Origin: Limosilactobacillus caviae | GTDB taxonomy: Bacteria > Bacillota > Bacilli > Lactobacillales > Lactobacillaceae | Direction: 5' to 3' | NCBI RefSeq assembly: GCF_014635905.1 | Contig: NZ_BMDS01000003.1 | Span: 62,001 to 126,000 of the forward strand | DNA length: 64,000 nucleotides | Shown: positions 1 through 64,000 of the stretch, piece after piece | Layout of the letters: each line of letters begins with the position of its first letter | Numbering within the stretch: position 1 is the first letter of the stretch | The notes under the pieces: generated by a model | Seen by the model: only the letters and a program-made list of their open reading frames with translations | The model's database searches: none | Told to the model about the DNA's origin: nothing | Translations under genes and position numbers: made by a program

Positions 1-49
1 TTACTGATGTAGGAAAATATCTACAAATTTTATTCGAGGTGTCTTCTAA

Positions 50-2452
50 ATGACAACAAATGATTTAAAAGAAAAAATATTAACACATTTAACTGATAAT
101 GCAGGTATTAGTTATTCTGCAGAAAAACTTGCCCACCAATTAGGGATGGATGATGCTAATCAATTTACACCGATCGTTCAGTCACTTGCCCAGTTGGAAC
201 GTGAGAAAAAAGTTCAGGTAACTGATCGTGGCGAATTTGAAGCGGTTATTAAGCAGCAACCACTTATTGGTACATTCCATGGTAATGATAAAGGATTCGG
301 GTTTGTCGACTATGATCCGGACCTTCCAGATATGTATATCAATCCTGACCATACCCGCTATGCGCTAAACGGGGACCAAGTAGAGGTTAAAGTGTTGCGG
401 CCTGCAAAACCAGGTAGCGATCAAGGTCCAGAAGGGCAAGTAACGCGAATTGTTGAACACAAATATGAACAAGTAGTTGGCGAATTTAAGCAAGAAACTG
501 TTGGTAATTATATTGGTGAAATCTTACTTAAAGATAAAAAATTATCGCGGTATCATTTTTACGTAACTGATAAGGGCTTAAAACCGCTTGATGGTCAAGT
601 CGTAACGGCCACCGTTGAAACTTATCCGAGTGATGAGGCACCGGAAGTATTAACAGGAGCAGTTACTGAAGTTATTGGTGACAAAGATGAACCGGGCATT
701 GATATTATGTCAGTAATTTATGCCCACGATGTTCCTCATGAATTTCCTAAAGAAGTGATGGAACAGGCTAATAAGATTCCGCTTAAGGTTCTTCCTGAAG
801 AAAAAAAGGGTCGTAAAGATATTACAGACCAACCACTTGTTACAATCGATGCAATTGAATCAAAAGACTTAGATGATGCGGTTGTAGCATGGAAAATGGA
901 TAACGGTCACTACCACCTGGGGGTTCACATTGCTGATGTTTCTCACTATGTAAAACCAGGAACGCCTCTTGATCAGGAAGCATTTAAGCGCGGAACATCT
1001 GTCTACTTAACAGACCGAGTAGTGCCAATGCTTCCTAAACGCCTTTCTAATGGGATTTGTTCCTTGAATCCAGGTGAAGAACGGCTAGCAATGAGTTGTG
1101 AAATGGAAATTGATGAACAGGGGAAAATCGTTAACCACCGCATCTTCCAAAGTGTAATGAAATCTCATGCTCGGATGACTTATAAGGCGGTTAATAAAAT
1201 TCTTGAGTCTCATGACGCCAAAACGATAAAGCAATACGAAGACTTAGTTCCAATGTTTGAAACAATGAGTGAAATTCACAAATTATTGCTTAAAAACCGG
1301 AAGAAACGTGGAGCAATTGACTTTGAAGCGCCTGAAGCAAAGATTATTGTGGATGAAAAGGGACATCCGACAGACATTCAGTTACGGGATCGGGGCCTTT
1401 CTGAGCGAATGATTGAATCGTTTATGCTGGCAGCAAATGAAACAGTTGCTGAACATTACTTTAAGGAGCATGTGCCATTTCTTTATCGGATCCACGAAAC
1501 ACCGGATAGTGACCGAATTAAAGCTTTTGCGGAGTTCTTAAGCGTATTCGGTATTGATGTTCATGGCGATATTAAAAATGTTAAGCCGCGGATGCTTCAA
1601 CAAGTATTAAAAGATGTTGCCGGTACTCCAGAAGAGCAGATGGTTCAAGTTATGATGTTGCGTAGTATGCAACAAGCCAAATATTCAGATGAAGAACTTG
1701 GCCATTTTGGCTTGGGTGCAAAATACTATACTCACTTTACTTCACCAATTCGTCGATACCCTGATGATACAGTGCACCGTTTAATCAAATGGTATGAAAA
1801 GCACGGAAAGAATGAACCAGCTAAGGACCATTGGCGTGATAAGCTTCCAGAAATTGCCGAGCATACGTCTGTTACAGAACGGCGCGGAATTGATACAGAA
1901 CGTGATGTTGACAGCATGAAGAAGGCGGAATACATGGAAGACCATGTTGGGGAAACTTTCGATGCAGTTGTTAGTTCAGTAATGAAGTTTGGTTTATTTG
2001 TAGAATTACCAAATACGGTTGAAGGATTAGTTCATATTAGCGTCATGAATGATGACTATTATGAATATTCAGAAAAACATATGGCCCTAATTGGCCGAAA
2101 GTCGCACCGGATCTTCCAAATGGGACAGCCGATTAAGGTTAAGCTAGTACGAGCAGATAAAGATCTTCGTGAAGTAGACTTTGAAATTGTTAATCCTGAA
2201 GAGGCACCAAAGACAAAGATTCGGGTTCCGCATAATGATCAATACCATGGTCGTGGCCGTGGTCGGAAAGGCCGTACTAACAATAAGTCTCAGCGCGAGA
2301 ACAATAATGGCAGTCACTATCGGAATACGCAAGGAAAATGGCGGCGGAGTAACCAAGAAAATGGCCGACAAAATAATCGTCAAATAAATCGTGGACAAAC
2401 TCGTCACCACAACAATTCACGCGATCATGAAAGTGTTCGTCGTCACCATTAA
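50..2452 (+). CDS. rnr: Ribonuclease R (3'-5' exoribonuclease)
   Basis: RNase R degrades structured RNA 3' to 5' and takes part in mRNA turnover and tmRNA-linked decay of defective messages. The 800-residue length fits the family. The order is an N-terminal winged-helix part, OB/cold-shock domains ([12 protein letters not shown] near residue 80), the RNB catalytic domain with the Asp cluster in [12 protein letters not shown] near residue 270, and an S1 domain ([20 protein letters not shown] near residue 650). The last 90 residues are a basic tail rich in Arg, Gly and Asn, probably for RNA or ribosome binding. GAGGTG sits upstream of the ATG. It lies 17 bases before smpB, the usual neighbour in Firmicutes, so the two are probably cotranscribed. 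Confidence 0.97.
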
Positions 2453-2469
2453 AAGCGGGGAGGGATATT

Positions 2470-2943
2470 ATGGCAAAAAAATCCCATCAAGAAAATAACG
2501 ACAATTTAATTGCACAAAACAAAAAAGCTCGTCATGACTATTTTGTAACAGATACGGTTGAGGCTGGATTAGTTTTAACGGGGACTGAGATTAAATCGGT
2601 TCGTGCTCACCGTGTTAATTTGAAGGATGGATTTGCGCAGGTCCGTAATGGTGAAGCTTGGTTAATGAATGTGCACATTAGTGAATATGACAACGGGACT
2701 TACTTTAATCAAGATCCGTTAAGAAATCGAAAATTATTGTTGCATAAAAAAGAAATTAATAAGCTTGCAGGAGCCTTACAAGATAAGGGAGTTACGCTTG
2801 TTCCATTAAAGATGTACATTAAACATGGTTATGCAAAAGTATTATTAGGCCTAGCTAAAGGTAAGCACCAATACGATAAGCGTGAAGCAATTAAACGTCG
2901 TGAACAAAACCGTGAGATCGAACGGGTTATGAAACATTACTAA
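2470..2943 (+). CDS. smpB: SsrA-binding protein SmpB
   Basis: SmpB binds tmRNA and delivers it to stalled ribosomes in trans-translation. The 157-residue protein shows the family hallmarks: NKKARHDYF near the start, [23 protein letters not shown], and the basic C-terminal tail [21 protein letters not shown] that enters the mRNA channel. A GGGGAGG ribosome site precedes the ATG. It follows rnr closely and ends in a strong terminator. Its RNA partner ssrA is also in this window, at 21877-22247. Confidence 0.98.
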
Positions 2944-2947
2944 ATAT

Positions 2948-2993
2948 AAAGGAAGAGGTCAAGAAATCATGTTTCTCGGCCTCTTCCTTTTAC
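2948..2993. terminator. Intrinsic terminator, probably bidirectional
   Basis: The arms AAAGGAAGAGG and CCTCTTCCTTTT flank a short AT-rich loop. T-runs on both sides suit the convergent genes smpB (+) and the LURP-one-like gene (-). Confidence 0.85.
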
Positions 2994-2994
2994 A

Positions 2995-3579
2995 TTACTT
3001 GTTTTTATGGCTTTTACAGGTAAGATTTAACTGATTACTGATAGAAAATGACATGCTAGTACTTAGCTTAGGAGAACGTTTCATCAACCGGGCTAATAGT
3101 GGTTCTTGTTCGCTTCTTCGTGCCCAGTGGTTAAGAATGCTAGCAATCAGGATTGCTAAGGGTTCATCTTCCTTTTTGTTTACTTTTAGTTCATGACAAT
3201 ATCCACTCGAAAGTTTAACTGGCTGAATTGAAAAGACTAAGTGACTACCTGAAAAGACACGGTAACGACTAGTTAATGGGGAACCAACGATGATCCAGTT
3301 AATTCCGCGGATATAAATAACCTGTTGAACAAAACCAAACCCTTTACCGATTGTACCGACTCGTTGACGATTGACGTATAATGCAAACTTCGGTAATAAT
3401 CCAAGGGTTAACTGCTTTACTTCAGCTAATAAAGCTCCATCAATTGCATACAATGATAGGGCATCGTACCTCATTCCCCATTTACCGACAAGAAGATAGC
3501 ACGATTTACCGTTCTTATCGCGAATGACGGTCGTTCCATGTAAATCAGTTGAACGATCGCGAATAAATAATTGTCGCAC
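2995..3579 (-). CDS. LURP-one-related (YxjI-like) family protein
   Basis: A 194-residue protein without signal peptide or clear transmembrane segment. The pattern of short beta strands (RQLFIRDR, VIRDKNGKSCYLLVGKWG, LLAEVKQLTLGLLPKFALYV, VIYIRGINWIIVG) resembles the LURP-one/YxjI beta-barrel family, which is related to tubby and phospholipid scramblases and has no settled bacterial function. The C-terminal 50 residues are basic and Ser-rich. It stands alone, convergent to smpB and divergent from ung. The family assignment rests on fold pattern only. Confidence 0.6.
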   Translation of the reverse strand: MRQLFIRDRSTDLHGTTVIRDKNGKSCYLLVGKWGMRYDALSLYAIDGALLAEVKQLTLGLLPKFALYVNRQRVGTIGKGFGFVQQVIYIRGINWIIVGSPLTSRYRVFSGSHLVFSIQPVKLSSGYCHELKVNKKEDEPLAILIASILNHWARRSEQEPLLARLMKRSPKLSTSMSFSISNQLNLTCKSHKNK

Positions 3580-3692
3580 TTTGCCACCACCATTCTTTGA
3601 TAATCTATCTTTTATTTTACCAGCTTCTTGGAAAAATTGGTGAAGAAACTTCCTAGATAAAAAACGCTTCCAATTTATCCCATTATGATGTT

Positions 3693-3709
3693 TAATTATG
3701 CTAAAATAA
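3693..3709 (+). promoter_or_regulatory. Probable ung promoter (extended -10)
   Basis: TGCTAAAAT (a TGn-TAAAAT extended -10) lies about 22 bases before the chosen GTG start of ung. This argues against starting the protein at the ATG at 3685, which would lie inside the promoter. Confidence 0.5.
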
Positions 3710-3729
3710 TAGGCGAGGTGCTAATAATC

Positions 3730-4419
3730 GTGAAACAGTTAATTCATAACGACTGGTGGGAAGTCTTAAAGCCCCAGTTTGAGAGTACATATTATGCTCA
3801 ATTGCATAATTTCCTAAAAGAAGAATATACCCATCAAACGATCTACCCAGAAATGCATCATATTTTTGAAGCATTTGAATGGACGCCTTTTAGTAAGGTT
3901 AAGGTTGTTATTCTTGGTCAAGATCCTTATCATGGACCTAATCAAGCGCATGGGTGCAGTTTTTCAGTACTGCCTGGGGTACCGGTCCCGCCTTCATTAC
4001 AGAACATTTATAAAGAATTGCAGAGTGATTTGGGTTGTACGCCGGTAAATCATGGCTATTTGAAAAAATGGGCTGATCAAGGCGTCCTTTTATTAAATTC
4101 AGTTTTAACAGTACGTGCGGGACAAGCATATTCACACCGTGGACACGGTTGGGAACAGTTAACAGATGCGGCAATTCACGCTTTATCTGAACGTCCTAAA
4201 CCAGTTGTATTTATTCTGTGGGGACGTGCTGCACGCAACAAAAAACAATTGATTAATACAAATACGAATATAGTCCTTGAGTCAGCCCACCCAAGTCCAT
4301 TATCTGCTAATCGCGGGTTCTTTGGCTCACGACCATTTTCTAAAACCAACGAAGCACTTCAGGCGATGGGAGAACAGCCAATTGATTGGCAGCTTCCTGC
4401 CGAACCAAATTATCGTTAA
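3730..4419 (+). CDS. ung: Uracil-DNA glycosylase, family 1
   Basis: Removes uracil from DNA in base excision repair. The motif [13 protein letters not shown] carries the catalytic Asp and water-activating loop, and [11 protein letters not shown] is the minor-groove Leu loop with its His. I chose GTG at 3730 rather than the ATG at 3685: it gives the usual 229 residues starting KQLIHNDWW, sits 9 bases after GAGGTG, and leaves the upstream extended -10 outside the gene. pta follows after 60 bases. Confidence 0.96.
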
Positions 4420-4479
4420 AGATGTGATCATCAGTCACAACTTTAAAATGTTTAGTAACCATAAGGAGGTACTTGCATT

Positions 4480-5454
4480 ATGGAATTATTTGATGAGATT
4501 GCTGCAAAGATTAAAGGACAAAACAAGACAATTGTTTTTCCTGAAGGTGAGGATAAGCGGATTTTAGGAGCTGCTGTTCGCTTAAAGAAAGATGACTTAG
4601 TAGACCCAATCCTGCTTGGGGATAAAGAGGCAATTAAAAAAGTTGCCAGTGAAAATAACTTTGACCTTACTGATCTTCAAATCATTGATCCAGCAACTTA
4701 TCCAGAAGACGATAAGCAAGCAATGTTTGACTCATTAATGGAACGGCGAAAGGGAAAGAACACCCCTGAAGAAATTCAAAAGATGCTTGAAGATGTTAGT
4801 TACTTTGGGACAATGCTTGTCTACATGGGAAAGGCTGACGGAATGGTTTCTGGTGCTGTTCACTCAACCGGCTCAACAGTTCGCCCTGCATTGCAAATCA
4901 TTAAGACTAAGCCAGGTGCTCACCGGATCAGTGGAGCCTTTCTTATGATTAAAGGCGATCAACGTTATATTTTTGCCGATTGTGCAATTAATATTGAATT
5001 AGATGCACCAACGATGGCTGAAGTTGCAATTCAAAGTGCTGAAACGGCCCGCCTTTTTGAAATTGATCCGAAGGTGGCATTGCTTAGCTTTTCAACTAAG
5101 GGTTCAGCTAAGGGCGACATGGTTACGAAAGTTGCGGACGCTGCTAAGTTAGTTCATGATTTAGATCCTGACTTACCAGCTGATGGTGAACTACAATTTG
5201 ATGCGGCAGTTGTACCATCAGTAGGTGAACTTAAGGCCCCTGATTCTAAAGTTGCTGGTCATGCCAATGTCTTCATTTTCCCAAGCCTTGAAGCAGGTAA
5301 TATTGGTTACAAGATTGCCCAACGATTTGGCGGATTTACTGCAGTTGGTCCTATTCTTCAAGGACTCAATGCCCCAATCGCTGACCTTTCACGGGGATGC
5401 AGCGAAGACGATGCTTATAAGGTAGCAATGATCACCGCTGCCCAATCATTATAA
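4480..5454 (+). CDS. pta: Phosphate acetyltransferase
   Basis: Interconverts acetyl-CoA and acetyl phosphate, linking phosphoketolase products to CoA metabolism and ATP formation through acetate kinase. The 324-residue single-domain PTA form lacks the extra N-terminal domain of enterobacterial Pta. Typical segments are FPEGEDKRILGAAVRL at the start, GMVSGAVHSTGSTVRPALQIIK, and VFIFPSLEAGNIGYKIAQRFGG near the end. The ribosome site AAGGAGGT is perfect. A terminator hairpin follows. No ackA gene is adjacent. Confidence 0.97.
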   Translation: MELFDEIAAKIKGQNKTIVFPEGEDKRILGAAVRLKKDDLVDPILLGDKEAIKKVASENNFDLTDLQIIDPATYPEDDKQAMFDSLMERRKGKNTPEEIQKMLEDVSYFGTMLVYMGKADGMVSGAVHSTGSTVRPALQIIKTKPGAHRISGAFLMIKGDQRYIFADCAINIELDAPTMAEVAIQSAETARLFEIDPKVALLSFSTKGSAKGDMVTKVADAAKLVHDLDPDLPADGELQFDAAVVPSVGELKAPDSKVAGHANVFIFPSLEAGNIGYKIAQRFGGFTAVGPILQGLNAPIADLSRGCSEDDAYKVAMITAAQSL

Positions 5455-5475
5455 GATTAGTTTAATAAACTAGCT

Positions 5476-5556
5476 AAAAGAGAGTACAAATATGAAGCTG
5501 TGTTGGTATGCTCCTATTAGAGGGTATGATGCTTCTAAAGTACTCTTTTTGCTTTT
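5476..5556 (+). terminator. Terminator after pta
   Basis: AAAAGAGAGTAC pairs with GTACTCTTTTT across a long internal region that also contains the GAAGC/GCTTC pair. A second T-run follows. Confidence 0.7.
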
Positions 5557-5610
5557 TAAAAAAGACATATGTACAATAAGACTAGTTATTTTAGAGTAGG
5601 AGAGAGTGCT

Positions 5611-6069
5611 ATGGAAAGCTTAACTTTGACGAACCGTGATGCAACGATTAATCTCGGAAAAGTAATTGGTCAACAACTAGCGGCGGGGGATGTCCTTGTC
5701 CTAGATGGTGACTTAGGAGCCGGTAAAACGACTTTCACTAAGGGCCTTGCTGTTGGTTTAGAAATTCCAGACATTATTAAGAGTCCTACGTTTACAATCA
5801 TCCACGAGTATCAAGACGGGCGGTTACCCCTCTACCATATGGATGCATATCGGCTTGAAAATGGTGGAGCAGCTGATTTAGGCCTTGAAGAATATTTTGA
5901 TGGCGATGGAGTCTCTGTTGTCGAATGGGCTAAATTTGTAGAAGATGAACTTCCAGCTAATTTTTTGGCAATTCATTTTAAGCGTACAGACGATGATGAG
6001 ACAAGAATCCTTGAATTTGAACCCCATGGCGAACATTTTGAACAAATTGTTAGAAATGTGGTGAAATAA
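5611..6069 (+). CDS. tsaE: tRNA t6A37 threonylcarbamoyltransferase complex ATPase TsaE
   Basis: TsaE is the ATPase of the TsaBDE complex that makes the t6A37 modification on ANN-decoding tRNAs. The Walker A motif GDLGAGKTTFTKG and the family motif SPTFTIIHEY are plain, and GVSVVEWAKF marks the C-terminal half. ATG 5611 is preferred to the ATG at 5569 because AGGAGAG stands just before it and the resulting 152 residues match the family. Its stop overlaps the next ATG (TAATG), so translation is probably coupled. Confidence 0.95.
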   Translation: MESLTLTNRDATINLGKVIGQQLAAGDVLVLDGDLGAGKTTFTKGLAVGLEIPDIIKSPTFTIIHEYQDGRLPLYHMDAYRLENGGAADLGLEEYFDGDGVSVVEWAKFVEDELPANFLAIHFKRTDDDETRILEFEPHGEHFEQIVRNVVK

Positions 6070-6566
6070 TGGCAGACGAAATCTCTGTAAAACTTGCGAC
6101 TAGTGATGATGCTGAAAAGGTTTTAAGTTTTTTACGGGCAACCGCTACAGAAAGCAATGCTGTTTTAGTTCCGCACCTAAATGAAATTAGTGAAAAAACG
6201 GAAGCTAAAAATATTGACATGATTAACCAATTTGATGATTGCGTGATTTTATTGGCAATGCTGGGAGAAGAAGTTGTTGGAATGGTAACCGTAATGGTAT
6301 TAGAGCATCAACCGACGACAGGAGAATTGGGAGTGGTAGTCCGTAAAAAATATTGGCGGAATGGTATTGGCCGCCTTCTAGTTGATGAGGCTGAGTATTG
6401 GTTTAATACATACAGCAGCTTGGAGAATTTAGTCCTGACCGTTTTTGAAGATAATTTTCCAGCAATTAGTTTATATCAACAATTAGATTTCGTTAAAACA
6501 GGGACAGCTATTGAACAAGGACGCAAGGTTATTCAAATGAAGTATTCACCAAAAGAAACAAAATAA
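6069..6566 (+). CDS. GNAT family N-acetyltransferase
   Basis: A 165-residue acetyl-CoA-dependent acyltransferase. The acetyl-CoA pyrophosphate loop is visible as VRKKYWRNGIGRLLVDEAEYW (R-x-x-G-x-G), followed by the typical YQQLDFVKTG C-terminal strand. The substrate cannot be told from sequence. It overlaps tsaE by one base. In many Firmicutes a RimI-like or YdaF-like gene sits here, but this protein is not a clear RimI. Confidence 0.85.
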   Translation: MADEISVKLATSDDAEKVLSFLRATATESNAVLVPHLNEISEKTEAKNIDMINQFDDCVILLAMLGEEVVGMVTVMVLEHQPTTGELGVVVRKKYWRNGIGRLLVDEAEYWFNTYSSLENLVLTVFEDNFPAISLYQQLDFVKTGTAIEQGRKVIQMKYSPKETK

Positions 6567-6612
6567 AGGAGCAGGATAGGAAGTACCGTAAATAACTTCT
6601 ATCTTGCTCCTT
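6566..6612. terminator. Terminator between convergent genes
   Basis: The arms AAGGAGCAGGATAGGAAGT and AACTTCTATCTTGCTCCTT form a long stem between the GNAT gene (+) and the PAS-domain gene (-). Confidence 0.75.
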
Positions 6613-6631
6613 ATTTATACATGTAAGGATA

Positions 6632-7054
6632 TTATTTTTTATGAAATATTTGTTTGATGTTGCGCCAAACAGATCCTCGCTGTTGGTGATTGCTAACTTC
6701 TTGAGTAACCTCTACACAGCCTATATATTTACCATTCTCATCACGCAACGCATAAAAGGCAATGTTTACTGGTTGATCATGATGCTTAATCATAATATTG
6801 ATTGAATCGCGGTCACCGCTGTGCATATCGTGAAGGACTTGTTTGACATGGCCCTGACTATGACCGGGGTGGACTTCTAAAACGTGTTTGCCCAAATCAT
6901 CGTCAGTTCGTTTGAATAAGCGGTGACGGTTGGCAGATGACCAACGTACGATATCATTTTCATCGATAAAGTCAAATTCAACGGGGATTGTTGAAAAAAT
7001 AGCATTAAGCTGTTCAAGAGTTAAGTTGCCGCCATTAAGGTTAATATTAGTCAT
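6632..7054 (-). CDS. Stand-alone PAS-domain protein (DUF438-like PAS)
   Basis: A 140-residue protein that is almost only a PAS fold: LEQLNAIFSTIPVEFDFIDENDIVRWSS is the entry, HVLEVHPGHSQGHVKQVLHDM the helical middle, and NIAFYALRDENGKYIGCVEV the last strands. The EVHPGHSQGHV stretch resembles the PAS part of DUF438 proteins, where it is usually fused to a hemerythrin-like domain. No output domain is present. It lies 14 bases downstream of the exonuclease gene, so they likely share a transcript. The ligand is unknown; heme or a flavin cannot be judged from sequence. Confidence 0.7.
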   Translation of the reverse strand: MTNINLNGGNLTLEQLNAIFSTIPVEFDFIDENDIVRWSSANRHRLFKRTDDDLGKHVLEVHPGHSQGHVKQVLHDMHSGDRDSINIMIKHHDQPVNIAFYALRDENGKYIGCVEVTQEVSNHQQRGSVWRNIKQIFHKK

Positions 7055-7068
7055 AGTAGAATTCTCCT

Positions 7069-7605
7069 TTAGCCAATTAGTTTGATAAATGGTTGAATTT
7101 GTTGTGGGGTAAAATGTTGACTTTGGTACAGCAAGATATTAGCACAGGCTTGAGCATCGTCAAGAGCATTATGGTGGTGATGCAGGTCAATATTCAAGGC
7201 GTCACAAACAGTATTTAGCTTATAATTTGTTAATCCAGGTATTAATTGACGACTGCTTGCGAGCGTATCCAGCGTTTGGTATGCAGGAGGTTCAATTTGA
7301 TAATGCTCTAACGTATTTTTTAAGACATTATTATCAAAGCGGTTATTATGAGCAATCACTAGCTTATCAGGGGTATAAAATTGCTTGATATGATCCCATA
7401 CTTCAGGAAAGTCTGGTGCATTTTGAACGTCACGTTCGTGGATTCCATGAATCTGTGTATTACGCCAGAAAAACTTGGTGTGGGGATTAATTAAAGTATA
7501 AAATTCATCAGCAATCTGATTATCACGGACGATTGTAAGAGCTAATGAACAAGCACTATAGCGTTTGCCACTGGCTGTTTCAAAGTCCATCGCAATAAAA
7601 TTCAT
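7069..7605 (-). CDS. DEDDh 3'-5' exonuclease (DnaQ/epsilon-like)
   Basis: The 178-residue protein contains the three exonuclease motifs: Exo I MDFETA near residue 6, Exo II IAHNNRFDNNVL near residue 83, and Exo III HHNALDDAQACA near residue 140, with the His and Asp of the DEDDh class. It has no polymerase or helicase fusion, unlike DinG or PolC. The likely role is proofreading-like DNA or RNA trimming. Divergent from murB and upstream of the PAS gene. Confidence 0.9.
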   Translation of the reverse strand: MNFIAMDFETASGKRYSACSLALTIVRDNQIADEFYTLINPHTKFFWRNTQIHGIHERDVQNAPDFPEVWDHIKQFYTPDKLVIAHNNRFDNNVLKNTLEHYQIEPPAYQTLDTLASSRQLIPGLTNYKLNTVCDALNIDLHHHHNALDDAQACANILLYQSQHFTPQQIQPFIKLIG

Positions 7606-7732
7606 TTAGCATCCTCCTTGCAAAAGTCGATAATTTTATTTTACAATCAACTAATCATTTTTCAAAACTTTTAATTTTGAAAAATGATACAATAGCATTT
7701 GTAAGTATATGCAAAAAAGGAAGAAATAAAGA

Positions 7733-8629
7733 ATGGCTAATTTGATGAATGAATTTCCTAATATTGAGATTAAACAAGATGAACCATTAATGAACTATAC
7801 CTATACCCATACAGGCGGTCCTGCTGATTGGCTGGCCTTTCCTGAAACGATTGATCAGGTAAGAGAGTTAGTCAACTATGTTCATGAACATAAAATGTCA
7901 TTAACCGTTTTAGGTAATGCCAGTAATTTAATTGTTGGTGATGGCGGAATTGATGATTTAACAATTATTCTGACCCGTCTTAATAAGGTTGAAGTCCACG
8001 ACAATAAAGTTACTGCACAAGCGGGGGCATCGTATGTTGAAACTACTAAAGCAGCTCGTGACAATAAATTAACTGGTCTAGAGTTTGCTGCGGGGATTCC
8101 CGGAAGTATTGGCGGAGCAATTTTCATGAATGCTGGTGCTTATGGCGGTGAAACCAAAAATGTTGTTTCTGAGGCGACCGTGATGTTACCAGATGGCACA
8201 ATCACACACCTTTCAAATGAAGAATTAGATTTTGGCTATCGGCATAGTAGCGTTCAAGACAATAATGGAATTGTACTTGATGCTACCTTTACCCTTGAAC
8301 CAGGAAATTATGATGAAATTAAAGCAAAAATGGATGATTTGAATGAGCGCCGTGCAGCTAAACAACCACTTGATCTGCCATCTTGTGGTAGTGTATTTAA
8401 GCGTCCCGCGGGCTATTATGCTGGAAAATTGATTCATGATGCGGGCTTACAAGGTTATACTTATGGTGGTGCACAAGTATCAACAAAGCATGCAGGATTT
8501 ATCGTTAATATTGACCATGGGACCGCGGCAGATTATGTCAATGTTATTCACCATGTTCAAAAAACAGTAAAAGAAAAATTTGGTGTTACCTTAGAAACAG
8601 AAGTTAGAATTATTGGTCGCCAAGATTAA
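7733..8629 (+). CDS. murB: UDP-N-acetylenolpyruvoylglucosamine reductase
   Basis: MurB reduces UDP-GlcNAc-enolpyruvate to UDP-MurNAc with NADPH and FAD. FAD-binding segments [12 protein letters not shown] and [20 protein letters not shown] are clear. [12 protein letters not shown] carries the active-site Ser, and ETEVRIIG ends the protein. The 298 residues fit the shorter type II MurB of Firmicutes. It stands alone between a divergent exonuclease gene and a terminator. Confidence 0.97.
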
Positions 8630-8636
8630 TATTATG

Positions 8637-8680
8637 AAGTGTAGATTTGTTAAAAGACTGTTAATAAATCTGCGCTTTTA
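8637..8680 (+). terminator. Terminator after murB
   Basis: AAGTGTAGATTTGTTAA pairs with TGTTAATAAATCTGCGCTT and is followed by a T-rich stretch. Confidence 0.8.
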
Positions 8681-8976
8681 TTATTTTAAAGATTGTGAAA
8701 TGATTTTAGAACCTAATAAGTAACACCATCTATTGCGTTGTAGCACTCGACCTGTGATGAGTTGAGGATAATTCTTACTATTTTATTTGTAAATTATGAA
8801 AGAATCTCACAAATTGCTCATTGAAAAATTATTTTGCTGGCTGAAAAGCGATTTCAAGGGTTTCTTAAGTATATCGGTACACTGAATGGTAAAAGTAATT
8901 TTGTAATCACTTTCAAAATATGATAGGATAGCTAGGTCTCATTCTTGAAAAAATTCACAAAGTAAGGAGTATAGTT
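8681..8976 (+). promoter_or_regulatory. rbs operon upstream region with cre-like site
   Basis: This 300-base stretch has no convincing gene. TGTAATCACTTTCA at 8902-8915 matches the CcpA cre consensus except for one base of the central CG, and it overlaps a possible -35 TTGTAA at 8901. A second, poorer palindrome, TGAAAAGCGATTTCA, is at 8842-8856. CcpA control of ribose uptake would fit but is inference. A weak hairpin near 8750 has no T-run. Confidence 0.4.
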
Positions 8977-9900
8977 ATGAGCAATAATGTAGTTGTTTTA
9001 GGAAGTATCAACGTCGATACTACTTATCACGTTGATCGTTTTCCACAGCCTGGTGAAACAATTTCAGCAGTAAGTAAAAGTTCTGCGCCAGGTGGTAAAG
9101 GCGCTAACCAAGCAGTTGCTGCGGCACGTTCTGGTGCAAAGACTGCTTTTATTGGTGCTGTCGGTTCTGACAAAGAAGGAGCCTACATGCTTGAATCATT
9201 AGCTGATGATCACATTGATACTCGCCACATCATGACTGATAAGTTGCATGGTACTGGAAGTGCAGCAATTACTTTAGATGCTAATGGTCAAAATGACATC
9301 ATTGTATACGGTGGTGCTAATCAGTCAATGACCACGGATGTTCTTGCAGGAATTGATGATGTCTTAAAAGATGCGGACTTTTTAATTAGTCAATTTGAAA
9401 CACCACAAGAAGTTGCACTGGCTGCATTTAAGCAGGCTAAGGAACACGGTGTTACAACATTGTTAAATCCGGCACCTGCTCATGAAATTTTACCCGAATT
9501 ATTAAAGTACACCGATGTTATCACTCCTAATGAGAGCGAGTGTACGTTGTTAACCGGTATTGAGATCACTGATGAGGCTTCAATGTTAAAGAGTGCTGAG
9601 TATTTCCGTGAACGCGGCGTTAAGCACCTCCTGATTACATTGGGATCAAAAGGAGTATTTTACGCTACTCCAACATCTCATGGATTAGTACCGGCATTTA
9701 AGGTAAAAGCTGTTGATACAACTGCTGCCGGTGATACATTCCTTGGTGCATTGAGTTCACAGTTGGAAAAGGACTTGTCAAATGTTGATAAGGCGCTTGT
9801 TTACGCGCAACGGGCATCTAGTTTAACCGTTCAACAAATGGGGGCAATGCCTTCAATTCCAGATCATGATGCAGTTATGAAAGCATTAGCAGAAAATTAA
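8977..9900 (+). CDS. rbsK: Ribokinase
   Basis: PfkB-family kinase that phosphorylates D-ribose at O5. The N-terminal signature [20 protein letters not shown] and [15 protein letters not shown] bind the sugar. The C-terminal [13 protein letters not shown] holds the anion hole and catalytic Asp. Length 307 residues is normal. AAGGAG precedes the ATG. First gene of rbsK-rbsD-transporter, with gaps of 11 and 18 bases. Confidence 0.97.
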
Positions 9901-9911
9901 GGGGAATTATC

Positions 9912-10307
9912 ATGAAGAAAACAGGGATTATTAATTCAGAAGTTTCAGCTGTTGTTGCTAATATGGGTCATATGGATTGGTTATCAATTGGTGATGCAGG
10001 AATGCCGGTTCCATTTGGTACTAAGAAGATTGATTTGGCCGTGGACAAAGAACTGCCAAGTTTTATGGACGTGTTAAATAATGTTCTTAAAGAAATGAAA
10101 GTTCAAAAGATTTACTTGGCTGAAGAAATTAAAGACCAAAATCCAGAACAGCTAGAAAACATAAAAAAGGCATTACCTGATGTTGAAGTTGCATTCATGC
10201 CTCACAGCGAATTAAAGAAGAGTCTTGCTAAGACCCACGCATTTATTCGGACAGGGGAAATGACGCCGTACTCAAACATCATTTTGGAATCAGGAGTTAC
10301 ATTCTAA
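9912..10307 (+). CDS. rbsD: D-ribose pyranase
   Basis: Converts beta-pyranose to beta-furanose ribose, the form used by ribokinase. The 131-residue protein has the catalytic-His segment [17 protein letters not shown] near residue 20 and the C-terminal [21 protein letters not shown] that closes the active site of the ring-shaped oligomer. It lies between rbsK and a carrier gene in a single operon. Confidence 0.97.
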
Positions 10308-10325
10308 TATTTAGGAGTTTAAATT

Positions 10326-11681
10326 ATGGATAGTAAAGTAAAAAAAGATCGGGAACAGAGTTGGGTCCAGCTTCCTGACGGCTACCTTAGCCGGACGCCA
10401 ATGTTCCAGTTTGTTATTCTATGTTTGATTTTTCCATTATGGGGAGCTGCTGCGAGTCTTAATGATATTTTAATTACACAGTTTAAGACCGTCTTTACCT
10501 TAAACGACACAGCAACCGCCTTTGTGCAAAGCGCGTTTTACGGTGGCTATTTCTTAATGGCGATTCCAGCATCGATTCTTATTAAAAAGACATCATATAA
10601 GTTAGCAATTCTTATTGGGCTATTATTTTATATTATTGGTTGTGGATTATTCTTCCCAGCTTCACATGTTGCTACTTATAGTATGTTTTTAGTGGCTATT
10701 TTTGCCATTGCAATTGGGTTAAGTTTTCTTGAAACCAGTTGTGATACTTATGCCACAATGTTTGGCCCTAAAGATACTGCGAATAAGCGATTAAATGTCG
10801 CAAATGTATTGATTCCGCTTGGTGACATTATGGGAATCGTACTTGGTAAGTACCTTATCTTTGGTGAAGGCGGAAATATTGCTGATAAAGTTGCGAAGAT
10901 GTCTAAAGCCGAAGCCGAGGTGTATAACCAACACTTACTTCAATTAACTTTGCGGCCTTACAAGTACATTTTAATTGTTTTAATTATTATCTTTATTGTT
11001 TTAGCAATAACTAAGATGCCCCGTGCAAAAGCATTTTCAACCGCATCTGAGTCAAAAGAAGCTCAACCATCTCTTGGAGAAACTTTCAATTACCTATTCC
11101 ACAATAAGCGGTACATGAAAGGGGTGCTTTGCCAGTTTATCTACGCTGGTATGCAAACCACTGTATGGTCATTTACTATTCGGTTGGCACTACGGTTAGA
11201 TTCACATATTTCTGATGCTGCTGCTTCAACTTTTATGATCTACAGTTATATTGCCTGGTTCTTTGGTAAGCTGGTTGCTAACTGGTTCCTTGACCGGTAT
11301 TCAATCACCAAGGTTTTAACCTGGTTCTCATTACTAGGAACAATTTCATTAGTGATTACATTTACTGTGCCAAATATTGTTGCTGTTATTGCGGCAATTG
11401 CTACTAGTTTCTTCTTTGGTCCTGAATGGCCGACTATTTATGCTCATACTCTTGATCAAATTCACGAAAAGAAATACACCGAAACCGGTGGAGCATTTAT
11501 TGTTATGTCGTTGATTGGTGGGGCAATTGTCCCAACTATCCAGGGACGGGTGTCTGACTTAACTGGTTCAATGCAATTATCATTTATCGTTCCAGCAATT
11601 TGTTTTGCCCTTATTACCCTTTACTTCTGGACTGAACACCGCTGGGAAAAAGCACACCCAGATGAAGTTCAGGAACACTAA
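10326..11681 (+). CDS. FucP-type MFS sugar:H+ symporter, probably ribose
   Basis: A 451-residue protein with about 12 hydrophobic segments. Features such as FYGGYFLMAIPASILIKKTSYK, FLETSCDTYATMFGP and FFFGPEWPTIYAHTLD are those of the fucose permease branch (FHS family) of the MFS. Because it is the last gene of the rbsKD operon, D-ribose is the likeliest substrate. This operon has no ABC-type rbsABC and no adjacent rbsR, so uptake here would be proton-driven rather than ATP-driven. Confidence 0.85.
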   Translation: MDSKVKKDREQSWVQLPDGYLSRTPMFQFVILCLIFPLWGAAASLNDILITQFKTVFTLNDTATAFVQSAFYGGYFLMAIPASILIKKTSYKLAILIGLLFYIIGCGLFFPASHVATYSMFLVAIFAIAIGLSFLETSCDTYATMFGPKDTANKRLNVANVLIPLGDIMGIVLGKYLIFGEGGNIADKVAKMSKAEAEVYNQHLLQLTLRPYKYILIVLIIIFIVLAITKMPRAKAFSTASESKEAQPSLGETFNYLFHNKRYMKGVLCQFIYAGMQTTVWSFTIRLALRLDSHISDAAASTFMIYSYIAWFFGKLVANWFLDRYSITKVLTWFSLLGTISLVITFTVPNIVAVIAAIATSFFFGPEWPTIYAHTLDQIHEKKYTETGGAFIVMSLIGGAIVPTIQGRVSDLTGSMQLSFIVPAICFALITLYFWTEHRWEKAHPDEVQEH

Positions 11682-11756
11682 AATTTCCCAGGAAATAATT
11701 TGAAATTAATTTGGAGAGGACAAAATAAAAATTATTTACTTCTCTATAGAATAAAG

Positions 11757-11800
11757 TGGCTCCCGGCATTCGGTTTAGCTGAATTTTGGGAGCTATTTTG
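11757..11800 (+). terminator. Terminator, repeat family copy A
   Basis: GGCTCCC pairs with GGGAGCT, the inner ATTC pairs with GAAT, and a T-run follows. It resembles three other hairpins in the window (32041, 48407, 55259) in the inner stem and loop as well as in the AT-rich block before it. Confidence 0.8.
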
Positions 11801-11866
11801 TATTATTTCCGTAGAAAACTTTGCAGTATTTCCTTTTTGAATTGAGCGAAATATAAAATGAAATGA

Positions 11867-11872
11867 TATAAT
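11867..11872 (+). promoter_or_regulatory. -10 of cdaA promoter
   Basis: TATAAT lies about 30 bases before the cdaA start. A -35-like TTGAGC at 11842 leaves a long 19-base spacer. Confidence 0.5.
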
Positions 11873-11902
11873 ATGAACGTGATTTAGAGGATGGTGAATG
11901 CG

Positions 11903-12754
11903 ATGCAGTTTATAATTTCGCTTTTAACATGGCAAAATCTGATTCACTTAATAGATATCTTAGTAATTTGGTTTTTGATTTACGAATTGCTAATGTTGAT
12001 TCGTGGGACACGGGCTGTTCAGTTATTCCGCGGAATCTTAATTATTATTTTAGTTAAGATTGTTAGCTGGTATGTTGGTTTAAGCACTGTGTCATGGGTA
12101 ATGGATCAAATTATCAACTGGGGTGTTATTGCAATTGTTATTATATTCCAGCCAGAGATTCGGCGGGGATTGGAACACCTTGGTCGCGGAACATTCTTTA
12201 CCCATAATCAAACAGCTAATGAAAAAGAAGAAGATACGATTAAGCAATTGGATCAGGCAATTCAATACATGTCAAAGCGAAGAATTGGTGCTTTAATGAG
12301 TATCCAAATGAAAACAGGACTAGAAGAATATATCGAAACTGGTATTCCGTTAGATGCAGATATATCGGGTGCATTACTCATAAACACGTTTATTCCTAAT
12401 ACTCCTTTACATGATGGTGCAGTAATTATTAAGGACAACCGAATTGCTGTTGCGGCGGCTTACTTACCTCTTTCTGATAGCAAGTTGATCCCAAAAGAAT
12501 TAGGGACGCGGCACCGGGCAGCTGTTGGAATTAGTGAAGTGACTGATGCGTTAACAATTGTCATTTCTGAAGAGACTGGGGAAGTTTCAATTACAAAGGA
12601 TAATGAATTAATTAGGAATATGTCACGTGATGAGTATCTCAAATTCTTGCGTGCCCAGTTATATACGCATGAACCTCAACACGAGAACTTAGTTACAGAA
12701 CTATATGCTAAGTTTCAACGTAAAGGAGGTGGTCGCCATGGGCAAAGACACTAA
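11903..12754 (+). CDS. cdaA: Diadenylate cyclase CdaA (c-di-AMP synthase)
   Basis: Membrane enzyme that condenses two ATP into cyclic di-AMP, an essential messenger for osmolyte, potassium and wall homeostasis. Three N-terminal transmembrane helices (about residues 5-80) precede a DAC domain with the catalytic motifs PLHDGAVII and GTRHRAAVG. ATG 11903 is chosen over ATG 11891 because GAGG abuts the earlier ATG. The resulting N-terminus, followed by WQNLIHLIDILVIWFLIYEL, matches the family. It overlaps cdaR by 17 bases and heads the conserved operon cdaA-cdaR-glmM. Confidence 0.96.
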   Translation: MQFIISLLTWQNLIHLIDILVIWFLIYELLMLIRGTRAVQLFRGILIIILVKIVSWYVGLSTVSWVMDQIINWGVIAIVIIFQPEIRRGLEHLGRGTFFTHNQTANEKEEDTIKQLDQAIQYMSKRRIGALMSIQMKTGLEEYIETGIPLDADISGALLINTFIPNTPLHDGAVIIKDNRIAVAAAYLPLSDSKLIPKELGTRHRAAVGISEVTDALTIVISEETGEVSITKDNELIRNMSRDEYLKFLRAQLYTHEPQHENLVTELYAKFQRKGGGRHGQRH

Positions 12755-13628
12755 AGGATTCTTTCGTCGGAAATGGTTTTTAAGGGTTATCTCGTTAATT
12801 CTTGCTCTTTTCCTTTTTATGTATGTTAATGGGAGTAAGAGCGGTTTCCTTCGTCAAAATACGCGAAACAATAATCAAAGCAGTGCATTAATGTCTGACA
12901 AGTCAGCGACGATTAAGATGCCTCTTGATGTGACGATTGATAATTCTAAATATATTGTTAGCGGATATCCACAATACGTCAAAGTAAGGGTAACCGGACC
13001 ATCTGCCTTGGTGACAACGACATCAAATACGCAAAATTTTAAGATTTATGCGGATCTCTCTGATTTAACACCAGGGAGACATCGGGTAAAATTAAAAACA
13101 AGTGGTCTGAATTCGGAATTAACATCGAAAATTGAGCCAAATTATATCAACGTTAATATCCAACCACGAAAAACGATTACAATGAAAGTTACTATCCGGT
13201 TGAGTAATAAAGATTTGGATAATGGATATAAGCTTGGACGACCGCATAGTGATATTCAAACAGTTCAAGTAACTGGTTCAAAAAATGAAGTAAATCAGGT
13301 CGATAAGATTGTTGCTTTTGTTGCCATTCCGCATAACGCTAAAGACAATATTAGTCGACAAGTAACTTTGCAAGCACTTGATCGTAATGGTCAAACGCTT
13401 AATGTGGTTATTTCGCCAACGACCACTAATGTCTCAATTCCAATTTCTGCTGGAGCGGAGAGCAGTAGTTCAAACAGCAGTTTATCCAGTAGTGAAAGTA
13501 AAGATGATACAAGTAGTAGTGCAAGGGGAACATCTAAAAGTACCTCTTCTGAATCATCTGTTGAGACATCGCAATCTTCAAGTAGTATAAATAGTAGTGA
13601 AGATTCAAGCTCAAGCAATGCAAATTAA
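12738..13628 (+). CDS. cdaR: CdaA regulatory protein CdaR (YbbR domains)
   Basis: CdaR binds CdaA at the membrane and tunes c-di-AMP synthesis. One N-terminal transmembrane helix (LRVISLILALFLFMYVNG) anchors extracellular YbbR repeats, seen as recurrent VTIDNSKYIVSGYPQYVKVRVTGP- and VTGSKNEVNQVDKIVAFV-type units. The last 50 residues are a low-complexity Ser-rich tail, probably a wall-spanning linker. ATG 12738 follows AAAGGAGGTGG at good spacing; the in-frame ATG at 12705 lies within cdaA and lacks a site. Translation is probably coupled to cdaA. Confidence 0.93.
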   Translation: MGKDTKGFFRRKWFLRVISLILALFLFMYVNGSKSGFLRQNTRNNNQSSALMSDKSATIKMPLDVTIDNSKYIVSGYPQYVKVRVTGPSALVTTTSNTQNFKIYADLSDLTPGRHRVKLKTSGLNSELTSKIEPNYINVNIQPRKTITMKVTIRLSNKDLDNGYKLGRPHSDIQTVQVTGSKNEVNQVDKIVAFVAIPHNAKDNISRQVTLQALDRNGQTLNVVISPTTTNVSIPISAGAESSSSNSSLSSSESKDDTSSSARGTSKSTSSESSVETSQSSSSINSSEDSSSSNAN

Positions 13629-13657
13629 TACTTTTAATATAATAGAGGAGAAGTGAA

Positions 13658-15013
13658 ATGAAGTTAAAATATTTTGGAACTGATGGTGTTCGCGGTGTTG
13701 CAAATCAGGATTTAAGCCCTGAATTAGCTTTTCGTGTTGGACGGGCTGGCGGATATGTCCTTACTCGTCATTCAGAGCGAAAACAGCCACAAGTATTAGT
13801 TTCACGTGATACGCGAATTTCTGGACAGATGTTAGAAAATGCGTTAATTGCAGGATTATTATCAGTAGGAATTGAAGTTTTGCGGCTCGGCGTTGTTACT
13901 ACTCCGGGAGTTGCTTACCTTGTTCGTGCACAAGAGGCTGATGCCGGGGTAATGATAACCGCTAGTCATAATCCGATTAAGTATAATGGGATTAAGTATT
14001 TTGGTGGAAATGGATTTAAACTATCTGATGAGCTTGAGTACGAAATTGAACAGCTGCTTGATGCAGAAGAAGATACGTTACCACGTCCATCCGATGCAGG
14101 TTTAGGAACTGTTGCAGACTATCATGAAGGTGCATTAAAATACACTTCTTTCCTTGAACAGACCGTTTCTAATGATCTGGAGGGATTAAAAGTAGTCGTT
14201 GATGCTGCTAATGGTGCTACTAGTGGTTTTGTTTCTAACTTATTTGCTGATATGAATGTTGAGTTTATCCCGATTAATGATCAACCAGATGGACTAAACA
14301 CAAACCTTAACTGCGGCTCGACCCATCCAGAGAGCCTTCAAAAGGCGGTAGTTGAAAACAACGCTGACTTAGGTGTCGCTTTTGATGGTGACGGTGACCG
14401 TTGTATTGCTGTTGATAATGAGGGTAATATTGTCGATGGCGATAAGATTATGTATATTTGTGGTAAGTACATGGATAAAAAGGGCTTACTTAAAAAAGAT
14501 ACTGTGGTAACTACAGTAATGAGTAATCTTGGAATGTATAAGGCGCTTGAAGCTCACAACTTAAAGAGTGTTAAGACCAAGGTTGGTGACCGTTACGTTG
14601 TTGAAGAAATGCTTAAGAATGGTTATAACCTCGGTGGAGAACAATCTGGTCATATCATTTTCTTAGATCATAATACAACCGGTGATGGGATGCTGACTGC
14701 GCTTCAACTCCTGTCTGTTGTTAAAGATTCTGGAAAGACGCTTGCAGAACTTGCAAACGATGTCACTACTTATCCACAAGAATTGCTAAATATCAAAGTT
14801 GCGGATAAAGCAAGTGCAATGGAAAATGAAAAATTAAAGGAAGTCATTGCTGAAGTTGAAAAAGAAATGAACGGTGATGGCCGCGTATTGGTACGTCCTA
14901 GTGGTACAGAACCACTATTACGAATTATGGCTGAAGCTGCTACACCAGAGTTAGTTCATGAATATGTTGAACGAATCGGTGATGTAGCACGAGCTGAATT
15001 AGAAGTAGAATAA
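13658..15013 (+). CDS. glmM: Phosphoglucosamine mutase
   Basis: Converts GlcN-6-P to GlcN-1-P on the way to UDP-GlcNAc. The phosphoserine loop is in [18 protein letters not shown] near residue 100, the metal loop is DGDGDR near residue 242, and [14 protein letters not shown] is the phosphate-binding loop near the C-terminus. The 451 residues are typical. It is third in the cdaA-cdaR-glmM operon; CdaA and CdaR are known to form a complex with GlmM. A terminator separates it from glmS. Confidence 0.97.
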
Positions 15014-15021
15014 TTAAAATG

Positions 15022-15058
15022 AAAGGGCTAGGGGATTTAATATTCCTTGGTCCTTTTT
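15022..15058 (+). terminator. Terminator after glmM
   Basis: The hairpin arms AAAGGGCTAGGGGA and TTCCTTGGTCCTTT are followed by T residues, dividing glmM from glmS. Confidence 0.75.
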
Positions 15059-15108
15059 GATAATCCTGTTAGTAAATTCAAGCTATATAGACCAATCTTA
15101 TAAAATAA

Positions 15109-15137
15109 TTGACAAGATAACCTAAAAACTGTACTAT
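15109..15137 (+). promoter_or_regulatory. glmS promoter
   Basis: TTGACA at 15109-15114 and TACTAT at 15132-15137 with a 17-base spacer. An inverted repeat AACTGTA/TACAGTT (15127-15133 and 15142-15148) spans the -10 and start region and may be an operator. Confidence 0.75.
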
Positions 15138-15169
15138 ACAATACAGTTGATTAGAGCTAGTAGTAGTTA

Positions 15170-15187
15170 CTAGTTATCTATACCAAT
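15170..15187 (-). promoter_or_regulatory. Possible NagR (GntR family) dre-like site in glmS leader
   Basis: Read on the minus strand the site is ATTGGTATAGATAACTAG, close to dre sequences recognised by NagR-type GntR regulators in Firmicutes. NagR control of glmS is known in Streptococcus mutans. No nagR gene is in this window, so the assignment is by resemblance only. Confidence 0.4.
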
Positions 15188-15212
15188 TTTATTTAAAGGA
15201 TGGAATTTAATT

Positions 15213-17033
15213 ATGTGTGGAATTGTTGGAGTTACTGGAACTGACAAGAGTTTGTCAATTCTAATTGATGGATTAAAGCGTCTTGAATATCGTGGATATG
15301 ACTCTGCCGGTGTTTATGTTAATGATCAGCAGGGACATGATTACCTAGTTAAGCGTCCAGGTCGGATTGCCAATTTAGAGGCTGCACTTGGCGATGAAGT
15401 ACACGGTTTAGCAGGTATCGGTCATACACGGTGGGCTACTCATGGTGAACCAAATGAGGCTAATGCTCACCCACAGTATTCACAAGACGAGCGATTCTAC
15501 TTAGTTCACAACGGTGTAATTGAAAATTATGCTGATTTAAAGAAAGAATACTTATCCGATGTAAAATTTGTTAGTCAAACTGATACAGAAGTAATTGTTC
15601 AGTTAGTTGATAAATTTGTTGTTGAATCTGGAATGACTACCGAAGCCGCTTTGCTTAAGGTATTACGTTTAATTAGTCCTGATTCATCATATGCATTTGT
15701 ATTAATGGATAAGGAACAACCAGATACATTATTTGTTGCTAAAAATAAGAGTCCATTGTTGGTCGGTATTGCTGACGGTTATAATATGGTCGGTTCAGAT
15801 GCAATGTCGATGATCAAGGAAACTAATACTTTCATGGAAATTGGCGATCATGAACTAGTAATCGTTAAGCCGGATCATGTTACTGTTAAAGATTTTGATG
15901 GCAATGAGATCGAGCGGCCAACATTTAAGGTTGATATGGATGCTAATGCAGCGGATAAAGGTACCTACCCATACTACATGCTTAAGGAAATCGATGAACA
16001 ACCAGCTGTTATGCGGAAATTAGTTCAAGAGTACTTTGGTGATAATGATGTAGCAAAAATTGATGAAAAGATGCTTAAGGACATGGCCGAAGCTGACCAC
16101 TTATACATTGTCGGCGCAGGGACGAGTTATCATGCAGGACTTGTTGGTGCGCGGATCTTTGAAAAGCTTTGCGGTATTCCTACTTCTGTTCATATTTCAT
16201 CAGAGTTTGCTTATGAACAACCACTTCTTTCTAAGAAGCCATTCTTTATCTTCTTAAGCCAAAGTGGTGAAACAGCAGATAGTCGTGAAGTACTTGTTAA
16301 CGTAAATAAGCATAATTGGCCAAGTCTAACTATTACTAACGTTGATAAATCAACACTTTCTCGTGAAGCAACTTATACTGAATTGCTTTACGCAGGCCCA
16401 GAAATCGCCGTGGCTTCAACTAAGGCGTATACTGCACAAATTGCGGTTGAAGCAATTCTTGCACAAGCATTAGGAGTATACATGGGCAAGCAAGCTGCGA
16501 AGGACTTTGATGTTAAACATCAATTAGGATTAGTGGCTAATGGTATGCAATCAATCACTGATAGCAAGAAGAAGATTGAAGAAATTGCTTCCCGTTATCT
16601 TTCAAAGGTACCTAATGCCTTCTACATTGGTCGTGGAATGGATTGGTCAGTTTCACTCGAAGCAGCGTTGAAGTTAAAGGAAATTTCATATGTTCAAGCT
16701 GAAGGATTTGCTTCTGGAGAATTAAAGCATGGAACAATTGCATTAATTGAAGACCATACTCCGGTTATTGCTATTATTACTCAAGATCGGACTGCAGGGT
16801 TGACTCGTAGCAATCTTGAAGAAACACAAGCTCGTGGTGCAAGTGCTATTACAATTGTTTCTCGGCACCTTGCACAAGAAGATGATACTTTCGTTCTTCC
16901 AGATGTTGATGAAGTGCTGACCCCATTATTGAGTGTTATTCCTGCACAATTATTAGCTTACTATACTAGTCTTGGCAAAGGCCTTGATGTTGATAAGCCA
17001 CGTAACTTAGCTAAGTCTGTTACAGTTCAATAA
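15213..17033 (+). CDS. glmS: Glutamine--fructose-6-phosphate aminotransferase
   Basis: Makes GlcN-6-P from Fru-6-P and Gln, the first step toward amino-sugar polymers. The N-terminal nucleophile is Cys of MCGIVGV. The glutaminase domain (GHTRWATHGEPN) runs to about residue 240. Two SIS domains follow (GAGTSYHAGLVGARIFE and FYIGRGMDWSVSLEAALKLK). The protein ends in the classic DKPRNLAKSVTVQ-type tail, so the length of 606 is complete. It has its own promoter and leader. I found no glmS ribozyme core in the 200-base upstream gap. Confidence 0.98.
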   Translation: MCGIVGVTGTDKSLSILIDGLKRLEYRGYDSAGVYVNDQQGHDYLVKRPGRIANLEAALGDEVHGLAGIGHTRWATHGEPNEANAHPQYSQDERFYLVHNGVIENYADLKKEYLSDVKFVSQTDTEVIVQLVDKFVVESGMTTEAALLKVLRLISPDSSYAFVLMDKEQPDTLFVAKNKSPLLVGIADGYNMVGSDAMSMIKETNTFMEIGDHELVIVKPDHVTVKDFDGNEIERPTFKVDMDANAADKGTYPYYMLKEIDEQPAVMRKLVQEYFGDNDVAKIDEKMLKDMAEADHLYIVGAGTSYHAGLVGARIFEKLCGIPTSVHISSEFAYEQPLLSKKPFFIFLSQSGETADSREVLVNVNKHNWPSLTITNVDKSTLSREATYTELLYAGPEIAVASTKAYTAQIAVEAILAQALGVYMGKQAAKDFDVKHQLGLVANGMQSITDSKKKIEEIASRYLSKVPNAFYIGRGMDWSVSLEAALKLKEISYVQAEGFASGELKHGTIALIEDHTPVIAIITQDRTAGLTRSNLEETQARGASAITIVSRHLAQEDDTFVLPDVDEVLTPLLSVIPAQLLAYYTSLGKGLDVDKPRNLAKSVTVQ

Positions 17034-17041
17034 AAAATTAT

Positions 17042-17088
17042 AGGTGAGTGGAAGATAATCAGAGAATTATTACCACTTGCTTTTTTTA
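17042..17088 (+). terminator. Terminator after glmS
   Basis: GTGAGTGG...ATAAT pairs with ATTAT...CCACTTGC, followed by seven T residues. Confidence 0.75.
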
Positions 17089-17142
17089 TCCATAATTTAC
17101 AAGTAATTTGATATATTTTTGGCAATTGTTCATTATAAGGGG

Positions 17143-17171
17143 TTGACTTATATTGTTGAAACCGCTATCAT
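17143..17171 (+). promoter_or_regulatory. Promoter overlapped by a perfect cre site
   Basis: TTGACT (17143-17148), a 17-base spacer, and TATCAT (17166-17171). TGAAACCGCTATCA at 17157-17170 matches the CcpA cre consensus TGNAANCGNWNNCA at every fixed position and covers the spacer and -10, an arrangement expected for repression. Confidence 0.7.
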
Positions 17172-17176
17172 AATAA

Positions 17177-17259
17177 GTGCAAGGTATTAAGTAATTACCT
17201 TCTAATCAATTCTCTTTCTCTCTTATGCCAATCATCGTCGTTTAGACGGTGATTTTTTT
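17177..17259 (+). ncRNA. Candidate CcpA-controlled small RNA, about 80 nt
   Basis: A predicted start near 17177 and a textbook terminator at 17230-17259 (AATCATCGTC, loop GTTTA, GACGGTGATT, T-run) bound a transcript of about 80 nt with no open reading frame. Its single-stranded middle is very pyrimidine-rich (TCTCTTTCTCTCTTATGCC), able in principle to pair with G-rich ribosome sites. CcpA-repressed, C/U-rich small RNAs such as staphylococcal RsaI follow the same design. The alternative is an attenuated leader for the gene at 17304. Confidence 0.55.
17230..17259 (+). terminator. Terminator of the candidate small RNA
   Basis: Ten-pair stem AATCATCGTC/GACGGTGATT with a GTTTA loop and a T-run. 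Confidence 0.9.
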
Positions 17260-17303
17260 GTTTAAACTCGCTATAATGGTAGGGTTGAAAGGGGAAGAAG
17301 AAC

Positions 17304-17615
17304 GTGGAAGAGCAACACGAAACGTTAACATTAATTGAGGAAATTACCCGTAATGATGGCTCAAAATATTATGAAATTGGTAATATGGTGCAAAACGGAC
17401 GGGCAGAGTTAGCAGCTGAGCGTCACTTTATTAAAGAAGTACGAATTCTAGAGTTAAATATTCCTCATTCAAAAAATGTTATTAAATACGAACACTTTAT
17501 AAACACCCATTACAAGATGCAGGACGAATCAATGGATCATTGGGAAGAGTGGAAACGACCACCCGAAATTGAGGAAATTGTTCAGGTAATCTTAAAAGAA
17601 AATCATGTTGGATAA
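17304..17615 (+). CDS. Hypothetical protein, 103 residues
   Basis: I do not recognise this protein. It is small, acidic and soluble, with no signal peptide or membrane segment. It begins LTLIEEITRNDGSKYYEIG and ends EIEEIVQVILKENHVG. A GTG start at 17304 follows AAAGGGGAAG at good spacing, and TATAAT at 17272-17277 could serve as its own promoter just after the small-RNA terminator. It is followed by 90 bases and then the acyltransferase gene. Confidence 0.7.
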   Translation: MEEQHETLTLIEEITRNDGSKYYEIGNMVQNGRAELAAERHFIKEVRILELNIPHSKNVIKYEHFINTHYKMQDESMDHWEEWKRPPEIEEIVQVILKENHVG

Positions 17616-17704
17616 TAGACTAAATCTTGAGACTGAGAGGCTAGTCTTAGGTTCTTTAATTTTTGAGCGATGCTTTGGTATGAATAAATAGTGGAGGTTA
17701 GGCA

Positions 17705-19567
17705 ATGAAGCCGAATTTTAATCCATCGCAGGGAATGCAGACGCACTATTTTGTGACAGGAATAGATGGGCTAAGAACATTAGCTGTTTTGGGAGTTATT
17801 GTTTATCACCTATTGCCCAATGTTTTAACAGGTGGATACCTCGGAGTTCCGCTTTTCTTATTAGTTTCAGGATACTTTGTGACGTACCAGTTTAGTCGAC
17901 AGCTTAAGTATGGTTACCGAATAAATCTTGGTCACTTTTACCTTAAACGCTTTCGGCGATTATACCCGACACTGATTGCAATGCTGTTACTAACAACAGC
18001 GTATATTACATTGTTTGCTCATGAATTGCTTCATAATATTCGCGCAACAATTATTACAAATTTAACTTGGGTCTATAATTGGTGGGAAATTGGTCATGGT
18101 CAATCGTACTTTGATCAGTTTGGCGGCGTATCGCCCTTTACCCATCTTTGGACCTTAGGTGTTGAAGCACAATTTTACCTCCTATGGCCGCTAATTATTA
18201 CGCTGCTCTTTAGGGTTTTTAAAGACTTAAAGAGTGTACGGCGAGTAGTTTTCGGCTTGGCAATTTTATCAGCAATTGAAATGGCTGTCTTGTACGACCC
18301 TGCAAATATCAATCGGGTATATTACGGGACAGATACCCGTGCCTTCTCGCTTTTCCTTGGTTCATGGTTAGGATTAGCGTGGCCGTTGAATCGTTTGCGG
18401 CCTAATTTACAGGCAAATAGTCGAAATCTGCTTAATGTTATTGGTATTTTAATGACCGTTTTAACCATTGTTGGCTTTTGTTCGTTAAATGGTCAGTCAG
18501 CTTTTACTTATCGTGGCGGCATGTTTCTTTACAGCCTTGTCGGGATGCTTCTTATGGCGACAATCCTGCATCCTGGTGCAAGCATGAATAAATGGTTTTC
18601 TAACCCTGTTTTTCACTGGGTTGGTCAGCGTTCATACGGGATCTATGTTTACCAATATCCGATAATGATCTTTTATGAACGAGTAATCAACGTGGGGAAT
18701 CATCCGCTAATTAATGCCTTAATTGAAATTACAATTATTTTGGCAATAAGTGAAATTTCATATCGGTTAATTGAGCAACCAATTGCGCATTATCAATGGT
18801 CTAAGCTGCCAGCAGACTTACAACATGTAATAGAAACACACCAGTTTAGCTGGCAGAGCGGGTCTAAGTTATTAGCAAGCGTGTTGGTCTTTATCATTGC
18901 TTTTATTGGTTTTTGCCAACCTAATCGTGCTCCTAAAAAGACTGCGGTTCAACAGCGAATTGAACAAAACCATCAAGCGGCTGAGGAACACAATAAAAAA
19001 ATTGCTAAAGGAGAAAATGTTGCTGAGGCGAGTGGCAATACCTCTAAACTGCAAAAACAGTATGATTTAACTCCCGCACAGGTAAAAGCAGCACAAAAAC
19101 TAAAAGTAACGGCGATTGGTGATTCCGTTATGGCTGATGCGGCTGATAGTATTCAAAAGTTAATGCCAAATGCTTATGTTGATGCGCAAGTGGGAAGACA
19201 AGGATCAGCAGCACCGGGAGTAATTAAACAATTAAAAGCTGATGGCCATTTGAATAAGATTGTAGTCCTAAATCTTGGTACTAACGGTCCGATGACACAG
19301 GATACGCTTGATAATATCCTAAGTGCGATTGGGCCAGGTCATCAAATCTATTGGGTTACAGCACATGTTCCAACCAAGCCATGGCAGCAAACGGTTAATA
19401 ATGAAATTAAAGATATGGCAAAGAAACATAAGAACATTCATGTAGTAGATTGGTACAAAGCTAGTCAAGGGCACACTGAATGGTTTGCAAATGATAATGT
19501 TCATATGGGGCCAAGCGGTAATGATCATTTTGCACGATTAATTGCGAAAACGATACTGACTAAATAA
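17705..19567 (+). CDS. oatA: OatA-like membrane acyltransferase with SGNH domain
   Basis: A 620-residue peptidoglycan O-acetyltransferase candidate. About residues 15-380 form the acyltransferase-3 membrane domain of 10-11 helices (GIDGLRTLAVLGVIVYHLLP and FLLVSGYFVTYQF near the start, YGIYVYQYPIMIFYE later). After one more helix (LLASVLVFIIAFIGF) comes an extracellular SGNH esterase domain with GDSVMADAADSIQ (nucleophile block) and DNVHMGPSGNDHF (Asp-His block). The architecture is that of OatA, which transfers acetyl groups to MurNAc. The exact acceptor is not proven. It forms a tight cluster with the MarR and HAD genes. Confidence 0.85.
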   Translation: MKPNFNPSQGMQTHYFVTGIDGLRTLAVLGVIVYHLLPNVLTGGYLGVPLFLLVSGYFVTYQFSRQLKYGYRINLGHFYLKRFRRLYPTLIAMLLLTTAYITLFAHELLHNIRATIITNLTWVYNWWEIGHGQSYFDQFGGVSPFTHLWTLGVEAQFYLLWPLIITLLFRVFKDLKSVRRVVFGLAILSAIEMAVLYDPANINRVYYGTDTRAFSLFLGSWLGLAWPLNRLRPNLQANSRNLLNVIGILMTVLTIVGFCSLNGQSAFTYRGGMFLYSLVGMLLMATILHPGASMNKWFSNPVFHWVGQRSYGIYVYQYPIMIFYERVINVGNHPLINALIEITIILAISEISYRLIEQPIAHYQWSKLPADLQHVIETHQFSWQSGSKLLASVLVFIIAFIGFCQPNRAPKKTAVQQRIEQNHQAAEEHNKKIAKGENVAEASGNTSKLQKQYDLTPAQVKAAQKLKVTAIGDSVMADAADSIQKLMPNAYVDAQVGRQGSAAPGVIKQLKADGHLNKIVVLNLGTNGPMTQDTLDNILSAIGPGHQIYWVTAHVPTKPWQQTVNNEIKDMAKKHKNIHVVDWYKASQGHTEWFANDNVHMGPSGNDHFARLIAKTILTK

Positions 19568-19577
19568 TTAGGGGGAT

Positions 19578-20048
19578 ATGATGGCAAATGAAGACCAGCT
19601 GTTGGATAAAGCAATAAACATCTATTTAACCGGCTTAAAGGGATTGGAAAGTTTTATTTCCGAACCGGCGAGTGAATATAATTTATCCTTTGAACAATTT
19701 TTAATTCTAAGAACAATTATCAATCACCCTAATATTAAGCTGATGGATATTGCTGAGCAGCGGCAAGTGACAAGAAGTGCTGTTTCCCGGCAGCTGAGAG
19801 TTCTGTTTCAGCAGAAATATGTTGAACAAAAAGCTGACCCAGCGGATCGTCGTCGAATGTTTCTCGTTGCAACCAGTAAGGGAAAAGACGTTGAGACAAA
19901 GATATGGCAGAAAATTAATCAGCGATTTGCAAAGTGGGTGCAAATATATGGAGAGAGACGTGCCAGTCAATTTTTAGCACTTTTTGAAGACTTTAACCAA
20001 CAAATAATTCAAGGAAATATTAGGAAGAAGGAAAGAGAAAATGATTAA
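19578..20048 (+). CDS. MarR family transcriptional regulator
   Basis: A 156-residue winged-helix regulator. The recognition region reads MDIAEQRQVTRSAVSRQLRVLFQQKYVEQKADPADRRRMFLVATSKGKDV, with the wing Asp-Arg-Arg signature of MarR proteins. It lies 10 bases after the acyltransferase and overlaps the HAD phosphatase by 8 bases, so it may regulate this small operon. The ligand is unknown. Confidence 0.9.
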   Translation: MMANEDQLLDKAINIYLTGLKGLESFISEPASEYNLSFEQFLILRTIINHPNIKLMDIAEQRQVTRSAVSRQLRVLFQQKYVEQKADPADRRRMFLVATSKGKDVETKIWQKINQRFAKWVQIYGERRASQFLALFEDFNQQIIQGNIRKKEREND

Positions 20049-20847
20049 AATGATTGCCCTCGACCTCGATAATACGTTGCTAAATAGTGATAAAGAGATT
20101 AGTAAGCGTAATGAACAGGTTTTAAAGCAATTACACGAACAAGGAATTCGGGTAGTGCTATGCACAGGACGACCAATCAATGCAATCTGGCCATACATTG
20201 AACAACTTGGTTTAACTCAAGATGAGGATTATACCATCACATTTAACGGTGGTTTAGTTATTAACAACAATTCGCGCGAGCATCTCTTTGAATTAGGAAT
20301 GAAGAAAAGTGATTTATCGCACTTATTTGCTTACGTTAGAAGTGAAAAGATTCCATTAGACGTTTTAGATTTTGAACGAGTTTATGAGCTGAATGACTAT
20401 CCTGGATCCATCTATCGTACTGTTTTAAGAAATATTGAATTTAATGATCTAGCAATGAATGATTTGCCGGAAACTACCTATAGTAAGGCAGTAATGGCAA
20501 TTGAACCAGAAAAGCTGACTAAAATAATTAGTAACCTTCCTGCTGACCTTAAAGCTCATTATCATGCTGTGCAGTCGCAACCAATGATAATGGAGTTTTT
20601 GCCTAAGAAGTTAAACAAGGCAGTTGGACTAAAGGCATTATTGGACCATTTTGGTGATGACTTTAGTAATTTAATGTCATTTGGGGATGCAGATAATGAC
20701 CTTGAAATGATTAAGGCGGCTGCGCAAGGAATCGTAATGGAAAATGGGTTGCCAAATGTAAAAGCAGCTGCCACAGCAATTACTGATACTAATGATAATG
20801 ATGGTGTCGCAAAGTATTGTGAACGTTATTTTGCAACACTTTTGTAA
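20041..20847 (+). CDS. Cof-type HAD-IIB phosphatase
   Basis: A 268-residue HAD-superfamily hydrolase, probably a sugar-phosphate phosphatase. Motif I ALDLDNTLLNSDKEIS holds both catalytic Asp residues, motif II is CTGRP, and motif IV is SFGDADNDLEMIKAA. A C2B cap sits in between (residues about 85-190). Substrate cannot be read from sequence. It overlaps the MarR gene and is probably translated with it. Confidence 0.93.
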   Translation: MIKMIALDLDNTLLNSDKEISKRNEQVLKQLHEQGIRVVLCTGRPINAIWPYIEQLGLTQDEDYTITFNGGLVINNNSREHLFELGMKKSDLSHLFAYVRSEKIPLDVLDFERVYELNDYPGSIYRTVLRNIEFNDLAMNDLPETTYSKAVMAIEPEKLTKIISNLPADLKAHYHAVQSQPMIMEFLPKKLNKAVGLKALLDHFGDDFSNLMSFGDADNDLEMIKAAAQGIVMENGLPNVKAAATAITDTNDNDGVAKYCERYFATLL

Positions 20848-21157
20848 TAAAGATAGTTATAAACGGAAAATAAAGGGCGGTTTTGGAGCAAATATGAAAT
20901 TTTTGCGAAGAAATCAGCTTTTTTTATTTATTTTTTTATAAATCATCTGTAAAAGTTATGCAAACCGAAAACGCAACCCGCACAAGGAATTAGCCGATTA
21001 TGACTATAATATTTTAAAAGCTATATTACAAAAAGCAAACGGAGAGTAGTAAATAGAAATGGTGCTGTTACAGCTTTGTAATATTAAGAGTGTAGTATAT
21101 AGGGTGTTGAAACGGAAAAGATAATTTGCTAAATAATAAAGGATGGTTATTTAATTT
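20848..21157 (+). promoter_or_regulatory. Leader and promoter region of the Apf-like gene
   Basis: No gene is seen in this 310-base gap. TATAAT at 21005-21010 is a plausible -10 but I find no good -35. This would give a leader of about 140 bases before the ATG, unusually long, with several AT-rich potential hairpins. A T-rich block at 20910-20940 may end the HAD transcript. Confidence 0.4.
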
Positions 21158-21775
21158 ATGATTTCTAAGAAAAACTTTGCTAAAGTATCTGCTACTCTTG
21201 GTGCAGTGGCCTTAGGTGTTAGTGCAACGGCTACTGCTGCTAATGCTGACACTATCTACACCGTACAAAGTGGTGACACACTTTCAGGTATTTCTTACAA
21301 ATTTGCTAAAGACAACAGTATGATCAATGATCTTGCTAAGAAGAACAATATTCAAGATATTAACAAGATTTTTGTTGGTCAAAAGTTAATCATCAAGAGC
21401 GATGGTGAAATTCAAGAATACAATGCTCAAAATGCAGCTAATGCAAATGTAGCAAACAACAATACTCAAGCTACACAACAACAAACTGCTCAAGCACAAC
21501 CTCAACAAGCACAAAGCCAAGCTAACCAAAGCTACACTTCAAATGCTTCAGGTTCAGAAGCTGCTGCTAAAGCTTGGATTGCCGGTCGTGAATCAGGTGG
21601 TAACTACAACGCCACAAACGGTCAATACATTGGTAAGTACCAATTATCTGCATCATACCTTGGTGGTGACTACTCACCAGCTAACCAAGAACGCGTTGCT
21701 GACCAATACGTTGCAAGTCGTTACGGTTCTTGGACTGCTGCCCAACAATTCTGGCAAGCAAACGGTTGGTACTAA
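21158..21775 (+). CDS. Apf-like secreted LysM protein
   Basis: A 205-residue secreted wall protein. A signal peptide ends near ATAANA-D (residue 31), and one LysM domain follows (YTVQSGDTLSGISYKFA...GQKLIIKS). A Gln/Ala/Asn-rich linker leads to a C-terminal domain, WIAGRESGGNYNATNGQYIGKYQLSASYL...FWQANGWY, the signature of lactobacillar aggregation-promoting factors, related to small transglycosylase-like wall proteins. It probably binds peptidoglycan and affects cell shape or aggregation. Codon use is strongly biased (GCT, CAA, GGT), suggesting high expression. Confidence 0.88.
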   Translation: MISKKNFAKVSATLGAVALGVSATATAANADTIYTVQSGDTLSGISYKFAKDNSMINDLAKKNNIQDINKIFVGQKLIIKSDGEIQEYNAQNAANANVANNNTQATQQQTAQAQPQQAQSQANQSYTSNASGSEAAAKAWIAGRESGGNYNATNGQYIGKYQLSASYLGGDYSPANQERVADQYVASRYGSWTAAQQFWQANGWY

Positions 21776-21801
21776 AATAAATAAGATTAATCAATTTTAT
21801 T

Positions 21802-21843
21802 GCGAGACTGATGGAATATTATTTCCTTCTGTCTCGCTTTTTT
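21802..21843 (+). terminator. Terminator after the Apf-like gene
   Basis: GCGAGACTGATGGAA pairs with TTTCCTTCTGTCTCGC and is followed by a T-run. Confidence 0.9.
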
Positions 21844-21855
21844 GGGCTAATATGT

Positions 21856-21861
21856 TATAAT
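21856..21861 (+). promoter_or_regulatory. -10 of ssrA promoter
   Basis: TATAAT lies 16 bases before the mature 5' end of tmRNA. Confidence 0.6.
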
Positions 21862-21876
21862 GGTAGTACTTCTTAT

Positions 21877-22247
21877 GGGGATGTTTATGGATTCGACAGG
21901 TATAGGTCGAGTTTCAACTGCGTTTCGAAGGTTGCGTCTTCGTAAAAACGCTCAGTTTTAAATTATAACTGCAAACAATAATTCAAACGCATACGCATAC
22001 GCTGCCTAACAAGTAGCGCGCGTAGATCCATTCCGGGTTCGTCCATGATGCGGTAATGGGTTTTATACTTAGTGGACTACGCTTATTACTCCCGTTTGAA
22101 GTAATAAGAAGAGATTAATCAAACTAGCTAATCATGGTTGCCCTGATCAACGGCGTTTTGGTTAGCGAAGTTTAAATAGTTGAGATATGAACGTAGAGGT
22201 TGAAATGGCGATATGCTTGGACACGGGTTCGACTCCCGTCATCTCCA
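21877..22247 (+). ncRNA. ssrA: Transfer-messenger RNA (tmRNA)
   Basis: The 5' end GGGGATGTTTATGGATTCGA and the 3' end GGTTCGACTCCCGTCATCTCC form the tRNA-like domain, with GGGGATG pairing to CATCTCC. CCA is not encoded. The tag reading frame at 21971-22009 is GCA AAC AAT AAT TCA AAC, then GCA TAC GCA TAC GCT GCC TAA, giving ANNNSNAYAYAA. It works with SmpB, encoded near the window start, and with RNase R. The 3' half of such genes is a common integration site; no integrase or duplicated 3' end is seen here. Confidence 0.97.
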
Positions 22248-22370
22248 TTATGAGTTTGCGGCTAATTGCAAACAGTGTTAAAAGCCCGAGATAATGGGAT
22301 TTAGGGAAATACAAAATTTAATGAAAAGCATTGAATTGCATTTAAATGTTGTATAGAATTTGAATATTAT

Positions 22371-22410
22371 TTGGGCATGACCATCACAGTAAAATGTGGT
22401 GGTTTTTCTT
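22371..22410 (+). repeat. Terminator-like repeat, copy 1
   Basis: A 32-base unit starting TTGGGCATGACC and containing the hairpin CCATCAC/GTGGTGG, followed by T residues. It is nearly identical (3 differences) to the unit at 23787-23818. The two copies bracket the toxin-antitoxin genes. Confidence 0.75.
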
Positions 22411-22505
22411 TGCTGTTATTAGGATAATTTTGCATCGATGAGACCAAATTTTGAAATACAATAGGTAAGGATTAACTTGTACTATTATAATTTCTTTCAA
22501 CCCTT

Positions 22506-22754
22506 CCTGATAGTAGGGTACCAGTTGATGTTAAGTAAAGAGCTAGCAAAGAGTTAGCGGCACACGGATTATCTATTTCTAGTTTTATTCGCATGATGTT
22601 ATCATCTGTAGCAAATGATGGACTTTCTAAGTGTTGGGGGATTCCGAACGCTGAAACGATGTCATCAATTGATGAAGCTATTGATGCTATGAAAAAGCCA
22701 CATTTAAAAGGTGCTTCTTCATATGATGAATTGGAGAAGTTGCTAGATGAGTAA
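22506..22754 (+). pseudogene. Decayed RelB/DinJ-type antitoxin
   Basis: Read in one frame, the stretch encodes DSRVPVDVK, a stop at 22536-22538, then RASKELAAHGLSISSFIRMM and LSSVANDGL, ending SSYDELEKLLDE before TAA at 22752. This is the ribbon-helix-helix pattern of RelB/DinJ antitoxins with an internal stop and no intact start. Its end overlaps the ATG of a YafQ-like toxin remnant, as in intact dinJ-yafQ pairs. It is too broken to appear as an open frame. Confidence 0.65.
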
Positions 22755-22815
22755 AATAATTCCTACAGGTCGATTCAAGAAACAACGGAAAAAGGTTAAG
22801 AAAAATCCCTGTTAG
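22747..22815 (+). pseudogene. YafQ/RelE-type toxin remnant
   Basis: ATG at 22747 overlaps the antitoxin stop (ATGAGTAA) and encodes MSKIIPTGRFKKQRKKVKK, then stops after 22 residues. The sequence resembles the N-terminus of YafQ/RelE toxins (short strand, then a basic helix). The remaining 70 or so residues, including catalytic positions, are missing. Inferred from similarity of pattern and from the position next to the antitoxin remnant. Confidence 0.55.
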
Positions 22816-23070
22816 CATAATATTTTCTATGATTAAGAACACCCAACCAAGTAAATAGAATGTAAATGTGCAGAAAGATAAAGTGCGGTAGCTTTATCAA
22901 TTGCCATTAAAGAAGACCTTCCCTAATCTGGAAAGGCCTTTGTTTTTAGAGTGTCAACTATAAAGGACATATTGGACGGTAAATAAGATAATGATAATTA
23001 CAAAAGATTCAGTACTTAAAATTGATGTATAATCTTGTTAGGATTATAATGTGATTATGAGGTGATTATA
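22816..23070 (+). other. Non-coding gap in the toxin-antitoxin patch
   Basis: No gene seen. The segment at 22910-22945 (AGAAGACCTTCCCTAATCTGGAAAGGCCTTTGTTTTT) contains the complementary arms AGACCTTCC and GGAAAGGCCT and ends in a T-run, a likely intrinsic terminator. The promoter of the intact antitoxin should lie in 22990-23060, but no clear -35/-10 pair stands out. Confidence 0.4.
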
Positions 23071-23352
23071 ATGATGAATACAATCGCACGGAAAAATAAA
23101 AAAGTTCAGGTAAATGTTGAACGCAATTTAGCAAATGAAGCAGAAGATATTATGAATGAAATCGGGCTTAACCCCACCGTTGTTATCAATGCTCTTTACA
23201 AGGAAATCGTTGCAACGGGACGAATTCCACTCAGTTTTAGCCTAACTCCAGAACAACAAACTGCTTTAAGAATACGTCTGTTGTCAAAAGATAAGCCGGA
23301 AAAAGAAATCAATAGTGAAGAAGAAATGAAGGAGTTCTTTGATGAAGACTAA
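23071..23352 (+). CDS. RelB/DinJ-family antitoxin
   Basis: A 93-residue antitoxin with a ribbon-helix-helix N-terminus (KKVQVNVERNLANEAEDIMNEIGLNPTVVINALYKEIVATGRIPLSF), the RelB/DinJ pattern, and an acidic tail (EEEMKEFFDED) that would cover the toxin. GAGGTGA stands 5 bases before the ATG at 23071; the in-frame GTG at 23062 lies within that site. It overlaps the toxin gene by 11 bases, as in coupled toxin-antitoxin pairs, and probably represses its own promoter. Confidence 0.85.
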   Translation: MMNTIARKNKKVQVNVERNLANEAEDIMNEIGLNPTVVINALYKEIVATGRIPLSFSLTPEQQTALRIRLLSKDKPEKEINSEEEMKEFFDED

Positions 23353-23662
23353 TGATATTTCAATAGCTTATATTTCTTGGAATGGCGGTGGGAAAAAAAG
23401 ACCAATTTATATTATTTCTGATAGTGATAATAAGGTTCGCTTCTATAAAATTACCTCCAAATATGAAAATAAATCATTTGAGATTAGGAAAAATTACTTC
23501 AAAATAGACTATTGGAAAGAGGCGGGTCTTAATAAGCAGTCTTATATTGATACAATAACTGTAGGTAAAATTGATAAGCGAAAATTTAACTTGAGGATTA
23601 TCGGTAGATTGAGTAAACAAGATGCTGAGAAATTAGTAATGTTTTTAAATAATCAAAATTAA
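23342..23662 (+). CDS. PemK/MazF-like toxin
   Basis: A 106-residue protein, all-beta at the start (ISIAYISWNGGGKKRPIYIISDSDNKVRFYKITSKYENKS), ending in a helix (SKQDAEKLVMFLNN). The KRPIYII strand and the ITSKY strand are typical of PemK/MazF endoribonucleases. The start ATG 23342 follows AAGGAG. The pairing with a RelB/DinJ-type rather than a MazE-type antitoxin is a mixed arrangement. Likely action is mRNA cleavage under stress, by analogy. Confidence 0.75.
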   Translation: MKTNDISIAYISWNGGGKKRPIYIISDSDNKVRFYKITSKYENKSFEIRKNYFKIDYWKEAGLNKQSYIDTITVGKIDKRKFNLRIIGRLSKQDAEKLVMFLNNQN

Positions 23663-23968
23663 CAAAGAATAATGTACAATTTAATAATTAAGTCGCTTAG
23701 CAAAAATCAACATTGCTAAAGATAACGATCCGGCTAATATAAAAACTTGGAACTAGATCATTGAGCAATTACAACGAATTTATCGATTGGGCGCGGCCAT
23801 CACAGTAAAATGTGGTGGCTTTTTTATTGACTCATTTTAATCTAAAAGCAATAAAAGCTTTTATCTACTGCTAACTAATTGTTGAATTAAGATTTTAATT
23901 TAAATTAAAAAGATACTATGATACTATGTGAAGCTGGGGGTATTTTATTTATAGGAGGATAATTGCAA
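23663..23968 (+). other. Intergenic stretch with degenerate sequence
   Basis: No intact gene. It includes the second terminator-like repeat, then a promoter region for the membrane protein (TATGAT near 23918-23927 and a strong AGGAGG at 23953-23958). Short frames around 23710-23790 are interrupted and could be gene debris, but no family is recognisable. Confidence 0.4.
23787..23826 (+). repeat. Terminator-like repeat, copy 2
   Basis: The second copy of the 32-base unit, starting TTGGGCGCGGCC, with the hairpin CCATCAC/GTGGTGG and a T-run. It lies 1416 bases from copy 1 in the same orientation. Confidence 0.75.
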
Positions 23969-24883
23969 ATGGCGAAGGAAGAAAATGGTCCCAACAAAGC
24001 AGTAAAGGAAAATAGTTCACAGTCATGGTTTGATTCCCATAAGACTCTTTCAATTATTGGCGGAGTTATTATCATATTGGTGGTAATTGCTGGCATTTGG
24101 GGAGTCATTCATCCACGAGTTTATGGTACATATTATGGTTATATTGATGGTAAAAAGAACGTTAAGCTAGTTATCGATAAAGATGGTAAAAACAAAAAGC
24201 TTGGTTATATTCAATTTGTATCATCATCTGATACTGGAAAGGCAATGAAAGACTTTACAACCGCCTTTGATAAGAATGAACGTTCAATTAAGGAGTTTGC
24301 AGAGTACGATAAATCCGTTTCTGAATAAAAAAAACTAATGGACAGTAGTCTTTATAAAAATTACCTCAGTGAGGCTAAGGTTCCGGTACAGGTAGTTAAG
24401 CACAATGACAATTGGTATCTTCAATATCGATCACAACTATATGAAGATGCAGGCTACTCGAGAAGTGATCTCAAAGATCTTACTACAGATCTTTTTGGAG
24501 AAAAAACCTATACTAAGGATAATAAAGTTACATATGGCTTTAAGAAATTTATTGTAGGGCCTAAAGACAAGAATCTGCTTTTCTATCGGGGAGATAAAAA
24601 GCCAAATGATCCGGAAGACTGGGCTTCAAAGAGTGAGCAAAAGAAACTAGTCAAAGAGCTAAATGAAGCTACTGATGAATTGAATGACTTTGCAGATATG
24701 ATGAAGACAATGAAAAATTTGAGTAATCTTGATGCAATTATCGATGCGATGGACAACGGGACAGCTTCTGAAGACTCAATGTCAGATGACAGCAATGATA
24801 ATAGTGATGATCTTGAAGATGCAAGCACGGAAGATGTTAGTTTTAACCCGGTGACGATGAAGGATCAACTTGTTTTTGAATAA
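23969..24883 (+). pseudogene. Membrane-anchored protein split by an in-frame stop
   Basis: Two open segments, 23969-24328 and 24338-24883, are in the same frame and separated only by TAA at 24326-24328 and two Lys codons. The second half lacks a ribosome site. Together they form one protein of about 304 residues: a short polar N-terminus, one transmembrane helix (TLSIIGGVIIILVVIAGIWGVI, residues about 30-51), an extracellular part with a lipocalin-like YYGYIDGKKNVKLVIDKDG start, and a very acidic Ser/Asp tail. I do not recognise the family. Either a nonsense mutation inactivated it, or it makes a short form ending DKSVSE. Confidence 0.7.
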
Positions 24884-24888
24884 TTACT

Positions 24889-24921
24889 AAGGTTTGGGAA
24901 TGATTGTTCTCAAACTTTTTT
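24889..24921 (+). terminator. Terminator after the split membrane protein
   Basis: AAGGTTTGGGAA pairs with TTCTCAAACTT and a T-run follows. Confidence 0.8.
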
Positions 24922-25021
24922 ATTTTGGCTGAGAAATGATATTATTAAGTGAACATTGTGAATATGTTAAAATTAAGCGAGACAATACTAAATCAGATTT
25001 GATATTAGGGGAATGACAAAA

Positions 25022-25741
25022 ATGCAAATTTTAATGATTGAAGATAACCATTCCGTCTGTGAAATGATGGCAATGTTTTTTAAAAAAGAAAAATGGCAAT
25101 ATGATTTTGCATACGATGGAATAGAGGCAGAGGAAAAATTTAATGCTGATCCACATAAATGGGATATTATTTTATTGGACCTCAACCTCCCTAAGAAGGA
25201 CGGGATGCAGGTAGCAGCTGATATTCGGCGGGTATCACCAACCGTCCCATTGATAATGCTGACTGCCCGCGATACAGAAAGTGATCAGGTTTTAGGGCTT
25301 GAGATTGGGGCAGATGATTATGTAACAAAACCATTTAGTACAATTACCTTAATTGCCCGAATCAAAGCTTTATATCGGCGAACTCATTTGAACAAATTAG
25401 AAGATGTTCATGATGCTGAAAATGATGATACATTTGATATTCAAACAAAGCATTTCAAGATGAATACTAAGACAAGGGAAGTATTCTTATATGATAAGCC
25501 GGTGAATGATTTAACGCCTAAAGAATTTGACCTGTTAAAGACCTTAGCATCAAAGCCTCGTCAAGTTTTTACGCGGTCTCAGTTATTACAACTGGTTTGG
25601 GACTACGAGTATTACGGCGATGAGCGGACAGTCGATGCACATATTAAAAAGTTACGGCAAAAGCTTGAAGATATCGGGCCACAGGTTATTAAAACCGTCT
25701 GGGGTGTTGGATATAAATTCGATGATGAAGGTAACGACTAA
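25022..25741 (+). CDS. OmpR-family response regulator
   Basis: A 239-residue regulator: receiver domain (acidic pair EDN near residue 8, phospho-accepting Asp in ILLDLNLPKKDGM near residue 52, Thr in MLTARD, Lys in YVTKPF) and a winged-helix DNA-binding domain (DLTPKEFDLLKTLASKPRQVFTRSQLL...DERTVDAHIKKLRQKL). ATG 25022 is chosen over 25013 because AGGGGA abuts the earlier ATG. It shares one base with the kinase gene that follows. The signal sensed is not evident. Confidence 0.95.
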   Translation: MQILMIEDNHSVCEMMAMFFKKEKWQYDFAYDGIEAEEKFNADPHKWDIILLDLNLPKKDGMQVAADIRRVSPTVPLIMLTARDTESDQVLGLEIGADDYVTKPFSTITLIARIKALYRRTHLNKLEDVHDAENDDTFDIQTKHFKMNTKTREVFLYDKPVNDLTPKEFDLLKTLASKPRQVFTRSQLLQLVWDYEYYGDERTVDAHIKKLRQKLEDIGPQVIKTVWGVGYKFDDEGND

Positions 25742-27228
25742 TGAAATTAATGTATCGGCTAATGCTGTCATTTTTTGCAGTGATTATGATTTTGATGGCG
25801 ATTGTTAGTATTTCATTTATTAATGTTACTAATAACACCCTATACCATAATACTTGGCAACAGCTGAAAAGTTATTCTGATAGTTTAATTCAAGATTCGA
25901 TTCGTTATAATATGGCGACGCAGAGTTTTGAAGGATTTGCTACTGAGTCATTGAATAGCAATGCTAACTTGTTAACCCGTCAAAATGTCCATTTTGCGAT
26001 TTATGATACAACTCATCGTAAGATTTTTGCTAGTAATGGTTTTACTCCTAATATGAGTAAAGATGATTGGAAAAAGTTAAAAAAAGGAGAAACGGTCTAT
26101 ACAAAGTTAATTACTCCCAAAATCAATGCACGGGTTTCTAATGGAACATCACCGCGGATGACAGAAGTATCACGTCCATACTTTTATAAAGGGAAAATGA
26201 TCGCAGTAGTATCGATTGCAACATTTGTATCAACGATTGAGCAAAATATGCATCAGATAAAAACTAATTTGATAATGGCGCTGCTTACTGCCAGCCTTGT
26301 TACATTAGCCGTTAGTTACTTCCTAGCGCGGTCAATTACTAAGCGGATTGATCGGCTGCGTTTGGCAACCCACCAGATTGCGCGTGGAAACTATAACGTT
26401 GAGGTTGATGATGATGGCCGTGATGAAGTTGCTGATTTGGGGCGTAGTTTCAATCAGATGACGGCATCATTACGTGAATCACAACAAGAGATTCGGCGAC
26501 AGGAAGAACGACGACGGCAGTTTATGGCTGATGCGGCTCATGAGATGCGGACACCGTTGACAACGATCAATGGAATCTTAGAGGGGTTACAGTATGATGC
26601 AATTCCTGAAGAAGATAAGAAGCATAGTATTCAACTAATGCAAAATGACACGCGTCGGTTAATTAGGCTGGTAAATGATAATTTAGACTATGAAAAGATC
26701 CGCACTAACCAAATCGCAATGGAACGAAAAGTATTTGATGCATCAGCTGTTCTTGAAAATCTAAAGGAACAGCTATCTAAGAAGGCTAAAGAAAAGAAAG
26801 ACACGTTGCGGTTAGATGTTGAAAAAGATTTACGCGTTTACGCCGACTATGACCGCTTTGTCCAGATTATGTTTAATATTATTCAAAACGCAATTCAATT
26901 TACTGACCAAGGAATAATTGATATTCGCGGGTATCGGGTTGAAAAAGGGAGTCAATTTGAAGTCCAGGATAATGGAATTGGAATGACCCCGGAACAGTTA
27001 GACAACATTTGGGAACGTTATTATAAAGCAGATCGTTCAAGAATGAGTACTAAGTATGGCGAATCTGGACTTGGACTGGCAATTGTACACCAATTAGTTT
27101 TACTACATGGTGGTAAGATTGATGTGAAAAGCCAACACGGAAAGGGGACCACTTTTACAATTTTCTTCCCTGACCGTGATTATGCACCCCATAATAATCA
27201 ACAAACAAATAATAAAGATAAAAAGTAA
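25741..27228 (+). CDS. HAMP-type sensor histidine kinase
   Basis: Partner of the preceding regulator (TAATG overlap). It has 495 residues. Transmembrane helices at about 7-29 and 175-195 enclose an extracellular sensor of about 145 residues. Then come HAMP (SITKRIDRLRLATHQIARGNYNVEV), the H-box AAHEMRTPLTTINGI with the phospho-accepting His, and the ATPase domain with N-box NIIQNAIQF, G1 DNGIGM and G2 GESGLGLAIV. The arrangement resembles PhoR- or YycG-like kinases without PAS. Confidence 0.95.
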   Translation: MKLMYRLMLSFFAVIMILMAIVSISFINVTNNTLYHNTWQQLKSYSDSLIQDSIRYNMATQSFEGFATESLNSNANLLTRQNVHFAIYDTTHRKIFASNGFTPNMSKDDWKKLKKGETVYTKLITPKINARVSNGTSPRMTEVSRPYFYKGKMIAVVSIATFVSTIEQNMHQIKTNLIMALLTASLVTLAVSYFLARSITKRIDRLRLATHQIARGNYNVEVDDDGRDEVADLGRSFNQMTASLRESQQEIRRQEERRRQFMADAAHEMRTPLTTINGILEGLQYDAIPEEDKKHSIQLMQNDTRRLIRLVNDNLDYEKIRTNQIAMERKVFDASAVLENLKEQLSKKAKEKKDTLRLDVEKDLRVYADYDRFVQIMFNIIQNAIQFTDQGIIDIRGYRVEKGSQFEVQDNGIGMTPEQLDNIWERYYKADRSRMSTKYGESGLGLAIVHQLVLLHGGKIDVKSQHGKGTTFTIFFPDRDYAPHNNQQTNNKDKK

Positions 27229-27245
27229 GCCAATTTATTACGTAT

Positions 27246-27278
27246 AACGCTTTAACCTTGTAGTTAAGGCGTTTTTGT
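27246..27278 (+). terminator. Terminator after the two-component operon
   Basis: AACGCTTTAAC pairs with GTTAAGGCGTT and a T-run follows. Confidence 0.85.
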
Positions 27279-27326
27279 TTTTATAGACCAATTCATTTGC
27301 GGTGGAAAATTTAAAGAAAGCGCTTG

Positions 27327-27340
27327 TGTAAGCGTTTACC
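27327..27340 (+). promoter_or_regulatory. cre site at the GRP carrier promoter
   Basis: TGTAAGCGTTTACC matches the CcpA consensus except for the last base. It sits just before an extended -10 (TGTGATAAA, 27342-27350), suggesting catabolite repression of the sugar carrier. Confidence 0.65.
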
Positions 27341-27396
27341 TTGTGATAAACTTATACCCTGTAATCATATAACGGATTGATAGGAGAGAATTTTTA

Positions 27397-28257
27397 ATGA
27401 ATTATTTACTTGCTTTAATCCCAGCGATTGGTTGGGGACTTATGCCACTAATTACTGGTAAGATTGGTGGATCAACGATTAATCAAATGTTTGGAATCGG
27501 TGCCGGTGCAACAATTGTCGGCTTAGTTGCATTTATTTTTGGTCACCCAACGGTAAGTATGGCTGGCTTCTGGTTCTCAGTACTATGTGGTGCTTTATGG
27601 ACGATTGGTCAAATTGGTCAATTTATTTCATTCAAGCGAATGGGTGTTTCAAATACAATTCCACTATCAACAGTGTTCCAGTTAATTGGTAACTCTTTGA
27701 TTGGGGTTATTATCTTTGGCGAATGGCATAGTGCTCACGCTCTTACAGTAGGATTCATCGCATTGGCAATTGTTATTGTTGGGGCATTGATGACATCAGT
27801 ATCTGATGAGAGCACCGGAAAGAAAGTTACTGTTCAAAACTTCTTCTTCCTTCTTATTACAACTATTGGTTACTGGGTATACTCAGCATTCCCTAAGATG
27901 CCAATGATTGCTAATGACAGTTCACTTGGAATCTTCCTTCCAGAAATGCTTGGTATTTTACTTGGATCAGTTATCTATGCGATTTGTTCAGGAAACATTG
28001 ACTCATTTAAGCAAAAGAAACAATACCTTAATATCTGGGGAGGAATCTCCTGGGGTATCGCAGCGCTTGCCTACATCTTTGCAGGACGGGCACTCGGAAT
28101 CAATGTTGCCTTTGTCTTCACGCAGATGAATGTTATTATCGCAACTATTGGTGGTGTGCTTATCCTTCATGAGCACAAGACCCGTCGAGAAATGTCATTC
28201 ACAATTGCCGGGATTATCTTTATTGTTGCCGGAAGTATTTTAACAATTTTTGCCTAA
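27397..28257 (+). CDS. GRP-family sugar uptake protein (GlcU/RbsU type)
   Basis: A 286-residue membrane protein with ten hydrophobic segments in the drug/metabolite-transporter fold. The start LLALIPAIGWGLMPLITGKIGGSTINQMFGIGAGA is the glucose/ribose porter (GRP) signature. Family members GlcU and RbsU import glucose or ribose with protons. The upstream cre site suggests a carbon source that is not preferred. It ends in a hairpin shared with the convergent acetyltransferase gene. Confidence 0.85.
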   Translation: MNYLLALIPAIGWGLMPLITGKIGGSTINQMFGIGAGATIVGLVAFIFGHPTVSMAGFWFSVLCGALWTIGQIGQFISFKRMGVSNTIPLSTVFQLIGNSLIGVIIFGEWHSAHALTVGFIALAIVIVGALMTSVSDESTGKKVTVQNFFFLLITTIGYWVYSAFPKMPMIANDSSLGIFLPEMLGILLGSVIYAICSGNIDSFKQKKQYLNIWGGISWGIAALAYIFAGRALGINVAFVFTQMNVIIATIGGVLILHEHKTRREMSFTIAGIIFIVAGSILTIFA

Positions 28258-28263
28258 AAAATA

Positions 28264-28292
28264 GGCGCCTGCATGATGCAAGCGTCTTTTAT
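28264..28292. terminator. Terminator between convergent genes
   Basis: GGCGCCTGCA and TGCAAGCGTC form a 10-position stem with one mismatch and a TGA loop, with A and T runs at each side. Confidence 0.7.
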
Positions 28293-28294
28293 TT

Positions 28295-28903
28295 TTAGTA
28301 AGGATAGTTTGCTAAACGATCTTTTTCAGTGATGGTGCGGACAACTTTGCCTGGGACACCAAGGACGAGCGAATTGTCAGGAATATCTTTAGTAACTACG
28401 GCACCCGCGCCAATAACACAGCCATTGCCAATTGTTACGCCAGGGCAAATAGTTACATTGCTTGCAAACCAACAATTATTACCGATTGTAACGGGTTTGC
28501 CATATTCAATATCATCAAATTGTCCATCAGCCTGTTTGCGGATATTTCGTTGCTGGTGCATAAGGGGATGCATTGCCGTAATAATAGAAACATTTGGTCC
28601 GCACATTGCATTATCGCCAATTGTAACTGGGCATGTGTCGAGAACAGTAAAATTAGCGTAGAAATTCTTGCCAAGTTTGGTAAAACGACCATAATCAATA
28701 TGAATAGGCCCTTGAAGATAAATCCCATCGGCGTGCTCCGGAAATAGGCGGTCAATAATCGCTTTTCGTTCAATCGTATCTTCATCTGCTGTTAAATTAT
28801 AATCACGACAAAGACGATGTGCGAGCTGTGAGAATTTATTAAGTTCAGGAGTACCAGGGCGGTAAGGTTTTCCTGCAAGCATATTTTTTGTATTTTGGTC
28901 CAT
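28295..28903 (-). CDS. Sugar O-acetyltransferase (maltose/galactoside type)
   Basis: A 202-residue left-handed beta-helix acetyltransferase. The N-terminal MLAGKPYRPGTPEL helix block is the Mac domain of maltose acetyltransferases. Hexapeptide repeats follow (IGDNAMCGPNVSI, IGNNCWFASNVTICPGVTIGNGCVIGAGAVVTKDIP). The catalytic His is probably in the IITAMHPLMHQQR segment. It acetylates sugars with acetyl-CoA, possibly as detoxification. A cre-like TGTAAGCGGATACT at 28924-28937 lies upstream. Confidence 0.92.
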   Translation of the reverse strand: MDQNTKNMLAGKPYRPGTPELNKFSQLAHRLCRDYNLTADEDTIERKAIIDRLFPEHADGIYLQGPIHIDYGRFTKLGKNFYANFTVLDTCPVTIGDNAMCGPNVSIITAMHPLMHQQRNIRKQADGQFDDIEYGKPVTIGNNCWFASNVTICPGVTIGNGCVIGAGAVVTKDIPDNSLVLGVPGKVVRTITEKDRLANYPY

Positions 28904-28923
28904 AATTATTTTCCTTTCTGTGA

Positions 28924-28937
28924 TGTAAGCGGATACT
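28924..28937 (+). promoter_or_regulatory. cre-like site upstream of the sugar acetyltransferase
   Basis: TGTAAGCGGATACT, one mismatch (last base) to the cre consensus, 21 bases before the minus-strand gene. Confidence 0.5.
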
Positions 28938-29012
28938 TACTATGTTCAAAGTATGCCTAATTATATTTGAATTTTCAATTCTGTATTTATAAGAAAAATT
29001 TTTTAGTTCTGA

Positions 29013-29041
29013 TTGAAACCGACTTCATTATCCGCTATGAT
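29013..29041 (+). promoter_or_regulatory. pgi promoter with cre-like sequence
   Basis: TTGAAA and TATGAT with a 17-base spacer. TGAAACCGACTTCA at 29014-29027 has one mismatch to the cre consensus and covers the -35 and spacer. Confidence 0.6.
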
Positions 29042-29080
29042 TTAAATGTCTAAAAAATAAAAAAGAAAGAAGCTATTGGA

Positions 29081-30439
29081 ATGACACACATTAAATTTGA
29101 CAGTAGCGCATTAAAGCAATTTGTTCACGATAACGAATTAGGTGAAATGCAAGCAATGGTTAACGCCGCTAATGATGAATTACGGAATGGAACAGGCGCT
29201 GGCGCCGACTTCCGTGATTGGCTGCATTTACCAACTGAATATGATAAAGAAGAATTTTCACGGATTAAGAAAGCCGCTGATAAGATTCAACGTGATTCTG
29301 ATGTTTTAGTAGTCATTGGAATTGGGGGTTCCTACTTGGGAGCACAAATGGCGATTGACTTCTTACATAACACTTTCTACCAAGCACAAAAGGCTAAGGA
29401 TCGTCAAGCACCACTAGTAGTTTTTGCTGGTAATTCCTTAAGTTCGACTTATGTTCATGACTTGATTCAATTAATTGGGGATAAGGACTTCTCAATTAAT
29501 GTTGTTTCAAAGTCAGGAACAACAACTGAGCCATCAATTGCTTTCCGGATTTTCAAGGATCTCCTAATTAAGAAGTATGGTGAAACGGAAGCAAATAAGC
29601 GGATCTATGCGACAACCGATAAGGAAAAGGGTGCTTTAAAGACCGAAGCTGATGCTAATGGATACGAGACCTTTGTTATTCCTGACGGGGTTGGCGGACG
29701 CTACTCGGTTCTTTCTGCTGTTGGTCTTTTACCAATCGCTGCATCCGGTGCCGACATTGATAAACTGATGGAAGGGGCAGCTCAAGCGGAAAAAGACTAT
29801 GTTGACCCTGATTTGACTAAGAATGAAGCTTACCAATATGCGGCATATCGGAACATCCTTTACCGTAAAGGTTATGAAACAGAGCTATTGGAAAACTACG
29901 AACCAAATATGCGGATGTTTGCGGAATGGTGGAAACAATTAGCTGGTGAATCAGAAGGTAAGGATCAAAAGGGCATTTACCCATCATCTGCTAACTTCAC
30001 CACGGACCTGCACTCTCTTGGTCAATACATCCAAGAAGGCCGTCGTTTCTTGATGGAAACAGTTGTTAAGCTTGATAAGCCAAACTATGACATGGAGATC
30101 CCGACTGAACCGGATAATCTCGATGGCTTAGGCTACTTAGAAGGCAAGACAATGGATTACGTTAACACCAAGGCCTACGAAGCGGTTGTTGCTGCTCATA
30201 CTGATGGCGGTGTTCCGGTTATGACGGTTCATATCCCTGAAGAAGACGAGTACACCTTAGGCTACTTGATTTACTTCTTTGAGGTAGCTATGGGGATTTC
30301 TGGTTACTTAAATGGCATTAACCCGTTTAACCAACCAGGAGTAGAAGCCTACAAGACAAATATGTTTGGTTTGCTTGGTAAGCCTGGCTATGAAGAAATC
30401 GGCAAAGCATTACGGGATAAGATGGCAAAGAACGATTAA
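29081..30439 (+). CDS. pgi: Glucose-6-phosphate isomerase
   Basis: Interconverts Glc-6-P and Fru-6-P. The 452-residue length and the motifs [36 protein letters not shown] (phosphate-binding SIS core), [16 protein letters not shown] and [14 protein letters not shown] are those of the Firmicute PGI group. It is monocistronic with its own promoter and terminator. Confidence 0.98.
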
Positions 30440-30449
30440 TTAGCTCATT

Positions 30450-30492
30450 AAGAGGGTGAAGGGGTAACTTACTCATTTCAGCCCTCTTTTTG
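30450..30492 (+). terminator. Terminator after pgi
   Basis: AGAGGGTGAA pairs with TTTCAGCCCTCT and a T-run follows. The ribosome site of the next small gene lies directly after it. Confidence 0.8.
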
Positions 30493-30506
30493 TATGGAGA
30501 ATGATT

Positions 30507-30716
30507 ATGAAAAAAGATGAACTAATTGAACACCGTGACCGAGTTAAAGATCACTTAGTAGTATGGATTGTTTTAACAATTTGTCTGCAAATCCTCACTG
30601 TATTTCATATTTTAGCTTTTTTGAAATATGTAGTCTGGCTTTCGGCTGCTTACAGCGTACTGTTAATTATTTTATGGTGTTATTTAGAAATTAAACTATT
30701 GCGACTAAAACGCTAA
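30507..30716 (+). CDS. Small two-helix membrane protein
   Basis: A 69-residue protein with a charged N-terminus and two hydrophobic helices (VVWIVLTICLQILTVFHILAF and YVVWLSAAYSVLLIILWCYL). No family recognised. The ATG at 30507 lies 6 bases after GGAGA, whereas ATG 30501 abuts it. It may be translated from read-through of pgi or from an unseen promoter. Confidence 0.6.
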   Translation: MKKDELIEHRDRVKDHLVVWIVLTICLQILTVFHILAFLKYVVWLSAAYSVLLIILWCYLEIKLLRLKR

Positions 30717-30728
30717 ACTAGTTCAGCC

Positions 30729-30745
30729 TTCTTTCGTGCTATAAT
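30729..30745 (+). promoter_or_regulatory. Promoter of the ROK regulator
   Basis: TGCTATAAT, an extended -10, lies at about 30737-30745. No strong -35 is needed in this class. Confidence 0.5.
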
Positions 30746-30813
30746 AAAGCTAATTGTGCTGTATTAAAGGCATTACCGATATAAAATATTTTATTAATCA
30801 GAGGTAGCTAAAA

Positions 30814-31995
30814 ATGATAAATGACCACCGTAATCTTTCACGAATACAAAATAAAAAACTCGTTTTGCAACAGCTATTTAATAATACTGAAACGTCACGA
30901 GCAGAGATAGCACGGCAGCTAAACTTAAATAAATCAACGGTTTCGTCAATATATGATGAATTAAATGAAGAAGGCTTTATTGAGGGGATTCGTCAGGGAG
31001 AATCGACTAGTAGTGGTGGTCGAAAACCACATCTTGTTAGTTTGAACCATAACTATGGGTATGTTGCAAGTTTTAATATTGGAACAACATATATGGCAGC
31101 GATGTTTAATTATCTCAATGGAGAAATTATTCAATATAGCCGTGAACCAATTGAAAAGTTTGATATTTTAAGCATTATGCAAATGATAAAAAAGGAGATA
31201 ACAAAACTTCAACGTGTTGATTCAACCCAACATGGTTTACTAGCAATTGCATTTTCAATTCATGGGATTGTATATGATAATAAGGTAGTTGACTCACCAT
31301 TTCTTGAATTGCAGGGTATTGACCTTGAAGAATATTTTAGTAAGGAATTTGACGTCCCGGTTGTTTTAGAAAATGAAGCTAATTTATCGGCAGTTTTTGA
31401 GCAAGACTTTGGTGTAAACCAAGATATTCGTGATTTAATAACTATTAGTATCCATCGGGGAATCGGTGTTGGTATTATTACAAATCATAGTTTATATCGT
31501 GGCTATCGCGGAATGGCTGGTGAAATTGGTAGGAGTTTAATGTCTAATGACTTAGATAGCGGATCACGGCAGCTTGTAAAAGTTGAATCCTTATGTTCTG
31601 AAGAGGCAATTATGCGCCAGATAATGGATGCTAAGAACTTAACCGCATTAACAAGTACCGAATTAGTTAAACTTTATCGTGAAGATGAGCAGGTGCAACA
31701 GATTTTAAATCATGCCGCTAATCTAATTGCAGAGGTTTCCTATAATGCAGTTGTGTCGTATGGACCAGAAAAAGTCTATTTTAATTCAACCTTGTTTGAA
31801 GATCTACCAGAAATATATGCAATGGTGCGGGATCGACTAGTAGAATTAGGGATATTTTCACCCATTCAGATGATTAAAGGATCACGAATGACATCACTAT
31901 TAGGAGCAAGTTCGTTGGCGATTCACCGCGCTTTAGGATTAGATGATTATTTATTACATTTCAAATGGCCTAAAGAAGTAAAAAATGTCGATTAG
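30814..31995 (+). CDS. xylR: ROK-family repressor, probable XylR
   Basis: A 393-residue repressor: winged helix-turn-helix near residues 25-75 (SRAEIARQLNLNKSTVSSIYDELNEEGFIEG), the linker SSGGRKPHLV that typifies XylR and NagC, then a ROK sugar-binding fold (SIHRGIGVGIITNHSLYRGYRGMAGEIG). The cysteine-rich zinc motif of ROK kinases is absent, as in XylR. Operator-like inverted repeats lie upstream of the xylose MFS, GH67 and xylA genes nearby, which supports the name. Xylose or a xylo-oligosaccharide is the likely inducer. Confidence 0.85.
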   Translation: MINDHRNLSRIQNKKLVLQQLFNNTETSRAEIARQLNLNKSTVSSIYDELNEEGFIEGIRQGESTSSGGRKPHLVSLNHNYGYVASFNIGTTYMAAMFNYLNGEIIQYSREPIEKFDILSIMQMIKKEITKLQRVDSTQHGLLAIAFSIHGIVYDNKVVDSPFLELQGIDLEEYFSKEFDVPVVLENEANLSAVFEQDFGVNQDIRDLITISIHRGIGVGIITNHSLYRGYRGMAGEIGRSLMSNDLDSGSRQLVKVESLCSEEAIMRQIMDAKNLTALTSTELVKLYREDEQVQQILNHAANLIAEVSYNAVVSYGPEKVYFNSTLFEDLPEIYAMVRDRLVELGIFSPIQMIKGSRMTSLLGASSLAIHRALGLDDYLLHFKWPKEVKNVD

Positions 31996-32040
31996 AGACT
32001 AAAGATTAACACGGTCTCATTACTATTTTAAATATAAAGC

Positions 32041-32082
32041 AGCCTCTAGTGTTCAGATGTGCCGAATACTAGAGGCTTTTTC
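32041..32082 (+). terminator. Terminator, repeat family copy B
   Basis: AGCCTCTAGTGTTC pairs with GAATACTAGAGGCT, followed by TTTTTC. It belongs to the same hairpin family as 11757, 48407 and 55259 and lies between convergent genes. Confidence 0.9.
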
Positions 32083-32116
32083 ATTCTGTGTTAGAAAATT
32101 GTTATGTCAGTAATTA

Positions 32117-32416
32117 TTAGATGAGACCGAAGCGGTTTTTAACAGCAGTATTAATGCAGTTAGCTAGCTTTTCTTTTACCATTTTCTCTGTTTCTGGGTC
32201 ATCTACTTTATCCTTTTGATAGGCATCGATTACGATTGAAGCCATTATATGCTTAGGTTCGGAAAGAATCTTAACATTCATGTAATCAGAATTTTCGGCA
32301 GGAACATCGCTAAAAGTGAGAACGATTTTCTTATCGTTGACAGTAATTGTTAGATTACCGCCTTTACCAATCGTGTAATCTAGCTCGTCAGGAGTACAAT
32401 CTTTATATGATATCAT
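32117..32416 (-). CDS. Hypothetical protein, 99 residues
   Basis: A small soluble protein I cannot assign. Beta-rich first half (GGNLTITVNDKKIVLTFSDVPAENSDYMNVKILSEPKHIMASIVID), then a helical, charged second half ending NCINTAVKNRFGLI. The second ATG (MISYKDCT) is chosen because it stands 7 bases after AAGGAG; the upstream ATG is only 1-2 bases from it. It lies alone between xylR and the xylose carrier. Confidence 0.65.
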   Translation of the reverse strand: MISYKDCTPDELDYTIGKGGNLTITVNDKKIVLTFSDVPAENSDYMNVKILSEPKHIMASIVIDAYQKDKVDDPETEKMVKEKLANCINTAVKNRFGLI

Positions 32417-32520
32417 TGCCATTCTCCTTCCTATTGCTTATAACGACTTCATTATATCATAATTTGATTTATATTCGATTCAAAAAGCCGGCTTTGCAGT
32501 GTCGGCTAAATATTATAAAT

Positions 32521-33918
32521 TTAATTTTCTTTTTGGACAGTAGTAGTTTCAGAAGATACGCCCTTTTGCTTCTTTGTTGCTTGATCGCGTAACCATTGTT
32601 CGATTGATTCAAGTGATTTACCTTGTGTTTCAAATACCTTTGAATGAACAAACCAAATAGCAAGAAGGCAGAAGACTCCGTAACCGATGAACAGTGTACC
32701 CTTACCGAAGAAACTAAGTAGGGGCGGGAAAGTTAATGAAACAATTGCATTTGCAGTCCAGTTGACACCAGCAGCAAAAGAATTTCCAAGGCCCCGAATG
32801 TTAAGCGGGAACATTTCACCAATCATTGTCCACATAATAGGACCCCAAGTACCAGAAAATGAAGCAATATAAATAACCATTGAAATAACAGCAATATCAG
32901 CAGCAAATTTTGAGTCGCTGGAATGCATTAATCCCCAACACATAATGAAGAGGGTAATGCCCATTAGCCAGCCACCAACGATTAACATTTTGCGCCGGCT
33001 AACTTTGTTCATAAGGTAGATTCCAATGAAAGTTACGATGACATTAAAGATACCGATCCAAATATGTGAAAGTAAGGCAAAGTGAACACCAAAACCGGCA
33101 TCAGTAAAAATGGTTGGTGCATAATAAAGAACCGTATTACAGCCCATTACCTGTTGGAAAATAGCTAAACCAACCGCAGCGATTAATGCGGGACGAACCA
33201 TTAGACCAAATAATTCTTTCCAACCGCCGGAAACGATTTCTGCTTGTTTTTTAATTTTAGCGATATCGCCATTAACAATGTCTTCATCATTATTGTTCAT
33301 TGTCATTAAGACTTCGCGAGCAACGTTTTCTTTATCATTACGAATCAAGTAACGTGGCGATTCTGGAAGAATAATTGCACCAATAAATAAAATTGCAGCA
33401 GGTAAAGCCGCAAAACCAAGCATCCAGCGCCATCCAGTATAGATTCCTTGGAGGTAATAGTTAAGAATATAAGCTAAGAGCAAACCAGACATAATCATAA
33501 GCTGAAACATCCCGGACATCATTCCGCGCTTGGCAACCGGCGCTAATTCAGCTAAATAGGTAGGAATTAAAGATGAAGCGGCCCCAACAGCTAATCCAAG
33601 AATAATTCGTGTAAAAATTAAGGTCCAAAATTCAGGAGCTAACCCAGAACCTAAAGCCCCGATAAAAAAGAGAACAGATGTTAATAATAGCAGCTTTCGA
33701 CGACCAAAGCGATCTGAGAAAGGCCCAATCGTAATAGCACCAATAATAGCACCGACAAGAACTGCTGAAACAACCCATCCTTGTTGCCAGGAACTTAATG
33801 CTAATTGCTTTTCAATAAAAAGAATGGCTCCCGAAATTGATCCGGTATCATATCCGAAGAGTAATCCGCCTAAGGCAGCAAAGAAATATATCCACCCTGA
33901 TGATAATTTATGTTTCAT
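32521..33918 (-). CDS. xylT: Sugar-porter MFS symporter, probable D-xylose:H+ symporter
   Basis: A 465-residue carrier with 12 membrane helices and sugar-porter motifs GRRKLLLL after helix 2, PESPRYLI after helix 6 and GPIMWTMIGEMFPLNIRG in helix 10; the terminal PETKG is replaced by FETQGKSLE. Xylose is the likely substrate because the promoter region carries the same repeats found before xylA, and xylR is adjacent. A cre overlaps its -35 region. Expression is thus probably induced by xylose and blocked by glucose. Confidence 0.85.
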   Translation of the reverse strand: MKHKLSSGWIYFFAALGGLLFGYDTGSISGAILFIEKQLALSSWQQGWVVSAVLVGAIIGAITIGPFSDRFGRRKLLLLTSVLFFIGALGSGLAPEFWTLIFTRIILGLAVGAASSLIPTYLAELAPVAKRGMMSGMFQLMIMSGLLLAYILNYYLQGIYTGWRWMLGFAALPAAILFIGAIILPESPRYLIRNDKENVAREVLMTMNNNDEDIVNGDIAKIKKQAEIVSGGWKELFGLMVRPALIAAVGLAIFQQVMGCNTVLYYAPTIFTDAGFGVHFALLSHIWIGIFNVIVTFIGIYLMNKVSRRKMLIVGGWLMGITLFIMCWGLMHSSDSKFAADIAVISMVIYIASFSGTWGPIMWTMIGEMFPLNIRGLGNSFAAGVNWTANAIVSLTFPPLLSFFGKGTLFIGYGVFCLLAIWFVHSKVFETQGKSLESIEQWLRDQATKKQKGVSSETTTVQKEN

Positions 33919-33962
33919 GTTAAGTCTCCTAACTTATATACAAACAGTAATAAAAAAGTGTA

Positions 33963-34004
33963 AGTTAGTTGTTTGTATTAGTTAGTTTAGATAAATGACT
34001 AACT
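33963..34004 (-). promoter_or_regulatory. XylR operator-like repeats before the xylose carrier
   Basis: AGTTAGTTGTTTGTA at 33963-33977 equals the left half of the xylA operator. AGTTAGT (33980-33986) and ACTAACT (33998-34004) form an inverted repeat. They lie downstream of the -10 TATACT (minus strand, 34020-34015), so bound repressor would block the start region. Confidence 0.65.
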
Positions 34005-34039
34005 TTCGTGATAAAGTATAGCACTTTTTTTGCTTTTTT

Positions 34040-34053
34040 TGAAAGCGGTTCCT
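34040..34053 (+). promoter_or_regulatory. cre site between xylT and the AraC gene
   Basis: TGAAAGCGGTTCCT matches cre except for the last base. On the minus strand it overlaps the -35 region of the xylose-carrier promoter. Confidence 0.6.
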
Positions 34054-34216
34054 TAAAATGAATATAATAAATTATGGTCAGAATATAACAAATACTTAGA
34101 TAAAAGATAAGTTACGAATTAACAAATTTAGGTTATAAATAGACCTAAACACGCAGTACTTTTTGACAGATAATATTAATGATGGGACAAAAAGTTAAAA
34201 GAAAGGAGTAATAAAG

Positions 34217-35125
34217 GTGCAAAACTTCATATCATTTCCGACAATTGAATCAGGATTATATATGTTTGGTGGTCATAAGCATACGGTAAATGGCGGGTGG
34301 ACTTTTTTTGAACAGAGCCATCAAGTAATTGAATTAATGATTGTGACAAAAGGGCATCAACTTACGGAGATTAAGGACTCACGTGTAATTGATCTTGGAC
34401 CAGGAGATGCTATTTTAATTGCACCGGGTACGTTGCATACAAATAGGAATGCAGATGATTATAAAAAGATGACGTATATGTGTTTGCATTTTGATTTTGA
34501 AGATGTTGAATTACGTTCAAAAATTATAGGCCTTTTAGCTAATAAATTGATACCAGCACATTCGGACTTAGCGCATATATCTGGGGAAATATTGAATGAT
34601 ATTGTTAATTTATGTAAGGATAAAGCTCGTCGAAATGACTTTGAAGTTCAAGTAGATATTGAAATTATACTCTTACAATATCTAAAGCAATTAAGTATTT
34701 TAGTACAGAAAATAAAAGGATATAATCTGCCATTTACCGATAAGGAAGCTAAAGTTGGACGAGATATTTCAGTCACAATTGAAGATTGGGTTAATAATGA
34801 TGATGTGAATTCAGCTTTTACTTTTAGTGATATTTGTTCAAGTTTGCATATAAGTAGTGGATATGGTCACCGAGTTTTTAAGAAAGTTTATGGAATAACA
34901 CCATTAAGGTTTATTGATAAGGAAAAGTATCGAAAAGCACAAAGACTCCTTGAATATTCAGGAAACTCAATTGAGGAGATTGCATATATGACTGGAGCTG
35001 CAAATATTTCGATTTTTAGTAAACAGTTTAAAAAATGGTCGGGATATTCACCAAGTGAGTATAGAAAACAAGTTTTGCACAAACGTACAGTTTATTCAAA
35101 AAATCAGACAGGGTATTTTGAATAG
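34217..35125 (+). CDS. AraC-family regulator with cupin sensor
   Basis: A 302-residue regulator. The N-terminal half is a cupin-type sugar-sensing domain (LGPGDAILIAPGTLHTNRN). The C-terminal 100 residues hold two helix-turn-helix units (FTFSDICSSLHISSGYGHRVFKKVYGITPLRFI and SIEEIAYMTGAANISIFSKQFKKWSGYSPSEY). It begins with GTG 8 bases after AAGGAG. It lies just before the GH67 operon, from which a terminator separates it, and is the likely local activator of that operon. Confidence 0.9.
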   Translation: MQNFISFPTIESGLYMFGGHKHTVNGGWTFFEQSHQVIELMIVTKGHQLTEIKDSRVIDLGPGDAILIAPGTLHTNRNADDYKKMTYMCLHFDFEDVELRSKIIGLLANKLIPAHSDLAHISGEILNDIVNLCKDKARRNDFEVQVDIEIILLQYLKQLSILVQKIKGYNLPFTDKEAKVGRDISVTIEDWVNNDDVNSAFTFSDICSSLHISSGYGHRVFKKVYGITPLRFIDKEKYRKAQRLLEYSGNSIEEIAYMTGAANISIFSKQFKKWSGYSPSEYRKQVLHKRTVYSKNQTGYFE

Positions 35126-35151
35126 AATTTAATAAATGTTCATTATAGATG

Positions 35152-35193
35152 AGATCACAAATTGACAAATAATTGTCAGTTTATGATCTTTTT
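35152..35193 (+). terminator. Terminator after the AraC gene
   Basis: AGATCACAAATTGACA pairs with TGTCAGTTTATGATCT, followed by a T-run. Confidence 0.85.
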
Positions 35194-35201
35194 GCTTTTT
35201 G

Positions 35202-35269
35202 TGAAAACGGATACAATAAAAATGCAGATAAAGGTTGACTAAACTTTATCAGTTTAAACAACTAACTTT
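35202..35269 (+). promoter_or_regulatory. GH67 operon control region: cre and XylR-like site
   Basis: TGAAAACGGATACA at 35202-35215 is a perfect cre match and overlaps a -10-like TACAAT (35212-35217). At 35251-35269 AGTTTAAACAACTAACTTT contains the 14-mer TAAACAACTAACTT that also occurs, on the minus strand, in the xylA operator at 45340-45360. Both elements suggest double control by CcpA and XylR. Confidence 0.65.
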
Positions 35270-35308
35270 AAAGATTATTACTTAATAACTATAAAAGGGG
35301 TGGACTAA

Positions 35309-37336
35309 TTGGATAGTGCATGGCTTAACAATAATAGAATACGTGAGCAATTAAAAAACGATGTATTTACACTATTGCCTAACCGAATAGCAGAAAATGA
35401 TGTAGTAAAAAAGCAACTTTATACCGAAATTGTTGAGTGGCTAAAGTTACCTGTAACTTTTGATAAAGAAAATGCAAGTATTGTTCTGATAGAGGAGAAT
35501 AATAAATATGATAATGATGAATCGTTTGATGTGCAGGAAAAGAATGGACAAATAATTATTATTGGGAATAACAGTAAAGCTCTTTTGTATGGCTTTTACT
35601 CTTTGATTCGAATGAAGTTAACTGGGAAATTAAAAACTGGAATTCATACACCTTCTCAAAGCTTAAGAATGATCAATCATTGGGACCAGACAGACGGTAG
35701 TATTGAACGTGGATATTCAGGAGCTTCAATTTTCTTTGGAAATTTTAACAAGCTAGATAATCCAGACAAAGGCAATTTTAATGTAAAACTTATAAATGGT
35801 GATATCTTCAGACATGATACTAAGAGATTAGTATATTACGCACGTATGTTAGCTTCAGTTGGGATTAATTCAATTTCAATAAATAATGTAAATGTTAGAG
35901 GACAGGGGATTGAATTAATAACAAATAAATATCTAAATGGTGTTCAAGAAATCGCTGATATTTTTCGGAAATTTGGTATTAAGCTTTTCTTATCAATAAA
36001 TTGGGCAGCTCCTAAATTAATTGGCGGATTAGAGACTTCAAATCCGCTTGATGATAAAGTCAAAAAATTTTGGCGGGATATTTGTAAGAATATCTATTCG
36101 TATATTCCTGATTTTGGAGGCTTTGTTGTTAAAGCAGATAGTGAAGGAGAACCAGGACCGTATCAATATGGCTGTGATCATGCACAAGGAGCTAATATGT
36201 TAGCAGATGCTATAAAGCCTTTTGACGGATTAATTATTTGGCGGGCATTCGTTTATAATTCGCACCAAGATTGGCGTAATAGGAAAAACGATCGGGCAAA
36301 AGCAGCATTTGAAAATTTTGCGTCATTGGATGGAAAATTTTCAAGTAATGTTATTTTGCAGATGAAATTTGGGCCTATTGATTTTCAAACTGCTGAACCT
36401 TTACAACCATTATTTGGAAAGCTGAGAAATACAAATCAAATGATGGAATTTGAAATAACAGCAGAATATTTAGGGCATCAAATTGATATTAATTATGTTC
36501 TTCCACAATGGTGTAAGATGATTAATTTTAATACTGAGTATGAAGATCTGCCTGATCCAAAAGCGGGAGCAATACTAAGAGAAACAGCAGTAGATTCAAA
36601 TAATACTGGAATTGCAGCTGTAGGGAATGTTGGAATGAGTGAACATTGGACTGGAAATCCATTAGCCCAATCTAATTTATATGGATATGGTCGGCTTTGC
36701 TGGGATAATCAACTATCTGCTGAAGAAATTCTTAAAGAATGGATAATACAAATGTTTCCGTCAATAAAGAAGGAGTCAAAAGATAAGATTTATTCAATAA
36801 TGATTACATCTAATAAAACATATGTAGATTATTGTGCTCCATTAGGCGTGGGATTTATGGTAGTTCCTCATTACCACTATGGACCATCTGTTAATGGCTA
36901 TGAGTATGATCGATGGGGAACCTATCATTTTGCAGATCGTAATGGTGTTGGTGTAGATCGGACGATAAAAACTGGTTCAGGTTTTGTAAGTATGTATTCT
37001 AAGAAGTTAGCAAATAAATTTGAAAATCCAGATACAACGCCGATGGATGTAATGCTATTTTTCCACCATTTAAACTACGATTTTATTCTCCCTAATAATA
37101 AGACTTTAATTCAAACGATTTATGACCTGCACTTTAGAGGTTATGAGAATGTGAAAAAGTATGTAAAACAATGGAATTGCTTAAAGCATGATATTGAAGA
37201 ATCTATTTATGATACCGTACAAGTCTGTTTAAATGAACAGCTTAAAAACGCATTGGAGTGGCGCGATCAAGTTAATACTTATTTCTATCGAATGTCGGGA
37301 GTAAAAGATAGTTTGGGAAGAAAAATATATTCTTAA
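35309..37336 (+). CDS. aguA: Alpha-glucuronidase, GH67
   Basis: Cleaves the alpha-1,2 bond between (4-O-methyl-)glucuronic acid and the non-reducing-end xylose of aldouronic xylo-oligosaccharides. The hallmark RMINHWDQTDGSIERGYSG near residue 125 and the catalytic region VVKADSEGEPGPYQYGCDHAQGANM near residue 275 identify GH67. The 675 residues are near the usual length, with no signal peptide, so it acts in the cytosol. A TTG start follows AGGGGTGG. First gene of a five-gene xylo-oligosaccharide operon. Frequent AGA and ATA codons differ from the flanking core genes. Confidence 0.92.
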   Translation: MDSAWLNNNRIREQLKNDVFTLLPNRIAENDVVKKQLYTEIVEWLKLPVTFDKENASIVLIEENNKYDNDESFDVQEKNGQIIIIGNNSKALLYGFYSLIRMKLTGKLKTGIHTPSQSLRMINHWDQTDGSIERGYSGASIFFGNFNKLDNPDKGNFNVKLINGDIFRHDTKRLVYYARMLASVGINSISINNVNVRGQGIELITNKYLNGVQEIADIFRKFGIKLFLSINWAAPKLIGGLETSNPLDDKVKKFWRDICKNIYSYIPDFGGFVVKADSEGEPGPYQYGCDHAQGANMLADAIKPFDGLIIWRAFVYNSHQDWRNRKNDRAKAAFENFASLDGKFSSNVILQMKFGPIDFQTAEPLQPLFGKLRNTNQMMEFEITAEYLGHQIDINYVLPQWCKMINFNTEYEDLPDPKAGAILRETAVDSNNTGIAAVGNVGMSEHWTGNPLAQSNLYGYGRLCWDNQLSAEEILKEWIIQMFPSIKKESKDKIYSIMITSNKTYVDYCAPLGVGFMVVPHYHYGPSVNGYEYDRWGTYHFADRNGVGVDRTIKTGSGFVSMYSKKLANKFENPDTTPMDVMLFFHHLNYDFILPNNKTLIQTIYDLHFRGYENVKKYVKQWNCLKHDIEESIYDTVQVCLNEQLKNALEWRDQVNTYFYRMSGVKDSLGRKIYS

Positions 37337-37366
37337 AAGTATTTAGTTAGAAAGAAGAAACAAAAA

Positions 37367-39265
37367 ATGGAGGAGAGTCCAAGGTTAAAACTTTCATCAT
37401 TACTTAGTGATGGGGCTATATTACAAAGAAACAAAATCAATACATTGTGGGGAAACTTTAAGAGGAACGCATTAGTGACTATAAAATTTGAAGATAAAGT
37501 ATTATCTACAATATGTGATGCTAACGGAAAATTTAAATTAGACTTACCGGCTCATGAAGCAGGAGGCCCTTTTGAACTAATTATTACATCGTTAAATGAA
37601 AAGGTCGTTATTAAAAAAGTATATTTTGGAGATGTATGGCTACTGGCAGGACAGTCTAACATGCAATTAATGTTTAATCGTTTGTTGGAAAAGTATCCAA
37701 AAGAACTCAGTAAAGCTAAAGACAAGTTAATTCATTACTTCAAAGTTCCAGAACATTATCAATTTAATGAACCAATGACTGACATTTATGAAGGAAAGTG
37801 GTTTGACGCAATAAAAAATAATTTATTAAATGTATCAGGTATTGGATATTTTTTTGCAAAATATTTGCGAAAGTATTCCAATGTACCAATTGGAATTGTT
37901 CAAACAGCAGTAGGAGGAACATCAATTAGATCTTGGGTAAGTGAGGAAGTACTCAAGACTATAGGTGAAATGCCACATGATTATGATACGCTAAAAAATC
38001 AAGATTTAGTTAATCATTTTGTTAAGGAAAGTAATGTTTACCAAGATCAATATGAAGATGATAGAAATATGTTTGATTATGGACTGAAAGGAAGTTGGGC
38101 TAAAAATTCGATAGATTCTACTTGGCAAAGTATTGATATTAATAAGGATTTTCCTGAGAAATTTAAAACTTCAGGTGTTGTATGGCTAAAAACAACTATT
38201 GAGGTTCCTGAAAATATGGTTAATCAAGATGCTATCTTACATTTAGGAACTTTGATTGATGCTGATGAAACTTTTGTTAATGGAAAAAAGATAGGAGAAG
38301 TTAGTTATCAGTATCCACCTCGCCATTATAAAATTGGAAAAATTAAACGAAAAGTTGAAATAACCATTCGTCTAAAAATAGATCAAAAAATAGGTGGATT
38401 TAGAAAAGGAAAGAATCGTTATATTCAAATTAATAATAATATTCTAGATTTGAATAAATGTAATTGGTTTGCAAAGAGAGGATGTTCAATGCCTAGTCGC
38501 AAACAATGGTTTTTTCCACAATACCTACCTTCAGGACTTTTTAATGGCATGATTTATCCGCTAAGAAATTTTTCATTTAATGGAATTATATGGTACCAAG
38601 GAGAAAGTGATACTCATGAGCCTGTAAATTATGGGAAAGTATTTATCAAGCTGATTCAAGAATGGAGAAAAATATTTAGCAATGTCAACCTACCCTTTTT
38701 ATTTGTTCAGTTACCAAACTGTGGCATTGAACCAAACCATAATTGGGGAAGATTAAGAAGCGAACAGGAAAAGGCATTGGTTTTGGATAATACAGGAATG
38801 GCAGTAACTATTGGTGATGGTGAAGATAACGACTTACATCCCTTAGATAAGAAAGTAGTTGCAAAAAAACTTTTTGAATTAAGTGAGAGAATCAAAAAGT
38901 GGACGCATGGATGTGCATCAGGACCAATAGCTGATCAAGCATATTTAAATAACGATGGAGTAGTTATTAAATTCAATACATTTGGTAGGAAATTAGTAAT
39001 AGATGAAAGATTAATATTTAAATTATCACAATGTGGAACTCTGTATACTTTAAACAAGTTTCAAGTTAATGATGAAAATATAGTAGTAAAAATTCCTGAA
39101 GATATAAAGATTAAAGATGATGCAGTTATTAGTTATGCACAAGAAAATACTGCTCATCCCAACTTATTTGATACTGATAGGAATTGTGCCGCACCGTTTA
39201 AACTAAAAATTAATAATTACTATCATATTCCAAGTGTTCTGACACACGTTTTAGAAGAAATGTAA
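37367..39265 (+). CDS. SASA/SGNH carbohydrate acetylesterase, probable xylo-oligosaccharide deacetylase
   Basis: A 632-residue cytosolic esterase of the sialate O-acetylesterase (SASA, PF03629-like) family. The nucleophile block is VWLLAGQSNMQLMF near residue 95, GIIWYQGESDTH lies in the second half, and the Asp-His block is DGEDNDLHPLDKKVVAKKL. A beta-sandwich insert (DAILHLGTLIDADETFVNGKKIG) is typical of the family. No signal peptide. In this operon it most likely removes acetyl groups from imported xylo-oligosaccharides; sialic-acid substrates are unlikely here. AGA/ATA-rich codon use as in aguA. Confidence 0.82.
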   Translation: MEESPRLKLSSLLSDGAILQRNKINTLWGNFKRNALVTIKFEDKVLSTICDANGKFKLDLPAHEAGGPFELIITSLNEKVVIKKVYFGDVWLLAGQSNMQLMFNRLLEKYPKELSKAKDKLIHYFKVPEHYQFNEPMTDIYEGKWFDAIKNNLLNVSGIGYFFAKYLRKYSNVPIGIVQTAVGGTSIRSWVSEEVLKTIGEMPHDYDTLKNQDLVNHFVKESNVYQDQYEDDRNMFDYGLKGSWAKNSIDSTWQSIDINKDFPEKFKTSGVVWLKTTIEVPENMVNQDAILHLGTLIDADETFVNGKKIGEVSYQYPPRHYKIGKIKRKVEITIRLKIDQKIGGFRKGKNRYIQINNNILDLNKCNWFAKRGCSMPSRKQWFFPQYLPSGLFNGMIYPLRNFSFNGIIWYQGESDTHEPVNYGKVFIKLIQEWRKIFSNVNLPFLFVQLPNCGIEPNHNWGRLRSEQEKALVLDNTGMAVTIGDGEDNDLHPLDKKVVAKKLFELSERIKKWTHGCASGPIADQAYLNNDGVVIKFNTFGRKLVIDERLIFKLSQCGTLYTLNKFQVNDENIVVKIPEDIKIKDDAVISYAQENTAHPNLFDTDRNCAAPFKLKINNYYHIPSVLTHVLEEM

Positions 39266-39274
39266 GCGCTTTTA
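39261..39274 (+). promoter_or_regulatory. cre-like site inside the operon
   Basis: TGTAAGCGCTTTTA has one mismatch to the cre consensus. It overlaps the stop codon of the esterase gene and stands 22 bases before the transporter. It could act as a road-block site for CcpA. Confidence 0.45.
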
Positions 39275-39295
39275 TAAGGACGGAGTGAAAAAATA

Positions 39296-40849
39296 ATGAA
39301 TGAGATAAAAAACGGACAGTCTAGTGGACGAAAAGTTGGTATGGGGACGTCAATTGCTTTTGGGTGTACTGATATGATGGGTGGCGGATACGGTGCTCTA
39401 GTTGGTGCATATTTAATGTTCTTCTTTACGACATTTTGTAATTTATCAGCATTAGAAGCTGGATCGATTATAGGACTAGCTAAGGCCGTAGATTCAATTA
39501 CATCTATTATTATGGGAAGATTATCAGATACATTTTGGAGAACGAAGCTCGGTGCTAAATTTGGTCGGCGTCACTTCTTTATCTTAATAGGTTCTCCACT
39601 AATTTTAATTACCTATACCCTACTTTGGATACCTGGTGGTGGATATTGGTATTATTTAATTGTTTATTGTTTAGTAGAGGTAGTAGTTACCATGGTCTTG
39701 ATTCCTTATGAAACATTACCCTCTGAAATGACTACAGACTTCAATTCGCGTTCAAAAATGTCAACAACTCGAATGTTTTTCTCTGGTGCAATCACATCAG
39801 TTGTTACTTTAGTTGGTGGATTCTATATTCAATTATTAGGACAGCATAATCCATATGCTTATACAGCGACAGGTGTTACATTTGCTGTGCTTTTCTCAAT
39901 TGCTTGTTTAATTACTTGGAAATTTACATGGGAGCGGCCTTTAAATGAGATTAAGGCAACTGCAGATCCGAGTGAGGCTCATCAAAATTTAGCGCAATTT
40001 TTCTGGACTGCTTTGAAGTCATATTTATCAACTCTCAAGGTAAAGGCATTTCGGCAACATATGTATTTATACTTATTGGGAGTTACTGCGCAAGATTTAT
40101 TCTCAGGAGCTTTTATTTACTTTATTGTGTTTGGTTATGGGTTATCAACTTCAACAGCATCTTATCTACTTTCCTTAGGTATTATTGGACTACCTTTAAC
40201 GCCAGTAAACTATTGGTTATTTACACGATTAGGTGCTAAAAAATGCTATGTACTTTATTTTGGATTAGTAATTGCTGGCTTAGCAGCATACTACATTATG
40301 TATCTTATGAACTTAACTCATAATACATTAATCGTTGCGTTAATTATTGTTTCTACAATTTACTTATTCTTTAAGGGTGGTGCCTATTCAATTCCTTGGA
40401 ATGTCTTTCCATTTATTCCTGATGTTGATGAAATTATGACTGGAAAACGTCGGGAAGGTGAATTTGCAGCAATGATGTCATTTATCCGTAAATTAACTTC
40501 AGGATTAGCAGCAGTATTTTTAGGCTGGGTGCTTTCTGCAAATGGATTTAAGAGTGGGGCGGCAGTGCAATCTCTACAGGCAACTCATGCGGTTGTATAT
40601 ACTTTGATTTTTGGTACAGGAATTTTAACACTTCTTGCAATGGCTATTGCGGTAACATTTAATCTTGACGCTAAAACTCATAAAGTGTTGATTGATGAAA
40701 TAGAGCGATTAAAAGCTGGTGGAAAGAAAGCAAATGTTTCACCGAAAGCCAAGGCAGTATGTGAGAACCTTACTGGTGAAAAGTATTCCGATTTATGGCC
40801 GGTTTCAAACAATAAGGTAGAAAAGAAGGAAACAAGCAATGAAAATTAA
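39296..40849 (+). CDS. GPH-family xyloside symporter
   Basis: A 517-residue glycoside-pentoside-hexuronide:cation symporter with 12 helices (start SIAFGCTDMMGGGYGALVGAYLMFFFTTF; loop GRLSDTFWRTKLGAKFGRRHFFILIGSP). It lacks the IIA-like tail of LacS but has a 60-residue charged cytoplasmic C-terminus. Within this operon it is the probable importer of xylo-oligosaccharides, perhaps aldouronic ones. It ends 11 bases inside the GH43 gene, so translation is coupled. Its codon use looks closer to the core genome than that of its neighbours. Confidence 0.85.
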   Translation: MNEIKNGQSSGRKVGMGTSIAFGCTDMMGGGYGALVGAYLMFFFTTFCNLSALEAGSIIGLAKAVDSITSIIMGRLSDTFWRTKLGAKFGRRHFFILIGSPLILITYTLLWIPGGGYWYYLIVYCLVEVVVTMVLIPYETLPSEMTTDFNSRSKMSTTRMFFSGAITSVVTLVGGFYIQLLGQHNPYAYTATGVTFAVLFSIACLITWKFTWERPLNEIKATADPSEAHQNLAQFFWTALKSYLSTLKVKAFRQHMYLYLLGVTAQDLFSGAFIYFIVFGYGLSTSTASYLLSLGIIGLPLTPVNYWLFTRLGAKKCYVLYFGLVIAGLAAYYIMYLMNLTHNTLIVALIIVSTIYLFFKGGAYSIPWNVFPFIPDVDEIMTGKRREGEFAAMMSFIRKLTSGLAAVFLGWVLSANGFKSGAAVQSLQATHAVVYTLIFGTGILTLLAMAIAVTFNLDAKTHKVLIDEIERLKAGGKKANVSPKAKAVCENLTGEKYSDLWPVSNNKVEKKETSNEN

Positions 40850-42476
40850 AAATCCTGTTTTACGAGGCTTCAATCCCGATCCTAGTATACTTCGTGTAGG
40901 TGACATGTATTATATTGCGAACTCAACATTTGAATGGTTTCCAGGAGTTAGATTACATTCATCTAAAGATCTGGTTCACTGGAAGATGTTACCTTCGATT
41001 TTAGATAGTAAAGAATTAATCGATATGACTGGTGATCCTTCATCTGGAGGAGTATGGGCGCCTGATTTATCATATGCTGATGGGAAATTTTGGCTAGTAT
41101 TTTCTGACGTAAAAACTGTGAATGGTCCTTTTAAAGACTGCATTAACTATTTAACAACAGCAAATAATATTGAAGGGCCATGGTCAAAGCCAATAAAATT
41201 AGATGCAACAGGATTTGACGCCTCTTTATTTCATGATACTGATGGGAAAAAGTACTTGGTTCAACAGACATGGGATCAACGTGAATATAAGAATACATTC
41301 AATGGAATAACATTGACGGAGTTCGACCCCTTATCTCAACGATTGTTGCCACAAACAAGAAAAGTTATATATAGGGGAACTGATGTAAAAGTTCTTGAAG
41401 GCCCGCATGTGTATAAAATAAATGGCTATTATTACTTATTTGCAGCGCAGGGAGGAACTGGCTGGTCTCATCAAGAAATTGTAGCTCGATCCAAAAGTTT
41501 AGTACTAGGTACGTTTATAACGGAACCAGATGGGCCTTTTATTACGAACTTCGATACGCCTGACTTTGAGCTTCAAAAGCAGGGGCATGGTTCACTAGTA
41601 AATACACTTGATGGTGAATGGTATTATGCGTCACTCTGTAGTCGTCCATGGCACCATAAAAATGAGTCTGCTTGGGACCCTCGAGGCTGGTGTACTTTAG
41701 GAAGAGAAACTTCTATTCAGAAAGTAGAATGGGATTCAGATGGATGGCCTAGAGTTGTTGGGGGACATGGGGGACTTATTAGTGTTCCAGGTCCCCATGC
41801 TGACAAAAAATATTTAACTAGTAAGCCAAATAATTCAAGGCACGATGAATTTTTATCGTCAAAATTAGACAATGATTGGCAAACTTTACGTCAGCCATTT
41901 ACTAAAAAATTAGGATATATAAAAAATAAAAAACTAGTGCTAAAAGGAAATCAATCACTTTCGTCGCTGTTTGATGTTTCATTGTTAGCATCTAGATGGC
42001 AAGCATTTAATTTTGATGCAACTACAAAGATTAAATATGAGCCATACAGTTATCAGCAGATGGCAGGATTAGTTAATTTCTATAATGATAAACATTATTC
42101 ATGGGTATTTATTACCTATAATGAAGTAACTAAACATAGGGTTATTGAAGTGGCGCAAAATAACAATAATATATACACTTCATTCTTAAAGGATAATGCT
42201 GTTGAAATTCCTAATGAGATTAAAGAGGTATGGTTAAAGACATGTATTAGAAAGGATTATTACTACTACATGTATTCGTTTGATGGAAAAGATTGGAATA
42301 GGATATCTATTGATTTAGATGCAGCCATTTTGTCGGATGACTATGTTATGCAAACGTCGGGCGGATTTTTTACAGGAGCAATGGTAGGGTTAGCATCTGT
42401 TGATTGTACTGGCTTTGAACTTCCAGCAGAATTTGATTATTTTGATTATAAAGAATTAGATGAAAATTTGCTGTAG
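40839..42476 (+). CDS. Beta-xylosidase/arabinofuranosidase, GH43
   Basis: A 545-residue exo-glycosidase that releases xylose from the non-reducing end. The five-blade propeller starts NPVLRGFNPDPSILRVGDMYYIANSTFEWFPGV with the general-base Asp in NPDPS. The Asp of DATGFDASLFHDTDGKKYLV tunes acidity, and the general-acid Glu is in LEGPHVYKINGYYYL. A C-terminal beta-sandwich (residues about 340-535) is that of GH43 subfamily 11-like xylosidases. No signal peptide. It overlaps the symporter gene by 11 bases. Confidence 0.92.
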   Translation: MKIKNPVLRGFNPDPSILRVGDMYYIANSTFEWFPGVRLHSSKDLVHWKMLPSILDSKELIDMTGDPSSGGVWAPDLSYADGKFWLVFSDVKTVNGPFKDCINYLTTANNIEGPWSKPIKLDATGFDASLFHDTDGKKYLVQQTWDQREYKNTFNGITLTEFDPLSQRLLPQTRKVIYRGTDVKVLEGPHVYKINGYYYLFAAQGGTGWSHQEIVARSKSLVLGTFITEPDGPFITNFDTPDFELQKQGHGSLVNTLDGEWYYASLCSRPWHHKNESAWDPRGWCTLGRETSIQKVEWDSDGWPRVVGGHGGLISVPGPHADKKYLTSKPNNSRHDEFLSSKLDNDWQTLRQPFTKKLGYIKNKKLVLKGNQSLSSLFDVSLLASRWQAFNFDATTKIKYEPYSYQQMAGLVNFYNDKHYSWVFITYNEVTKHRVIEVAQNNNNIYTSFLKDNAVEIPNEIKEVWLKTCIRKDYYYYMYSFDGKDWNRISIDLDAAILSDDYVMQTSGGFFTGAMVGLASVDCTGFELPAEFDYFDYKELDENLL

Positions 42477-42486
42477 AGTGTGATTA

Positions 42487-42523
42487 AAAATACACCTTAT
42501 CCAGTATGGGTAGGGTGTATTTT
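42487..42523 (+). terminator. Strong hairpin between GH43 and GH39
   Basis: A 16-position stem, AAAATACACCTTATCC and GGGTAGGGTGTATTTT, with loop AGTAT and further T residues. It should reduce or stop transcription into the broken GH39 gene. Confidence 0.8.
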
Positions 42524-42542
42524 ATACAAGGGGATGAATTTT

Positions 42543-43988
42543 ATGAGCGAGTTTATAAATAATGCGTTTCGATGCATTGGTACAGGCAGACTAAGCCTTG
42601 CTTTAAGAAAAGAATATATTAATGAATTAAGGTATATTCAACGAACCATTGGCTTTAAGTATATAAGAGGACATGGTTTGTTTTCAGACGATATCGGAAT
42701 TTATCAAGAAAGAGAAGAAAATGGTAAGTACATTATTGAATATAATTTTAATTACTTAGATCAAATAATGGATTCTTTTAAAACATTAAACATAAAACCC
42801 TTTCTTGAACTAGATTTCATGCCAAAAAAGTTAGCTTCAGGTAAAGAAACCGTATTTTATTGGAAGGGAAACATAACACCACCAAAGAATAACAATGAAT
42901 GGGTTAAATTGGTTCAAAATACATTGAAGCATTTGTTGAAAAGGTATGGTAATGATGTATTAGAATGACCGATAGAAATATGGAATGAACCCAATTTGAC
43001 TAACTTCTGGAAAAATGCAGACAAACAAGCGTACTTTAATTTTTTTGAAGAAACCTTTAATGCGATAAAAAGGGTAAATAAGCACCTTAAGGTCGGAGGA
43101 CCTGCAATATGTGGGGTTAAAGATGAAGAATGGCTACAAGATTTCATTAGCTTTTGTGAGAGTGAAAAACTTGACATCGACTTTGTAACTCGTCACTTTT
43201 ATACAGTAAATGTAGTACCAACAGAAGGACACTATCGATATCCTAATCTAAGGAAATTGAAAGATTCACTAAAAGAGTTAGAAAAATCACGTAAGATAAT
43301 TGATAGATCTAAATATAAAAATTTACCAATGTATATTACTGAATTTAATACATCTTATAGTCCTGATGCACCACTTCATGATACAGTTCATAATGCCGCT
43401 TATACTGCTGATATGCTATCTAAATTAGGTGATACTTCTGAATTATATTCATATTGGACTTTTGGCGATGTTTTTGAAGAAAAAGGAATACCATTTACTA
43501 ATTTTTACGGTGGCTTTGGTTTACTGGCTGAGCATAGTATTTGCAAACCCACATATTGGACATTCTATTTCTATAATCAACTATATCAATATCTTGTTGA
43601 AAAAACTGATAATTGGATTATTACTAAAAACGGAGACGGTGAGTATACCGGAATCATTTGGAATTATAAAAATGAAGAAGGCTATGGTCAAGATATTAAT
43701 GTTTCCATTCCACAAGTTAATGGTAAATACAGTTTAGTACTGGAAAAAGTTGATGAAAAGCATGGTAATCCACTATTAATATGGCATGGGTTAGGAGAGC
43801 CTGCGTCATTGACAAAAGAAGAAGTAAAAGTATTAAAGGATTCTGCAGTTCCTGAAATAACAGCGAAAATGGTATCTAATTTGAAAAATGCAAAAATCAA
43901 AGTATGTCCAGATTCGGTTGAATACTTTAAGATGAAAAAGATATGTGGAAGCCAGGACACTGGTTATAGTTATTCAAAATTAATTTAA
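42543..43988 (+). pseudogene. GH39 beta-xylosidase broken by a stop codon
   Basis: The two open parts (42543-42968 and 42969-43988) are in one frame, separated only by TGA at 42966-42968. The junction reads DVLE-stop-PIEIWNEPNLTNFW. GH39 enzymes have an aromatic residue here just before the acid/base motif WNEPN, so TGA probably replaces TGG (Trp). The joined protein is about 480 residues, normal for GH39. YITEFNTSY in the second part would hold the nucleophile Glu. Full-length product needs TGA read-through; otherwise only a 141-residue fragment is made. ATG 42543 is chosen over 42534, which abuts AAGGGG. Confidence 0.85.
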
Positions 43989-44021
43989 CAGGGAATGAAA
44001 AATTGTATCTATAGTAGTGAC

Positions 44022-44066
44022 AAAATACCATGTAGCACTTGAATTTAAGTGCCACATGGTATTTTT
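44022..44066 (+). terminator. Terminator after the xylo-oligosaccharide operon
   Basis: AAAATACCATGTAGCACTT pairs with TAAGTGCCACATGGTATTTTT, a long near-perfect stem that can act in both directions. Confidence 0.9.
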
Positions 44067-44075
44067 ATATTATGC

Positions 44076-45123
44076 TTAATCTTTTAAATACTTTTTAATC
44101 TCAGTGTCGGTTAACCTATATTGTGTTTGTATTTCTTTAGCAATAGTTACTGAATCAATGTTTAAATGTTGAAGAGAATTAATTAAATTTTTAATTCCCT
44201 TTTCACGTTCAGTATTAATAGACTCTTTGATTTGCTGTTCTGTCTTTTCAACTTCTTCAGCTATTTTCGTAATGTTTTCAGCTTTTTTCTTAAGCTTAAT
44301 ACTTTGCCTCTTAATCTCGGCATCTCGTTTCTTAATCTCAGTAGTCTGTTTCTTAATTTCAGCAGTTTGTTTCTTAATCTCCGACTCTTGTTTCCTAAGT
44401 TCCTCAGCCTTTTTCCTTTATCTCTTCTTCGTGCCGCTTTTGATCCATTTCGTACAATGAGAGTCGCATATACTCCGCCCTCCATTTCCGATTGTGCTTA
44501 ACGTACTTCATCCTTTTCTTTAATTTTACGACAAGCTCATCAGTGGATTCAACATTGCGTTGGGCAATCATGTCCAAGAAATTTTGCATCTTTGGACTCA
44601 CATCGTGCCGCTTAGATCGAATGTCAAATAAAATATCGGTCTCACCATCATCAATAACTTTGTCAGTCATTCCGGTAATCTGTTTTTTTAATATATACTG
44701 CTGGCGATTAAACCCAAACGGATCAAAATTGCAGAAGAAAATGACATAGGAATCATCAACATTATCATAAGGTTCACCTTTATTGTAGGATTCCATCGTG
44801 CTAGCGGTCTGATAGTAGCGAATCCGCTTCGCCAAGTTGTCCGCCCTGGCGACCTGCATTTCAATATCATAGTGATTGTTATTTTCGTCTGTTGTGTAAA
44901 TATCAAAACGAATTGAATGAGCATCTGGGGCAAAAGAAATCTCCTGCTGGGCATTTGGAAATTCAATCCCCTTAATCTCCAGCTGTGGTAAGATTCGTCG
45001 CAGCACTTCTAAACAAATATCATGATCAATCATCACCTTGCTAAAGATATAATCGTCCGTTAAATCGGCATCTTCCCACTTTTTACGCAATATAATTTTG
45101 TCCATTATTTCACGGCTCCTCAT
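44076..45123 (-). pseudogene. Rpn/PD-(D/E)XK nuclease-family transposase-like protein, frameshifted
   Basis: The first part (45123 to 44404) encodes 239 residues of the PDDEXK_2/Rpn type: KKWEDADLTDDYIFSKVM, FDIYTTDENNNHYDIEMQVA (the D...ExQ nuclease core) and a following helical region. The frame then ends in EEEIKEKG. The +1 frame continues without stop to TAA at 44076-44078 with KAEELRKQESEIKKQTAEIKK and further heptads. One extra A in the run on the minus strand near 44412-44416 explains the break. The tail carries about five 7-residue repeats of the type xEIKKQT, a coiled coil. These proteins occur as mobile or degenerate multicopy genes. Confidence 0.75.
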
Positions 45124-45298
45124 TAATTTTTAGGAGACTCTTTTCCAGCCCCACTAACTTATATATACGTAAAAAATTATCTTTTACACTTTTTGATTTA
45201 ATTGTTTACTTAGTATACTAACTACAAAAAACTTAATAGTAATTCTAAACAATGTGTCCTATATAAATTGATCTTTTTATATAAAATTTAAGAAAGGG

Positions 45299-45360
45299 TT
45301 TACAAAGCAATTCAAAGGGTATATATTAAGAATTGTAAGTTAGTTGTTTATACAAACTAA
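45299..45360 (+). promoter_or_regulatory. xylA promoter and XylR operator
   Basis: TTTACA (45299-45304) and TATATT (45322-45327) with a 17-base spacer. The operator at 45340-45360 is an inverted repeat, TTAGTTG then CAAACTAA around TTTATA, placed over the early transcribed region. It matches XylR operators of Firmicutes in style. Confidence 0.75.
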
Positions 45361-45380
45361 ATGAATAGGAGGCCGTAAAC

Positions 45381-46730
45381 ATGGCTGATTTATGGAAAGA
45401 TATTAATAAGATTGAATACGAGGGACCACATAAGGATATTAAGTCTGGATTGTTCTACCAGTACTACAATCCAGAAGAAGTTATTTTAGGAAAGAAAATG
45501 AAAGACTGGCTTCGTTTTGCTGTTGCATATTGGCACACGTTTGATCAGCGCTTAGTTGATCCGTTTGGTGATGGAACCGCCCAACGGCCATATGACAAGT
45601 ACAGTGACCCAATGGATTGCGCTTTAGCTAAGGTTGACTATGCTTTTGAATTCTACAACAAGTTAGGTGTTAACTTCCTTTGTTTCCATGACCGAGATCT
45701 TGCTCCAGAAGGCGATACGCTTCGTGAAACTAACAAGAATCTGGATAAGGTTGTTGATAAGATTGTTGAATATCAAAAAGCAACTGGCATGAAGGTTCTA
45801 TGGAACACTTCAAACCTCTTTACAAATCCACGTTTCTTAGAAGGTGCGGGTACTGCTCCATCAGCTGAAATTTATGCTTATGCAGCTGCACAATTAAAGC
45901 ACAGTCTTGAAATCGGTAAGCGGGTAGGTTCTGAAAACTATGTATTCTGGGGCGGTCGTGAAGGTTACGAATCACTTTGGAACACTGATATGAAGCGTGA
46001 GCAATCACACATTGCTAAGTTCTTCCACATGGCTAAGGACTACGCTAATGAAATCGGCTTTGATGCTCAGATGCTTCTTGAACCAAAGCCAAAGGAACCA
46101 ACTACTCACCAATATGACTTTGATGCTGCAACAACAATCAACTTTATGCGTGAGTACGGCCTTGATAAAGACTTCAAACTTAACCTTGAAGGAAACCATG
46201 CTAACTTAGCCGGTCACACTTACCAACACGAAATTCGGGTTGCTCGTGAAGCTGGATTATTAGGTTCACTTGATGCTAACCAAGGTGATAAGTTAATTGG
46301 TTGGGATATTGATGAATACCCATCAAACTTATATGAAACTACTGCAGCTATGTGGGAAGTTATTGAAAATGGTAGTATTGGACCTCGTGGTGGACTGAAC
46401 TTTGATGCCAAGCCACGGCGGACTTCATTTACACCAAAGGATCTTTTCTATGGTCATATTGTTGGTATGGATAGCTTTGCTGCAGGTCTTCGCGTTGCTG
46501 CTGCAATGAAGGAAGACGGCTTCTTAGATGATATTGTTAAGAAACGTTACGCTACATGGGATGAAGGTCTAGGAAAGAGCATTGAAGATGGCAACGAAAA
46601 CTTTGCTAGTCTTGAAGAAAAAGTTATTGATACGCCACAAAGTGAATTAATTGCTGCTACTCACTCCGACCACCTTGAAGAAATCAAAGATACAATTAAT
46701 CATTACATTATTGAAACGCTTGCTAAATAA
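45381..46730 (+). CDS. xylA: Xylose isomerase
   Basis: Converts D-xylose to D-xylulose. The 449-residue protein is the longer class II form. Active-site segments are [15 protein letters not shown] (catalytic His), [17 protein letters not shown] and [17 protein letters not shown] (metal ligands), and [26 protein letters not shown] precedes the ATG. It is followed by a terminator-like hairpin and xylB. Confidence 0.98.
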
Positions 46731-46792
46731 TTAACATTACCTATCAATCCACACATAACAAGCGCTCACTCAATACGGTAAAAAGTTATAAT

Positions 46793-46830
46793 AAAAGGGC
46801 CGAGGCAATCAACTTTGCTCCGACCCTTTT
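46793..46830 (+). terminator. Hairpin between xylA and xylB
   Basis: AAAAGGGCCGAGGCAA pairs with TTTGCTCCGACCCTTTT. It may be a partial terminator or RNA-stability element that sets the xylA:xylB ratio. Confidence 0.75.
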
Positions 46831-46853
46831 ACTAACAGAAGGGAATGAAAGAA

Positions 46854-48362
46854 ATGAATGAGTATGTAATCGGCGTCGATTTGGGAACAAGTGCTGTAAA
46901 AGTTTCAGCAATGGATCATGATGGAAAAATTATTGCTCAGCAAAGCTACGGCTATGACCTTCATCAGCCACACCCTGGTTATAGTGAACAGGACCCTCGT
47001 GATTGGTTATACGGAACAACAATTGCGATTGACCGTCTGATTTTAAGAGATGGGATTAAAGCTGAGGAAATCAAAGGAATATCTTTCTCTGGACAAATGC
47101 ACGGGCTAGTATTACTAGATGCAGATGGACAAGTATTACGTCCTGCAATGTTATGGAACGATACGCGGACCACTAAGCAGTGTGAAGAAATAAAGACAGC
47201 GATGGGGGATAAGTTCATTGATATCACTGGTAACCGTGCATTAGAGGGATTTACGCTTCCTAAATTATTATGGGTAAAAGAAAATGAACCCGAAATCTGG
47301 GCGAAGGCAAAGAGCTTTCTTTTGCCTAAAGACTATGTTCGCTATGTAATGACTGGTAAACAGGCAATTGATTACTCGGATGCAACGGGGACGGTTTTAT
47401 TTGATATTAAAAAGAATGCGTGGAGTAAGGAAATTTGTGATACGTTTGATATTCCAGAATCAATGTGTCCGTCTTTAATTCGGTCAATCGATGAGGCAGG
47501 GACGATTACGGATTCATATGCAATGTTTTCAGGGCTCAAGACGACTACTAAGGTCTTTGGCGGTGGTGGTGATAATGCTTGTGGAGCCGTGGGAGCAGGA
47601 ATCCTAAAACCTAATATGGTGATGAGCAGCATTGGAACATCTGGGGTAATTTTGAAATATGAACCGGATGCTAATGTTGACTATCATGGTGCATTACAGT
47701 ATGAATGTCATGCTATTCCTGATACTTATTATTCTATGGGGGTTACACTTGCTGCGGGACATTCTCTGAATTGGTTTAAGCATACTTTTGCTAAGGATGA
47801 AGACTTTACAGAAATGGTAAATAGAGCCGCTAAACGACCGCTTGGGGCAAACGGATTGATCTTTACACCGTATATAGTTGGTGAACGGACACCCTATGCC
47901 GATGCGGATATTCGTGGGAGCTTTATTGGCGTTGATAGTATGCAGAATAAGTATGATTTTGTTCGTGCTGTAATTGAAGGAATAACCTTTAGCTTCCGTG
48001 ATATTTTGAATATCTATGATCAGCATGGTCAAGACTTTGATACGGTTGTTGCTATCGGGGGAGGAGCTAAAAGTGACTTCTGGTTGCAACTACAAGCAGA
48101 TATCTTTAATAAAAAAGTAGTGTCCCTGACTAATGAACAGGGTCCTGGCCTGGGTGCTGCTATGCTTGCTGCTGTTGGCCTTGGTTGGTTTAATTCATTA
48201 CAGGATTGTGCAAAGAAGTTTGTTCATTTTGGCAAGGCATATGAACCGCAACCTGAAACAGTAAAGAAGTATGATGAATTGTACAAAATTTATCATCAAA
48301 TTTATGACCAAACAAAAGGCCTTAGTCATCAGATAATGAAACTGCGAAATAGTTGGGATTAG
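46854..48362 (+). CDS. xylB: Xylulokinase
   Basis: Phosphorylates D-xylulose to xylulose 5-phosphate, the phosphoketolase substrate. FGGY-kinase features are [54 protein letters not shown] and the C-terminal [23 protein letters not shown] 46854 is preferred to 46845, which abuts the ribosome site GAAGGGA. Length 502 is normal. Confidence 0.97.
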
Positions 48363-48406
48363 AGAAAAATTGACTGTTACATAAGCATCATTTTTGACAT
48401 AAAAAG

Positions 48407-48450
48407 TGACCTCTAAAGTTCGGTAAAGCTGAACTCTAGAGGTCATTTTG
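48407..48450 (+). terminator. Terminator, repeat family copy C
   Basis: TGACCTCTAAAGTTC pairs with GAACTCTAGAGGTCA, T-run after. Between convergent xylB and the heme ABC ATPase gene; same family as 11757, 32041 and 55259. Confidence 0.9.
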
Positions 48451-48454
48451 TTTC

Positions 48455-49216
48455 CTAATATTGGTATAAAATGGGTCCATCCGCAGTCTGAATCTTTTTA
48501 CAGTTAACCTTAAAGTGTTCTTCAATACGTTTGGGGGTTAATACTTCTTCGGGCTTGCCCTCTGCAATGATTTTTCCATGGTTAAAGAATAGACAATAGT
48601 CGCTATATTGAAGCGCTTGGTTAAGATCATGAACAATCATAATAATTGTTAAGTGTTCATCGGCGTTTAATTGGTGAAGGAGTTTGAGAAATTCAATTTG
48701 ATAGTGTAAATCAAGATAGGTAGTAGGCTCATCGAGAAACAGATAAGATGGTTGCTGATTGAGGGCAAGAGCAAGCCAAACTCGTTGTTGCTGTCCGCCT
48801 GAAAGGCTATGAACATAACTATCCTTTAAGTCTGTAAGCCCAAATTGATTAAGTAATAGTTCAGTATTATGACTTTCTTCTGGTAAGTCACTTAGAAGAG
48901 ACTGGTAAGGCAAGTGTCCAAACCGGACTAGGTCTGTGACAGTTAAATCATCATATAAATCATGGTGTTGGTGCACAACTGCAATTTGTTTAGCGACTTC
49001 TTTTCCTGTTAACTGCCAAATGTCACGATTATTTAGCAAAACTTTCCCCGCCATGGGCTGAATAGCACGTGTAAGAAGCTTAAATAGTGTTGACTTGCCG
49101 GAACCATTGGGACCAACGATCGATGTGATTTGGTGGTCAGGGATGGTTAGAGAAAGCCTCGTGATTAAGGGTACAGAGGCTGAATACTGATAGCTTAAAT
49201 CTTTAGCTTGTAGCAT
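48455..49216 (-). CDS. Heme/siderophore ABC transporter ATPase
   Basis: A 253-residue FecE/HmuV-type ATPase. Walker A GPNGSGKST, signature LSGGQQQRVWLALAL, Walker B YLFLDEPTTYLD, and switch His in MIVHDLNQ are all intact. It overlaps the permease gene by 14 bases. Heme is the most likely cargo because NEAT proteins head the same operon. Confidence 0.93.
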   Translation of the reverse strand: MLQAKDLSYQYSASVPLITRLSLTIPDHQITSIVGPNGSGKSTLFKLLTRAIQPMAGKVLLNNRDIWQLTGKEVAKQIAVVHQHHDLYDDLTVTDLVRFGHLPYQSLLSDLPEESHNTELLLNQFGLTDLKDSYVHSLSGGQQQRVWLALALNQQPSYLFLDEPTTYLDLHYQIEFLKLLHQLNADEHLTIIMIVHDLNQALQYSDYCLFFNHGKIIAEGKPEEVLTPKRIEEHFKVNCKKIQTADGPILYQY

Positions 49217-50150
49217 TAGTTGAATCTCCTTGTGGCTGTTTGGATAAGATGAAAATTAAGAATGGTCCGCCGATAATTATTAAAATGGTAGCTGCTGGGA
49301 TCTCACTTGGTTGGATAATTAGCCGGCCAAGGGTATCTGCAAAGAGGAGCATCCACCCGCCAGCGAGGATTGAGAAAGGAATTAAGTGCCGATAATCGTG
49401 GTCGAGTAGCCAGCGGCCGATATGAGGGATAATAATTCCAATAAAAAGGATTACGCCCGCGCTTACTGTAACGGTGGTCGCAAGGAAAACAGCAACGGCG
49501 AGGAGACCGCTTCGTAAGCGAGAAGCAGATATTCCAAGTGAACCTAATTGTGCATCATTGACTTTAAGGTAGTTGCACCATGGCGTAATTATAATGGCAG
49601 CCATTAAACCGATAAGTCCCAGAATAACGAGCCAAAATGTGCTTGTCCACGTTATGGTGCTTAATGAAATATTGCTTCTTCCCTGACTAACAGGAAATAC
49701 TTCCTGGATTCCCGTAAAAGTGGCATTGAGGGCAACCCCAATCAAGATAAGACGGTAAGGATTCATTCGCGGTTGGAAGTGGATAAGAATAAAAAGCGCT
49801 AGAAAGCCGCCGATAAAGGCCATGAGGAATTGACCGGTTAGAAAGCTTGGCAATATTAAAGCACCAATAAATTGAAATAGGGAGGCACCGGCAGAAATAC
49901 CCATAAATCCCGGATCAGCAATCGGATTACGGAGTGCCCCTTGAAAAAAAGCCCCGCTAACGGACAGCGCGGCTCCAGCGATAAAGGCTGCGATTATTCT
50001 TGGTAACCGGATATTAAAGATAGTATTTAATTGTGTTGCGTTCATTTTGAAAATACTAAAGTGGCTTGCACCATTCGTTAATGCCACCCAGAAAGTAATA
50101 AAGATAAGAGTTACTAAGGTTACGTAGGTAATAATATTTCGTTTTTTCAT
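49203..50150 (-). CDS. FecCD-type ABC permease (heme uptake)
   Basis: A 315-residue integral membrane protein with about 9-10 helices. Family motifs are NIRLPRIIAAFIAGAALSVSGAFFQGALRNPIADPGFMGISAGAS and FIGIIIPHIGRWLLDHDYRHLIPFSILAGGWML. It acts as a homodimer with the ATPase downstream and the binding protein upstream (2-base gap). Functional specificity for heme is inferred from context. Confidence 0.93.
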   Translation of the reverse strand: MKKRNIITYVTLVTLIFITFWVALTNGASHFSIFKMNATQLNTIFNIRLPRIIAAFIAGAALSVSGAFFQGALRNPIADPGFMGISAGASLFQFIGALILPSFLTGQFLMAFIGGFLALFILIHFQPRMNPYRLILIGVALNATFTGIQEVFPVSQGRSNISLSTITWTSTFWLVILGLIGLMAAIIITPWCNYLKVNDAQLGSLGISASRLRSGLLAVAVFLATTVTVSAGVILFIGIIIPHIGRWLLDHDYRHLIPFSILAGGWMLLFADTLGRLIIQPSEIPAATILIIIGGPFLIFILSKQPQGDSTNATS

Positions 50151-50152
50151 GG

Positions 50153-51037
50153 TTATTTAGTTGGGTAAAGCCATTTGCTTACTTGGCGAATAGCTTGTGG
50201 TTCGTTCATGTTAGCAGAGGCATTGAAGGTCGGCTGTTGTAAGTCATATACCCGCTTGTCCTTAACTGCTGGCATAGTTTTCCATACTGGATTTTGGGCG
50301 AATTCTTTTTCAAATTGTGGTTTAGTAACATTCGGCAAGGCGTGCTCTAAACGGAGAATGACATCTGGATGTTTAGTAGCAAGCGAGTCGTTACTAGGAT
50401 GGATGTATGCTTGTCCTTTGGCAGAATATACATTTTCTCCACCGGCAATTTTTACAAGGTCACCAACATATGAGTGGTCAGTCGCAATCATATAACCGGC
50501 ACCCGGCATCCCCATCAATACTAATACTCGTGGCTTTCGACCATGAATTCGTTCTTTAACGTCGGTAGTTGCCTGGTCAATTTTTTTAATTTCGGCATTG
50601 GCCTGGCGTGTCCGATAGTATTGTTTGCCCAGTGATTGAAGAGTACCTTTAAGCTGGCTAACAGTATCTAATTTAAGGTATACAACGTGGATGCTTTGTT
50701 CTTTAAATGATTGGTTGTACTGATCTTTCAGTGTTGATACCGCATAAACAGTAGTAGGGTTAAGGGAGGCAATCTTCTCAACGCTTGGTGACATGGGACT
50801 ACCGATTTTTGGAACATTTTTATATCTGGCGGGTAGTTTTGCCTGCGTTGTTGGAACACCGACTAGTGGAAGGTCTAGCTTGGCAAATATTTCAGTGGTT
50901 GCGGCACTAGTAGTAACAATTCGTTGATTTTTAACTGCTTGCCGGTCAAGAAAATATTTTGTTCCTACTCCAACCCCGACAGCAAGAATTAGAAATAAGC
51001 CCAGAGCAATTAAAATTAATTTTTTTGAACGGTTCAT
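50153..51037 (-). CDS. Membrane-tethered heme-binding protein (IsdE-like)
   Basis: A 294-residue periplasmic-binding-protein fold of the cobalamin/Fe3+ type: TTSAATTEIFAKLDLPLVGVPTTQ at the start of the N-lobe, VLMGMPGAGYMIATDHSYVGDLVKIAGGENVY in the C-lobe, ending MNEPQAIRQVSKWLYP. ATG 51037 follows AGGGAGG; earlier in-frame starts lie inside the upstream gene. The N-terminus is a hydrophobic helix (LILIALGLFLILAVGVGVG) without a lipobox cysteine, so it appears to be anchored by an uncleaved helix rather than as a lipoprotein. Confidence 0.88.
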   Translation of the reverse strand: MNRSKKLILIALGLFLILAVGVGVGTKYFLDRQAVKNQRIVTTSAATTEIFAKLDLPLVGVPTTQAKLPARYKNVPKIGSPMSPSVEKIASLNPTTVYAVSTLKDQYNQSFKEQSIHVVYLKLDTVSQLKGTLQSLGKQYYRTRQANAEIKKIDQATTDVKERIHGRKPRVLVLMGMPGAGYMIATDHSYVGDLVKIAGGENVYSAKGQAYIHPSNDSLATKHPDVILRLEHALPNVTKPQFEKEFAQNPVWKTMPAVKDKRVYDLQQPTFNASANMNEPQAIRQVSKWLYPTK

Positions 51038-51047
51038 ATAATCCTCC

Positions 51048-51833
51048 CTAATGACGTGGAATATGTTTTGATGCGCTGCGAACAAAGTAGATTGCAGCAG
51101 CAAGAATAATTATGATCCCAATAATTCCACCGACAATGACAAAGTAGAATAAACGCTGGTTGCGGGCATTAGTTGCTTGGACTTCCGCATTTTGCCTAAG
51201 TGTTTGTCGAGCAAGCTGACTTTCTTTCTTCTTCGCTTGGGAAGACTGAGCAGCTGCCTGCGCATTGAGTTTATTTAATTTGCTTTTAAGGTTTGGGTCG
51301 TTCACGCCGCTTGCTATGTTATTAGTATTACTTGGCGAGGTAGCAGTATTAGTATCGCTTGCTTTTGTTTCGTTACCGGCTGCGCCCTGTTTTCCATTAA
51401 GCGCTGGCAACCCGCTAGTATCAAATTTGAAACTAATATTGTGATTAGCTTTATATACTCCTGGCACATCAATTGCAATTGAACTGCTAATTGTTCTATT
51501 AAGATTCTTGGTCGTAAAGGAGTAGGTGTAGTCATAACCGTTCCCGTGTGATTTTGATACGTTTTGCGGTGATTGTCCATCGATGGTTAGGACTGTTACT
51601 GGCCATGCACCGAGATCTTCACCAGTATGAATGGTCATAGTTACAACGTATTGATTTCCGCTAACATTTACTTGGGCAGGACGGGCGTAGTAGCCATCTG
51701 CCATTGAAGTTTGGCTAGTACCGTATTTAAATGTCTGATAGTTAATGTTTTGTGCTTTCGCGGTCGCTCCTCCGCTAAATAGACCGATTAGCGTAATTAC
51801 TGTGATTAATAATAATTGCTTACTTATCTTCAT
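51048..51833 (-). CDS. NEAT-domain protein with C-terminal membrane anchor
   Basis: A 261-residue surface protein: signal peptide to about residue 27, one NEAT domain (residues about 30-150; YQTFKYGTSQTSMADGYYARPAQVNVSGNQYVVTMTIHTG then YDYTYSFTTKN and VPGVYKANHNISFKFD), a Thr/Asn and Gln-rich linker, and a C-terminal helix (FYFVIVGGIIGIIIILAAAIYFV) with a basic tail. In the YxxxY heme motif the second Tyr is replaced by His (YKANH). No LPXTG. It probably relays heme to the ABC transporter. Confidence 0.85.
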   Translation of the reverse strand: MKISKQLLLITVITLIGLFSGGATAKAQNINYQTFKYGTSQTSMADGYYARPAQVNVSGNQYVVTMTIHTGEDLGAWPVTVLTIDGQSPQNVSKSHGNGYDYTYSFTTKNLNRTISSSIAIDVPGVYKANHNISFKFDTSGLPALNGKQGAAGNETKASDTNTATSPSNTNNIASGVNDPNLKSKLNKLNAQAAAQSSQAKKKESQLARQTLRQNAEVQATNARNQRLFYFVIVGGIIGIIIILAAAIYFVRSASKHIPRH

Positions 51834-53628
51834 GATAGTTTCCCCTTACTTTTTTAATGAGCTGGTGGTGCCAAATACTTGCTCCGCCGATAATGATAAA
51901 TGCTGTTCCTATAAAACCAAGAAGTGCTGCTAAAATTGGGTAATCGACTTGGCTATTGTGGACTAGGTGTTTAAGGGTAGGGTTAACCTGGTATTTGGCA
52001 AGCTGCTTTTTGGCTGCTTTTAGGTCGAAGGGATGATTAGTGGGCGGAACAGTATTTAATGCTGTTTGTACTAAACTGCCATTTCCCGGGTTACTGCCTA
52101 TTGGTGAATTGATAGCACTGCTGTTAGCAGGATCGCTATTTGCAAGAATATTATCGCCAGTGCCGCCATTCATTGCTGCCAAGGCATTAGGACCGCCAGT
52201 TGAGGTCTTGCCAAAGATGAACCAAACGTTAAACGTCTGATTATTGATGTTTGCAATGGGGACGCTTATCCGAATTGACCCAGCAACAGGGTTATCAAGT
52301 GCGGTGTAATCGTTGATGTGAAAAGTATAGTGCCATTCGTCAAGTCCGTTGCTTTGAGCCGCACTCACTCCTGTAATCGGTCCTGCTGCCATCCTTAGTG
52401 GAGTAAAACTTACTAACCCATGCTTAACACTAACTGTTAATGTTACATCGTAGCCATTATTACCGGTTTTTACAACGTGGGCAGTGTGGGTATAGTAGTT
52501 ATTTGCTTCTGAATTTCCAGAGCGCTGACTATTGAGTACGGTATATTTGACGTCTTGAATAACTTTATTTGGATCAATTGCATGTTGGCCGGTAACTGCC
52601 GGTGTGCTAGCAACGGATGGTGTCGTTGAAATAGCTGGTGGGGTTGTGATTGTTGTTGGATGCTGGGGAGTTGTAAATAAAGCAATTGCTTCTTCATTCA
52701 TGTTGCCCATTGGAGTGCTAAGAGCAAAGTACAGCTTTCCTTGTCCAGCTTTGATAACATTTGAACTAACACGATAGCTATAATTGACCTGGTCGCCGTT
52801 TCGACTGATCTTGTCAGGCAACTGGTTATTAAATTTCATTTCTTTGATAAAATTACTGCCGTTTGTTAAATGGAAAGTAAGCAGGTAATCGTTTCCCAAT
52901 GGATTAATTGAAACGTGGGAAGAAAAGAATTTCTGAGCAGCTGATTCTTCCTGGGGATTTGATGCTTTTACAATTTTTAGTGAATATTCATCATTATCCG
53001 TTGAGGCCTTTATTGGCTGCTGAGGCTGTTTTACGGGAGTACTATCCTGATGTTCGTTATTAGTGCGACTGTTTGAATCGCTATTTTTGGGGGGATCCGT
53101 TGGTGTTTGATTATTATTGGTTGTTGGTTGAGTAGGCTTATCGTTGGTTGAATGCTTTTTTAGCTTTGATAGGTCAAGGAGAAGATTAGCCTTTTGATTC
53201 ATTTCCCCCATTGGCGTGTCTAACTGCATATCAACAATGTATTTTCCGCTGTTATTCGGTAAAGATACAGTAATATCGGCCTGCTGACCATTTTTTTGGA
53301 TATTAGCGGGCTTGTCGTTTCCCTCTATCTGAATCTGCTTGAGATAATCAGCTCCATTATCCATGTGCAGGATTAGTTGCAAATGATTATCCTTAACTTG
53401 AACTTTTACTTGTTGAGCAAAAAAGTTTTGTGCAACCGAGTCTTGCGTTGGATCGTCAGCTTTCTTAAACGCGCCCGTAACTTCATATTCCCCATCTTGG
53501 TACTGTTCATCTGCATGGACAGTTATTGCAGGAATGAGTGGAGTGAGAGCGATGCAGGTTGGACTAGTCAGTAAAGTGATACTGGCAAGTAGCGAAAACC
53601 AGGTTGAGCTTGTAAATGAGTGCTTCAA
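51820..53628 (-). CDS. Three-NEAT-domain surface protein
   Basis: A 602-residue heme-relay candidate: signal peptide (about 1-40), NEAT 1 (about 45-160), a polar linker with Gln-Pro and Thr-Pro repeats, NEAT 2 (about 215-325), a Thr/Pro linker, NEAT 3 (about 350-490), and a C-terminal membrane helix (YPILAALLGFIGTAFIIIGGASIW) with a basic tail. NEAT 1 and 2 share SVAQNFF/SAAQKFF and TPMGEMNQKA/TPMGNMNEEA, where Met replaces the usual heme-ligand Tyr. TTG 53628 is preferred: AAGGAGG lies 10 bases before it, whereas the ATG at 53655 is upstream of that site. It overlaps the next NEAT gene by 14 bases. Confidence 0.85.
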   Translation of the reverse strand: MKHSFTSSTWFSLLASITLLTSPTCIALTPLIPAITVHADEQYQDGEYEVTGAFKKADDPTQDSVAQNFFAQQVKVQVKDNHLQLILHMDNGADYLKQIQIEGNDKPANIQKNGQQADITVSLPNNSGKYIVDMQLDTPMGEMNQKANLLLDLSKLKKHSTNDKPTQPTTNNNQTPTDPPKNSDSNSRTNNEHQDSTPVKQPQQPIKASTDNDEYSLKIVKASNPQEESAAQKFFSSHVSINPLGNDYLLTFHLTNGSNFIKEMKFNNQLPDKISRNGDQVNYSYRVSSNVIKAGQGKLYFALSTPMGNMNEEAIALFTTPQHPTTITTPPAISTTPSVASTPAVTGQHAIDPNKVIQDVKYTVLNSQRSGNSEANNYYTHTAHVVKTGNNGYDVTLTVSVKHGLVSFTPLRMAAGPITGVSAAQSNGLDEWHYTFHINDYTALDNPVAGSIRISVPIANINNQTFNVWFIFGKTSTGGPNALAAMNGGTGDNILANSDPANSSAINSPIGSNPGNGSLVQTALNTVPPTNHPFDLKAAKKQLAKYQVNPTLKHLVHNSQVDYPILAALLGFIGTAFIIIGGASIWHHQLIKKVRGNYHEDK

Positions 53629-53755
53629 AGTTATTACTCCTCCTTGATTAAGCAAATGATAAAAAAGTGAAGGATTAAATTTTGTTTAAAAATAATTTCT
53701 CCACCGCCTATTTTAGCAGACTTATCAAACAATTTGGGAATTAAGTTTTATTAAG

Positions 53756-53787
53756 TGCTTGCGTTTACATTAGAATACTGTAATAAT
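53756..53787 (+). promoter_or_regulatory. Promoter of the LPXTG NEAT gene with perfect cre
   Basis: On the minus strand 53769-53756 reads TGTAAACGCAAGCA, a full match to the cre consensus. It overlaps a -35-like TTGCGT (53759-53764); an extended -10 TGTAATAAT (53779-53787) follows with a 17-base spacer. CcpA would repress this promoter and perhaps the divergent NEAT/ABC operon. Confidence 0.65.
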
Positions 53788-53828
53788 TAAAATGATTTTT
53801 GGTTATATTTTTTGGAGGTATTTTTATA

Positions 53829-55187
53829 ATGGTTAATAATTTGAAAAAGAAAATCCTGATGGCAGCGACCGTTTCAGGAGCATTAGCATCTGTTACAATT
53901 GCTGGCAACGTTACAGCTTATGCCGATTCAAACGATCAATCATCTGATAACGTATCTATTAAAACAAGCACTGATAACGCTGTAACAAATGCTCAGGCTA
54001 CAGTTACAACAGCTAAGACAAACGTAGAAGATACCCAAACTTCATTAAATCAGGCTAAGGGCCTTCAAAGCGATGCTCAGCAGAAAGTTCAGCAGGCAAC
54101 TGATGGGGTAAACAATGCTCAAAATCAAGTAGCTACTGCACAAAAGGCACTTGAAAATGCTAAAGCTGCTCAACCTACAGCGCCAACAAATAAGCCAGTA
54201 ACGGTTGATATGGAATTCGTAAAACCTGATGGCAGCCGTTCTTTAGCACAAAATTTCTTTGCAAATAAGGCTACTGCAGAATTAAATGATAATCAAAATG
54301 CTAATATTACAATCCATATGACAAAAGGAACCCAATATGTTAAAGGCCTTTCATACAACGGAGAAGCACTTACACAAACATCAACGGGTGATTGGACCTT
54401 TACAGCACCGCTTGAGAGTGAGTATCAAATTGATATGAACTTAAATACGCCAATTGGAGCGATGAAACAATCAGCTATCCTTAAGGCAGATGTCAAAGGG
54501 GCATTGCAAGATCAGCTTGCGGCACAAACACAAGTGGCAAATGCTGCGAAGGATGTTGCAGATAAGGAAGCTGCCCTTCAAACAGCACAACAGAATTTGA
54601 AGGATCAGGAAACCGCTTTGGCTAATGCAAATGCAGAATTAAAAGACGCAGATGCAAAGGTAGCTAATGCACAGACACAGTTAGACCAAGCTCAACAAGC
54701 ATTAGTTGCTGCTAACGAAAAATTAAAAGAAGCCCAAAGCAAAGTTGAAATTCCAGCTAACCATTCTAAAGACACACCTACTGACCAAGGGAAAACTGAA
54801 GTAAAGAATAATGACGATGGTCAAGCTACCAGTGACACAAACAATGTTAACGATACTAAAGCATCGACAACTGACAACGATGCAAAACCAGAATCAGTCG
54901 TTAACAAGCAAGAGAATGCAGCTGCTAGTGATAACCAACAACAAAAGACACAGACAAAGCCGGTTATGGTTGTTACAAAGGATGTAGCTGCTAATGAAAC
55001 AGCAGCACAAAAGAATGTTACTAAGGTAACACCTGGTAACACCGAAAAAGTTGTTGTTCGTCAGGCTAACACAAATAATAATGTTAAGTTGCCTCAAACT
55101 GGTAACCAACATCAAGTTATTGCATTAGCTCTTGGTAGTGCAATGCTTGCATTTGCTGGTGTTATTCTTCGCAAAAAGTTTAATTAA
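53829..55187 (+). CDS. LPXTG-anchored NEAT-domain protein with coiled coils
   Basis: A 452-residue sortase substrate: signal peptide (residues 1-34), a coiled coil (about 45-115, TVTTAKTNVEDTQTSLNQAK), one NEAT domain (about 125-225) sharing SLAQNFFANK and NTPIGAMKQSA with the minus-strand NEAT proteins, a second coiled coil (about 230-310), an Asn/Asp/Thr-rich linker and LPQTG at 421-425 followed by a helix and RKKF. ATG 53829 has TTGGAGGT before it. It probably captures heme at the wall surface. The NEAT domain between two coiled coils is a notable layout. Confidence 0.88.
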   Translation: MVNNLKKKILMAATVSGALASVTIAGNVTAYADSNDQSSDNVSIKTSTDNAVTNAQATVTTAKTNVEDTQTSLNQAKGLQSDAQQKVQQATDGVNNAQNQVATAQKALENAKAAQPTAPTNKPVTVDMEFVKPDGSRSLAQNFFANKATAELNDNQNANITIHMTKGTQYVKGLSYNGEALTQTSTGDWTFTAPLESEYQIDMNLNTPIGAMKQSAILKADVKGALQDQLAAQTQVANAAKDVADKEAALQTAQQNLKDQETALANANAELKDADAKVANAQTQLDQAQQALVAANEKLKEAQSKVEIPANHSKDTPTDQGKTEVKNNDDGQATSDTNNVNDTKASTTDNDAKPESVVNKQENAAASDNQQQKTQTKPVMVVTKDVAANETAAQKNVTKVTPGNTEKVVVRQANTNNNVKLPQTGNQHQVIALALGSAMLAFAGVILRKKFN

Positions 55188-55258
55188 TAAAAAGAAAGAT
55201 AGGACATAGAGCCTATTCCTATTATTGATATAAAAAGCGAATAGTATGGTATAAATAT

Positions 55259-55300
55259 GGCCTCTAAAGCTCGGGATAGCCGAACCTTAGAGGCCTATTT
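55259..55300 (+). terminator. Terminator, repeat family copy D
   Basis: GGCCTCTAAAGCTCGG pairs with CCGAACCTTAGAGGCC. It lies between the convergent NEAT and response-regulator genes. Confidence 0.85.
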
Positions 55301-55311
55301 ATGATTTCTTT

Positions 55312-56151
55312 TTACTTTACCTCCTGAATTAACCCATTGAAAAAGTGTTTGAGTGATACTTGTCCGCCTGTCTTGCGTTCTTCTTTGAGAAATTGCATTT
55401 CATTATGGATATTCTTGTACTCATACAGGTTATTGGCATATTCGAGGATAATATCATTTTCTGGATAGTCCATGCACATATGGGCAAGGTTACTGAGACC
55501 AGTTTTTATATCGCGACGAATTCGCTGAAAAATAATTTTCTTTTCCCGATCATTACATTGAAATAATTCTTCAAAGTCAACTTCATCAAAATTAATATCA
55601 CGTTCAATCATTGTATTAATAAGCCTGTTAATTGCAGTTGCTCCATTTCCAGACGTAATACCGAGAAAACGCAAAATAGATTGAGCGTTTTCTTTTTTTT
55701 TGTTTTTACCACTAATTGTTACTGTATTATTATTTGTCGCTGCTCCGCTAACAAGGTCTAAAACTTGAAGAAGACGATTGGACATATTAATATTTTGCGC
55801 CGCTAGTTTAATAACCGATTTAACTTCTGCAATATTTAAGGGCTTTTCAATAAAGAAATCAATACCATGTTGGTATGCGCTTGTTTTTACAGAAGGGAGG
55901 ATTGCCTGAGCAGTCATAATGAAATGCGGATAATGATGACTATCCTGGATCTTTTGAATAAGCCGCACTCCATCCATTTCCGGCATTGCATAATCAATAA
56001 ACATAATATCAATTCCCAACCGCATTGCGTCATCATAGGCCTGCTGCGGATTGGAAGTTGTCCCGACTACGGTATTATTAAAATCATTTTCAATAATATT
56101 GGATAATAAATGAATAATTTTACTGTCATTATCTAAAATATAAAAATTCAT
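55312..56151 (-). CDS. Orphan GlnL/YcbB-like response regulator
   Basis: A 279-residue regulator. The receiver domain (phospho-accepting Asp in MFIDYAMPEMDG near residue 55, Lys in FFIEKPL) is followed by a helical output domain (LRFLGITSGNGATAINRLINTMIERDINFDEVDFEELFQ) resembling the YcbB domain of GlnL, a glutamine-responsive regulator in Bacillus. No kinase gene adjoins it. It is divergent from argF-arcC, and both promoters carry an identical 20-base element with TTGAA repeats, so arginine or carbamoyl-phosphate metabolism is the likely target. Confidence 0.82.
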   Translation of the reverse strand: MNFYILDNDSKIIHLLSNIIENDFNNTVVGTTSNPQQAYDDAMRLGIDIMFIDYAMPEMDGVRLIQKIQDSHHYPHFIMTAQAILPSVKTSAYQHGIDFFIEKPLNIAEVKSVIKLAAQNINMSNRLLQVLDLVSGAATNNNTVTISGKNKKKENAQSILRFLGITSGNGATAINRLINTMIERDINFDEVDFEELFQCNDREKKIIFQRIRRDIKTGLSNLAHMCMDYPENDIILEYANNLYEYKNIHNEMQFLKEERKTGGQVSLKHFFNGLIQEVK

Positions 56152-56177
56152 GTATTTTCACCGATTTCTTGATGTTA

Positions 56178-56197
56178 TTTGAAGTATTTTGAAACTT
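56178..56197. repeat. 20-base TTGAA element, copy 1
   Basis: TTTGAAGTATTTTGAAACTT, identical to 56341-56360. It lies at the predicted transcription start of the response-regulator gene (minus-strand -10 TAAAAT at 56209-56204, -35 TTGTCC at 56232-56227). Confidence 0.75.
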
Positions 56198-56260
56198 AGC
56201 TTTATTTTACACTTTGTGAAGATTGGGGACAATAGCAACGTTATTTTACAAATGTGAAGC

Positions 56261-56274
56261 TGTTTCCGCTTACA
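56261..56274 (-). promoter_or_regulatory. cre site between the regulator and argF
   Basis: Read on the minus strand it is TGTAAGCGGAAACA, a full match to the cre consensus. It lies midway between the two divergent promoters. Confidence 0.7.
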
Positions 56275-56318
56275 TCACTGTGAACAAAGGACTTGATGTT
56301 AGAAAATATCTAAATTTT

Positions 56319-56371
56319 TTGAAGGTATTTTTTGAAGCTGTTTGAAGTATTTTGAAACTTTTTCCTATTAT
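56319..56371 (+). promoter_or_regulatory. argF promoter with a TTGAA repeat array
   Basis: TTGAA occurs at 56319, 56332, 56342 and 56352, the last three ten bases apart (one helical turn). Copy 2 of the 20-base element spans 56341-56360. TTGAAG at 56342 serves as a weak -35 with TATTAT at 56366, a layout suiting an activator on one DNA face. Confidence 0.65.
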
Positions 56372-56405
56372 AGTAATTGTATTAAGACCTTAGGAGGAAA
56401 TAAAA

Positions 56406-57413
56406 ATGGCTTTTAATTTACGTAATCGTAGTTTCTTAACTCTTGCAGATTTTAACACTCGGGAAATGGAATACATGCTTGACCTTGCAGAAGACCTAAA
56501 GAAGGCTAAGTATGCCGGCACAGAAGGAAAGAATCTTGAAGGCAAAAACATTGCTTTGATCTTTGAAAAGAGTTCTACTCGTACCCGTTGTTCTTTTGAA
56601 GTTGGCGCAAAAGACGAAGGTGCTCATGTAACTTACCTTGGTCCTTCAGGCTCACATATTGGTCACAAGGAATCAGTTAAGGATACTGCTCGTGTTCTTG
56701 GTGGAATGTTCGATGGTATTGAATATCGTGGATTCTCCCAACGTAATGTTGAAATTTTAGCTAAGTACTCTGGTGTTCCCGTATGGAATGGTTTAACTGA
56801 TGAAGATCACCCAACACAAGTACTTGCTGACTTCTTAACAGCTCATGAAGTTTTGAAGAAGCCATACAAGGATATTAAGTTTGCTTTTGTTGGCGATGGT
56901 CAAGATAATGTTTCAAATGCATTGATGCTTGGTGCTGCAGTAATGGGCATGGAATACCATGTTGTTACTCCTAAGGAATTGGAACCAACTAAGGAAACAT
57001 TAGATAAGGCTAACGCAATTGCTGCCAAGACTGGTGCAAAGATTGTCGTTACTAATGACATCAAGGAAGGTGTCAAAGGAATGGACGTAATCTATGCTGA
57101 TGTTTGGGTATCAATGGGTGAATCTGACGATATGTGGGAAAAGCGGATTAACCTCCTTAAGCCATACCAAGTAACGATGGATGTTATGAAGGCAACTGAA
57201 AATCCTAATGTTCTCTTTGAACACTGTCTTCCTGCATTCCACAACCTTGATACTGAAGTCGGTAAGGAAATCGAGAAGAAGTTTGGTTTAAAGGAAATGG
57301 AAGTTACTGATGAAGTCTTTGAAAGTGAACATTCAGTTGTCTTCCGTGAAGCTGAAAACCGGATGCACACTATTAAGGCAGTCATGGTTGCAACTTTAGG
57401 TGAAAAGAACTAA
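56406..57413 (+). CDS. argF: Ornithine carbamoyltransferase
   Basis: The 335-residue enzyme links ornithine and citrulline through carbamoyl phosphate. Signatures are [21 protein letters not shown] (carbamoyl-phosphate loop STRTR), HPTQVLADF, and [10 protein letters not shown] (catalytic Cys). With carbamate kinase 16 bases downstream, it works in the catabolic direction of the arginine deiminase pathway, giving ATP; in ADI operons the gene is called arcB. arcA is not in this window. Confidence 0.96.
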
Positions 57414-57429
57414 TTAGGAGGCATTTGCC

Positions 57430-58362
57430 ATGGCTAAAGTAGTCGTTGCTTTAGGGGGAAACGCATTAGGCAAATCACCCGAAGAACAGTTAAAACTTGT
57501 AAAAAATACAGCTTCTTCCTTAATTGGTTTAATTGCCGCGGGAAATCAAGTGGTTATTAGTCACGGTAATGGTCCCCAAGTTGGTGCCATCAATTTAGGA
57601 ATGAATTTTGCTGCCGAAAATGGTAAAACTGCAGCTTTTCCATTTCCAGAATGCGGTGCTATGAGCCAAGGATACATTGGCTATCATTTACAACAAAGCT
57701 TAGAAAATGAATTGCACCGTCGTTGGATGAATAAGAGCGTTGCAACAATCGTGACCCAAATTGCGGTTGATCCTAATGATCCAGCTTTTGAGAATCCATC
57801 AAAGCCGGTTGGTGATTTTTACACTAAAGAGCAAGCTGATGAGATTGCAAAAGAAAAGGGTTATACCTTTAAAGAAGACGCTGGACGTGGGTATCGTCAA
57901 GTTGTTCCATCTCCATTGCCGATGAAGATTATGGAGCTTGATAGTATTAAGACTTTGATTGATGCAGATAAGCTTGTTATTGCCGGTGGTGGCGGTGGTG
58001 TACCTGTTATCATTAGTGATAAGGGACTAAAAGGAGTTCCAGCGGTTATCGATAAGGACCGTTCAAGTGCACTTTTAGCTGACAATATTGATGCTGATAA
58101 ATTAATCATCTTAACTGCGGTTGACCATGTTTATATTAACTATGGAAAGCCGGATGAAAAAGCACTCAAGACATTGAACGTTGCGGAAGCTCAGCAATAC
58201 ATGAAAGAAGACCAATTTGCTGCTGGTAGTATGTTGCCTAAGATTGAGGCGTGTCTTTCATTTGTTGAAGGTCATCCAGAACGTGAGGCATTAATTACTT
58301 CATTAGATGGTCTTGATGATGCTCTTGCAGGCAAAGTCGGCACAGTTATTCGCGATAATTAA
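57430..58362 (+). CDS. arcC: Carbamate kinase
   Basis: Makes ATP from carbamoyl phosphate and ADP, the last step of arginine fermentation. The 310-residue protein shows [10 protein letters not shown] at the start, [23 protein letters not shown], and the C-terminal [13 protein letters not shown] of the amino-acid-kinase fold. AGGAGG precedes its ATG. It forms a two-gene operon with argF and ends in a strong terminator. Confidence 0.97.
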
Positions 58363-58363
58363 T

Positions 58364-58410
58364 AAAAGGAAAGTGGTTAGGTAAAAAATCCTAAATCACT
58401 TTCCTTTTTT
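58364..58410. terminator. Terminator between arcC and the EamA gene
   Basis: AAAAGGAAAGTG pairs with CACTTTCCTTTT, with an inner TTAGG/CCTAA pair. It serves both converging genes. Confidence 0.85.
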
Positions 58411-59317
58411 ATTCTTTAATTTTCTGTGGAATACGAATATTAATTGCCAGAACTGCAACAATAACTAAGATTGATCCAAGAATATCTGCTCCTGTCATTT
58501 GCAAATGAAAGATTAGGACAGAACCAATCGTGGCCGATAAAGGCTCAAATGCGTCCATCAAACTAAATGTTGTTGCATCAATATATTTCAATGAATTATT
58601 AGCCAATTGGAAGGGGATAATCGTCCCAATAATCAGAATTCCTAATGTGTATAGCCAAACTGATGGAATGTTGGGAACTTGTGGTTGGTTGGGATGGATA
58701 AGTAATAAAATTAGCCCGGCAAATAGTAGTCCCCAGCCAGTAATAATCAGTGAAGGAACCTGCCCTTCTCGAAGCATGTCTTGCGGAATAAGGGTATTGG
58801 TTGCGACACCAATTGCAGAAATTATTCCCCATATAAGAACACTAAGCGTCATGGCTAAATGGTTGAATTGCCCATGAGTTGCGATAATAAAAACACCTAA
58901 AAAAGCAATAATTGCACTAATTATTTCAATCCGTCGTGGTGGAAGGTGACGAAAGACAGCTTGATAGGCAATGATAAAAAATGGGCCAATAAACTGGAGA
59001 ATTGTTGCGATTGATGCATTTCCATATTGAACAGCCATAAAATAGGCATATTGAACGGGAACAAGCCCAAAAACGCCATATGCAAAGATAATCCATGCAG
59101 AGTGAAGATCCTTAAAAATTCGGAAGGGATGTTCACCACGAATTTGGCTTAATAAGACTAAAATAATTCCTGCCGATATCATCCGTACCTGTGTTAGCCA
59201 CATGGATGTAATTGAACTGCTGACATTAAAAAGGGCCTTTGCGAAAAGCCCTGAAATACCCCAAAAAGTACAGGCAGTGATAATCATTGCTGTACCTAAA
59301 ACTTTTTTATTTGACAT
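58409..59317 (-). CDS. EamA-family (DMT) transporter
   Basis: A 302-residue protein with ten hydrophobic segments in two EamA repeats (first start TAMIITACTFWGISGLFAKALF; second start LSVLIWGIISAIGVATNTLIP). The last part, TFSLMDAFEPLSATIGSVLIFHLQMTG, is typical. Such proteins export or import amino acids, nucleosides or other metabolites; the substrate is not evident. It stands alone. Confidence 0.9.
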   Translation of the reverse strand: MSNKKVLGTAMIITACTFWGISGLFAKALFNVSSSITSMWLTQVRMISAGIILVLLSQIRGEHPFRIFKDLHSAWIIFAYGVFGLVPVQYAYFMAVQYGNASIATILQFIGPFFIIAYQAVFRHLPPRRIEIISAIIAFLGVFIIATHGQFNHLAMTLSVLIWGIISAIGVATNTLIPQDMLREGQVPSLIITGWGLLFAGLILLLIHPNQPQVPNIPSVWLYTLGILIIGTIIPFQLANNSLKYIDATTFSLMDAFEPLSATIGSVLIFHLQMTGADILGSILVIVAVLAINIRIPQKIKE

Positions 59318-59404
59318 ACAAATACTCTTTCCAATTAGATTTTCTATTTCATTTTACCATACCAATTCTTTAAGGAGGGAGTCAGACTTTTTTTATTTTG
59401 TTGC

Positions 59405-60109
59405 TCATTTGTTCGTATTTCCCTCTACAATGACAGGGTGTGGAGTGCTGGAATATAAGGCTTTAACAGCTTGAATGTCCCGTGGTTGAATAGGGTAATA
59501 TGAACCAGCTGGCTGCATTACAGAAGTTTTGTCAGTATGTTGTAGACCAATTGCGTGTCCTAGTTCGTGTTCTGCAGTATTGACGATTCGTTCCTGGGAG
59601 TACCCAAAAGCAGGATTCAATAGATAATAGGAATTTAGTTCAACCGTGGCATGAAGGTAATATCCGGTTGCAGAGTTCATACTTGTATTAGTAAGCCCAG
59701 CTGCTCCATTATTTGGATCATTTACGGCTGAAACAGTAATATTAGCGTTTTTATCGTTAACTACTTTGAAGGTAAAAGCTGCGGTGTTGTTCCATTGGGT
59801 AATTGCGGTTTCAGTAGCATTCTTTAATACTGGATTCTTGATGTCGATATAAATAGTCGCAGAGTTCTGCTGCCACCGTGCATCGGTAGGCGTATCTTGT
59901 GTGTCTGCTTGCTGATCGGTGCTTTGCATAGTTGGCGTGGCGATTTCTTTGCCGGTTATTCGGTGTAACCATGATTGAGTGAAGACTTGTGCATTATGGA
60001 TGCCAATATTAAATTGTTCTTGAAAAGTAGAATTATTTTGATAAAACCAGATAATACCACCGAAGAATAATAAGTAAAATAAAATTAATGAGAAATTAAA
60101 TCGTTTGAT
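59405..60109 (-). CDS. Membrane-anchored matrixin-like zinc metalloprotease, probable ATC start
   Basis: The catalytic domain shows the zinc motif HELGHAIGLQH and the downstream Met-turn SVMQPAGSYYP, as in M10A matrixin-type proteases. The first ATG in frame is 59929, but the open frame continues upstream for 60 residues encoding KRFNFSLILFYLLFFGGIIWFY, a clear membrane or signal helix, followed by a helical segment. A perfect AGGAGG (60123-60118, minus strand) stands 8 bases before ATC at 60109-60107; no ATG, GTG or TTG is available there. Either ATC starts translation or a former ATG mutated. Full form 234 residues, short form 174. Confidence 0.7.
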   Translation of the reverse strand: MKRFNFSLILFYLLFFGGIIWFYQNNSTFQEQFNIGIHNAQVFTQSWLHRITGKEIATPTMQSTDQQADTQDTPTDARWQQNSATIYIDIKNPVLKNATETAITQWNNTAAFTFKVVNDKNANITVSAVNDPNNGAAGLTNTSMNSATGYYLHATVELNSYYLLNPAFGYSQERIVNTAEHELGHAIGLQHTDKTSVMQPAGSYYPIQPRDIQAVKALYSSTPHPVIVEGNTNK

Positions 60110-60187
60110 TAGTTACACCTCCTGACAATCAAATTTTAATTAAAAACTACTAAAACGTCCATTATTTAATGTCGTTCTTTATATGTT

Positions 60188-60241
60188 GACATTTGTAAAC
60201 TTAAATAGTAAGCTATAACCATAATATGATTACAATTGTAA
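60188..60241 (+). promoter_or_regulatory. CopY-type cop boxes of the copper operon
   Basis: TACAATTGTA (60231-60240) matches the TACAnnTGTA cop box fully, extended to TTACAATTGTAA. GACATTTGTA (60188-60197) differs in one base and overlaps a -35 TTGACA at 60186-60191. CopY repressors release these boxes when copper is high. No copY gene is in the window. Confidence 0.7.
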
Positions 60242-60257
60242 ACGAGAGAAGGTGGGA

Positions 60258-60629
60258 ATGTTGAGGATTGCAGTTATTATTGTTGCGCTGCTCTTAATTA
60301 CCTTTATTATTTGGTGGTTCTTTGGAAAACACACAGAAGCTGCCGCAAATTCAACAATTGTTAATGATGAACAAACGGCGACAATTGTAGTTAACGGTGG
60401 GTATTCACCATCAACGGTGATTTTGAAAAAGGGGATACCAGCACAGGTTAACTTTGATATGCGTGACTCTACTGCTTGTTTATCACATGTAGTTTTTGAA
60501 CAATTAGGAGTTAATAAGGACTTAACAAAGCAAAAGATTACGACAATTAGTATTCCTACAGATAAGGCACAAACGTTTAATTTTGCTTGTGGGATGGATA
60601 TGTTTCATGGAAAGGTGATTGTTAAATAA
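60258..60629 (+). CDS. Membrane-anchored cupredoxin-domain protein
   Basis: A 123-residue protein: one N-terminal helix (IAVIIVALLLITFIIWWFFG) then a cupredoxin-like domain (ATIVVNGGYSPSTVILKKGIPAQVNF). Metal-binding candidates lie in DSTACLSHVVF and FACGMDMFHGKVIV. It presumably handles copper outside the membrane. ATG 60258 follows AGAAGG; the alternative GTG at 60252 overlaps that site. The stop overlaps the next ATG (TAATG). Confidence 0.85.
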   Translation: MLRIAVIIVALLLITFIIWWFFGKHTEAAANSTIVNDEQTATIVVNGGYSPSTVILKKGIPAQVNFDMRDSTACLSHVVFEQLGVNKDLTKQKITTISIPTDKAQTFNFACGMDMFHGKVIVK

Positions 60630-60916
60630 TGAGTATTTTTTCAAAAGATCAAACTAAAAAAGTAGTAGTTAATGCTGAAAACCATGGTTATAAGCCGGCA
60701 ACAGTTACTTTTAAACAAGGTAAACCAGCGCAATTAAAATTTATTTCATCAAATAATATGGGCTGTATGAATGAAGTTGTATTTAAAGAGCTTGGTATTG
60801 ATGAAAAACTAGATGGCAAAAAGGAAGTAACTATTGATATTCCAACAGATAAACCGGCAACCTATAACTATGCTTGTGGAATGGACATGTTTCATGGAAA
60901 GGTTGTTGTGAAGTAA
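60629..60916 (+). CDS. Small cupredoxin-domain protein without anchor
   Basis: A 95-residue paralogue of the preceding protein, lacking the membrane helix and any signal peptide. It shares VTIDIPTDKPATYNYACGMDMFHGKVVVK, nearly the same C-terminus, and NMGCMNEVVF in place of TACLSHVVF. Tandem duplication is likely. If it stays in the cytosol it could deliver copper to the ATPase encoded next (one-base overlap). Confidence 0.85.
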   Translation: MSIFSKDQTKKVVVNAENHGYKPATVTFKQGKPAQLKFISSNNMGCMNEVVFKELGIDEKLDGKKEVTIDIPTDKPATYNYACGMDMFHGKVVVK

Positions 60917-62862
60917 TGAAGCTTTCAAACATTCAGCGATTTTGGATTTCATTTGTCTTAGCGATTCCAATGCTGATCCAAATGCTTGCAATGCCCTTTC
61001 ACTGGATGATGCCGGGCTATAATTGGATAGCATTGATTACTACCACCATTATTATGGCAATTTCAGCATTGCCGTATTGGAAGAGTGCAATTGCTGCTTT
61101 TAAGAAGCATAGCGCAAACATGAACACCCTAGTAGCGACGGGAACTGCGGTAGCATATTTCTATAGTATCTTTGCAATGATGACTGGAAGGGCAGTTTAT
61201 TTTGAAAGTGCAGCTTTTGTTACTGTTTTCGTTTTGCTGGGAGATGCAATGGAAGAAAAGATGCATAATAATGCGTCTAGTGCCCTTGGTAAGTTAATGG
61301 GACTTCAAGCAAAGGATGCGGAGGTCTTAAGAGACGGGAAATTTGTAAAAGTACCGTTAGACCAAGTACAGGTTGGTGACCTTATTCATGTAAAACCAGG
61401 CGAAAAAGTACCGGTAGACGGGAAAATCTTAGAAGGGATAACTTCATTAGATGAATCGATGGTTACCGGTGAGAGCATACCTGTGATGAAAAAAGCAGGT
61501 GATACGGTTATCGGGTCTACGATTAATGGCAACGGAACAATTACTTTTAAGGCGACTAAGGTAGGTACCGATACTATGTTGGCACAAATTGTCGATTTAG
61601 TAAAAAAGGCGCAGACTAGTCATGCACCAATTCAGAATTTGACAGATAAAATTTCAAATATCTTTGTTCCGGTAGTAATGATTGTTGCGATTATCACATT
61701 TGTGGTCTGGTATTCATTTATTGGTGCTACGTTTGTACAAGCATTGTTATTTGCTGTTTCGGTAATTGTGATTGCTTGTCCCTGTGCCCTTGGTTTAGCA
61801 ACGCCGACTGCTTTAATGGTTGGAACTGCGAGAAGTGCCAAAATGGGGGTTCTCATCAAAAATGGTGAAGTTTTACAAGAGGTCAGTGATATTGACACTG
61901 TTGTATTCGATAAAACCGGGACTATTACGGTTGGAAAGCCAGTGGTGACTGATATCGTTGGTGATCCGACAAGAGTACTGACAATTGCTGCTAGTCTTGA
62001 AGAGTCATCGGAACACCCCTTGGCTGCTGCAATTCTCGACGAAGCACAAGCTAAAGAAATCTCGCCCGTGAAAGTTGATCAATTTGAAGCAATCGAAGGA
62101 AAGGGTGTTCGTGCTAATTATAATAACCAAATTGCGTTCGTCGGTAGCAACCGTTTATTAGTTGATGTAAATATTTCCCAGGAAATGATTACCCGTGCAA
62201 AGCAATTGCAAAAAGAAGCCAAGACGGTTGTGTACGTTGGACTAGATAAAAAAATTATCGGCCTAGTTGCAATCCAAGATGTACCTAAGACAAGCTCAAA
62301 AGAAGCAATTACTGAATTGAAAAACCGCGGTCTTATGACAGTAATGTTAACAGGAGACAATGAACGAGTAGCCCACGCGATTGCTGATGAGGTAGGAATT
62401 GATAAAGTGATCGCAGAGGTAATGCCAAATGATAAGGCACAGCAAATTAAGAAGCTTCAGGATAAAGGTCGGAAAGTTGCCTTTGTTGGTGATGGTATTA
62501 ATGATGCCCCTGCGCTATCGACAGCGGATGTTGGGATCGCAATGGGATCAGGAACAGATATTGCAATTGATTCTGGCGGAATTGTCTTGGTTCAAAATGA
62601 TTTACGCGGTGTTGTCCGCGCACTAGATATTTCCAAAAAGACCTTTAACCGAATTAAATTAAATCTTTTCTGGGCGTTAATCTATAATGTTGTTGGAATA
62701 CCGATTGCCGCTGGGTTATTTGCTTTTGTTGGCTTTACCCTTAGTCCTGAACTTGCAGGACTCGCAATGGCATTTAGTTCTGTTTCCGTTGTCAGCTCAT
62801 CTTTATTACTGAATAATGCAAAAATTGCAGGAGAAGATACTGTTCAAGAGCCAATCAAGTAA
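60916..62862 (+). CDS. copB: P1B-type copper-exporting ATPase
   Basis: A 648-residue heavy-metal ATPase. It has no N-terminal HMA domain; the first helices come directly. Features are GESIPVMKKAGD (actuator, TGES), VIACPCALGLATPTALMVGT (membrane Cys-Pro-Cys), DKTGTITVGKP (phosphorylated Asp), SSEHPLAAAI, and GDGINDAPALSTADVGIAMGSGTD. CPC indicates copper or silver. ATG 60916 overlaps the preceding stop; the in-frame ATG at 60874 lies inside the cupredoxin gene. The missing metal-binding domain may be replaced by the two cupredoxins. Confidence 0.94.
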   Translation: MKLSNIQRFWISFVLAIPMLIQMLAMPFHWMMPGYNWIALITTTIIMAISALPYWKSAIAAFKKHSANMNTLVATGTAVAYFYSIFAMMTGRAVYFESAAFVTVFVLLGDAMEEKMHNNASSALGKLMGLQAKDAEVLRDGKFVKVPLDQVQVGDLIHVKPGEKVPVDGKILEGITSLDESMVTGESIPVMKKAGDTVIGSTINGNGTITFKATKVGTDTMLAQIVDLVKKAQTSHAPIQNLTDKISNIFVPVVMIVAIITFVVWYSFIGATFVQALLFAVSVIVIACPCALGLATPTALMVGTARSAKMGVLIKNGEVLQEVSDIDTVVFDKTGTITVGKPVVTDIVGDPTRVLTIAASLEESSEHPLAAAILDEAQAKEISPVKVDQFEAIEGKGVRANYNNQIAFVGSNRLLVDVNISQEMITRAKQLQKEAKTVVYVGLDKKIIGLVAIQDVPKTSSKEAITELKNRGLMTVMLTGDNERVAHAIADEVGIDKVIAEVMPNDKAQQIKKLQDKGRKVAFVGDGINDAPALSTADVGIAMGSGTDIAIDSGGIVLVQNDLRGVVRALDISKKTFNRIKLNLFWALIYNVVGIPIAAGLFAFVGFTLSPELAGLAMAFSSVSVVSSSLLLNNAKIAGEDTVQEPIK

Positions 62863-62970
62863 TATAGAATTAGGAAGAATTAATTTTTAAACACTTTTTG
62901 TTATAAAATGCACAAAGTAACGAGCTTTTGCGGTAAAATGTTATCGAAGTGATATTGAGGAGTGTTTAAA

Positions 62971-63450
62971 ATGTCAACAGTATTTTTAGTTCGCGTTCAA
63001 TTAAGCTCGGGAGTAGAACGTCATTATTTATTAGCAAATGATGTTGAGCCGGGATTGATGCATCGTTACCAGACTCGTGAAGATTGGCAAGAAGTAATTA
63101 TTGATGCATTAATTAATGTTCCGCTTGCTCCATATTTACCAAGTAAGAAAATAACTCCGCCGATTGGGACAGCCAAAGTTATGGGTGTAAAAGCAGTCGA
63201 CTTAGCAAATGTTGATAATAAAGTTCAAAGGACGCGAAGTCAATTTATAATGGCGGCAATATGGAAAAAGCAATCTGCCTTAGCAAATTATAATTATTTG
63301 CATCATGACTATGATAAGTGGACTCAGCGCCAGATTCAGGCGGATGTCGATTATTGGTGTAATTCAAAGCATCATTTGTTTGTTAATTTAGTTACAAAAT
63401 GGCGATGCTACCGTCAACGACAACGTTTACAAGCAGAACTCAGAAAATAA
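62971..63450 (+). CDS. Hypothetical protein, 159 residues
   Basis: I do not recognise this protein. It is basic and soluble: STVFLVRVQLSSGVERHYLLANDVEPGLM at the start, a helical middle, and a C-terminal region rich in Trp, Tyr, His and Arg ending CYRQRQRLQAELRK. ATG 62971 follows GAGG. It stands between the copper operon and a tRNA gene and has no terminator of its own that I can see. Confidence 0.7.
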   Translation: MSTVFLVRVQLSSGVERHYLLANDVEPGLMHRYQTREDWQEVIIDALINVPLAPYLPSKKITPPIGTAKVMGVKAVDLANVDNKVQRTRSQFIMAAIWKKQSALANYNYLHHDYDKWTQRQIQADVDYWCNSKHHLFVNLVTKWRCYRQRQRLQAELRK

Positions 63451-63460
63451 TAAAAAATGG

Positions 63461-63489
63461 TTGACTATTAGGTAACTTACATGTATAGT
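63461..63489 (+). promoter_or_regulatory. tRNA-Gln promoter
   Basis: TTGACT and TATAGT separated by 17 bases, 25 bases before the tRNA. Confidence 0.85.
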
Positions 63490-63514
63490 ATATATCGTTG
63501 TAAGTTTATCTTAT

Positions 63515-63587
63515 TGGGCATTCGCCAAACTGGTAAGGCAGTGGACTCTGAATCCATAATTTACTGGTTCGAGACCAGTATGCCCAA
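63515..63587 (+). tRNA. tRNA-Gln (anticodon CTG)
   Basis: A 73-base cloverleaf: acceptor TGGGCAT/ATGCCCA, anticodon stem GTGGA/TCCAT with loop CTCTGAA, and TTC-G-A in the T loop. The anticodon CTG reads CAG. The 3' CCA is not encoded. It has its own promoter and terminator. Confidence 0.95.
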
Positions 63588-63598
63588 TTATAACAATA

Positions 63599-63629
63599 GG
63601 TCTGTTAGGTTCATCTAACAGGCTTTTTA
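63599..63629 (+). terminator. Terminator after tRNA-Gln
   Basis: GTCTGTTAG pairs with CTAACAGGC, followed by TTTTTA. Confidence 0.85.
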
Positions 63630-63684
63630 TTTATGTCTTTTTACTAGTTATTTGTTATAATTACAGTCAAGTGAGGGGAAGAAT

Positions 63685-64000
63685 ATGGCTAGTAATTCTG
63701 ATTCTATTTACTATGTTTTAACAAAACTAAAAAATCATCCAGAATTAATTAGGAATATTAAAGCACGGTATACTAATACGATTATGATTTTATTTGATGA
63801 TTCGCTAAAAATAGCTGATGCATCATTTTACTTTCCAGTTGATCGTTTTATGGTTAACCGTTTATCTAATGACTTCGTGGCTAAGAATGGCGAATTACTT
63901 GATAAATATTTTGCAATGACTAACGGAACAAAGACAAATTATCATGATGTATGGGTAACGACTTGTCATATACCAGAGAAAAAAGTATATTTGTTAGAAC
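63685..64000 (+). CDS. Hypothetical protein, cut by the window end
   Basis: An open frame from ATG 63685, after AGGGGAAG, runs without stop to the window edge (105 codons). It begins MASNSDSIYYVLTKLKNHPE and continues with mixed alpha/beta character (TIMILFDDSLKIADASFYF; YHDVWVTTCHIPEKKVYLL). No family recognised. A -10-like TTATAATTACAG lies at 63654-63666. Confidence 0.65.
   Translation, partial: MASNSDSIYYVLTKLKNHPELIRNIKARYTNTIMILFDDSLKIADASFYFPVDRFMVNRLSNDFVAKNGELLDKYFAMTNGTKTNYHDVWVTTCHIPEKKVYLLE

Follow-up and report, generated by a model that had tools for sequence, protein, structure and literature searches.

The Limosilactobacillus caviae DNA analysed here, a stretch of 64,000 nucleotides referred to as the window, very probably carries a real, family-wide small RNA (sRNA) gene with conserved CcpA sites. 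Sequence and comparison together establish that this predicted RNA has a sigma-A-type promoter of its own in which a cre is fused to one of the hexamers. They also establish a conserved 5′ hairpin, a C/U-rich core that is unpaired and invariant, and a terminator that covaries. We consider it likely that the locus is a stand-alone sRNA gene of Lactobacillaceae that acts in trans and is repressed by CcpA. Its features are located in the window as follows.

15213–17033: upstream gene read as glmS (SIS and glutamine amidotransferase domains)
17143–17148, + strand: −35 box TTGACT of the predicted sRNA promoter, assigned from sequence; a TTGA-type −35 recurs in the family
17157–17170, + strand: cre TGAAACCGCTATCA, whose final bases lie inside the −10 box (offset 14 from the −35 start)
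17166–17171, + strand: −10 box TATCAT, after a 17-nt spacer from the −35 box
17178–17260, + strand: predicted sRNA transcript, about 83 nt, with the start placed from the −10 box and uncertain by a few nucleotides
17181–17201, + strand: 5′ hairpin AAGGUA/UACCUU, from the fold
17205–17223, + strand: unpaired core of 19 nt, AUCAAUUCUCUUUCUCUCU, presumed to mediate pairing, from conservation and fold
17224–17229, + strand: UAUGCC, a 3′ extension of the core conserved in most named loci
17230–17260, + strand: intrinsic terminator and U tract; stem of 10 pairs at 17230–17254, four of them G-C, followed by a T run
17249–17277, + strand: promoter-like signals of the 103-aa gene, GTGATT-17-TATAAT, with the −35 inside the sRNA terminator
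17304–17615, + strand: gene for a 103-aa protein, the syntenic downstream neighbour, not judged part of the RNA

By itself the promoter is unexceptional, since 28 promoter-like sites are found compared to 23.2 in shuffles of 7 kb. The cre at 17157–17170 is the sole strict match to TGWAANCGNTWNCA in the 64-kb window, where 0.23 such matches are expected by chance anywhere, and its position inside the promoter is therefore unlikely to be accidental. In the fold of the predicted RNA (−17.8 kcal/mol, z −4.1), the 5′ hairpin and the terminator flank a C/U-rich middle that is left single-stranded, and none of 200 shuffles folded equally well. No + strand frame of 30 or more codons lies within the predicted sRNA, and a search of Rfam 15 returned nothing near gathering score (7 matches up to E 10). 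An earlier sequence-only reading of this region had proposed a TTGACT-17-TATCAT promoter, a perfect cre over its spacer and −10 box, a ten-pair terminator, and a short transcript that lacks a reading frame and has an unpaired C/U-rich middle; each of these elements is borne out at the positions listed, with the transcript length defined by sequence signals and the unpaired middle by the computed fold. Elsewhere in the window, a tmRNA gene is present at 21877–22250 (Rfam RF00023).

A BLAST search with the 221-bp region matched 30 of 56 relatives, all of them among the 33 genus genomes searched, and did not find the sRNA in the remaining 3 of these 33. A covariance model was built from 29 of the 30 BLAST loci, with L029 omitted as masked. 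This model matches 185 of 396 Lactobacillaceae genomes representing 15 of 40 genera, with one match per listed genome; the sRNA was not found in the other 211 genomes under stricter filters by which weak matches are lost. In an order-wide sample, 32 of 395 genomes match the model, and all 32 belong to Lactobacillaceae. When 84,980 species were scanned for the exact core, at least 80 stretches were obtained, 77 of which fit the covariance model and come from at least 14 named genera, and the three of the 80 that do not fit are, among the matches listed, the three from outside the family. The genera among the matches listed are Limosilactobacillus, Levilactobacillus, Ligilactobacillus, Lentilactobacillus, Secundilactobacillus, Lactiplantibacillus, Loigolactobacillus, Furfurilactobacillus, Paucilactobacillus, Latilactobacillus, Liquorilactobacillus, Pediococcus, Periweissella and Dellaglioa, together with unclassified Lactobacillaceae. 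The sequence-only reading had called for a covariance search of this kind and had tied its claim to conservation of promoter and terminator in relatives; the model finds the RNA in 15 of 40 genera, and both elements are conserved.

Every one of the 115 loci that were picked by BLAST or by the model without an exact-core filter, which represent 84 distinct contexts, carries the core AUCAAUUCUCUUUCUCUCU unchanged, and the core is also exact in two of the weakest listed model matches (G059 and G098, E about 1e-4). Core and extension form an intact 25-nt block in 65 of the 77 named loci among the matches listed; the UAUGCC extension is replaced in others, for example L063–L065 and L085. All 77 named loci among the matches listed have a 5′ hairpin of at least four pairs and a terminator hairpin, and in 68 of them at least 17 of the 19 core nucleotides are unpaired in the minimum-energy fold, as counted in a window shifted by two bases. 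In the model-fitted alignment 98.0% of cells pair, and 12 of the 16 pairs have changed on both sides, including all ten terminator pairs and two of the six pairs of the 5′ hairpin. These covariation values were reached by none of 500 shuffles, in an alignment that itself leans towards structure. The longest open reading frame per locus has a median of 5 codons and a maximum of 26 (77 named loci among the matches listed), and the model matches range from 79 to 116 nt.

Promoter architecture was assessed in the 76 named loci having enough upstream sequence. Exactly 17 nucleotides separate the two promoter boxes in 75 of these 76 loci among the matches listed, and a cre (TGNNANCGNTNNCA) lies within the promoter in 71 of the 76, compared to an expectation of 0.001 that derives from 10 same-strand cre sites in 591 kb of flanking sequence of the named loci, or 0.001 per 58-nt stretch. 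The site occupies two exact registers that differ by 13 bp, and in both it is fused to a hexamer of the promoter. In the commoner register (offset 1; 61 loci among the matches listed), the cre starts one nucleotide into the −35 box, such that TTGACA and TGACAGCGCTTACA share bases. In the second (offset 14; 10 loci among the matches listed), the cre ends in the −10 box (TATCA-T). The −10 register is used, among the matches listed, by L. reuteri, seven of ten other Limosilactobacillus, one uncultured relative and Pediococcus argentinicus, and both registers occur within Limosilactobacillus and within Pediococcus. An apparent offset of 0 in L248 is an artefact of a cut upstream end. The exact 13-bp shift and the constant fusion to a promoter box argue that repression at this promoter is itself under selection. 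Repression by CcpA is predicted because of the established action of this protein at cre sites.

The consensus cre is absent from five of the 76 named loci among the matches listed (L216, L235, L247, L251 and L269), most of which retain near-matches. Two loci, L235 from Liquorilactobacillus uvarum and L087, carry two weak cre-like sites in one promoter, one in each register, and such double sites are a possible intermediate in the 13-bp move of the cre. A further locus (L067, from genome G422 of genus g32) has kept the core and terminator, and its promoter, cre and 5′ hairpin arm are unrecognisable; it is possibly a decaying copy. Overall, a separate sRNA under predicted CcpA control is well supported by these comparisons, and the original proposal of a separate small RNA under a CcpA site gains from the retention of the cre in 71 of 76 loci in two hexamer-fused registers.

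GA-rich ribosome-binding regions offer complementarity to the core, and pairing partners were sought in five pattern scans covering 1, 13 or 26 genomes, which revealed no complementary site common to many genera. A scan of the genome of origin for RRGRGRGRRRGRGRR with one mismatch gave 31 places, including the sRNA gene itself, and the control also gave 31; among 29 loci inspected were several ribosome-binding sites with no common theme. In 13 genomes from 12 genera, RRGRGRGRRRGRGRRTT with one mismatch occurs at 32 places, the sole exact match in each genome being the sRNA gene, and no recurring gene was noted when 16 of the 19 other places were inspected by eye. A third scan of the same 13 genomes for RRGRGRRTTGRT shortly before ATG yielded 43 places compared to 21 for the reversed pattern, which is an unfair control for ribosome sites. 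On inspection of 30 of these loci, a zinc-type binding lipoprotein was found to recur in two genera. This protein was sought in 30 genomes (20 with the RNA and 10 without), and 21 starts could be scored (13 and 8, respectively). Only G176 and G251 stand out among them (z −2.4 and −2.8), and the lipoprotein was rejected as a general target.

The fourth scan, for GRGRGRRRGRG before ATG, gave 35 places versus 15 for the control, and the 30 inspected include dltX in genomes G000 and G116. DltA was sought in 80 genomes and matched in 68, which allowed 60 dltX starts to be scored (47 with the RNA and 13 without; 8 were unscored). The mean pairing energy is −12.6 in genomes with the RNA versus −11.0 in those without it (one-sided P 0.10), and z falls below −2 only in G000, G015, G025 and G116 among the 60 scored starts. 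As a general target, dltX likewise failed. In G000 the dltX site GAGAGAAGGAGAATT (L407, G000:C6:126299-126316) would form 15 pairs with the RNA, including one G-U, and ends at the start codon; similar sites are present in G015 and G025. In G116, which belongs to the Latilactobacillus-type genus g42, 13 consecutive nucleotides at dltX (L496) are complementary to the core. The dltX gene of the L. reuteri clade is a fair local candidate for a lineage-specific target.

The last scan, for GAGAAAGAG before ATG in 26 genomes, yielded 80 places versus 38. Among the 70 loci inspected, at least two pairs represent the same place and a few lie inside coding sequence. Relatives paired across genera comprise mraY, rnr, larA and an ABC transporter, of which the larA and ABC-transporter pairs are 93–98% alike and possibly reflect recent transfers. 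Across scans, such pairs also include an ABC-F gene and a small protein of unknown kind. In the mraY-like genes (L555 in G251, L569 in G130) and the RNase R-like genes (L541 in G116, L570 in G110), each pair from two genera, the GAGAAAGAG pattern immediately precedes the start codon, and we regard both as candidate targets. The names DltA, DltX, MraY, RNase R and LarA are readings of translated sequences only. Thus, the search for pairing with ribosome sites that the sequence-only reading had suggested produced lineage-specific candidates and no broadly conserved target, and the retuning of mRNAs by this sRNA is plausible.

These observations would fit the following mechanism. When glucose is present, CcpA together with P-Ser-HPr would bind the cre and block RNA polymerase, and when the preferred sugar is gone the sRNA would accumulate. 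The 5′ hairpin may protect the RNA and present the core, and we infer that the core reduces the translation of several mRNAs by pairing with their purine-rich (GA-rich) ribosome-binding regions. Multiple different targets, partly specific to lineages, could share one core, and such a varied set would explain how the core can be frozen without any single conserved complementary site. An invariant core for which no conserved partner site is found would agree either with many shifting targets or with a protein partner.

Several observations count against a stand-alone gene that acts in trans, namely the failure of the scans to find a target shared by many genera, the family and genus genomes in which the RNA was not found, the steady synteny with the downstream gene, the cre-less loci (five of 76 among the matches listed) and L067. 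In a rival reading, the RNA is the 5′ leader of the 103-aa gene; the terminator would attenuate transcripts started at the cre promoter, and read-through would depend on a factor bound to the core. All 32 loci examined from other genera have the gene downstream in the same orientation, with a variable upstream neighbour, as do 69 of the 77 named loci among the matches listed for the downstream gene; for the other eight among the matches listed, seven sequences end less than 0.8 kb from the RNA and L215 has no such gene within 3.5 kb. However, the gene is present in 393 of 396 genomes and 39 of 40 Lactobacillaceae genera, far more than the RNA, and in all 23 genomes examined from genera without a model-found RNA. 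No degenerate core was seen ahead of it in the 19 of these 23 genomes that were inspected, nor in L191–L196, L199 and L200. The gene also appears to have promoter signals of its own 3′ of the terminator (best score 8.8 versus 6.9 in shuffled sequence, for the 64 of 77 loci in which the gene is 20–220 nt away), and 60 of these 64 among the matches listed have a −10-like hexamer there, versus 22.8 in shuffles. Moreover, the RNA and the gene are 0.9–2.7 kb apart in seven genomes of the Lactiplantibacillus-type genus g55 (G357, G376, G346, G292, G261, G244 and G411), and a pairing that would undo the terminator is not apparent in the computed folds. We therefore find a leader quite unlikely and read the sRNA as an independent unit, because the gene has its own promoter signals, occurs without the RNA and is sometimes located far from it. 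The two units overlap, since the −35-like box of the gene falls within the 3′ arm of the terminator stem, and this layout is repeated in several Limosilactobacillus loci.

Alternatively, the core could be a protein-binding site. In the absence of glucose, the RNA would then titrate or direct an RNA-binding protein, either one of cold-shock or KH type or the product of the syntenic 103-aa gene. A stretch of 19–25 unpaired and nearly invariant nucleotides is more than a seed needs, and the pattern scans found no broadly conserved complementary site, both of which favour such a role. We nevertheless hold it to be unlikely, in that no partner is indicated and the 103-aa protein occurs as well in genera where the RNA was not found. 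This protein is an uncharacterised core protein of Lactobacillaceae that belongs to no Pfam or NCBIfam family. Its AlphaFold model is confident (pLDDT 94.7), and no clear structural relative was found among PDB structures; resembling no solved fold clearly, the model is uninformative on RNA binding. It is very improbable that the sRNA is instead a homologue of RsaI (RsaOG) or RosA, the sRNA-binding RNAs that CcpA represses in staphylococci and bacilli, with which it shares control logic. The Rfam family of RsaOG is absent from the 7 matches obtained up to E 10, none of which is near gathering score, and the GGGG before the terminator is missing in 76 of the 77 named loci among the matches listed. 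Lacking G-tracts and without a matching Rfam family, the RNA is not RsaI.

Returning to a stand-alone, CcpA-repressed gene, a broader proposal is that this is a core sRNA of Lactobacillaceae, of independent origin from RsaI and RosA, which extends carbon catabolite control post-transcriptionally through a frozen 19–25-nt C/U-rich domain that serves many mRNAs or binds a protein partner. We hold this proposal tentatively, giving it close to an even chance. No global RNA regulator of such kind in these bacteria was found in the literature searched. One gene, one site, an invariant core and easily handled organisms make for a ready test system.

As far as could be checked, the sRNA is new as a family, and it is of a kind already known from RosA, RsaI and ArgX. 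No description of it was found in the open PMC literature, a scope that leaves aside subscription papers and supplements, or in Rfam 15, and the letters of the core match nothing in the text of the papers searched. RsaI of Staphylococcus aureus is described as a stand-alone sRNA that is repressed by CcpA, derepressed without glucose, and paired with the Shine-Dalgarno regions of glcU_2 and fn3K (PMC9266662). Two further reports give it two G-rich regions that bind C-rich sRNAs, with RsaE, RsaG and RsaD as partners (PMC8216469, PMC9217828). The control logic is alike, whereas no sequence likeness was found and the G-rich regions are missing from the Lactobacillaceae sRNA, in which GGGG precedes the terminator in one and GGG in nine of the 77 named loci among the matches listed. 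The likeness to RsaI put forward in the sequence-only reading thus holds for the kind of control, predicted repression by CcpA, and fails for the G-rich regions and for any Rfam match.

Similarly, RosA of Bacillus subtilis is a stand-alone CcpA-repressed sRNA of about 229 nt whose three G-rich regions make it a sponge for RoxS and FsrA (PMC8216469). The Lactobacillaceae sRNA resembles it in its predicted CcpA-type control, but is C/U-rich, has model matches of 79–116 nt and is without the G-rich regions of RosA. ArgX of Lactococcus lactis is a CcpA-repressed RNA of 66 nt that has a promoter of its own, carries a predicted cre close to the −10 box, is predicted to pair with a ribosome-binding site and overlaps the argR 3′ UTR; its authors report finding no homologues outside L. 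lactis (PMC6586332). Short length, an own promoter and a cre near the −10 box are common to both RNAs. However, the sRNA described here spans many genera and, rather than overlapping an argR 3′ UTR, is flanked by a gene read as glmS and by the 103-aa gene. SR1 of B. subtilis is described as CcpA-repressed (PMC6586332) and encodes the small protein SR1P, whereas the Lactobacillaceae sRNA has no such frame. By the tests made, the predicted sRNA is related to none of RosA, RsaI and ArgX. If it is expressed as predicted, many lactobacilli would gain an RNA arm of glucose control that stands beside RosA in Bacillus and RsaI in Staphylococcus and is built from a different RNA. Firmicutes would then have evolved the circuit of an sRNA under CcpA repression more than once.
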